DNA of 35,701 nucleotides from Verrucomicrobiia bacterium (GTDB lineage Bacteria; Verrucomicrobiota; Verrucomicrobiia; Verrucomicrobiales; Akkermansiaceae): the NCBI GenBank assembly GCA_030431475.1, contig JAUIJD010000051.1, positions 1-35,701 of the forward strand, given 5' to 3'. The notes beneath the pieces were generated by a model. It had not been told where the DNA came from. It made no database searches and saw nothing but the letters and a program-made list of their open reading frames with translations. Below, piece by piece: positions 1 to 35,701 of the stretch. The number at the start of each line of letters is the position of its first letter. Position 1 is the stretch's first letter. The position numbers were made by a program, and so were the translations under genes.

Positions 1-336
1 GGCCACGGCGCGCTCGTTCCGTGGATGTGGACCTCGGTGACCTTCAGCGTCGTGGCCGCCGTGCTCCTGCTGCGACCCAAGGTCCACGAACATCTGTGGA
101 CCCTCGACATCGCCTGCGTCCTCGCCTTTGCCGGCATCTGGATCGAGAAGGGCATGGGGCTGATCATCCCGGGCTTCATCCCCTCGACCCTCCACGAGTG
201 GGTCGAGTACCTGCCCAGCGCCACCGAGTGGAAAATCACCGCCGGCATCTGGGCGGGCGGACTCTTGGTCTACACCCTGCTATTGAAGGTGGCGATCCCC
301 GTCTTTTCCGGGGAGGCCAACAAACTGTCCAAGTAA
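1..336 (+). CDS. NrfD/PsrC-family membrane subunit, C-terminal part
   Basis: The frame is open from base 1, so the start lies outside the window and 111 C-terminal residues are visible. They contain three hydrophobic segments and the stretch IEKGMGLIIPGFIPS followed by LHEWVEY, which resembles the last helices of the NrfD/PsrC/DsrP family. These integral membrane proteins exchange electrons between quinone and an Fe-S partner subunit in respiratory complexes. The stop is 5 nt before the Rrf2 gene, so the two are probably cotranscribed. The partner subunits should lie to the left of the window. Which complex it belongs to (nitrite, polysulfide, alternative complex III-like) cannot be told from this fragment. 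Family call fairly sure, role inferred. Confidence 0.75.
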   Translation, partial: GHGALVPWMWTSVTFSVVAAVLLLRPKVHEHLWTLDIACVLAFAGIWIEKGMGLIIPGFIPSTLHEWVEYLPSATEWKITAGIWAGGLLVYTLLLKVAIPVFSGEANKLSK

Positions 337-341
337 TCACG

Positions 342-773
342 ATGTTCGGATACGGAAAAATGAGCGCCTGCGCGGTGGCTTCGATGAGCGCCCTCGCGGA
401 GGTCTATCCCCGAGGCGAGACCCTGAGCTCCCAGCAGATCGCCGAAAGCCGGAACCTCTCCCAGCCGCTCGTGGCGAAGGTGATGACCGGGCTCTCCCAG
501 CACGGCTTCGTCCTCGGCACCCGCGGCCCCGGGGGCGGCTACAAGCTCGCCCGAGACCCCGCGACGATCACCGTCTTCGATGTCGTCGAGATCTTCGAGG
601 GACACCGCGACACGAGTGCCTGTCCCTTCGGGCCGGGCTGGTGCGGGGTCGGAGAACCCTGCCCGCTTCACGACACCCTCGCCGCGATGAGCGAATCGGC
701 GGCGCAAACACTGCGCGACCTCACCTTCGACTCGTTCATCGAGCACCCGAAGCGCCCCCCGGAGCCCGCCTAG
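342..773 (+). CDS. Rrf2-family transcriptional regulator with three-Cys Fe-S motif
   Basis: This 143-residue protein has an N-terminal winged helix-turn-helix (about 10-70) with the Rrf2 wing signature RGPGGGYKLA. A cysteine cluster at C94, C101 and C107 follows (CPFGPGWCGVGEPCPLH), in the place where IscR and NsrR bind an Fe-S cluster. Rrf2 proteins of this type sense iron-sulfur status, NO or redox state. The ATG at 342 is 5 nt after the NrfD-type gene, and porin copy 1 and moaA follow, so it probably controls this respiratory/molybdenum operon. The Cys spacing (X6, X5) is not exactly that of E. coli IscR, so I do not assign it to IscR or NsrR. Confidence 0.85.
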   Translation: MFGYGKMSACAVASMSALAEVYPRGETLSSQQIAESRNLSQPLVAKVMTGLSQHGFVLGTRGPGGGYKLARDPATITVFDVVEIFEGHRDTSACPFGPGWCGVGEPCPLHDTLAAMSESAAQTLRDLTFDSFIEHPKRPPEPA

Positions 774-780
774 CACGCCG

Positions 781-790
781 GCACCGGTGC
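781..790. promoter_or_regulatory. 10-bp perfect palindrome upstream of porin copy 1
   Basis: GCACCGGTGC is a perfect palindrome 23 nt before the porin-1 ATG, in the only gap (774-813) between the Rrf2 gene and the porin. It could be an operator, but a 10-bp palindrome in GC-rich DNA is not strong evidence. The CATGA-N7-TCAT element found in front of porin copy 2 is absent here. Confidence 0.2.
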
Positions 791-813
791 ATCCCGCGAC
801 CGTTCCGCCCGTC

Positions 814-2079
814 ATGAAACACTACCGCGCCCTTGCTCTCGCCGCCCTCGCCACCGCCCACGCCGGAACCCCGACCCCCGACCCGGTCGCCCCGCCTCCG
901 GCGGAGGAGCCGTGGATCAAACCCATCCTCAACATCCGGGCCCGCTTCGAGTACGGCGACATCGACTCGCCCGCCCTCCGGTCGTCCTCGGCCTTCACCC
1001 TCCGCGAGCGCGTCGGTCTCGTCACCCGCGACTGGCACGGCTTCAGCGCCCTGGTCGAGGGAGAGTTCACCCAGGCCGTCCTCGATTCCTACGATGCCGG
1101 GCCCGGCGCGGCGATCTCGCCCCACGATCCGACCCGCACGCCCATCCTCGACCCCGAGAACAACGAACTCAACCAGGCCTACCTGCAATACGCAGGCTTC
1201 GACACGACGGTTCGAGCCGGCCGCCAGCGCATCATCCTCGACAACGCCGCCTTCGTCGGAAACGTCGGCTGGCGCCAGAACGAGCAGACCTACGATGCGC
1301 TTAGTATCAGCAACACCTCGATCGAGGATCTCACCCTCTTCTACGCCTACGCCAACCGGGCCAACCGCATCTTCGGCTCCGATGCAATGGGCGCGCTGCG
1401 CAACTTCGCCGGCGACATCCATCTCCTGAACGCCGCCTACAAGGGCTTCGGAGAGGCGACGCTCACCGGCTACGCCTACTTCATGGACTTCGATGAAACC
1501 GCCGCCAACGCCGGTTACATCAGCAACAACACCTACGGCATCTCCGCCGCGGTGCCCGTCGGCCCGGTCGATCTCTACAGCGAGTTCGCCTTCCAGACCG
1601 ACACCGGCAGCTCGCCGGTCATGAAGCCCGACGAGTCCTGGTATGCCCACCTCAAGGCGGCCTACAAGGCTGGCGGCCATACCTTCACCCTCGGCTACGA
1701 GCATCTCGACGCCGACTTCGTGACCCCGCTCGCCACCGTCCACGCCTTCAATGGTTTCGCCGACGCCTTCATCGGCAACCGCATCGGCCTCGCCCGCAAC
1801 CCCGGCCTCGCCGACCTTTACCTCGCCCACTCGACGCCCTTGCCGTTCTGGGGGCTCCAGTTCACCCACGCCCTCCATCTCTTCGGTGACAACAACTCCG
1901 ACTTCGACTACGGCTGGGAATACGACGCGGTGCTGGTGAAAGCCTTCAACGAAAACTTCAAGGCGATCGCCAAGTTCGCCTACTACGATTCTGAAGGACC
2001 CTCCGGCACCCCCTTCGCCCCGAACATCGCGCCGTTCGACACCACACGGTTCAGCGTCGAGCTGAACTACGTCTACTGA
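814..2079 (+). CDS. Outer-membrane porin, alginate-export-like beta-barrel (copy 1)
   Basis: A 421-residue protein. The ATG at 814 was chosen because it gives a short signal peptide (MKHYRALALAALATAHA, cleavage about 17); an in-frame earlier codon at 787 would add nine residues before it. The mature part shows alternating aromatic/polar beta-strands and RERVGLVTRDWHGFSALVEGE, resembling alginate-export/porin proteins, and it ends in NYVY with a C-terminal aromatic residue as expected of an outer-membrane barrel. A paralogue 15,284 bp downstream has exactly the same length and about 96% protein identity. The gene lies 15 nt upstream of moaA. Substrate unknown; the link to Mo-cofactor and nitrogen genes suggests a small anion, by inference only. 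Confidence 0.75.
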   Translation: MKHYRALALAALATAHAGTPTPDPVAPPPAEEPWIKPILNIRARFEYGDIDSPALRSSSAFTLRERVGLVTRDWHGFSALVEGEFTQAVLDSYDAGPGAAISPHDPTRTPILDPENNELNQAYLQYAGFDTTVRAGRQRIILDNAAFVGNVGWRQNEQTYDALSISNTSIEDLTLFYAYANRANRIFGSDAMGALRNFAGDIHLLNAAYKGFGEATLTGYAYFMDFDETAANAGYISNNTYGISAAVPVGPVDLYSEFAFQTDTGSSPVMKPDESWYAHLKAAYKAGGHTFTLGYEHLDADFVTPLATVHAFNGFADAFIGNRIGLARNPGLADLYLAHSTPLPFWGLQFTHALHLFGDNNSDFDYGWEYDAVLVKAFNENFKAIAKFAYYDSEGPSGTPFAPNIAPFDTTRFSVELNYVY

Positions 2080-2094
2080 CTCCCAGCACCCTCG

Positions 2095-3099
2095 ATGCCA
2101 CCCCAACCCACCGACACCCTCGGGCGCCCGCTCCACGACCTCCGCATCTCCGTCACTGACCGCTGCAATTTCCGCTGCCGCTACTGCATGCCCGCCGAGG
2201 AGTTCGGACCGGATCACGCCTTTCTACCCCGATCGGAGATCCTCAGCTTCGAGGAGATCACCCGATTCTCGCGCATCGCCACCACTCTCGGCGTGCGAAA
2301 ACTCCGACTGACGGGCGGCGAACCGCTGCTCCGCCGCGGCCTTGAGGATCTCGTCGCAATGCTCGCCGCCATCGACGGCATTGAAGACCTGGCACTGACC
2401 ACCAACGGCGTCCTCCTCGCCCACCATGCCGAGGCACTCGCACTCGCCGGCCTTTCGCGGGTCACCGTCAGCCTCGACGCACTTGATCCGGAGGTTTTCG
2501 CCCGCATGAACGGGGTTGGGGCCAAGGTCGACCGCGTGCTGGCCGGCATCTCCACCGCCCGCACCTTCGGTCTTCCGGTCAAGATCAACACCGTCGTCCA
2601 ACGCGGCGTCAACGAGCAAGAGATCCTTCCACTCGTCGCGTGGGCCCGCGGACAAGAGGTCACGCTGCGTTTCATCGAGTTCATGGACGTCGGGGAGACC
2701 AACCACTGGGACCGAAGCCAGGTGGTCACCGCCGAAGAAATCCTCGGCCACATCCGCGAGCGCTTTCCCCTCCGACCGGTCAAACCCTCCCACGCCGGAG
2801 AAACCGCCCGCCGCTGGCGTCACGCCGACAGCGCCGCCGAGATCGGTGTCATCGCCTCGGTCAGCCAACCGTTCTGCCGCGACTGCTCGCGGCTGCGTCT
2901 TTCGGCCGACGGCAAACTCTACACCTGCCTCTTCACCGCCGCCGGCCACGACCTTCGCGGACTGCTACGATCGGGCGGCGACGACCGGATGCTCCGGGCA
3001 ACCCTGCGCGGCATCTGGTCATCGCGCACGGACCGCTACTCCGAACTCCGCGGAGAGGGCCGCCATCCGAAGGCCGAGATGAGCTACCTAGGAGGCTAG
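2095..3099 (+). CDS. moaA: GTP 3',8-cyclase MoaA (copy 1)
   Basis: A 334-residue radical SAM enzyme that makes the cyclic intermediate of molybdopterin from GTP in the cytoplasm (with MoaC it yields cPMP). The N-terminal cluster motif is C24-X3-C28-X2-C31 (CNFRCRYCM). The C-terminal cluster motif is CRDCSRLRLSADG followed by a third Cys (CX2CX13C), and the protein ends in the usual Gly-Gly (SYLGG). The ATG is 15 nt after porin copy 1. A second moaA at 17440 is about 76% identical by my manual alignment, so the two are clearly diverged, unlike the porins beside them. This copy is probably tied to the respiratory operon at the left edge. Confidence 0.95.
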   Translation: MPPQPTDTLGRPLHDLRISVTDRCNFRCRYCMPAEEFGPDHAFLPRSEILSFEEITRFSRIATTLGVRKLRLTGGEPLLRRGLEDLVAMLAAIDGIEDLALTTNGVLLAHHAEALALAGLSRVTVSLDALDPEVFARMNGVGAKVDRVLAGISTARTFGLPVKINTVVQRGVNEQEILPLVAWARGQEVTLRFIEFMDVGETNHWDRSQVVTAEEILGHIRERFPLRPVKPSHAGETARRWRHADSAAEIGVIASVSQPFCRDCSRLRLSADGKLYTCLFTAAGHDLRGLLRSGGDDRMLRATLRGIWSSRTDRYSELRGEGRHPKAEMSYLGG

Positions 3100-3126
3100 C
3101 CCCGCATCGCGAGGAAGACCGAAAAG

Positions 3127-3213
3127 TGGTGCGCACGAGAGGAATCGAACCTCCACGGGGTTGCCCCCACTAGATCCTGAATCTAGCGCGTCTACCAATT
3201 CCGCCACGTGCGC
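3127..3213 (-). tRNA. tRNA-Leu (anticodon CAG)
   Basis: On the minus strand the acceptor arm GCGCACG pairs with CGTGCGC, followed by discriminator A and an encoded CCA. The anticodon arm is CTAGA-TTCAGGA-TCTAG, giving anticodon CAG (leucine). A long variable arm (GTGGGGGCAACCCCGT) marks a class II tRNA, and the T-loop GGTTCGATTCC is normal. The gene sits between moaA copy 1 and the M16 protease and is read leftward from a promoter that should lie within 3214-3373. Confidence 0.97.
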
Positions 3214-3373
3214 GTTTCGGGTCGGTAGTTCGACGGGCGGCGAAAACAGCACGTTGGGCGGGCTTTGGCAATAGGAATTCTTTCCCGAATCCCCGATCGC
3301 CGCGGCCTTCCCGCCGCCTCCGCCCCGCGGATTCGACATTGCCAAGATTCAGCGGCCAAATCACCGTCCGCCC

Positions 3374-6343
3374 ATGAAGAATCCCGCGCCTCTCGTGCTG
3401 ACCCTGCTGCTGGCGATCGCCGCCGTGGTGTTCATGGTCAACCGACCTGATTCCCGCGAGGAACCCGCTCCTGCTCCGGCTCCATCTCCGGACGAGGAGA
3501 ACGTCGAACCGCCCCCCGCCGAGGAGGAAACGACGGAGCAACCGAGCCTCTCCGACGTCGAACCCGCCAGTTGGCCCCACGAGAAGAGCGACCTCCCCGC
3601 CGACCCGGAGGCGGTCTTCGGCAGCCTCGAGAACGGGATGCGCTACATCGTCCTGCCGAACGACGAACCGCCGGAGCGACTGAGCATCCGTCTCCACATC
3701 GCCGTCGGCTCGCTGATGGAGTCCGACGATCAACAGGGGCTCGCCCACTTCCTCGAGCACATGGTGTTCAACGGCTCGAAGAATTTCACGCCCGACGAGC
3801 TGATCCCCCGCATGCAGCGGCTCGGCATCGCCTTCGGGGCCCACGTCAACGCCTACACTTCCTTCGACGAGACGGTCTACATGCTCGACCTGCCCGATCT
3901 CAGCGACAACATGCTCGACCTCGGCTTCACGGTGATGCGGGACTTCGCCGACGGCGCCCTGCTCAAGATCGACGAGATCGACAACGAACGCGGGGTAATC
4001 CTCGCCGAGAAGACCTCGCGCGACTCCGTCGGCTTCCGGCTGATGAAGAAGCAGTTCGAGACGCTGATGCCCGAGTCCCTGCTGACCCGGCGCTTCCCCA
4101 TCGGCGAGGAGGAGGTGATCCGGAACGCCCCCCGGGAACGGTTCGTTGAATTCTACCAGAACTACTATATCCCTCGTCGCATGACCTTCGTGGTCGTCGG
4201 CGACCTCGATCCGGAGGCCGCCGAGGCCCGCATCCGGGAGACCTTCGGCTCCCTCACCAACCCGGAGACGCCCGGGACCGATCCGAAGCTTGGTCCGGTC
4301 CGGGAGGCCGAGGACATCGAGGCCTTCGTCTTCGCCGACAAGGAGGTGTCCGCCACCGAGCTCGGACTGCTCACCATCGAACCCTTCGAGCCCAGGCCGG
4401 ACACCCGCGAGATCCGCGAGGAGCGACTCCCCCTGGCGCTCGCGCACGAGATGCTGGGCACCCGCTTCGACCGTCTCGCCAAGAAAGAGAACGCCCCGAT
4501 CCTCGGCGGATCGTCCTATCGTTCCGACCTCTTCAACTACGTGACGCTCGGCAGCATCGACGTCGCCGTGGCCGACGACCGCTGGGAGGAGGCCGTGCCG
4601 GTGCTCGAGCAGGAGTTCCGGCGCGCCCTCGAGCACGGCTTCACGGCCGCCGAGTTCGCCGAAGCCAGCGCCAACACGCTCAACCGCTACCAACGGGCGG
4701 TCGATTCGCGGGACAGCCGGCCCTCGGACGCGCTGGCCACCGCGATCGCCCGCTCGCTGAACGACCGGGGAGTGTTGACCGCCCCGGAAACCGACCTCGA
4801 GGTGGTGTCGAACGCGCTCGGAAACATGGACGCCGCCGCCTGCCACGCCGCCTTCCGGGAATTCTGGGCCGAAAAGGGGGCCTACCTGATCCTGACCACC
4901 AAGGAAGAGCCGGCAGGAGCCCGGGAGGCGCTGCTGACGGCGTTCCAGGAATCGTCCGAAACGGCCGTCGAACCGCCCGCCGAGGCCGAGGTGAAGACCT
5001 TCGCCTACACCGACTTCGGCCCCGCGGGTGAAGTCGCTTCAACCGAGGAGATCCAAGGTCTCGGCATCACCCGGCTCGAGCTCTCCAACGGCGTGACCGT
5101 GAACTTCAAGCCGACGGACTTCGAGCAAAGCCAGATCCGCCTTCAGGCCCGGGTCGGCCACGGCCGCCTCACCGCGCCGACGGATCAGATCGGCCTCAGC
5201 ACCTTCGCCACCTCGGTGGTGAACAACGGAGGAATCGGCGAGCACTCGTCGGACGAACTCGAACAGATCTTCGCCGGCCGCAACGTCGGGGTCGGCTTCT
5301 CCATCGAAGAGGACCACTTCGCCCTCGCGGGACTCACCACCCCGGACGACCTCGAACTCCAACTCCAGCTCATGGTCGCCCAACTCCTGCACCCGGGCTA
5401 CCGGCAGGAGGCGATCGAGCAGTTCCGCAAGTCGGTGCCGATGCAGTTCCAGCAGCTCAAGCACACCATGAACGGACCCATGCAGAAGATGAGCTCGTGG
5501 CTCCGCGGCGACGATCCCCGCTTCTCCTTCCCCGACACCCCCGACGTGCTGCTCGGCTACGAGGCCGCCGACATCGAGTCGTGGCTCGCGGAGGAATTCA
5601 CCGCCGCTCCGGTCGAGCTCAACATCGCCGGCGACTTCGATCCCGACGCGCTGATCCCGCGGATCCTCGCCACCTTCGGCGCCATCGAGGCCCGACCGTC
5701 GACCGACGAGGCTCGCGAACTCGACCGCAGCGTCGACTTCCCGGAGTCCCCCCAGACCCGGCAATTCGATTTCGAGAGCAAGATTCCCACGGGCCAGGCC
5801 ATCGTGGTGTGGAAGGGTCCCGGCCCGCGTGGCAACCCGCGCGAGTTCCGCCGGGTCCAGATGCTTGCGGACATCTTCGGCGATCGGCTGCGCAAGGAGA
5901 TCCGCGAGAAGCTCGGCGCTTCCTACAGCCCCTACGCCGGCGCCAGCGGTTCGACGGCCTTCGAGGACTTCGGTTTCCTCATCTCCCTCAGCTCGGGAAA
6001 GACGGATGATGTCGGGCAACTGGCCACCGTCAGCGCCGACCTCGCCGCCGAGCTCGCCAACGGCGGGGCCACCGAGGACGAACTCGAGCGGGCGCGGAAC
6101 CCGGTGCTTGCCGACATCCGCAAATCGCTTCGCGACAACGGCTACTGGCTCGCCAACGTGATGTCGGGCAGCACCTCGAACCCCGAGAAGTTCGCCCTCG
6201 CCCGCGACCGCAAAGAGGACGTCGAAGCGATCACCCTCGCCGAGATCAACCAACTCGCCGCCGCGAACCTCTCGAAGGACAAGGCGATCCAGATCATCAT
6301 CAAGCCGACGCCCCCCGAAGCCGGTGCGGCCGAGGAGGAGTAG
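3374..6343 (+). CDS. M16 family zinc metalloprotease, membrane-anchored
   Basis: A 989-residue protein. An N-terminal hydrophobic segment (about 6-23) without an obvious cleavage site suggests an anchor or signal, followed by a Pro/Glu-rich linker (about 26-60). The first M16 domain carries the inverted zinc motif HFLEH (H125, E128, H129) and E205 in NERGVILAE, the expected 76 residues after the second His. A second M16-like half follows (from about 555), including a KEIREKLGASYSPYAG stretch typical of the inactive C-terminal domain. The length matches two-unit pitrilysin/PqqL-like peptidases. It probably degrades peptides in the periplasm. The TPM-domain gene follows after 5 nt. Confidence 0.9.
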   Translation: MKNPAPLVLTLLLAIAAVVFMVNRPDSREEPAPAPAPSPDEENVEPPPAEEETTEQPSLSDVEPASWPHEKSDLPADPEAVFGSLENGMRYIVLPNDEPPERLSIRLHIAVGSLMESDDQQGLAHFLEHMVFNGSKNFTPDELIPRMQRLGIAFGAHVNAYTSFDETVYMLDLPDLSDNMLDLGFTVMRDFADGALLKIDEIDNERGVILAEKTSRDSVGFRLMKKQFETLMPESLLTRRFPIGEEEVIRNAPRERFVEFYQNYYIPRRMTFVVVGDLDPEAAEARIRETFGSLTNPETPGTDPKLGPVREAEDIEAFVFADKEVSATELGLLTIEPFEPRPDTREIREERLPLALAHEMLGTRFDRLAKKENAPILGGSSYRSDLFNYVTLGSIDVAVADDRWEEAVPVLEQEFRRALEHGFTAAEFAEASANTLNRYQRAVDSRDSRPSDALATAIARSLNDRGVLTAPETDLEVVSNALGNMDAAACHAAFREFWAEKGAYLILTTKEEPAGAREALLTAFQESSETAVEPPAEAEVKTFAYTDFGPAGEVASTEEIQGLGITRLELSNGVTVNFKPTDFEQSQIRLQARVGHGRLTAPTDQIGLSTFATSVVNNGGIGEHSSDELEQIFAGRNVGVGFSIEEDHFALAGLTTPDDLELQLQLMVAQLLHPGYRQEAIEQFRKSVPMQFQQLKHTMNGPMQKMSSWLRGDDPRFSFPDTPDVLLGYEAADIESWLAEEFTAAPVELNIAGDFDPDALIPRILATFGAIEARPSTDEARELDRSVDFPESPQTRQFDFESKIPTGQAIVVWKGPGPRGNPREFRRVQMLADIFGDRLRKEIREKLGASYSPYAGASGSTAFEDFGFLISLSSGKTDDVGQLATVSADLAAELANGGATEDELERARNPVLADIRKSLRDNGYWLANVMSGSTSNPEKFALARDRKEDVEAITLAEINQLAAANLSKDKAIQIIIKPTPPEAGAAEEE

Positions 6344-6348
6344 GACCG

Positions 6349-6934
6349 ATGCGCTGCCCCTACTGTGCCGCCCCTCTGCAGGAAGACAGCCCCGAATGTC
6401 CGGGCTGCCGTCTCGACCTGCGCCGTGCGGCCCAGCTCCTCGGGCCGGTCCCGCGGACCGAACCGGGTCTCTGCGACAGCACGTCGGCGCTGTCCGCCAC
6501 CGAGCGGAAACGGATTCGGAAGCGGATCGACGAGCTCGCAAGGCGCTTTCCCCAGGTCCGCCCGCAACTGGTGTTCCGCCATTTTTCCGACGGGCATCCG
6601 ATCGGTCTCCACGCGTTCTGGATCTTCAATCTCGCCGCATTTTCCAGCGACGCGGAGAACCACGGCCAGAATCACGGCGTCCTGCTGCTGGTCGATCCGG
6701 TCGCCGGCGAATCGGCGATCACGCCGGGCTACGGCCTCGAGCCGTTCCTGACCCATGATGAGCTCGACGACCTGCTGGGAATGGCCGAGTCCGGCTGGAA
6801 CGACAAGGACTGGTGTGGCGGCACCCTGACCCTTCTCGACGGGCTCGAAGGGCTGCTCGAGCGCGCCGCTTCCCGCGCGGCCGACGCCCTCGATCGTTCA
6901 CCGCGCGAAGCGCCGTCGGGGCACTCTCAAAGCG

Positions 6935-6951
<17 letters not shown>
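6349..6951 (+). CDS. Zinc-ribbon plus TPM-domain protein
   Basis: A 200-residue protein starting with a four-Cys zinc ribbon (CPYCAAPLQEDSPECPGC, residues 3-20). A TPM-like domain follows (about 45-170), with LARRFPQVRPQLVF, a long beta-alpha core and GYGLEPFLT near the end. TPM domains occur in membrane-associated proteins of unclear function, including photosystem II repair and YgcG-like proteins. Here there is neither a signal peptide nor a membrane helix. The start is 5 nt after the M16 protease with GAGGAG upstream, so the pair is probably an operon. The 3' end overlaps holB on the other strand by 17 nt. Function unknown. Confidence 0.65.
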
Positions 6952-7942
<991 letters not shown>

Positions 7943-7976
7943 ACGCGGCGGATGCTGCGCTCCCCGGCGGACGGGC

Positions 7977-8393
7977 TCAATGCCCGATTTCCCTCTCGCC
8001 CTCGATCCAGCGTTCGAGCGCCTCGACGCGCATCCCCGTCGCGCCGAAGGCCAGCGCGGTGGTCAGCACCATCCGGTCGTTGCTCGCGACCCGGACCTCG
8101 TCACCCTTCTCGGAAAACCGCGCGGCGATGCGCTCGACCACCGTGTCCGCCGTTTCCGTGCCCTTCGAATAGACCACGAGAATCCCGTCCTCGGAACCTC
8201 CCTCGAAAGCGCGCTCGGTCCGTCGTCCATCGAACACGACGACCACCTTCCAGCCGCTGCGGTCGCCGAGGTCGCGCAGTCGACGGATCAACTCGATCCG
8301 CGCCAAATGCCGGGTCGGCCCCTGGTGCATCTCGCCCAGTTCCTCGAGCGCGAAGATCGCGCTGTGCCCGTCGACCACCAGAAGACGCTCCAT
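7977..8393 (-). CDS. YacP-like NYN-domain ribonuclease
   Basis: A 138-residue protein starting MERLLVVDGHSAIF, with VVVVFDGRRTER, TADTVVERIA and VRVASNDRMV. These are the acidic-residue blocks of NYN/PIN-like nucleases of the YacP/Rae1 type, which cut mRNA on ribosomes in Bacillus. I chose the ATG at 8393, which has GGGTGG just upstream, over an in-frame TTG at 8405. It lies directly downstream of a terminator-like stem-loop (8404-8437) and upstream of holB. Activity is inferred from the family. Confidence 0.75.
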   Translation of the reverse strand: MERLLVVDGHSAIFALEELGEMHQGPTRHLARIELIRRLRDLGDRSGWKVVVVFDGRRTERAFEGGSEDGILVVYSKGTETADTVVERIAARFSEKGDEVRVASNDRMVLTTALAFGATGMRVEALERWIEGEREIGH

Positions 8394-8403
8394 GCCACCC
8401 AAC

Positions 8404-8437
8404 AAAACGAGCCGGCGCCCTCAGGCAACCGGCTCGT
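8404..8437 (-). terminator. Rho-independent terminator after the small basic protein gene
   Basis: On the minus strand ACGAGCCGG pairs with CCGGCTCGT (9 bp, 8429-8437 with 8407-8415) around a short loop that contains a further GCC-TGA-GGC hairpin, followed by TTTTG. It stands 25 nt after the stop codon of the lysine-rich protein gene and before the NYN gene, so it separates the two. Confidence 0.7.
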
Positions 8438-8462
8438 GAAACAATCGGACGATGGCGGGGCT

Positions 8463-8747
8463 TTACTCCTCCTCGGAGGCGTCGCCACCGCTTTCGTCGG
8501 CCTTCTTCGCCGCCTTTTTGGCAGGTGCCTTCTTGGCCGCCTTCTTCGCGGTCTTCTTGGCCGCCTTCTTCGCGGTCTTCTTGGCCGCCTTCTTCGCGGT
8601 CTTCTTGGCCGCCTTCTTCGCCGGGGCGGAATCCTTCTTGGCGGCGGTCTTCTTGACCAGACCGCCACGCTTGGCGTTCTCCTTCTTGCGCTTCAGGTAG
8701 TCCTTCCGGCGGCGACGCTTGATAACTTTTCGGTGCTGCTGTCCCAT
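8463..8747 (-). CDS. Small basic lysine/alanine-rich (histone H1-like) protein
   Basis: A 94-residue protein. The N-terminal 30 residues are very basic (IKRRRRKDYLKRKKENAK). The middle consists of repeats of AKKTAKKA, and the tail is acidic (DESGGDASEEE). The repeated KKAA/KKTA pattern resembles the tails of bacterial H1-like and AlgP-type DNA-binding proteins, so a nucleoid or RNA-binding role is likely. It corresponds to the 'small basic protein' commonly annotated in Verrucomicrobiota. The gene has its own predicted promoter (8766-8793) and terminator (8404-8437), so it is probably monocistronic and well expressed. The central repeats are encoded by near-identical 24-bp DNA units and may vary in number. 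Confidence 0.75.
   Translation of the reverse strand: MGQQHRKVIKRRRRKDYLKRKKENAKRGGLVKKTAAKKDSAPAKKAAKKTAKKAAKKTAKKAAKKTAKKAAKKAPAKKAAKKADESGGDASEEE
8530..8622 (-). repeat. 24-bp tandem repeat (about 3.9 units) inside the small basic gene
   Basis: Units at 8530-8553, 8554-8577 and 8578-8601 are identical, and a partial unit ends at 8622. On the minus strand each unit encodes eight residues of the AKKTAKKA type. Identical DNA units in a coding repeat allow slippage in whole codons, so copy number may differ between strains. It is not a CRISPR array, as there are no spacers. Confidence 0.9.
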
Positions 8748-8765
8748 GGTCTTGGTGGCGAGGGG

Positions 8766-8793
8766 TTTAAAACGACGCCCGCACCCCTAGCAA
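8766..8793 (-). promoter_or_regulatory. Possible sigma-70 promoter of the small basic gene
   Basis: On the minus strand TTGCTA (8793-8788) and TTTAAA (8771-8766) are separated by 16 bp and end 18 nt before the ATG. This AT-rich island is unusual in the otherwise GC-rich 133-bp divergent gap shared with the methyltransferase gene at 8881. Confidence 0.4.
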
Positions 8794-8880
8794 GGGCAAT
8801 CTCCCGCCTTCCGTGAGCCGGCTCTCCCCCGCCCGTGCTTGCGCCTTGCTAGCATCACCCCGCTGGCCTTTGCTCCCCGC

Positions 8881-10041
8881 ATGCCCGGTCTTGTCATCGC
8901 TCCCCGCGCCCGCATCTTCCACGGCCACGAGTGGGTCTATGGTTCCGAGGTCCGCAAGACCTTCGGCGACCCCCAGCCCGGCGACGTCGTCACCCTCAAG
9001 GATTTCCGGGACCGCCCGCTCGGCAGCGCGATCTACAATCCCCAGTCGCAGATCATCGCGCGCCGGTTTTCGCGTCGACGCCAGGACCTCGATGCCGACT
9101 TTTTCCAGCGCCGGATCGAGCAAGCCATCGAGCACCGCCGGAGCCGGGGCATCGATGAAACGCTGTGTCGGCTGGTGTGGAGCGAGTCCGACGGCCTGCC
9201 GGGCCTGATCGTCGACCGCTACGGGCCGCAACTGGTGGTCCAGACGCTCACCCTCGCGATGTTCCAACGGCTCGACCTCATCCGCCGCGCCCTGGTCGAA
9301 CTTCTCTCGCCGGAAGGCATCATTCTCCGCAACGACGCTCCGGTGCTGAAAGCCGAGGGCATCGAGCAGGAGATCCGCATGCTCGAGGGCGGGAAGCCCG
9401 GGGCGGTCCAGGTTTCGGCCGCCGGCATCGAGTACGAGGTCGACCTGCTCGACGGCCAGAAGACCGGGCTCTACCTCGACCAGCTCACCAGCCACGCCGA
9501 AGTCGCCCGCCTGGCGGAGGGCCGGCGCGTGCTCGACTGCTTCACCAACCAGGGAGGCTTCGCCCTCGCCTGCGCGAAGGCCGGCGCGGCGTCGGTGACC
9601 GCGGTCGACATCTCGGCCGGGGCCTGCGAGGCAACCCGCCGCAACGCCGAGCGCAACGGACTCGAGATCGAGGTCGTCGAGCACAACGTCTTCGACTACC
9701 TGAAGCACTCGGAGGATTCCTACGACCTGATCATCCTCGATCCGCCGAGCTTCACCCGGAACAAGAAGACGCTCAAGGACGCCATGCGCGGCTACAAGGA
9801 GATCCACCTGCGGGCCTTGAAGCTTCTTGAGAAGCGGGGCCTGCTCTCGACCTTCTGCTGCTCCCATCACGCCGGCCGCGAGCTTTTCCTCTCGAATCTC
9901 GTCGACGCCTCGGTGGATGCGAAGCGCACGCTGCGTCTCGTCGCCGAGCACTCGCAACGGGCCGACCACCCGGTCCTCCCGGCGCTGCCGGAGACCCATT
10001 ACCTGAAGGGCTTCACCGTCGAGGTGATCCCCAGCCGATGA
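8881..10041 (+). CDS. RlmI-like class I SAM-dependent rRNA methyltransferase
   Basis: A 386-residue protein. An N-terminal PUA-like RNA-binding domain (about 1-75: VIAPRARIFHGHEWVYGSEV) is followed by a linker with GLPGLIVDRYG. The Rossmann methyltransferase domain contains GLYLDQ, VLDCFTNQGGFAL (SAM site), VTAVDIS, LIILDPPSF (catalytic/substrate motif) and a Cys-Cys-Ser-His-His stretch. This order is that of RlmI/YccW, which makes m5C1962 in 23S rRNA. I chose ATG 8881 over an in-frame TTG at 8839. The following gene can overlap its stop as ATGA (10038). Exact target base not proven. Confidence 0.88.
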   Translation: MPGLVIAPRARIFHGHEWVYGSEVRKTFGDPQPGDVVTLKDFRDRPLGSAIYNPQSQIIARRFSRRRQDLDADFFQRRIEQAIEHRRSRGIDETLCRLVWSESDGLPGLIVDRYGPQLVVQTLTLAMFQRLDLIRRALVELLSPEGIILRNDAPVLKAEGIEQEIRMLEGGKPGAVQVSAAGIEYEVDLLDGQKTGLYLDQLTSHAEVARLAEGRRVLDCFTNQGGFALACAKAGAASVTAVDISAGACEATRRNAERNGLEIEVVEHNVFDYLKHSEDSYDLIILDPPSFTRNKKTLKDAMRGYKEIHLRALKLLEKRGLLSTFCCSHHAGRELFLSNLVDASVDAKRTLRLVAEHSQRADHPVLPALPETHYLKGFTVEVIPSR

Positions 10042-10076
10042 GTCGGCCGATCCCTTCGGCCGTCCGCAGCACGACG

Positions 10077-10346
10077 ATGGACGATCCCTACCAGCCCCCG
10101 AGCGGCGATCCACAGGCACCACGGAAAGCGATCGAGCGCTGCCCCTCCTGCAGCGCCACTCTCGAACGCGGGACGGTCTCGGGATCGCTCTACTGGCTGC
10201 CCGACACCGCGGGAGCGCTTGATCGTTTCGCCGGCGGCAAGCGGGTGACGGGTCATCCCCCGTTCTCGATTCGGCTGAGACAGGCAACCGAGGTGGCCCG
10301 GCGGTGCCCCGCCTGCGAACTCATTCTGATCGAGCGGGATCGGTAG
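10077..10346 (+). CDS. Small zinc-ribbon protein (PF20097-like)
   Basis: An 89-residue protein starting MDDPYQPPSGDPQAP, with two Cys pairs: CPSC near 22-25 and CPAC near 78-81. It has the hydrophobic GSLYWLPD stretch between them. This layout resembles a small zinc-ribbon family of unknown function often seen in Planctomycetota and Verrucomicrobiota. An alternative start at 10038 overlaps the previous stop and would add 13 residues. The 3' end overlaps the lipoprotein gene on the minus strand by 26 nt. Function unknown. Confidence 0.6.
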   Translation: MDDPYQPPSGDPQAPRKAIERCPSCSATLERGTVSGSLYWLPDTAGALDRFAGGKRVTGHPPFSIRLRQATEVARRCPACELILIERDR

Positions 10347-10770
10347 GAGCCGGCTCCGGAGCGGTTTCCTCCTCGGCGGGCGCCGGCTTGGCCGGTGGTT
10401 CCGGCTTCTTCAGGATCGGAACGCGGAAATACTTCTTCTCCTCGGCGGGGAAATGGGGGTCGAGCATCAACTCGCCCGGCGCCACCCCGGTGACATCGAT
10501 CCACTTGCCATTGTAGGGGCTGATCACGAAGCCCGGCTTGTCGGGCACCGGCTTCGCCACCGGCACGGCCGGCTTCACCGGCTCCGGCACGTTCGGCTCG
10601 GATCCCCCGTTCTCCTTGTCCGGCTTGTCGACGGAAAGGATCTCCTCGACCTCGTCGAGCGGCGTCCTGGCCTCGCCATTCTCGACGTCGACCGGCGGCC
10701 CCGACTCGTCACAAGCCGCCAGCAGCACCATTCCGACCAAGACAAGACCGCGCATCATTTCCGCATCCAT
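10321..10770 (-). CDS. Small Pro/Glu-rich lipoprotein
   Basis: A 149-residue protein with a lipoprotein signal peptide, MRGLVLVGMVLLAAC (lipobox LAAC, Cys about residue 20). Proline-, lysine- and glutamate-rich linkers surround a short core (GFVISPYNGKWIDVTGVAPGELMLDP), about 40 residues that look folded. Several start codons are possible (10770, 10758, 10755); any of them keeps the signal peptide. The core resembles a short domain seen in other predicted lipoproteins, but I do not recognise a named family. It is divergent from the MidA-like gene across 63 bp. Confidence 0.6.
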   Translation of the reverse strand: MDAEMMRGLVLVGMVLLAACDESGPPVDVENGEARTPLDEVEEILSVDKPDKENGGSEPNVPEPVKPAVPVAKPVPDKPGFVISPYNGKWIDVTGVAPGELMLDPHFPAEEKKYFRVPILKKPEPPAKPAPAEEETAPEPAPTDPARSE

Positions 10771-10833
10771 GCTCCAACAGAATAGCGCCGGGTCAAGATC
10801 GCGTTGTTCTTTTGATCATGCCGTTCCTGCGTC

Positions 10834-11817
10834 ATGCTCGCCCCGATGTTTCCCTGGTCCGACCCGCCGGAGGCGCTGCGCTTCGACCGGTTCATGGCCG
10901 CCGCCCTGCACGATCCGCAGCGCGGATACTACGCGCGGCGGATCCGCTCGGTGGGTCATCGCGGCGATTTCACCACCGCCGCCAGCCTCAGTCCGGCGCT
11001 CGGACGGGCCGTCAGCGCCTGGGCCACCGAGGCGCTTCGCGAAACCCGCTGCCGCGATTTGATTGAGCTCGGACCGGGCACCGGCGCGCTCTCCGCCGCC
11101 GTCCTCGCCTCCCTTCCCTTCCTGCGTCGGCGGCGCACCCGGCTGCATCTGGTCGAGCGCTCCGAGCCGCTGCGGGCGCAGCAGCGCGAACGCCTCGGAG
11201 ACCGGGTCCGCTGGCACGACACTGCCGCCTCGGCCCTCGCCGCCTGCGACGGCCAAGCCTGCCTGTTCTCCAACGAATTCGTCGACGCCTTCCCGGCCCG
11301 CCGCTTCCGCCGCACGGATCACGGATGGGCGGAGTCCTGGGTGCTCCCCGGCGAGGAGCTGTGGCGTGAGACCGACGAACTGCCCCCGTCATCCGTCTTC
11401 GACCGCACCTGGCCGCCGGGCCAGATCGTCGAGGTCCACGATTCGTTCCACCGCTGGCTCGACGAGGATCTCGCGGCCTGGACGCGGGGACGGATGCTGA
11501 CCATCGACTACGGGGCCGAGGTCGACGACCTCTATCACCGTCGTCCGGACGGGAGCCTGCGGGGCTACTTCCACCAGCAGTTGATCACCGGCGCCGAATG
11601 CCTCGCTCGACCCGGTCACCAGGACCTCACCTGCGACGTCAACTTCACCGACCTCAGCGCCTGGTCCGGGAAGCTCGCCTGCCGCCGCCGGCTCATCACC
11701 CAGTCCGACTTCCTGGACGGCCACGTCGACCCGGGAAATCCGGCGGATCGCTTCGCCAGCCATCCCTCCGGCGCCGGCGGGGGCTTCCTCGTTCTGGAAA
11801 CCGAATGCCCGGCTTGA
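10834..11817 (+). CDS. MidA/NDUFAF7-like SAM-dependent methyltransferase
   Basis: A 327-residue protein. Its N-terminal part has FMAAALHDPQRGYYA and GDFTTAASLSPALG, hallmarks of the MidA (DUF185/NDUFAF7) family. The SAM-binding loop is ELGPGTGALS, and NEFVDAFPARRF follows in the usual place. In mitochondria NDUFAF7 methylates an arginine of complex I, while bacterial members have unproven targets. An in-frame ATG at 10846 is a possible alternative start. The L,D-transpeptidase-like gene follows after 32 nt. Confidence 0.85.
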   Translation: MLAPMFPWSDPPEALRFDRFMAAALHDPQRGYYARRIRSVGHRGDFTTAASLSPALGRAVSAWATEALRETRCRDLIELGPGTGALSAAVLASLPFLRRRRTRLHLVERSEPLRAQQRERLGDRVRWHDTAASALAACDGQACLFSNEFVDAFPARRFRRTDHGWAESWVLPGEELWRETDELPPSSVFDRTWPPGQIVEVHDSFHRWLDEDLAAWTRGRMLTIDYGAEVDDLYHRRPDGSLRGYFHQQLITGAECLARPGHQDLTCDVNFTDLSAWSGKLACRRRLITQSDFLDGHVDPGNPADRFASHPSGAGGGFLVLETECPA

Positions 11818-11849
11818 TCTCCACCCCGACCGCTCGTCTATTGCCCGCC

Positions 11850-12569
11850 ATGAAGACCTTGCTCGCCCTCGTCCTCCTCACGACCGCCGTCGCCGGATTC
11901 GAGTTGCCCCGCGAGTCCCGGCAGTGCGTCGTCGGGATCGCCCCCGACTGGAACAGCTCGAAGGTGAGCCTGATCGCCTACGAAAAGAAGGACGGTCGCT
12001 GGCAAAAGGTGCTTGGCCCCTGGCCCGGCCGGCTGGGGAAATCCGGTCTCGCCTGGGGGCGCGGACGTCACCCGGCTCCGGACGGTGTCACGATGAAACG
12101 TGAAGGCGACTGGAAGGCGCCGGCCGGGGTGTTCTCCATCGGCGGGGCCTGGGGCTACGATGCCGACATCCGCAAGCATCCGCGGCTCGCCTATCGCCAG
12201 ATCACCACCCGGGACCTGTGGGTCGAGGACTCGAAGTCTCCGAGCTACAACCGCCACCTCATTCTCGACCACGAGCCGGCGACCGCGTGGGAGAAGAAGC
12301 AGCAGATGCGCCAGAACGACCACGCGCACTCGCTCAAGCTCTACGTCGCCCACAATTCCCCGCCCGACGCCGAACCGGGGATGGGCAGCGCCATCTTCTT
12401 CCACATCTGGCGGGGAGGCGGAAGCAAACCGACCGCCGGCTGCACGACGCTGGAGGAAGCAAATCTCCGTCGATTGATCGCGTGGCTCGATCCCGGCGCC
12501 AAGCCGCTCTACGTGCTGCTGCCAAAGGCCGAGTATGTCGCGCGAGCGCCCGACTGGAAGCTCCCGTGA
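11850..12569 (+). CDS. Secreted L,D-transpeptidase (YkuD)-like protein
   Basis: A 239-residue protein with a short signal peptide (MKTLLALVLLTTAVAG). The C-terminal half carries HIWRGGGSKPTAGCTTL, with candidate catalytic C198 and H185. It corresponds to the His...Gly-Cys motif of YkuD L,D-transpeptidases that crosslink peptidoglycan or attach lipoproteins. The family's usual SHGC is TAGC here. GDWKAPAGVFSIG fits the substrate-gating region of periplasmic YafK/YkuD-like proteins. It is one of many signal-bearing variants of this fold, and some lack transpeptidase activity. It acts in the cell envelope. Confidence 0.75.
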   Translation: MKTLLALVLLTTAVAGFELPRESRQCVVGIAPDWNSSKVSLIAYEKKDGRWQKVLGPWPGRLGKSGLAWGRGRHPAPDGVTMKREGDWKAPAGVFSIGGAWGYDADIRKHPRLAYRQITTRDLWVEDSKSPSYNRHLILDHEPATAWEKKQQMRQNDHAHSLKLYVAHNSPPDAEPGMGSAIFFHIWRGGGSKPTAGCTTLEEANLRRLIAWLDPGAKPLYVLLPKAEYVARAPDWKLP

Positions 12570-12636
12570 CTCCCGACTGCGGCGGTGACGGGGCGAGTGG
12601 TTGCCTTGCCGGGCGCAACGACGGCAGGATCGAATC

Positions 12637-13779
12637 GTGAAGCATGTCGCCCTCGTCGTGGAGACCTCCACCCAGTATGGGAGGAATCTCATCTCCGGGA
12701 TTTCCCGCTTCGCCCGCCTGCACGACTGGCAGCTGCTGTTCGAGTACCGCGGCAAGAACACCGCCGAGCCCGATTGGCTCCATGGCTTCGAGGGCGACGG
12801 CGTCATCACGACCAGCCCGGATCCGACGCACTCCGAGGACCTTCGCAAGAGCGGGACGCCGGTGATCAACCTCGGCACGCCACCGTCGCTCAAACAGAAG
12901 CCCGTCGTCGACAGCGACCACCGGAAGGTGGCGGAAATCGCCGCCCGCCACCTCATCGCCAAGGGCCACCGGTTCTTCGCATTTCTCGGGTACAGCGACC
13001 ACCCGGTATCGATCGCCCGCGAGCGGGGCTTCGCCGGAGAGCTCGCCGCTCAGGGCTTCGAACCGCTGACCCACCACACCCCGGAGCGAATCGAGCGCAG
13101 TTTCGAAACCCTCCACAAGGGCGATGCCGACTTCATCGAATCCCTGCCCAAGCCCTGCGCCCTCTTCTGCTGCTGGGACGAAGTCGCCTACCGCGCCGTC
13201 CATACCGCCCTGCGTCTCGGCATCTCCGTCCCCGAGGACCTGGCGGTGGTCGGCGTCGACAACGACCCGATCTTCTGCGGCACCGCCCGCATCCCCCTCT
13301 CGAGCATCGACCCCGACATCCGCCATCTCGGTTTCCTCACCGCGTCGTGGCTTGAGGCCATGATGAGCGGCCACTCGCGCGACGAGATCGAGCTCGACCG
13401 GCTCGTGGCACCGAAAGGCCTGGTCATCCGCCAGTCGAGCGCGCTCGACGCGGTCGATGATCCGCTGGTCCGGCGGTTCCTCGAACTGCTCCGTCGCCAG
13501 CGCCCCGGCACCCTCACCATCGAGGCGCTGGCGGAGGATTGCCATGTCTCGCGCCGCCTTCTCGAGCAGCGCGTCAAGGCCGCCACGGGGAAAACCCCCC
13601 GGCAGCTTTTGAGCATGAGCCTGATCGAAGCGATCGGACGTTTCCTCACCGAGACCGACTACACGCTCGCCCACATCGCCGAGGTCCTCGGGTTCGAGCA
13701 CTCCGAGCGACTGAGCCACCTTTTCCGCAGAGAAACGGGCACGACCCCCGGGGAATACCGAAAAAAGTGGCGTTCATGA
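12637..13779 (+). CDS. XylR-like AraC-family regulator with LacI-type sensor domain
   Basis: A 380-residue protein starting at GTG 12637. The N-terminal 270 residues resemble a periplasmic-binding-protein/LacI sensor (VALVVETSTQYGRNLISGI, GDGVITT, VDSDHRKV, VVGVDNDPIFCG). The C-terminal 100 residues are a double helix-turn-helix AraC domain (LTIEALAEDCHVSRRLLEQR, then IAEVLGFEHSERLSHLFRRETGTTPGEYRKKW). This is the XylR architecture, very common in Verrucomicrobiota, and usually senses a sugar. No sugar operon is next to it; downstream lies a 328-bp gap with a terminator. The ligand is unknown and need not be xylose. Confidence 0.88.
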   Translation: MKHVALVVETSTQYGRNLISGISRFARLHDWQLLFEYRGKNTAEPDWLHGFEGDGVITTSPDPTHSEDLRKSGTPVINLGTPPSLKQKPVVDSDHRKVAEIAARHLIAKGHRFFAFLGYSDHPVSIARERGFAGELAAQGFEPLTHHTPERIERSFETLHKGDADFIESLPKPCALFCCWDEVAYRAVHTALRLGISVPEDLAVVGVDNDPIFCGTARIPLSSIDPDIRHLGFLTASWLEAMMSGHSRDEIELDRLVAPKGLVIRQSSALDAVDDPLVRRFLELLRRQRPGTLTIEALAEDCHVSRRLLEQRVKAATGKTPRQLLSMSLIEAIGRFLTETDYTLAHIAEVLGFEHSERLSHLFRRETGTTPGEYRKKWRS

Positions 13780-13783
13780 CCTA

Positions 13784-13799
13784 CGCAAAATCGCAAAAT
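13784..13799 (+). repeat. Tandem 8-bp A-rich repeat after the XylR-like gene
   Basis: CGCAAAAT occurs twice in a row (13784-13791, 13792-13799), 4 nt after the stop of the XylR-like gene. It opens an AT-richer stretch (to about 13890) that probably holds the promoter of a short transcript ending at the terminator at 13988-14019. Confidence 0.4.
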
Positions 13800-13896
13800 C
13801 ACTTCCCCTGTTCGTAATGCGGAGGGCGCTGGAGCGGGATAGGGTTTCCTCAGCTTAAAGCTAATCGAAACCAAAAACACCGAACCACAAGTCCTC

Positions 13897-13968
13897 ATGT
13901 CAGTTCCCACCGCCATCAGCTTCCCGGTCAACACTACCACGGGTTCCACGACCCGCTCGGCCCGATAA
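13897..13968 (+). CDS. Possible 23-residue small ORF in a short transcript
   Basis: ATG to TAA, 23 codons, rich in Thr, Ser and Pro (starts MSVPTAISFP, ends TTRSAR). It is the only open frame of note in the 328-bp gap 13780-14107. It lies between an A-rich upstream segment containing the palindrome AGCTTAAAGCT (13854-13864 region) and a strong terminator 20 nt after its stop. No clear ribosome-binding site is visible. It could be a leader peptide, a small protein, or a chance frame inside a small RNA. Confidence 0.25.
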   Translation: MSVPTAISFPVNTTTGSTTRSAR

Positions 13969-13987
13969 GCTGCAACCATTTTGTCAC

Positions 13988-14019
13988 AAGCCGGACCTCC
14001 CTCGGGGGTCCGGCTTTTT
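13988..14019 (+). terminator. Rho-independent terminator
   Basis: AAGCCGGACC pairs with GGTCCGGCTT, extended inward by CC:GG and one T:G pair to about 13 bp with a 3-nt loop, followed directly by TTTTT. It is the clearest intrinsic terminator in the window. It ends a transcript from the 13780-13970 gap (or from the XylR-like gene) and insulates the S10 peptidase gene at 14108. Confidence 0.9.
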
Positions 14020-14107
14020 CTTGTACGCATCCGTCCACCTCCCCTGAACGAACCCGCCGCCGGCCGCCGCTCTTGTCATCGACCGACCTCCCGATAGCGT
14101 TTCCGCC

Positions 14108-15595
14108 ATGCGAATCCTGATTCTGCTCACCGCCTTTCTCCTGCTCCCGGCCGCCGCCGAGGAGAAACCCGCCAAACCGGAAAAACCCACTCCCGAGGAC
14201 ACCCCCAAGGAACCGGTCACCCGCGAAGGCTCGGTCACGATCGCCGGCCGCCCCATCGACTACACGGTCACCAGCGCGATGCTGAAGCTGAAGAAGCCGG
14301 ACGGCTCGCCTCGCGCGTCGATCTTTCACGTCAGCTACCTGAGGAAGGACGTCGACGATCCTTCCAAGCGGCCGGTCATGTTCGCCTTCAACGGCGGCCC
14401 GGGCTCCTCGGCGGTGTGGCTCCACCTCGGCATGCTCGGCCCCTACATCGTCGATCTCCCCGGCGACGGCACCGAAGCCCCCGCCCCGCCCGCACGTCTC
14501 GCCGAGAATCCACAGTCCATCCTCGATCTCACCGACCTCGTCTTCGTCGATCCGGTCTCCACCGGCTACAGCAAGGCCGAGGAGAAATCCAAACCTTCGG
14601 AGTTCCACGGCTACCGGGAGGACGTCGAGTCGCTGGGCGACTTCATCCGGCGCTGGGTCACCGACCACGGACGCTGGTCGTCGCCGAAGTTCCTGCTCGG
14701 CGAATCCTACGGAGGCATCCGCGTGACCGGGCTCTCCGAGCACCTCCAGTCACGCTACGGCATGTCCCTCAACGGCGTCGTGCTGCTTTCCTCGCTGCTC
14801 GACTTCCGCACGCTGCGCCCCACCGACAGCGACCCGCTCGCCTACGCCGCCTACCTTCCGACCTACGCCGCCGTCGCCCATCACCACGGGGAACTCCAGG
14901 GGGACCGCAACCAGCTGGTCGCCGAAGCCGAAACCCTCGCCTTCGGCGATTACACCGTCGCGCTGCTGAAGGGCAACCGGCTGGGCGACGAGGAGAAACA
15001 AGGCCTCGCCCGGCAGCTGGAGAAGCTGTCTTCCATCCCCGCCGACACCTGGATCGACCACGAACTCCGCCTCGATCCCACCATCTTCCGGGCCGAACTC
15101 CTGCGCGACGAGGACAAGGTGATCGGACGCTTCGACGCCCGCGTCGCCTGGCCGAGCTCCAGCCCGACCTCCAATCACGCGACCTACGATCCCTCCTACT
15201 CGCTGGCCTACGGCGCCTACGCCACCACCATGCTCACCTACCTCGGCGACCAGCTCGGCTGGCAGGAGGAATCCCCCTACGAGATCCTCACCGGAAAGGT
15301 GCACCCGTGGAACTGGGGCGCCGACAACCGCGTGATCAACGTGACGGGCGAGCTCGCCCGGGCCCTGCGCGACAACCCCGCCCTGCAGGTGCTGGTCATG
15401 AAGGGGCACTGCGACCTCGCCACGCCTCCGGGAGGCATCGACTACTCGCTGCGGCAGATGGTCGGCGTGCCCGACTCGAGCCTCGAGCGCATCCGGCACA
15501 CCACCTACGAGGCCGGGCACATGTTCTACCTCAATCCGCCCGACCTTGAAAAGTCGCGCAAGGATCTGGCAGAGTTCATCCGCGCCTCCGAATGA
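14108..15595 (+). CDS. Secreted S10 serine carboxypeptidase
   Basis: A 495-residue protein with a signal peptide (MRILILLTAFLLLPAAAEE). It carries FNGGPGSSAVWLHLG (oxyanion-hole region) and GESYGG with nucleophile S200. GHCDLATPP contains catalytic D436 and EAGHMFY contains H471, so the full Ser-Asp-His set is present. A Lys/Pro-rich linker follows the signal. S10 carboxypeptidases remove C-terminal residues at acidic pH and are known mainly from eukaryotes, with a bacterial branch to which this belongs. It acts outside the cytoplasm. The next gene overlaps by ATGA. Confidence 0.93.
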   Translation: MRILILLTAFLLLPAAAEEKPAKPEKPTPEDTPKEPVTREGSVTIAGRPIDYTVTSAMLKLKKPDGSPRASIFHVSYLRKDVDDPSKRPVMFAFNGGPGSSAVWLHLGMLGPYIVDLPGDGTEAPAPPARLAENPQSILDLTDLVFVDPVSTGYSKAEEKSKPSEFHGYREDVESLGDFIRRWVTDHGRWSSPKFLLGESYGGIRVTGLSEHLQSRYGMSLNGVVLLSSLLDFRTLRPTDSDPLAYAAYLPTYAAVAHHHGELQGDRNQLVAEAETLAFGDYTVALLKGNRLGDEEKQGLARQLEKLSSIPADTWIDHELRLDPTIFRAELLRDEDKVIGRFDARVAWPSSSPTSNHATYDPSYSLAYGAYATTMLTYLGDQLGWQEESPYEILTGKVHPWNWGADNRVINVTGELARALRDNPALQVLVMKGHCDLATPPGGIDYSLRQMVGVPDSSLERIRHTTYEAGHMFYLNPPDLEKSRKDLAEFIRASE

Positions 15596-15987
15596 GCGAT
15601 CCCTTCCAGTCCCCGGCCGTGACGCCGGCCAACCCGCCCCCGCCGCCCAGCCAGGACGAGCGCACCATGGCGATGCTCTGCCACCTGCTCGGGCTGCTCA
15701 CGGGATTCGTCGGCCCGCTGATCCTCTGGCTGGTGAAAAAGGACGAGTCCCACTTCGTCAACCATCACGGCAAGGAGGCCCTGAACTTCCAGATCACGGT
15801 CACCATCGTGGTCTGGAGCCTCAGCATCCTCGCCTTCATTCTCAGCTTCGTCTTCATCGGCATCCTGCTCTTTCCCGTGATCCTGGTGCTCGTGATCCTC
15901 GCGCTCATCGCCGAGATCCTCAGCTGCGTATCGGCATCCCGTGGAGAATGGAGCCGCTACCCCGGTTGCATCCGCCTCGTCGCCTGA
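15592..15987 (+). CDS. DUF4870 (Tic20-like) membrane protein
   Basis: A 131-residue protein. A Pro-rich N-terminus (MSDPFQSPAVTPANPP) is followed by DERTMAMLCHLLGLL with GPLILWLVKKDES and FVNHHGKEALNFQ. These are the conserved DUF4870 signature, and three to four hydrophobic segments follow. Start overlaps the S10 stop (ATGA), so the pair is an operon. Function of the family is unknown. The gene ends 6 nt before the CATGA dyad of the porin-2 promoter, so the nitrate island begins immediately after it. Confidence 0.9.
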   Translation: MSDPFQSPAVTPANPPPPPSQDERTMAMLCHLLGLLTGFVGPLILWLVKKDESHFVNHHGKEALNFQITVTIVVWSLSILAFILSFVFIGILLFPVILVLVILALIAEILSCVSASRGEWSRYPGCIRLVA

Positions 15988-15993
15988 GCCGTC

Positions 15994-16076
15994 CATGAAC
16001 GCCGCTCATCGGCGGCTTGTCGGAACTTTCCTGCTGCAATCGCCGGGCGCCGCATGTGCTGGCAGGCCCCGCGCTT
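15994..16076 (+). promoter_or_regulatory. Two-block nitrate-island promoter element, porin copy 2
   Basis: The dyad CATGA-ACGCCGC-TCATC lies at 15994-16010. After 49 nt comes TGGCA-GGCCCCGC-GCTT (16060-16076), and the porin-2 ATG (16098) is 21 nt later. TGA-N7-TCA fits the LysR T-N11-A rule. GG-N10-GC fits sigma-54 spacing, although the TT normally before GC is missing. If the second block is a -24/-12 promoter, transcription would start near 16086. Four related elements lie at 19368, 20501, 22037 and 25638. Confidence 0.7.
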
Positions 16077-16097
16077 CACCGAAGCGCACTGCCTGCC

Positions 16098-17363
16098 ATG
16101 AAATACCACTACGCACTGGCTCTCGCCACCCTCGCCACCGCCCACGCCGGAACCCCGACCCCCGACCCGGTCGCCCCGCCTCCGACGGAGGAACCGTGGA
16201 TCAAGCCCATCCTCAACATCCGGGCCCGGTTCGAGTACGGCGACATCGACTCGCCCGCCCTCCGGTCGTCCTCGGCCTTCACCCTCCGCGAGCGCGTCGG
16301 TCTCGTCACCCGCGACTGGCACGGCTTCAGCGCCCTAGTCGAGGGAGAGTTCACCCAGGCGGTCCTCGATTCGTACGATGCCGGGCCCGGCGCGGCGGTC
16401 TCGCCGCACGATCCGACCCGCACGCCCATCCTCGACCCCGAGAACAACGAACTCAACCAGGCCTACCTGCAATACGCAGGCTTCGACACGACGGTTCGAG
16501 CCGGCCGCCAGCGCATCATCCTCGACAACGCCGCCTTCGTCGGAAACGTCGGCTGGCGCCAGAACGAGCAGACCTACGATGCGCTTAGTATCAGCAACAC
16601 CTCGATCGAGGACCTCACCCTCTTCTACGCCTACGCCAACCGGGCCAACCGCATCTTCGGCTCCGATGCAATGGGCGCCTTGCGCAACTTCGCCGGCGAC
16701 ATCCACTTTCTCAACGCCGCCTACAAGGGCTGCGGCGAGGCGACGCTGACGGGCTACGCCTACTTCATGGACTTCGATGAAACCGCCGCCAACGCCGGTT
16801 ACATCAGCAACAACACCTACGGCATCTGCGCCGCGGTGCCGGTCGGCCCGGTCGACCTCTACAGCGAGTTTGCCTTCCAGACCGACACCGGCAGTTCGCC
16901 GGTCATGAAGCCCGACGAGTCCTGGTATGCCCACCTCAAGGCGGCCTACAAGGCCGGCGGCCACACCTTCACGCTCGGCTACGAGTACCTCGACGCCGAC
17001 TTCGTCACCCCGCTCGCCACCGTCCACGCCTTCAACGGCTTCGCCGACGCCTTCATCGGCAACCGGATCGGTCTCGCCCGCAACCCCGGCCTCGCCGACC
17101 TCTACCTCGCCCACTCGACGCCCCTGCCGTTCTGGGGGCTCAAGTTCACCCACGCCCTGCATCTCTTCGGCGACAACAACTCCGACTTCGACTACGGCTG
17201 GGAATACGACGCGGTGCTGGTGAAAGCCTTCAACGAGAACTTCAAGGCGATCGCGAAGTTCGCCTACTTCGATTCCGAGGGCCCGTCGGGGAACCCCTTC
17301 GCCCCGAACATCGCCCCGTTTGACACGACGCGTTTCAGCATCGAGTTGAACTACACTTTCTGA
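16098..17363 (+). CDS. Outer-membrane porin, alginate-export-like beta-barrel (copy 2)
   Basis: A 421-residue protein. The ATG at 16098 gives the signal peptide MKYHYALALATLATAHA; an open extension upstream to 16017 runs through the promoter element and is not accepted. By direct comparison only 16 residues differ from copy 1, four of them within the first 11 residues. There are two new Cys (KGCG and GICA in place of KGFG and GISA). It ends in NYTF, a terminal Phe typical of barrels. The promoter carries the nitrate-island element, unlike copy 1, so a role in nitrate entry is likely by inference. A stem-loop separates it from moaA copy 2. Confidence 0.75.
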   Translation: MKYHYALALATLATAHAGTPTPDPVAPPPTEEPWIKPILNIRARFEYGDIDSPALRSSSAFTLRERVGLVTRDWHGFSALVEGEFTQAVLDSYDAGPGAAVSPHDPTRTPILDPENNELNQAYLQYAGFDTTVRAGRQRIILDNAAFVGNVGWRQNEQTYDALSISNTSIEDLTLFYAYANRANRIFGSDAMGALRNFAGDIHFLNAAYKGCGEATLTGYAYFMDFDETAANAGYISNNTYGICAAVPVGPVDLYSEFAFQTDTGSSPVMKPDESWYAHLKAAYKAGGHTFTLGYEYLDADFVTPLATVHAFNGFADAFIGNRIGLARNPGLADLYLAHSTPLPFWGLKFTHALHLFGDNNSDFDYGWEYDAVLVKAFNENFKAIAKFAYFDSEGPSGNPFAPNIAPFDTTRFSIELNYTF

Positions 17364-17390
17364 TTCCGTCCACGCACGGATGCTTGGTAA

Positions 17391-17419
17391 GGGCCCGGTG
17401 GAATCCTTCCACCGGGCCC
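17391..17419 (+). terminator. Strong stem-loop between porin 2 and moaA 2
   Basis: GGGCCCGGTGGAA (17391-17403) and its exact complement (17407-17419) form a 13-bp stem with a 3-nt loop. No T-run follows (CCCCTCTTCC). It may act as a partial terminator/attenuator or protect the 3' end of the porin message, letting the porin be made in excess over MoaA. Copy 1 has no such structure in its 15-nt linker. Confidence 0.6.
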
Positions 17420-17439
17420 ACCCCTCTTCCGCCCGCCCC

Positions 17440-18450
17440 ATGACCGACGACGCCCCGACCCGTGACACCCTCGGCCGGTCGCTCCACGACCTGCGGATCT
17501 CGGTGACCGACCGCTGCAACTTCCGCTGCCGCTACTGCATGCCGGCCGAGGAGTTCGGGCCGGGCCACGAGTTCCTTCCCCGGTCGGAGATCCTCAGCTT
17601 CGAGGAGATCGTCCGCCTGTCGGGGGTCGCCCGCTCCCTCGGCGTGAGGAAGCTGCGCCTGACCGGTGGCGAACCGCTGCTGCGGCGCGGGATCGCCGAC
17701 CTGGTGGCGATGCTCGCCGCCATCGACGGCATCGACGATCTCGCGCTGACCACCAACGGCGTGCTGCTCGCCCACCATGCCGAGGCCCTTTCCCTGGCCG
17801 GCCTGTCGAGGGTGAGCGTCAGCCTCGATGCCCTCGATCCCTCGACCTTCTCCCGGATGAACGGCGTCGGCGCGAAGGTCGACCGGGTTCTCGCCGGCAT
17901 CCGCACCGCGGTGGCTTTCGGCCTGCCGGTCAAGGTCAACTGCGTCGTGCAACGAGGCGTGAACGAAGACCAGATCCTCCCCCTCGCAAACTGGGCGCGG
18001 GAGGAAGGCCTCACCCTTCGGTTCATCGAGTTCATGGATGTCGGGGAGACGAACCACTGGGTCCCCGATCAGGTGGTGACCGCCGACGAGATTCTCGAAA
18101 CGCTGCGGCGCGAGTTCGACCTGCGGGCGGTCGACCGGGCCCACCCGTCCGAAACCGCCCTGCGATGGCGCCACGCCGACCGCCCGGCCGAGATCGGCAT
18201 CATCGCCTCGATCAGCCGACCGTTCTGCCGCGATTGCTCGCGATTCCGGCTGTCCGCCGATGGCCAGCTTTTCACCTGCCTCTTCGCCAGCCACGGCCAC
18301 GACCTCCGACCGCTGCTCCGCGGTGGTGCCGACGACGAGATGGTTCGCCGGATGATCGCCTCCCTCTGGGGCCTGCGGGATGACCGCTACTCCGAGATCC
18401 GCGGATCGGCGCCCACTCACAAGGCGGAGATGAGCTACCTCGGAGGCTGA
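17440..18450 (+). CDS. moaA: GTP 3',8-cyclase MoaA (copy 2)
   Basis: A 336-residue radical SAM enzyme of molybdopterin synthesis. It has C26-X3-C30-X2-C33 (CNFRCRYCM), the C-terminal CRDCSRFRLSADG with third Cys, and a terminal Gly-Gly (SYLGG). The ATG at 17440 was chosen by alignment with copy 1; an earlier in-frame ATG at 17380 would translate the stem-loop. It is expected to be transcribed from the nitrate-island promoter of porin 2. Its 3' end overlaps the LysR gene on the other strand by 16 nt. Together with the moeA-moaC-mobA/moaD-moaE block it supplies cofactor for NasA. Confidence 0.95.
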   Translation: MTDDAPTRDTLGRSLHDLRISVTDRCNFRCRYCMPAEEFGPGHEFLPRSEILSFEEIVRLSGVARSLGVRKLRLTGGEPLLRRGIADLVAMLAAIDGIDDLALTTNGVLLAHHAEALSLAGLSRVSVSLDALDPSTFSRMNGVGAKVDRVLAGIRTAVAFGLPVKVNCVVQRGVNEDQILPLANWAREEGLTLRFIEFMDVGETNHWVPDQVVTADEILETLRREFDLRAVDRAHPSETALRWRHADRPAEIGIIASISRPFCRDCSRFRLSADGQLFTCLFASHGHDLRPLLRGGADDEMVRRMIASLWGLRDDRYSEIRGSAPTHKAEMSYLGG

Positions 18451-19370
18451 TCGCAGCATCGGACTCCGAGCTCGCTGCCGATCATGGCCGCGATGCCCGC
18501 GAAAGTCTCCTCGATCAAACTGAGCGGTCGATCGCGGTTCCAGAAAACCGCCCACTCCCGCTCGATCGGAGGACCTCCCACCGGCACCGTGACGAGGGAT
18601 CCCTCTTCTATCTCACGAGTCGCGACCCATGGCGCGAGAATGCCGACGCCGATCCCGACCTTGGACATCTCCTTGATCGCCTCCATGTCGCCGAGAACCA
18701 GGGGCGCCCGCGGCCGGATCCCCAGCGCCGTGAAATAGTCTTCCACCAGTCGGTGGGTTTCGGTCGAGCGCGCGTAGATGATGAACTGCGTCGATTCGAT
18801 CTCCTCCGCCGGGGCGATGCGCGCCTCGGCCCACTCGTGCACCGGGGGCACCAGGAACATCATGCTGTCCCGGAACATCGGCTGGGACTCGACATCCCCG
18901 GCGTCCCGGGGACGCAAACCGATCACCACATCCAGTTCATGATCTCGAAGTCGCTCGAGCAGGTGGGCGGTGTCGCCCGATTCGATGCTCGGCTCGCAGC
19001 GGGGAAAGCAGTCTCGAAACTCCCGCAACACCGTCGGAAGCAGGAACCGCGCGAGCGAATGGGGGGCGCCGATCCGGATGCGGTTCTGTCCCCAGCGTTT
19101 CAGCCCGTCGAGCTCCCGGCCCGCCAGCTCGAGCTCGCCGAGCACCCGGCGGCACCGCCGCAGAAACACCTCCCCCTCGCCGGTCGGCACGGTCTTCTTG
19201 CCGAGCCGGGTCAGGAGTTTGCAGCCCACGCTCTCCTCGAGCGCGCGCATCGAGTGGCTGATCGCCGACTGCGTCAGAAACAACTTCTTCGCCGCCAGCG
19301 TGAAGGTTCCTTCATCGGCAACGGCGACGAACGCGCGCAGCTGGCGGAGGTCGGGCAGGAGATCAGCCAT
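18435..19370 (-). CDS. LysR-family transcriptional regulator, likely of nitrate assimilation
   Basis: A 311-residue protein. The N-terminal helix-turn-helix is DLRQLRAFVAVADEGTFTLAAKK...LTQSAISHSMRALEE, typical of LysR. The C-terminal effector domain contains IRIGAPHSLARFLLPTVL, LDVVIGLRPRD and KVGIGVGILAPWVA. It is divergent from the NasS-like sensor gene; the first dyad block of that promoter overlaps its start codon, a common arrangement for autoregulated LysR genes. Its position, and T-N11-A-type sites in five nitrate-island promoters, make it the best local candidate to bind them. The ligand is unknown; nitrate, nitrite, a nitrogen metabolite or the NasS-like protein are possibilities. 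Confidence 0.92.
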   Translation of the reverse strand: MADLLPDLRQLRAFVAVADEGTFTLAAKKLFLTQSAISHSMRALEESVGCKLLTRLGKKTVPTGEGEVFLRRCRRVLGELELAGRELDGLKRWGQNRIRIGAPHSLARFLLPTVLREFRDCFPRCEPSIESGDTAHLLERLRDHELDVVIGLRPRDAGDVESQPMFRDSMMFLVPPVHEWAEARIAPAEEIESTQFIIYARSTETHRLVEDYFTALGIRPRAPLVLGDMEAIKEMSKVGIGVGILAPWVATREIEEGSLVTVPVGGPPIEREWAVFWNRDRPLSLIEETFAGIAAMIGSELGVRCCDQPPR

Positions 19371-19445
19371 GAGCCATGTTCATTGGAAAACTCGGGCTAC
19401 AGCAGCAAACCGCATGCCATCCCCACCTTGGCTCTCTACGTGCTT
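19368..19445 (+). promoter_or_regulatory. Two-block nitrate-island promoter element, nasS-like gene / LysR
   Basis: CATGA-GCCATGT-TCATT (19368-19384) is followed after 44 nt by TGGCT-CTCTACGT-GCTT (19429-19445), and the ATG of the NasS-like gene (19457) comes 11 nt later. It is the most diverged of the five elements (TCATT, TGGCT). Its first block covers the start codon of the divergent LysR gene. A -24/-12 reading would put the transcript start near 19455, giving an almost leaderless message. Confidence 0.55.
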
Positions 19446-19456
19446 TCGAGTCCTCC

Positions 19457-20491
19457 ATGCCCCGACCGCCTTCGAGCCCTTCCATTCGCCTCGGCTTCGT
19501 CCCCCTCAACGACTGCGCGCCGGTCGCCGTCGCCCAGGAGCTCGGGATCTTCGGCGACTACGGGCTGAATGTCCGGCTCAGCCGCCAGCCCGGATGGGCG
19601 ACCGTGCGCGACATGCTCTTCTACCGCGAACTGGACGCCGCCCAGTCCATTGCCGGACTCGCCTTCTCCCTTTCCCTCGGCCTCGGTCGCGTGCGCCGGG
19701 AGGTCGGTGTGCCGCTGATCCTCAGCGCCCACGGCAACGCCATCACACTCTCCCACGAGCTCTCGCCCGAGCTCATCGGCTCCGGCGAGGGACTCAGGGC
19801 CTTCATCACCCATCGCTGGAGAAAGGAGCGCCCGCCGACCCTCGCCGCGGCCCATCGACATTCCTCGCACCACATTCTCCTCGTGAACTGGCTCCGGCGC
19901 CACGGACTCGAACCCGGTCGCGACCTCGAGCTGGTCTTCCTGCCCCCGCCACTCATGCCGAGGAATCTCGCCAGCGGCCACATCGACGGCTTCTGCGTCG
20001 GGGAACCATGGAACTCGACCTCGATTCTCGCCGGCGACGGGTGGTGCCCGGTGACCTCGACCGAGCTGGCCACGGGCCATCCGGAGAAAATCCTGCTCGT
20101 CGATGGTGAGTTCATCGGCGAGCGACGCGACGACACCATCGCGCTGAGCGCCGCGCTTCTTCACGCCTGCCGCCTCTGCCAGGAGCCCGATTTCCGCGAC
20201 GAACTCATCCGGATCCTCGCCAAGCCGGCCTACACCGACTGTCCCGTCGCCACGCTCCGCAACAGCCTCGGACCGATCTTCGTCAGTGGACGAGGCGATC
20301 TGGACGCCTCGGACTTCCACCTCTTCTTCGGTGGTGAACTCAATCGACCGACCCCGGACAAGGCCTCCTGGTTTCTATCTGGGCTCCGCTCGACCGGCCT
20401 CCTCGCCTCCGACGTTCCCGCCGGCCCCCTCACGCGACTCTATCGCCAGGACCTTTTCCTCGCCGCGGAGGAAAAGATGCTGCCCGCCTGA
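19457..20491 (+). CDS. nasS: NasS-like cytoplasmic nitrate sensor (NrtA homologue without signal peptide)
   Basis: A 344-residue CmpA/NrtA-family protein: [41 protein letters not shown], and [13 protein letters not shown] near the middle. Unlike NrtA at 20613 it has no signal peptide (starts MPRPPSSPS) and is shorter. Those features match NasS, a cytoplasmic nitrate-binding sensor that in proteobacteria holds the ANTAR antiterminator NasT. No ANTAR protein is visible in the window; the neighbour is a divergent LysR gene. The start ATG 19457 was chosen because the upstream extension runs through the promoter element. The function as a sensor is inferred; a soluble binding protein for another anion is the alternative. 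Confidence 0.7.
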
Positions 20492-20500
20492 ATCCAGTGG

Positions 20501-20581
20501 CATGATCCCGTCTCATGCCGCTCATGAGAAGACAGCGCCGGGTCGTCGCCGAGTTCCCGGTCCGTGGCATGTCCGCCGCTT
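20501..20581 (+). promoter_or_regulatory. Two-block nitrate-island promoter element, nrtA
   Basis: CATGA-TCCCGTC-TCATG (20501-20517) lies 47 nt before TGGCA-TGTCCGCC-GCTT (20565-20581), and nrtA ATG (20613) follows 31 nt later. The dyad extends outward to GGCATGA/TCATGCC. It overlaps a second inverted repeat, TCTCATG-CCGCT-CATGAGA (20511-20529), so two mutually exclusive pairings are possible. The predicted -24/-12 start would be near 20591. Confidence 0.7.
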
Positions 20582-20612
20582 GCATGAGGGCGACACCAAC
20601 CCCGTCAATCCG

Positions 20613-21971
<1,359 letters not shown>

Positions 21972-21992
21972 GCCTCGCCTGACCCTCCATCC

Positions 21993-22020
21993 GACCCGGA
22001 GGTCCCGCGACCTCCGGGTC
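21993..22020 (+). terminator. Stem-loop downstream of nrtA
   Basis: GACCCGGAGGT (21993-22003) pairs exactly with ACCTCCGGGTC (22010-22020) around the loop CCCGCG. No T-run follows. Such a structure after a binding-protein gene commonly reduces read-through and stabilises the upstream mRNA. Eleven nt later starts a second perfect stem, GGGATCCATGAG/CTCATGGATCCC (22031-22059), which contains the nrtB promoter dyad. Confidence 0.55.
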
Positions 22021-22036
22021 AACGACTTCAGGGATC

Positions 22037-22118
22037 CATGAGTACCGCTCATGGATCCCACTCGCCGAAAACTCCGCCTGCAGCCCCCCGATTTCCGCAA
22101 CTGGCACATCAGCGGCTT
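22037..22118 (+). promoter_or_regulatory. Two-block nitrate-island promoter element, nrtB
   Basis: CATGA-GTACCGC-TCATG (22037-22053) is embedded in a longer perfect dyad with 12-bp arms (22031-22042 and 22048-22059). After 48 nt follows TGGCA-CATCAGCG-GCTT (22102-22118), 18 nt before the nrtB ATG. Of the five, its second block is closest to the sigma-54 -24 sequence (TGGCAC). The predicted start would be near 22128. Confidence 0.7.
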
Positions 22119-22136
22119 CCCCGCCCACCCACCACC

Positions 22137-23786
22137 ATGGCCGATTCCATCAAAGACAAGATCAAGTATGGCCTGCTGAAGGGCATCGACGTCAGCGGCT
22201 TCAAGGTCCTCGACCCACCGGTCCGCCTCGCCTTCGGCGAAGAGCCGCGCAAGCAGGTCGGCGACATCGCCAAATACATGATCCTCCCCATCCTCTTCGT
22301 CCTCGCCTGCCTCGGGATCTGGACGGTAATGGGCCCGAATCACAAGACCAAGTCCGGCGAGGTCCCGACCCCCGCCAAGGTCTGGACCGCCTACGAGGAC
22401 AATGCCCGTTTCGACGAACGCCAGCAGGAAAAGGCCGCCGATTTCATCGTCGAGGGCGCGGAACGCGAGGCCGTCCTGACCGCGACCACAGAAGAACTCG
22501 CCCGCCTGGAAGCCGAAGCCGCCACGCTCGCCGAAGCTTCCGATGCCGTCGCCGCCACCGCCAAGGAGGAGACCGAAGCCCTCCTTGCCCCGCTCCGCGC
22601 CCGGCTCGACGCACTGAAGGCGGAGCACGAGGCCGCGGAGGATCGCCGCGAGGCGGAAATGAACGCGCTCGCCGCCGAGATCGTCGCCGGGCAGGCCCAG
22701 CCCAGCGCGCTCGTCGACCTGGTCCGGGAAAACGAGATCCTGGAGGACGAGGCCAACGACGCCGAGGACGTGATCGAAACCCAGATCAAGGACATCCTTT
22801 CCGACCCGCCCGCCGAGGTGAAAGCCGCGCAAATGGCCGCCAACCGGGTCGCCGACGAGGTGCAGCACTACAAGAAGCGCATCGACATCCTGACCAAGGA
22901 AAACCGCAACGTGAAGGAGGCCGAATACCTCGCCAAGGCCGAGGAGGACCGCGCCCAACTCGTCGCCGCGGAGGACCCGAAGAAGGCGGTCCGCGAGGCG
23001 AAGTCCATCGCCCGCAATGCCGAGCGCGCCGAGGATTCCAAGACCCAGACCTACCCGCGCACCGCCACCATCTTCTGGCAGACCAAGCGCTCGCTCGCCA
23101 CCGTCTTCGTCGGCTTCGGCCTGGCCGCCGCCCTGGCCATCCCGCTCGGGATCATGTGCGGGCTCAACCGCATCTTCATGGCCTGCCTCACGCCCATCAT
23201 CTCGATCTTCCGTCCGGTCTCGCCGGTGGTCTGGCTGCTCATCTTCCAGATCATCATCGGCGCCTTCTTCCCCGATCCGGAGAAGCATCCGCTTTTCGTC
23301 ACGCTCAACGACGAGAAGTGGTTCGGCTGGATCGGCAACCCCCTTGCCTTCCTCCAGACCAACCCGGCGATGATCTTCTCCGCCTGCACGGTCGCGATGT
23401 GCGCCCTCTGGCCCGCCTTGGTGAACACCGCGCTCGGGGTTTCCTCGATCGACAAGGATCACATGAACGTCGCCAAGGTCCTCCGCCTCGGGTTCTGGTC
23501 GCGGCTCTTCAAGATCATCATCCCCTCCTCCCTGCCGCTGGTCTTCGCCGGCCTGCGCATCTCGCTCGGGGTCGGCTGGATGGTCCTCATCGCCGCCGAG
23601 GCCTTGTCGTCGTCCGACGGCCTCGGGAAGTTCGTCTGGGACGAGTACCAGAACGGTTCCTCTCAGTCCTTCGCCAACATCATCCTCGCCTGCTTCGTGG
23701 TCGGCATCATCGGCTTCTTCCTCGACCGCATCATGATCTTCCTCCAGCGCCTCGTTTCCTTCGACGACGGCAGCGCCACCGCCTGA
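22137..23786 (+). CDS. nrtB: Nitrate ABC transporter permease with a large coiled-coil insertion
   Basis: A 549-residue protein, about twice the usual NrtB length. A first membrane helix (about 47-66) is followed by [10 protein letters not shown], normally just before helix 2. About 210 extra residues (about 92-305) rich in Glu, Ala, Lys and Arg with heptad-like patterns then intervene. The permease resumes at about 312 with [19 protein letters not shown] and further helices. [19 protein letters not shown] plus [12 protein letters not shown] is the EAA-like loop that docks the ATPases. By the positive-inside rule the insertion should be periplasmic, so it might touch NrtA, the outer-membrane porin or the cell wall. 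The ATPase gene follows after 5 nt. Confidence 0.88.
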
Positions 23787-23791
23787 TCGCC

Positions 23792-24688
23792 ATGTCCTTT
23801 CTCGAACTAGACCGCGTCTCCGTCGGCTTCGGCCCGGCGGGCAACCGCACCGAGGTCCTTTCCGACATCAACCTCTCCGTCGAGGAGAACGAGTTCGTCG
23901 CCGTGATCGGCTTCTCCGGCGGCGGAAAATCGACGCTGATGAACCTGCTCTCCGGCCTCCTCCCGCCGTCGTCCGGCGAGGTGAGGATGGCGGGAAACAA
24001 GGTCCGCGAGCCCGGCCCCGACCGCGGCCTGATGTTCCAGAACTACTCGCTGCTGCCGTGGCTTTCCGTCGAGGAGAACGTCGCCCTCGCCGTGAAGTCG
24101 GCCTTCCCGAAGCTCTCGAAGTCGGAGGTCACCGACAAGGTGAAGCATTTCGTGAAGATGGTGAAGCTGGACCACGCCGGCGACCGCAAGCCGCACGAAC
24201 TCTCCGGCGGCATGCGCCAGCGGGCCTCGCTCGCCCGCACGCTTTCACTCGACCCGAAAGTCCTGCTCCTCGACGAACCGCTCTCCGCCCTCGACGCTCT
24301 GACCCGCTCCGAGTTGCAGGACCAGATCCTCAACATCTGGGAAACCGACCGCCGCACTGTGGTGATGATCACCAACGACGTCGATGAAGCCGTGCTGATG
24401 GCCGACCGCATCATTCCGCTCACCATGGGCCCGGCCGCCACCCTGGCCGAGGAGTTCGTCGTGAACATGGCCCGTCCCCGTGACCGGCACACCCTCAACG
24501 ACCACCCGGAATACATGCGCCTGAAGTCCGAGATCACCCGCTTCATGATGCATCTCAACAAGGAGTCGAAGGAACTCGGCACCACCAAGGTCGTGCCAAT
24601 GCCGGACATTCGTCCCAAGGATTTCTCACCGCCGAGCATCGGACCCCGGTTCAGCCACAAGTCGAAGCAACCCACCTCCGCCGCATGA
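23792..24688 (+). CDS. nrtC: Nitrate ABC transporter ATP-binding protein with Asn in the switch position
   Basis: A 298-residue ABC ATPase: Walker [11 protein letters not shown]-loop FQNYSLLPW, signature [14 protein letters not shown], Walker B VLLLDEP, D-loop SALD. The switch (H-loop) reads MITNDVDEA, where the family normally has THDVDEA, so the switch His is replaced by Asn. The ATPase that follows keeps His, so the pair would form an asymmetric dimer. The C-terminal 60 residues (about 240-298) are an extension without a known domain; the binding-protein fusion of cyanobacterial NrtC is absent. It starts 5 nt after nrtB and overlaps the next gene by ATGA. The nrtC name only reflects gene order. 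Confidence 0.88.
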
Positions 24689-25599
24689 GCCTCCAAGTTT
24701 ACGAACCGATGCCCGGGAAGCTGAGTTCGAGATTCGTCGAGATCTACAGTCTCGTTAAGGAATACCCGAATCCCTACGGCGACGACTTCCGGGTCGTCGA
24801 GCACTTCAACCTCAACATCCGGCAGGGCGAGTTCATCTCGCTCATCGGGCACTCGGGCTGCGGGAAATCCACGGTCCTCACCATGCTCGCGGGCCTCAAC
24901 GAGATCTCCGACGGCGGCATCATCGTCGGCAACCGCGAGATCTCGGGCCCCGGCCCCGATCGCTCCGTCGTCTTCCAGTCTCCCTGCCTGATGCCCTGGC
25001 TCACCGCCTTCGGCAACGTGATGCTCGGGGTGAAAAGCGTCTATCCCCACGCCGACAAGGCGACCCGCAAACAGATCGTCGAGCACTCGCTGTCGGTGGT
25101 CGGCCTCGCCGACTCGATGAAGAAATACCCGCGCGAGCTCTCCGGCGGCATGCAGCAGCGCGTCGGCATCGCCCGCGCCATCGCCCTGCAGCCGAAGGTC
25201 CTGCTCCTCGACGAGCCTTTCGGCCGCCTCGACTCGCTAACCCGGATGGAACTCCAGGACGTCATTCTCGACATCCTCGCAAAGGAGAAGCTCACCGCGA
25301 TGATCGTCACCCACGACGTCGATGAGGCCGTCTTCATGGCCGACCGCTGCGTGATGATGTCGAACGGCCCCAAAGCGACCTGCAGCGAGATTCTCGAGAT
25401 CGACTTTCCCCGGCCTCGCGACCGCGAGGAGGTCTTCAACGACCCGACCTTTTTCCACTACCGCGAGCACCTCCTCGCCTTCCTCGAGCAGCGCTCCCAC
25501 ATCAAGGGCGAGACCCGCACCTACAACGGCAACAACTTCATCGGCTACCTCGACAAGAACCAGATCGCGGATCTCTCGCAGCGAGTTCACGTCGCCTGA
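24685..25599 (+). CDS. nrtD: Nitrate ABC transporter ATP-binding protein
   Basis: A 304-residue ABC ATPase with Walker [11 protein letters not shown]-loop FQSPCLMPW, signature [14 protein letters not shown], Walker B VLLLDEP and canonical switch VTHDVDEA. It resembles NrtD/CmpD/SsuB. It overlaps the preceding ATPase gene by four bases (ATGA), and with NrtB makes a transporter with two different ATPases as in the cyanobacterial nitrate system. The C-terminus has about 55 residues beyond the core, including [20 protein letters not shown], with no recognised domain. It is the last gene of the nrtB unit; nirA follows after 150 nt with its own promoter element. Confidence 0.9.
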
Positions 25600-25637
25600 T
25601 GACGGAAAGAGCAGGACTCATGCAGTCGATTTCAAAC

Positions 25638-25719
25638 CATGAACCCGGCTCATCTTTGAAATGACTTCGTTTCCGTGAACCCCGGAGCGTCGGCACGGGG
25701 AAATGCATGCCAAGTGCTT
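25638..25719 (+). promoter_or_regulatory. Two-block nitrate-island promoter element, nirA
   Basis: CATGA-ACCCGGC-TCATC (25638-25654) is followed after 48 nt by ATGCA-TGCCAAGT-GCTT (25703-25719), with nirA ATG (25750) 30 nt later. The first two bases of the second block deviate (AT for TG), but spacing is exact. The dyad lies inside a wider inverted repeat ATTTCAAA/TTTGAAAT (25629-25636, 25655-25662). The predicted start would be near 25729. Confidence 0.65.
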
Positions 25720-25749
25720 GATTCATCTCGAACCCACCGACGACCCGCC

Positions 25750-27513
25750 ATGGAAAATCCGACCGACTCCGGCTTCACCGAAGAGCAAACGACTTATCTC
25801 AAGGCTTTTGTCTCCGGCCTCGTGCAGGGGCGCGATCTGCCGCATCTCGGTCAGGACGCCGAAGGCCGCTTCACCCACGAGGAGGAGGAGACGGTCCATG
25901 GCACGCCGATCGACGACCTCAGCAAGGAAGAGCTCATCAAGCACGAGCAGAACGGCCTCGATTGCTACGATGCCATCGTCGCCAATGCCCTCGACAACCG
26001 CTTTCCCGAAGCCGGCGACGTCTTCCGCTTCAAGTTCCACGGCCTGTTCTACGTTTCCCCGGCGCAGGACAGCTTCATGCTCCGCTGCCGCATCGCCGGC
26101 GGCGCGCTCAGCACGCACCAGTTCCGCGGCCTCGCCGAGATCGCCGACGATTGGGGACCGGGCCGCGCCGACCTGACGACCCGCGCCAATATCCAGATCC
26201 GCGAGATCGAGCCGAAGCACTGCCCGGACGTGTTGATGAAGCTCTCCGAACTGGGCCTCACCTCCCAGGGCTCCGGGGCCGACAATGTCCGCAACATCAC
26301 CGCGACCCCGACCACCGGATTCGATCCCCACGAGCTGATCGACGTGATGCCCTACGCCCGGGCGATGCATCACTACATCCTGAAGAACCGCGACCTCTAC
26401 GGGCTGCCGCGGAAGTTCAACATCTCCTACGACTCCGGCGGCTGCGTCTCGGTCTGCGCCGACACCAATGACATCGGCTTCTACGCCGTCCGGGTCGGAG
26501 AGAACGATGAAGGCATCGAGCCCGGCGTCTATTTCCGCATGCAACTCTGCGGCATCACCGGGCACAAGCAGTTCGCCACCGACTGCGGCGTGCTTCTCAC
26601 GCCGGCGGAAACCATCCCGGTCGCCGCCGCACTGATCCGGATGTTCATCGAGAACGGCGACCGGACGAATCGCAACAAGGCCCGCCTGAAGTATCTCGTC
26701 GATGACTGGGGCTTCGAAAAGACCCTCGAGGAAACCCAGAAGAAGCTCGCTTTCCCGCTCCGCCACTTCCCCGAGGCGCTCTGCGAAAAGCCCGAACCGA
26801 AGGACAAGCAGGGCTATCTCGGGATTCATCCGCAACCCGACGGCCGGAACTACGTCGGCATCCGCGTGCCGGTCGGCCGCATGAGCGTCGCCCAGATGCA
26901 GGCGCTCGCCGACATCGCCGACGAGTTCGGCCGCAGCGAGATCCGGCTGACGGTTTGGCAAAACCTCATCATCCCCGGGATTCCCGACGAAAAGCTGCAG
27001 AACGCGATCACCGCGATCCAGGCGACCGGACTCGACCACCGAAACAACAACATCACCGGGGGTCTGATCGCCTGCACCGGCAACCGCGGCTGCAAGTATG
27101 CCGCGTCGGACACCAAGGGCCACGCCGTCGCGCTCGGCGGGCATCTCGCCTCGCGGATGATCCTCGACCTGCCGATCAACATGCACCTCACCGGCTGCAA
27201 GCACTCCTGTGCCCAGCACTACATCGGGGACATCGGCATGATGGGCACCAAGGTGAAGACCGACGACGGCGAATCGGTCGAGGGCTACAACATCGTCCTC
27301 GGCGGTGGCGTCGATGACGACCAGGCGGTCGCCCGTGAGGTCTGGTCTTCGATCAAAGCCACCGAGATCAACGCCCTGGTCGAGCAATTGCTCTGCGCCT
27401 ATCTCGCCCGCCGCGAGGACGACGAATCCTTCGCCACCTTCACCCGACGCCTTTCGATCGAGGAACTCACCGCACTGGTCGATGCGACCAAGCTGTCCGA
27501 GGCCGCCGCCTGA
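25750..27513 (+). CDS. nirA: Ferredoxin-type assimilatory nitrite reductase (siroheme)
   Basis: A 587-residue protein of the nitrite/sulfite reductase hemoprotein family. The siroheme/[4Fe-4S] ligands are C442-X5-C448 ([10 protein letters not shown]) and C483-X3-C487 ([15 protein letters not shown]). Upstream, [13 protein letters not shown] and [14 protein letters not shown] match the first parachain repeat. It reduces nitrite to ammonium in the cytoplasm with six electrons, typically from ferredoxin; no ferredoxin gene is in the window. Sulfite reductase is the alternative, but the position between nrt genes and nasA favours nitrite. The N-terminal 60 residues ([20 protein letters not shown]) are an extension seen in some bacterial NirA. 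Confidence 0.93.
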
Positions 27514-27517
27514 GAAA

Positions 27518-27587
27518 GGAGCGCCGGTCTTCAGACCGGCTCCCAGCCACTCAACCCCACCTCTGCCGGTCCGAAGACCGGCGCTCC
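27518..27587. repeat. REP-like palindrome pair between nirA and dmsBC
   Basis: The head GGAGCG is followed by a stem CCGGTCT-TC-AGACCGG and tail CTCC at 27518-27543. An inverted copy lies at 27565-27587. The two 23-bp arms are complementary with one mismatch, so they can form either two small hairpins or one long one. The left arm of the hairpin has two extra bases (GC) relative to the right, a bulge shared with the element at 34399. This looks like a BIME-type REP pair in an 85-nt gap. Confidence 0.8.
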
Positions 27588-27598
27588 CGACACCCACC

Positions 27599-29176
27599 GT
27601 GGTCACCACCCTCCAACCGCCGCCCCCGGACAAGGCCCCGGCCCCTCCTTCCGGCGACCTGCGCACGCTCATCGACGAGCTGGTCGCCGAGCAGGGGAAG
27701 CTGCGGACGCCGGTCGCCTGCTTTTCGGAGTATCACAACCGCCAACCCGACCTCGCGGACCACTACCGCAACCTCATCCCCCTCTCCCGTCCCGGCCCCG
27801 GCGAACAGTATGCCTTCGAGGTCGCCCTCGACCGATGCACCGGATGCAAGGCCTGCGTCTCGGCCTGCCACAATCTCAACGGCCTCGACGAGAGCGAAGC
27901 CTGGCGCGACACCGGCACCCTGGTCGGGGGGAAGGTCGCGCCAGGCTGGCAGCAGACGATCACCACGGCCTGCCACCACTGCGAGGATCCCGGCTGCCTC
28001 ACCGGATGCCCGGTCGGCGCCTACGAGAAAGATCGTAGCACCGGCATTGTCCGCCACCTCGACGACCAATGCATCGGCTGCTCCTACTGCATCCTCAAGT
28101 GCCCCTTCGACGTCCCGAAGTACTCGAAACAGCGGGGCATCGTCCGCAAATGCGACATGTGCCACCAACGCCTGTCCGAAGGCGAGGCACCCGCCTGCGT
28201 TCAGGCCTGCCCGACCGAGGCCATCCGCATCGTCAAGGTGCCGACGACGGACGAACGGCGGGATTTCCTCGGCTCCGGCATCCTCGGCTCGGCACTGCCC
28301 GACGTCGCCATCACCCGTCCCACCACCCGCTACGTCGGCCGCGAGGTGCCCGAGACCTCCTTCGCCGCCGACCGCGAGCAGCTCGTCCCTCAGCACGCCC
28401 ACTGGCCGCTGGTCTTCATGCTCGTCCTCACCCAGGCCGGCATCGGCCTTCTAGGAGCGCCGATTATGAAATCGGCAATATCAACCCCAGCCCTCACCTG
28501 GCTCGGCGCCATCCTTTTCAACGCCGGCATGGCCGCCGCCACCCTGCACCTCGGCCAGCCCCTCAAGGCCTGGCGTTTCTTCCTCGGACTGCGCACCAGC
28601 TGGCTCTCCCGCGAAATCCTCGCCTTCTCCCTCTTCGCCCCCATTCCCCTCCTCCTCGTCGCAGCGCCCTTTCTGCCCTTCATTCCCCACGTCGATCCGA
28701 TTGCCCAAGCCCTCGTTCTCCCCGCCGGCGCCGTCGCCATTTTCACCAGCGCCATGATCTACCACGACACCCATCGATCACTCTGGCGCCTGCCCTTCTC
28801 CGCGACGCGATTCTTCGGCACGATGCTCGCTTTCCTCTTCCTCGGTCTCGGCTCCTACCAACCGCTCTTCCTCCCTCTCGCCTCGCTCACCATTTGCGCG
28901 AAGACCGCGCCCGAACTCTACACCTGCCTCCTCGGCCTCAGGGAAGGGGCGTGGACTCCGGACCGTCACTCCGGCCGACTCCTTCTGGGGCCCTTGCAGA
29001 ACTTCACCCTCTGGCGTTTCGGACTCGCCGCCCTGGCGGCCGTCGTCGTGCTCTTCAACCCCTGGCTGGCCCTGCCCCTGCTTGTCTCCTCCGAGATCCT
29101 CGAACGCCAGCTCTTCTTCCAAGCCGTCCAGGCTCCGAAAATGCCCGGCCACGCCGGTCCGGCCGCCCTCCACTGA
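27599..29176 (+). CDS. DmsB-DmsC fusion: four-cluster ferredoxin plus quinol-interacting membrane domain
   Basis: A 525-residue protein. GTG 27599 was chosen because earlier in-frame codons read through nirA and the REP pair. Residues about 70-210 carry sixteen Cys in four groups (C80/83/86/90, C125/128/133/137, C158/161/164/168, C185/188/200/204), the DmsB/NrfC pattern for four [4Fe-4S] clusters. From about 262 on there are some eight hydrophobic helices resembling DmsC, the quinol-oxidising anchor. In the DMSO reductase complex these are separate proteins. Lying 7 nt before nasA, it probably passes quinol electrons to NasA. There is no Tat signal, so the cluster domain should face the cytoplasm. 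A REP-like palindrome lies inside the gene. Confidence 0.88.
28454..28476 (+). repeat. REP-like palindrome inside the DmsC-like domain
   Basis: The head GGAGCG, then stem GCCGATT-ATGA-AATCGGC (28459-28465, 28470-28476). It shares head and design with the elements at 27518 and 34399 but lacks the CTCC tail. It forms a local AT-rich patch (to about 28488) in otherwise GC-rich coding sequence and is read in frame ([12 protein letters not shown]) between two membrane segments. Confidence 0.6.
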
Positions 29177-29183
29177 ATGCTCC

Positions 29184-31439
29184 ATGCGGCTGATCTCCAA
29201 CTCACCTGCCACGCCCGTGATCCCGGCTTTTCTCAAGCAACACGACGGACCGCTCACCCGCGACCTAGTCCAGGCGCCCGGCGATTTCGGGCTCGGCAAG
29301 GTTCCCGCCCGACTGAAGCCGGCCGCCACCACCACCTCCATCTGCGGCTACTGCGCCACCGGCTGTCAGCTCAAGCTCCACCTCGATGACGACGGCCGCG
29401 CGATCAATCTCAGCCCCCAGGCGAACTATCCGGTCAACCTCGGCATGGCCTGCCCCAAGGGCTGGCAGGCGCTCGATCCGCTGGCCGCTCCCGACCGCGG
29501 CACCACGCCCCTGCTGCGCGACGCGAACGGCCGACTCCAGCCGATCGACTGGGCCACCGCCATCGACACCTTCGTTTCCCGCTTCCGCGACATCCAGACC
29601 CGCCATGGCTCCGACGCCGCCGCCTACCTCTCCACCGGCCAGATCCCCTTCGAGGAAATGGCTTTTCTCGGATGTCTCTGGCGCTTCGGAATGGGCTTTC
29701 ACCATGGCGATGCGAACACCCGCCAGTGCATGGCCACCGCCGTCACCGCCTACAAGCAGTCCTTCGGCTTCGACGCCCCGCCCTACACCTACGCCGACTT
29801 CGAGGAAAGCGACGTGATCGTCCTCGTCGGCGCCAATCTCTGCATCGCCCATCCCATCCTCTGGCAGCGCATCATGCGCAACCGGCGCGCGCCGAAGATC
29901 ATCGTCATCGACCCCCGCGCCACCGAGACCGCCCAGGCCGCGACGCATCACCTCCAGCTCCGCCCCAAGGGCGACCTCGCGCTCTACTACGCGCTGGCCC
30001 ACTGCATCCTGCGCGATGGGCGCATCGACCCCGCCTCCATCGAGCGCACCGAGGGCTTCGACGAGTTCGCCGCGTTCGTGAAGGACTTCACCCCGGATTC
30101 CGCCGTCGAGGCGACCGGCATCCCGGCGGAAACCATCGAAGCCATCGCCCGCGACGTCTCCGAACCGGGCAAGCGGGTCTCGTGGTGGTGGACCATGGGC
30201 ATAAACCAGTCCTATGAGGGCGTCCGCACCGCGCAGGCCATCATCAACCTCTCCCTCATCACCGGCAACATCGGCAAACCCGGCACGGGCCCGAACTCGA
30301 TCACCGGCCAGTGCAACGCGATGGGCTCCCGGCTCTTCTCGAACACCACCTCGCTGGTCGGCGGACACGATTTCGGCAACGAACTCCATCGCGCGAAGGT
30401 CTCCGAGATGCTCGGCGTGCCCCTCGCATCCATTCCGACCGAGCCGACCATCGCCTACGACGAGATCCTCCGCGCTGCCGAAGACGGCAAAATCAAGGCC
30501 CTCTGGATCGTCGCGACCAACCCCTTCCATTCGTGGATCGACTCCGGTCGCCTCGAACGCCTGCGCGACAAACTCGAGTTCCTGGTCGTCCAGGACATGT
30601 ATCACTCCACCGAGTCCGCCCGCGCTGCCGACCTCTTCCTCCCCGCCGCCGGCTGGGGGGAAAAGTCCGGCTGCTTCATCAACTCCGAGCGCCGCATCGC
30701 CCCGATCCGTCCGGCCCGTCGAGCTCCCGGACAGACCCTCTCGGACTTCCGCATCTTCCAGCTCATCGCCCACGCCTGGGGCTGCGGGGATCTCTTCGAG
30801 AAATGGACCGATCCCGAGGCGGCCTTCCGCATCCTGCGCGATCTCACCATCGACCGCCCCTGTGACATCACCGGCATCAGTGGCTACGATCACCTCGACC
30901 GAGCAGGCGGCATCCAGTGGCCCCTGGGGAGAGCGGCTTTGCAAGCCGCTGCATCCGTGGAGGCTCACAGCCAGGATCCGCCGCACTCCACGGAGCGACG
31001 CCTCTTCTCCGACGGCATCTACTACACTCCCAGTGGAAAGGCCCGCCTCCTCTTCTCGCCGCCGGCCCCGATGCCCGAGCCGCCCGACGCCGAACACCCC
31101 TTCCTGCTCCTTACCGGCCGCGGCAGCAGCAGCCAGTGGCACACCCAGACCCGGACCTCCAAGTCCGACATCCTGCGGAAGCTCTACCCTTCCGGCGCCT
31201 ACGTTGAGATCCACCCCCGGGACGCCCGCGCCCTCGGCATCGTCGACCACCAGATCGTGACCGTCCGCTCCCGTCGCGGCAGCATGATCGCCACCGCCTA
31301 TCTCGCGCCCACGGTCCAGCGCGGCCAGCTCTTCATTCCGATGCACTATCCCGAGGTCAACCGGCTCACCCACCCCTCCTTCGACCCCCACTCCCGCCAG
31401 CCGAACTACAAGGCCTGCGCGGTGGCCATCGTCCCCTGA
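29184..31439 (+). CDS. nasA: Assimilatory nitrate reductase catalytic subunit
   Basis: A 751-residue molybdopterin oxidoreductase. The N-terminal [4Fe-4S] motif is C54-X2-C57-X3-C61 with C90 (CGYCATGC ... MACPKGW). It has [56 protein letters not shown] and [17 protein letters not shown], typical of NasA/NarB-type periplasm-independent reductases. The C-terminal domain ends in [14 protein letters not shown]...[10 protein letters not shown]. There is no Tat signal, so it is cytoplasmic, and it lacks the C-terminal [2Fe-2S]/NasB-like extension. It reduces nitrate to nitrite using bis-MGD. The likely electron donor is DmsBC, 7 nt upstream. A palindromic insertion (30931-30994) codes for part of the linker near residue 590. 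Confidence 0.93.
30931..30994 (+). repeat. REP-like palindromic insertion inside nasA
   Basis: AGCGGCTT-TGC-AAGCCGCT (30932-30950) is followed by TCCGTGGAG (30954-30962) paired with CTCCACGGA (30986-30994). It encodes a low-complexity linker ([15 protein letters not shown]) between GGIQWP and the [17 protein letters not shown] block, which in related enzymes stand closer together (from memory of the family). The frame is kept. Confidence 0.6.
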
Positions 31440-31488
31440 TCAGCGGCCGCTTGTCGCCCCCACCTCGACCTGCCCACACTCCGCACGA

Positions 31489-32271
31489 GTGCCCGACCTC
31501 TTCCTCCACGCCGCCATCCTCGTCCTCGCCTTCCTCTATTCGAGCGTCGGCCACGCGGGGGCCTCGGGCTACATCGCGGCGCTCACCCTCGCCGGCGTCG
31601 CCCTCGAGGAAATCCGCCCGGCCGCCCTCCTCCTCAACCTCGGGGTCGCCATCTTCGGCATCTGGCATTTCGCCCGCGGCGGTCACTTCCGCGCCCGCCT
31701 CGTCTGGCCCTTCCTCCCCGCCGCCCTGCCCTGCGCCTGGCTCGGCGGCCGCCTGGAGCTTTCGCCCACACCGATCTCCCTCATCCTCGGCGGCATACTG
31801 CTCCTTTCAGCCGTCCGATTTCTCCTGCCCTCTCCGCGCAGCGACGAGGAACCCGAGCCGCCGAGAGTGCCGGTGGCGACGCTCACCGGCGCGGCACTCG
31901 GTTTCCTCGCGGGCCTGACCGGCACCGGCGGCGGGATTTTCCTCACGCCGTTGCTGCTCCTCGCCGGCTGGGCCACGCCGAAGACGGCGGCGGCCGCCTC
32001 CATCGTCTTCATAGCGGGCAACTCGCTGTTCGGACTCGCCGGCTTCGCGAGTCAGCACGACTCGCTCCCGTGGCACCTCGCCATCCTGCTCCCCGCGGCC
32101 CTCGTCGGCGGCTTCGCGGGTTCGCGTCTCGGCAGCTTTCATTTCTCTCCCGCCGTGGTCCGACGCCTCCTCGCCGCCGTACTCCTCGTCGCCTCCTTCA
32201 AGATGCTTCATCGCGCCGCCGACACCTCCGGCGTTGAAGTCCTCCCCCGTCCATCCGAGCATTCGTCGTGA
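31489..32271 (+). CDS. TauE/SafE-family permease
   Basis: A 260-residue protein starting at GTG 31489 with about eight hydrophobic helices. It has the TauE/SafE hallmarks SSVGHAGASGYIAAL near the N-terminus and GFLAGLTGTGGGIFLTPLLLL at the start of the second half, which are two inverted repeats. Family members export sulfite, sulfoacetate or related anions, or are unassigned. In this operon an anion made by the pathway, such as nitrite, or a supply role for sulfur or molybdenum chemistry is conceivable, but the sequence does not tell. It overlaps the MOSC gene (GTGA at 32268). Confidence 0.88.
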   Translation: MPDLFLHAAILVLAFLYSSVGHAGASGYIAALTLAGVALEEIRPAALLLNLGVAIFGIWHFARGGHFRARLVWPFLPAALPCAWLGGRLELSPTPISLILGGILLLSAVRFLLPSPRSDEEPEPPRVPVATLTGAALGFLAGLTGTGGGIFLTPLLLLAGWATPKTAAAASIVFIAGNSLFGLAGFASQHDSLPWHLAILLPAALVGGFAGSRLGSFHFSPAVVRRLLAAVLLVASFKMLHRAADTSGVEVLPRPSEHSS

Positions 32272-32753
32272 CCCCGACCCTTCACCACCTGTTCACCTCC
32301 CCGGGACACAACTACTTCGGCCACCACGGCAAGCCGCCGGGCGAGCACGGGATGATCGAGCACGAGACGCTGGAACTCGTGGCCGGGCGCGGCATTCCCG
32401 GCGACCGCTTCTTCGACTGGAAAGACGACTACAAGGGCCAGATCACCTTCATCGATCTTGCGGTGGTCCAGGCCATCCGCGATCACGCCGAGAATCCCGA
32501 CCTCCCCGCTGCCGCCTTCCGGCGAAACGTCATCACCGAAGGCATCGATCTCAACACCCTGATCGGCCGCCGTTTCCGCCTTGGCGGCATCCTCTTCGAG
32601 GGCACCGAGGAATGCCGCCCGTGCTACTGGATGGACACCGCCTGCGGCAAACCCGGCACCGAAGCACTCATGAAGGGACGGGGCGGCCTGCGCTGCCGCA
32701 TTCTCGAGTCGGGACTCATCCATCGCGGACCGGTGACCCTCGAACCCGCCTGA
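32268..32753 (+). CDS. MOSC-domain protein
   Basis: A 161-residue protein starting at GTG 32268, overlapping the TauE stop. GRGIPGDRFFD, FRRNVITEGIDLNTLIGRRF and the Cys-bearing EGTEECRPCYWMD are the MOSC domain signature; the latter contains the conserved sulfur-carrying Cys position. MOSC proteins bind or modify the molybdenum cofactor (C-terminal domain of Moco sulfurase, YiiM-like). It stands 4 nt before moeA in the Mo-cofactor block. Its specific job is not known; cofactor binding or delivery to NasA is an inference. Confidence 0.85.
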   Translation: MTPTLHHLFTSPGHNYFGHHGKPPGEHGMIEHETLELVAGRGIPGDRFFDWKDDYKGQITFIDLAVVQAIRDHAENPDLPAAAFRRNVITEGIDLNTLIGRRFRLGGILFEGTEECRPCYWMDTACGKPGTEALMKGRGGLRCRILESGLIHRGPVTLEPA

Positions 32754-32757
32754 GCCC

Positions 32758-33921
32758 ATGGACCCGCTGATCTCACCCGCCGAAGCCGACGCCCGCATCG
32801 CCGCGGCCTTGCCGCCACCGGCTTCCGAGCACATCGACCTCATCGCCGCCATCGGGCGCACGCTGAGCAGCCCCATCGTCGCCGACCGCGCGCTGCCGCC
32901 CTACCCGCGCGCCATGATGGACGGCTACGCGATCACCCACGATTCAATCCGTCCCGACGGCCGGCTGGCGCCCGCCGGGCTGCACGCCGCCGGCGACCCG
33001 CCCCCCGCCACACTCACGCCCGGCACCTGTTGGGAGATCATGACGGGCGCCTGCGTCCCGAGCGACTGCATCGCGGTGGTCCCCTACGAAGACGTCGATG
33101 CGGATTTCGTCGTGACATCCAAGGTCGCGCCCGGCCAATTCATCCACCCGGCCGGCAGCGACGCCGAGGCCGGCGAGATACTCGTGCCCGCCGGCCATTT
33201 CATCGGCCCGGCCGAGATCGCCATCGCGGCCTCGGTCGGACTCACCCCCTTGGAGATCACCCGCCGGCCCCGCATCGCCCTCATCACCAGTGGCGACGAA
33301 ACCGTGCCCATCGACACCGCCCCCGAGCCCTGGCAGATCCGCCGCTCGAATGGCCCGATGATCGAAACGCTGCTCCGCTCCCGTGGCTTCGATGGCGTGG
33401 AAAGCCACCACATTCCCGACGAGGCGCAGGCCGCTCGAGGCATCATCCGCCGTTGCCTCGAATGCGCCGACCTGATCGTGCTCTGCGGCGGCATTTCCAA
33501 GGGCAAGCGCGATCTGATCCGCCCGCTGCTGGAGGAAAGCCTCGGCACGCCTTCCTTCCACGGCGTCGCCCAGAAGCCCGGCAAGCCGCTCGCGTTCTGG
33601 CCCGGCCCGCCGCTGATCTTCGCCCTGCCGGGAAACCCCGTTTCCGTCCTCGCCACCTTCACCCGCTACGTCCTCCCGACCCTCACCCGTCTCGAAGGCC
33701 GCGAGCCCTCGCCCCGCCGTCGCGCCCTTCCGGCCGACGTCGCCCCCCTGCCCAAGCTCACCTGGCTCCTTCCGCTCGATGCCGCCGGTGATCCCCGCCC
33801 GCCACAGAATTCCGGCGACTTCGTCTCCATCGCCGGCACCGCCGGCTTCCTCGAAATCCCGCCTGCTCGGGATTTCACTGTCGGCCAGCCGCTCCGCTTC
33901 TACTCTTTCACCGATCACTGA
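32758..33921 (+). CDS. moeA: Molybdopterin molybdenumtransferase
   Basis: A 387-residue protein with YPRAMMDGYAI (the conserved MDGYA loop), IMTGACVP and VPYEDV. PRIALITSGDE and LIVLCGGISKGKRDLI follow, plus QKPGKPLAFWPGPPLIFALPGNPVS, the MPT-adenylate/molybdate site, in the order expected for MoeA domains 2, 3 and 4. It inserts molybdate into molybdopterin. The enzyme that makes the adenylated intermediate (MogA/MoaB) is not in the window. The ATG is 4 nt after the MOSC gene and moaC follows after 13 nt. Slightly shorter than E. coli MoeA (411). Confidence 0.93.
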   Translation: MDPLISPAEADARIAAALPPPASEHIDLIAAIGRTLSSPIVADRALPPYPRAMMDGYAITHDSIRPDGRLAPAGLHAAGDPPPATLTPGTCWEIMTGACVPSDCIAVVPYEDVDADFVVTSKVAPGQFIHPAGSDAEAGEILVPAGHFIGPAEIAIAASVGLTPLEITRRPRIALITSGDETVPIDTAPEPWQIRRSNGPMIETLLRSRGFDGVESHHIPDEAQAARGIIRRCLECADLIVLCGGISKGKRDLIRPLLEESLGTPSFHGVAQKPGKPLAFWPGPPLIFALPGNPVSVLATFTRYVLPTLTRLEGREPSPRRRALPADVAPLPKLTWLLPLDAAGDPRPPQNSGDFVSIAGTAGFLEIPPARDFTVGQPLRFYSFTDH

Positions 33922-33934
33922 TCACTTGGCACCC

Positions 33935-34414
33935 ATGTCCCTTTCCCACATCGATGATTCCAACAAGGCCTCCATGGTCGATGTCTCCGGCAAGGAGATT
34001 ACCGCGAGAAGCGCCACCGCCGAGGCCCTCGTCCGGGTGAATGACGCCGTTGCCGCGCAGTTCGATGGCTCCGACCTGGTCTCGAAAAAGGGCCCCGTCT
34101 TCCAGACCGCCATCCTCGCCGGCGTCATGGGTGCGAAGCAGACCAGCCAGCTCATCCCCCTCTGCCATCCGCTGCCCTTGGACAGCGTGAAGATCGACAT
34201 CGGCTTCGAGGCCAACACCGCCACCATCCGCTGCACCGCCAAGACCACCGGCCGGACGGGTGTCGAAATGGAAGCGCTCACCGGTGCCAGCATCGCCGCC
34301 CTCACCCTGCACGACATGTGCAAGGCCCTCGATCCCGCGATCACCATCTCGGAGATCCGGCTGCTTGAGAAGACGGGCGGCAAATCGACCTACCAAGTGG
34401 AGCGCGGACTTTAG
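33935..34414 (+). CDS. moaC: Cyclic pyranopterin monophosphate synthase
   Basis: A 159-residue protein: MVDVSGKEITARSATAEA, KKGPVFQTAILAGVMGAKQTSQLIPLCHPLPL, TGVEMEALTGAS and LHDMCKALD are the conserved MoaC blocks with catalytic Lys, His and Glu residues. It converts the MoaA product to cPMP. The ATG 33935 was chosen as the first Met of the conserved domain; a long upstream open frame overlaps moeA out of frame. The last residues (VERGL) and the stop TAG are encoded by a REP-like palindrome (34399-34422), so the natural C-terminus appears to have been replaced. Confidence 0.95.
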   Translation: MSLSHIDDSNKASMVDVSGKEITARSATAEALVRVNDAVAAQFDGSDLVSKKGPVFQTAILAGVMGAKQTSQLIPLCHPLPLDSVKIDIGFEANTATIRCTAKTTGRTGVEMEALTGASIAALTLHDMCKALDPAITISEIRLLEKTGGKSTYQVERGL

Positions 34415-34422
34415 TCCGCTCC
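34399..34422 (+). repeat. REP-like palindrome containing the moaC stop codon
   Basis: The head GGAGCG precedes the stem CGGACT-TT-AGTCCG and tail CTCC. Compared with its right arm the left arm carries two extra bases, exactly as in the element at 27518, with different but compensating stem bases. The moaC TAG (34412-34414) lies in the middle. It leaves 19 nt before mobA. Confidence 0.75.
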
Positions 34423-34441
34423 GGAGCCCGAGCACCCTACC

Positions 34442-35260
34442 ATGAGAGCCCTCATCCTCACCGGCGGTCGCAGCAAGCGGATGGGCCGCGACAAGCACGC
34501 CATCGAGCGCCCCGACGGCACCCGCCAGCTCGACGCGCTCATCGCCCTTGTCCGCCTGGTCACCTCGGACATCCTCCTCTCCACCAACGATCCCTCCCTC
34601 GCGCCCGAGGGCATCCCGGTCCTCCCCGATCGCCACCCCGGCAGCGGCCCCCTCGCCGCCCTCGAGGCCTTCCACGCCGCCTTCCCCGGGGAACCCGTCC
34701 TGCTCCTCGGCTGTGACCTCTTCCTTCTCGACGAGGCCACCCTCCGACACCTCCTCGAGGCCCACTCCCCTGACGTCCCGGCCAGCGCTTTCGCCAACCG
34801 CATCGACCACCGGCCGGAACCCCTCTGCACGATCTACGAGCCGGGCGCGCTCGCCCACGCGGCCACTGCGATCGCCGACGAGGAATTCTGCGCCCGCCAT
34901 TTCCTCGAGTCGCTCAATCCGCGGGTCATCGAGCTCGTCCATCCCGTCGCCCTGGACAACGCCAACACCCCCGCGGAACTCGACGAGGTCTTCGCCAAGC
35001 TCCGTCACGGCGTTGCCGCGAAGGAGATTCGCGTCCTCTATTTCGCCAAGCTACGCGAAGCCCGCGGCCTCGATGAGGAGAGCGTCGAAACCCTCGCCTG
35101 CACCGCCGGCGGACTTTACGAAGAGCTTCGATTCCGACACCGCCTGCCGCTGCGCCTCGACGCCCTCCGCTGCGCCCGCAACGGCGACTTCTGCGACTGG
35201 GGCACTCCCCTCGAACCCGGCGACGAGATCGTGTTCATCCCGCCCGTCGCCGGCGGCTGA
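34442..35260 (+). CDS. mobA: MobA-MoaD fusion: molybdopterin guanylyltransferase plus sulfur-carrier subunit
   Basis: A 272-residue protein with two domains. Residues 1 to about 190 are MobA-like: LILTGGRSKRMGRDKHAI (the nucleotide loop), PDRHPGSGPLAALEAF and LLLGCDLFLLDE. The family's usual CDMP is CDLF here. Residues about 194-272 are MoaD-like with a ubiquitin fold: IRVLYFAKLREARGLDEE, GDEIVFIPPVAGG, ending in the Gly-Gly that must be thiocarboxylated and inserted in MoaE. MobA adds GMP to molybdopterin to give the MGD form NasA needs. Both parts belong to one pathway but to different steps. moaE follows after 19 nt. Confidence 0.9.
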   Translation: MRALILTGGRSKRMGRDKHAIERPDGTRQLDALIALVRLVTSDILLSTNDPSLAPEGIPVLPDRHPGSGPLAALEAFHAAFPGEPVLLLGCDLFLLDEATLRHLLEAHSPDVPASAFANRIDHRPEPLCTIYEPGALAHAATAIADEEFCARHFLESLNPRVIELVHPVALDNANTPAELDEVFAKLRHGVAAKEIRVLYFAKLREARGLDEESVETLACTAGGLYEELRFRHRLPLRLDALRCARNGDFCDWGTPLEPGDEIVFIPPVAGG

Positions 35261-35279
35261 TCCTTGCCCGCCTCCTCCG

Positions 35280-35701
35280 ATGTTCCGCATCCAATCCTCA
35301 CCCCTCGACCCCGCGCTCCTGCGCGCCGAGGTCCTCGACCCCGCCGCCGGCGGCTTCTGCAGCTTCGAGGGCTGGGTCCGCAATCATCATCAGGGCCGGG
35401 AAGTCGATCGCCTTGAGTACGAGGCCTACGCCCCGCTGGCGGAAACGGAGGGCCGGCGCATTCTCGCCGAAGCCCACGAGCGGTTCGAGATCCACCATGC
35501 CGTCTGCGTCCACCGCACCGGCCCGATCGAGATCGGTGGGCTGGCCGTGGTGGTGAGCGTCAGCTCCGCCCACCGCGATGCCGCCTTCGACGCCTGCCGC
35601 TACATCATCGATGAAGTGAAGTCGCGCGTGCCCATCTGGAAGAAGGAGTATTTCGCGGACGGCTCCAGCGGCTGGGTGCGGTGCGACCACTGCGCCGGGC
35701 A
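35280..35701 (+). CDS. moaE: Molybdopterin synthase catalytic subunit, C-terminus cut by the window
   Basis: Open from ATG 35280 to the window end (140 codons plus two bases, no stop yet; E. coli MoaE has 150). It shows FEGWVRNHHQGREVDRLEYEAY, VHRTGPIEIGG, VVVSVSSAHRDAAF and VPIWKKEYFADGSSGWV, with the conserved Arg/His and the Lys pair that bind precursor Z. It uses the thiocarboxylated MoaD tail (here the fused domain of the preceding protein) to add the dithiolene sulfurs. It is probably nearly complete. Confidence 0.93.
   Translation, partial: MFRIQSSPLDPALLRAEVLDPAAGGFCSFEGWVRNHHQGREVDRLEYEAYAPLAETEGRRILAEAHERFEIHHAVCVHRTGPIEIGGLAVVVSVSSAHRDAAFDACRYIIDEVKSRVPIWKKEYFADGSSGWVRCDHCAG

Follow-up and report, generated by a model that had tools for sequence, protein, structure and literature searches.

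A MobA-MoaD fusion protein with a free Gly-Gly tail recurs in verrucomicrobial and proteobacterial genomes

A gene encoding a MobA-type nucleotidyltransferase joined to a MoaD-type sulfur carrier was identified at the end of a contig from a Verrucomicrobiia bacterium (the window, i.e. the whole stretch of 35,701 nucleotides analysed here), and the same MobA-MoaD fusion is real and widespread among related genomes. We consider it quite probable that the protein is bifunctional, with MobA carrying the cell's sole MoaD on a tether, that the benefit lies in the stoichiometry and co-location of the two activities, and that the fused carrier can decay in genomes with a second moaD-moaE pair. The parts of the gene are as follows.

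34442..35260, + strand: mobA::moaD fusion gene; ATG start, 272 amino acids, then TGA; PF12804 and PF02597 both over cut-off
34442..35008, + strand: MobA-type nucleotidyltransferase domain with its C-terminal helix (residues 1-189); from PF12804 and MobA structure alignments
35009..35020, + strand: short linker (residues 190-193); pLDDT 97 (blocks 181-190 and 191-200), no in-frame ATG/GTG/TTG
35021..35257, + strand: MoaD-type ubiquitin-like sulfur-carrier domain (residues 194-272); from PF02597, with TIGR01682 below cut-off
35252..35257, + strand: C-terminal Gly-Gly, free at the protein end; from the sequence

The protein ends in PPVAGG, with TGA directly after. Pfam NTP_transf_3 (PF12804, MobA-like) covers residues 3-158 (91.4 bits, cut-off 27) and the ThiS/MoaD family (PF02597) residues 198-272 (59.6 bits, cut-off 22.5), both within one open reading frame, which confirms the preliminary description of MobA and MoaD joined in a single protein. 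The N-terminal half contains the motif LTGGRSKRMG, which we take to be MobA-like. Its score against the curated NCBIfam MobA equivalog TIGR02665 was 56.5 bits, and because the cut-off of 151.85 is not reached, this half is, as judged by profile, MobA-type, short of a certified MobA. Its top NCBIfam scores were with the PRK14490 and PRK14500 models (92.8 and 82.3 bits; cut-offs 354 and 606). The carrier half scored 51.9 bits with the moaD equivalog TIGR01682, below the cut-off of 66.15, and two standalone MoaD proteins of relatives also fell under this cut-off (37.8 and 42.0 bits).

The fusion gene lies within a cluster in the order moeA-moaC-mobA::moaD-moaE, with the following neighbours.

35280..35701, + strand: moaE, molybdopterin synthase large subunit, truncated at the contig end; full-length PF02391 match, 128.3 bits
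33935..34414, + strand: moaC; PF01967 at 165.9 bits, TIGR00581 over cut-off
32758..33921, + strand: moeA; PF03453 and PF00994
32268..32753, + strand: MOSC-domain protein; PF03473 at 46.6 bits
29202..31439, + strand: molybdopterin-dinucleotide oxidoreductase, start codon uncertain; PF00384, PF01568 and PF04879

The start of moaE is 19 nt past the fusion stop codon, and the contig, which is the whole window, ends within moaE. The free C-terminal Gly-Gly tail next to moaE, to which the preliminary description drew attention, is thus borne out by the sequence and by PF02391. A TauE-type exporter gene is also found upstream of the fusion, together with the oxidoreductase, the MOSC protein, moeA and moaC. 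By its domains the oxidoreductase appears nitrate-reductase-like, and it is likely a user of the cofactor. The same contig contains two moaA-type genes (2095-3099 and 17380-18450, + strand), both well above cut-off, with PF06463 matches at 2662-3042 and 18013-18393. As for the MoeB held to be needed for adenylation of the carrier, PF00899 gave two matches in the host genome, one TcdA-like protein and one MoeB with a rhodanese domain; the latter is encoded elsewhere in the genome (contig C3) and exceeds the MoeB subfamily cut-off.

With the window protein as query, a match was obtained in 78 of 97 sampled genomes, and a single open frame across both domains was present in 47 (the own genome is included in both counts). 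Of these 47, family f1, that of the window, accounts for 46 (out of 59 genomes) and family f6 for one (G063); 42 have the Gly-Gly end. A wider scan covered one genome for each of 84,980 species that had an alignment; it yielded 349 candidate stretches, 297 of them coding for relatives, from which the 80 best were retained. Among the best 80 of the 297, 76 have a single frame across both domains, the exceptions being separate adjacent genes in L173, L178 and L186 and a broken frame in L182. The Gly-Gly end is present in 75 of the best 80 loci (L154 lies at a contig end, with its stop codon unseen), and moaE, moaC and moeA were matched within the fetched stretches of 67, 71 and 53 of the 80, respectively. 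All 78 fused domains compared end in Gly-Gly, in a comparison that leaves out the tail-less L121 and four non-fused or broken loci. Record titles describe 45 of the best 80 loci as verrucomicrobial and 35 as proteobacterial MAGs (31 of the 35 with a single frame), and verrucomicrobial loci with the fusion include isolates of Haloferula, Luteolibacter, Roseibacillus and Rubritalea.

A frameshift artefact, named in the preliminary description as what would overturn it, is ruled out because the single frame recurs in dozens of separate assemblies, isolates included. That a sequencing or assembly error removed a stop codon has next to no likelihood, given this recurrence in two phyla by record titles; a stop or a change of frame does set a few relatives apart (L182 and the in-frame split pairs described below), with no such change found for the window gene. 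Two near-alike copies of the fusion (L124 and L125) occur ~0.24 Mb apart in Rubritalea profundi, with no moaE matched within 5 kb of either copy. The locus L119 comes from a record whose title reads Akkermansia muciniphila MAG; its fusion belongs to the genus group of the window, and the label is probably wrong.

The fusion is the only carrier and the only transferase of its kind found in its own assembly, which is 95.3% complete. ThiS-family profiles matched two proteins: the fusion, and one of 67 aa passing the ThiS model; no separate moaD was found by this search. PF12804 gave seven matches, and MobA models rank top for the fusion only. Three of the other six pass cut-offs, as one IspD, one KdsB and one RmlA; the best scores of the remaining three, below cut-off, are with mannose-1-phosphate guanylyltransferase (two) and sugar-1-phosphate nucleotidyltransferase (one), so that the PF12804 search found no separate mobA in the assembly. 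The check for separate genes proposed in the preliminary description therefore returned neither; at 95.3% completeness, it is possible that a second moaD was missed. Among 13 proteobacterial genomes with the fusion (of unstated completeness), 11 gave no further match longer than 63 residues, and two, G512 and G523, have another MoaD-sized match (79 and 84 residues) besides the fusion.

The biochemistry that we infer is as follows. The N-terminal half would, from its sequence, be the cell's molybdenum-cofactor guanylyltransferase (MobA), and the C-terminal half its sole MoaD, working while tethered. MoeB would adenylate the free Gly-Gly end, leading to sulfur loading, and the loaded end would enter the product of the adjacent moaE to give molybdopterin. 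Since the carrier end is free, MoeB and MoaE could act without cleavage. The fusion would mainly fix equal amounts and co-location of both activities, for which direct channelling would be unnecessary.

In the window protein the carrier probably acts while tethered, because neither another MoaD nor an internal ATG, GTG or TTG start was found. The start-codon scan detected no in-frame ATG/GTG/TTG between codons 14 and 264 of the window gene, nor any after codon 33 of the G004 gene, so that both genes are free of them from codon 34 to 263; eight further genes in the scan do carry some. An internal start yielding free MoaD was therefore rejected for the window gene. The preliminary description had the carrier working tethered, and this stands as probable, with rare start codons and proteolysis as possible routes to a free carrier. 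Release of free MoaD from the fusion, by an internal start or by proteolysis of the linker, would make the fusion a delivery form. Cleavage has been proposed for a MoaD-MoaE fusion, in the part of PMC11237513 available to us (its reference 122 is a Deinococcus JAMM protease paper), and an ATG/GTG/TTG codon occurs somewhere in the linker region of 55 of 77 fused genes, compared with 48.5 expected from their own codon use, 14 of the 55 having an SD-like word upstream. The linker across the 77 genes thus shows neither a depletion nor a clear excess of starts, and the count is neutral for the group. Given the two genes devoid of such codons, a tail already open at the C-terminus, which makes cleavage unnecessary, and a linker that is short and confidently modelled, we regard release as unlikely and retain a carrier that works on its tether.

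Variation within the window's genus bears on whether the fused carrier is in use. Of the 18 genus genomes, 12 have a fusion bearing Gly-Gly, five a tail-less fusion lacking this end (G003, G008, G010, G011 and G015), and one (G017) has no fusion. Mean identity among the Gly-Gly-bearing members is 65-79% for the carrier versus 51-64% for MobA; between the tail-less five and the Gly-Gly-bearing members it is 30-59% for the carrier and 50-61% for MobA. In the close pair G008/G011, MobA is 93% identical and the carrier 53% (dN/dS 0.07 and 0.58). For hand-picked pairs, several with near-saturated dS, dN/dS was 0.07-0.24 for MobA and 0.54-0.73 for the carrier in four tail-less pairs, where carrier dN is inflated because decayed domains align poorly, and 0.10-0.38 and 0.08-0.23, respectively, in seven Gly-Gly-bearing pairs. 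As read from these alignments, the carrier domain decays in the tail-less members while MobA stays conserved.

Around the five tail-less genes, the fetched neighbourhoods gave no match to moaE, moaC or moeA. Four of the five genomes have, apart from the fusion, a MoaD whose end is SGG and a divergent MoaE adjoining it (G003 at L063, G010 at L065, G008 at L204 and G015 at L195), and in G003 and G010 this second pair has moaC and moeA on the opposite strand. In the fifth, G011 (72% complete), only ThiS was found, with no second MoaD and with MoaE only below cut-off. In 11 of the 12 Gly-Gly-bearing genomes (one of which, G005, is only 61% complete) the ThiS family matched, besides the fusion, only a small ThiS-like protein ending in IAAGG. 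The twelfth, G006, has a second MoaD and MoaE (L205), and its fused end is altered yet kept as HPAGG. With a second moaD-moaE pair present, the fused domain could lose Gly-Gly and decay while the part predicted to pack on MobA stays. On the MobA tree, tail loss requires three changes on the best tree, two to three on bootstrap trees and one on starred branches. A single loss of Gly-Gly was considered and set aside, as the best tree needs three changes, though starred branches alone force only one. Since there are at most three independent pairs, one of them on starred branches, the association of a second MoaD with tail loss is short of significance; the pattern is consistent apart from G006 and G011, which are exceptions or gaps, and it amounts to no proven correlation. 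The pattern fits a working fused carrier and speaks against an indispensable channel. In G017 (97% complete) neither the fusion nor MoaE was found, and the molybdenum-cofactor pathway seems to be lost.

Structure prediction with AlphaFold2 gave a confident model of the window protein across both domains (mean pLDDT 95.3, pTM 0.90) and a similar one for the tail-less L121 (mean pLDDT 95.1, pTM 0.91); pTM here describes a single-chain prediction, not an interface measurement. E. coli MobA structures headed the Foldseek list for the fusion model, and E. coli and Archaeoglobus MobA structures align over model residues 1-184 to 1-190 (Z 20.2-21.4). Foldseek also matched 84-residue chains from mycobacterial molybdopterin synthase entries, which would be MoaD; this match comes from the Foldseek search alone, the PDB Z-score list being filled by the MobA half with nothing past ~residue 192. 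Because the intact and the tail-less models are both confident, they suggest a defined seating of the carrier domain on MobA, and the domain is predicted to rest there in a fixed position via the linker and one helix.

The positions retained after tail loss cluster in the same regions. Linker and helix residues that match the consensus of the Gly-Gly-bearing forms in all five tail-less members are E182, F184, K186, L187, G190, V191 and K194, and L218, A219, T221, G224, L225, E228, F231 and R234 in the helix; all five also retain P177 and L180 ahead of the linker and, in neither linker nor helix, G248. Conservation is lost in strand 1 (YFAxLREARG), in most of the sheet and at the tail. Clustering as high was reached in 61 of 5000 shuffles, which ignore kinship. 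The tail-less forms thus present a ubiquitin-like carrier that loses its chemical end and retains part of its fold. Residue 224 is G in 43 of 78 fused versus 2 of 22 split domains; no inference was drawn as to a fused-specific helix residue, as this may follow phylogeny.

We raise, tentatively and at well below even chances, the possibility that the carrier docks on MobA via the linker and helix 218-234 such that each senses the other, and that in two to three lineages of one genus it has been retired as a carrier and kept in a structural or allosteric role. If so, sulfur-loaded or MoaE-bound MoaD might, for example, alter MobA activity. A more extreme proposal is that the ubiquitin-like domain is a structural or regulatory part of MobA only and no carrier at all. 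The linker and helix positions kept in all five tail-less members, and a tail-less protein still modelled as folded, would be in line with it. It is nevertheless very improbable, in view of a carrier that is better conserved than MobA in the Gly-Gly-bearing genus members, the lack of another MoaD in 11 of 12 of these and the moaE matched at 67 of the best 80 loci, all of which favour a working carrier.

The most likely origin of the fusion is a neighbouring mobA and moaD, already in the same operon order and often with overlapping ends. Among the matches, twenty split mobA-moaD pairs were selected and read; the two genes are adjacent, usually within a moeA-moaC-mobA-moaD-moaE series. In seven pairs they overlap by 4 nt, and in another four a stop and 3-9 nt separate genes that lie in a single frame. 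One genus contains both states (G063 fused, G066 split). A midpoint-rooted tree was built from 81 MobA domains, 57 of them fused and 24 not, and 34 of its 77 inner branches are open; four of the 24 rows counted as split (L070, L073, L242 and L243) are MobA for which no adjacent moaD was found. The best tree has six changes between fused and split states, starred branches requiring at least three of them, and all 19 proteobacterial sequences fall in a single starred group holding both states. A single origin of the fusion is unsupported by these counts. The natural reading is repeated joining or splitting of a coupled pair of genes, in either direction given the midpoint root and the open inner branches.

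The preliminary description had suggested that the tether could channel the product from sulfur transfer to GMP addition, i.e. from MoaE to MobA. The predicted fixed arrangement of the domains would be compatible with this, and the recurrent state changes (six on the best tree, at least three on starred branches) may mean that the fusion has been selected repeatedly. However, sulfur transfer and the MobA step are separated by two others, in which MogA adenylylates and MoeA inserts the metal (PMC13197769, in the portion available), and a direct channel is doubtful because MobA acts after these two enzymes. In addition, split forms exist in the same gene order, even inside a single genus (that of G063 and G066), and the link between MobA and MoaD is dispensable, because five relatives lost the fused Gly-Gly end and still have a conserved MobA. 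We therefore hold channelling to be quite improbable; co-production and co-location in a larger assembly would be sufficient in its place.

In the passages available of PMC1779556, PMC6147048, PMC11237513 and PMC2948915, the fusion partners named for MoaD are MoaE, MoeB and oxidoreductases, and MobA is absent. No description of a MobA-MoaD fusion was found in the available portions of the open-licence literature searched, PMC13197769 and PMC2700814 included; PMC3906898, by its title, concerns MoaD as an engineered fusion tag. Linear MoaD-MoaE fusions likewise join a MoaD domain to another molybdenum-cofactor protein (excerpts of PMC1779556 and PMC11237513), but in those the tail of MoaD is not free and a cleavage step has been suggested (PMC11237513, same excerpt), whereas the window protein has a C-terminal MoaD with a free tail and MobA as its partner. 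The MoaD-MoeB fusions of Thaumarchaeota and some bacteria, as outlined in the accessible text of PMC11237513, also join the sulfur carrier to a pathway enzyme; there the carrier is on its own activating enzyme, while in the window protein it is on the enzyme of a later step. The MobA-MobB and MoaC-MobA bifunctional proteins (PRK14490, PRK14500) resemble the fusion in joining MobA to another cofactor protein; in the window protein the partner is instead the sulfur carrier, and its scores lie far under the PRK14490 and PRK14500 cut-offs.

The fusion would be a naturally occurring sulfur carrier on a tether, its tail open and its partner an enzyme from a non-consecutive step. One genus with intact and tail-less fusions, the latter mostly with a replacement carrier, and relatives with split genes provide natural variants with which to test the tether. 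The separate adjacent mobA and moaD genes encode homologous proteins in the same neighbourhood as the fusion, as two proteins rather than one. Those in frame, at L228 (G335), L173, L178 and L186, with only a stop and 3-9 nt between mobA and moaD, are one step from fusion or fission.
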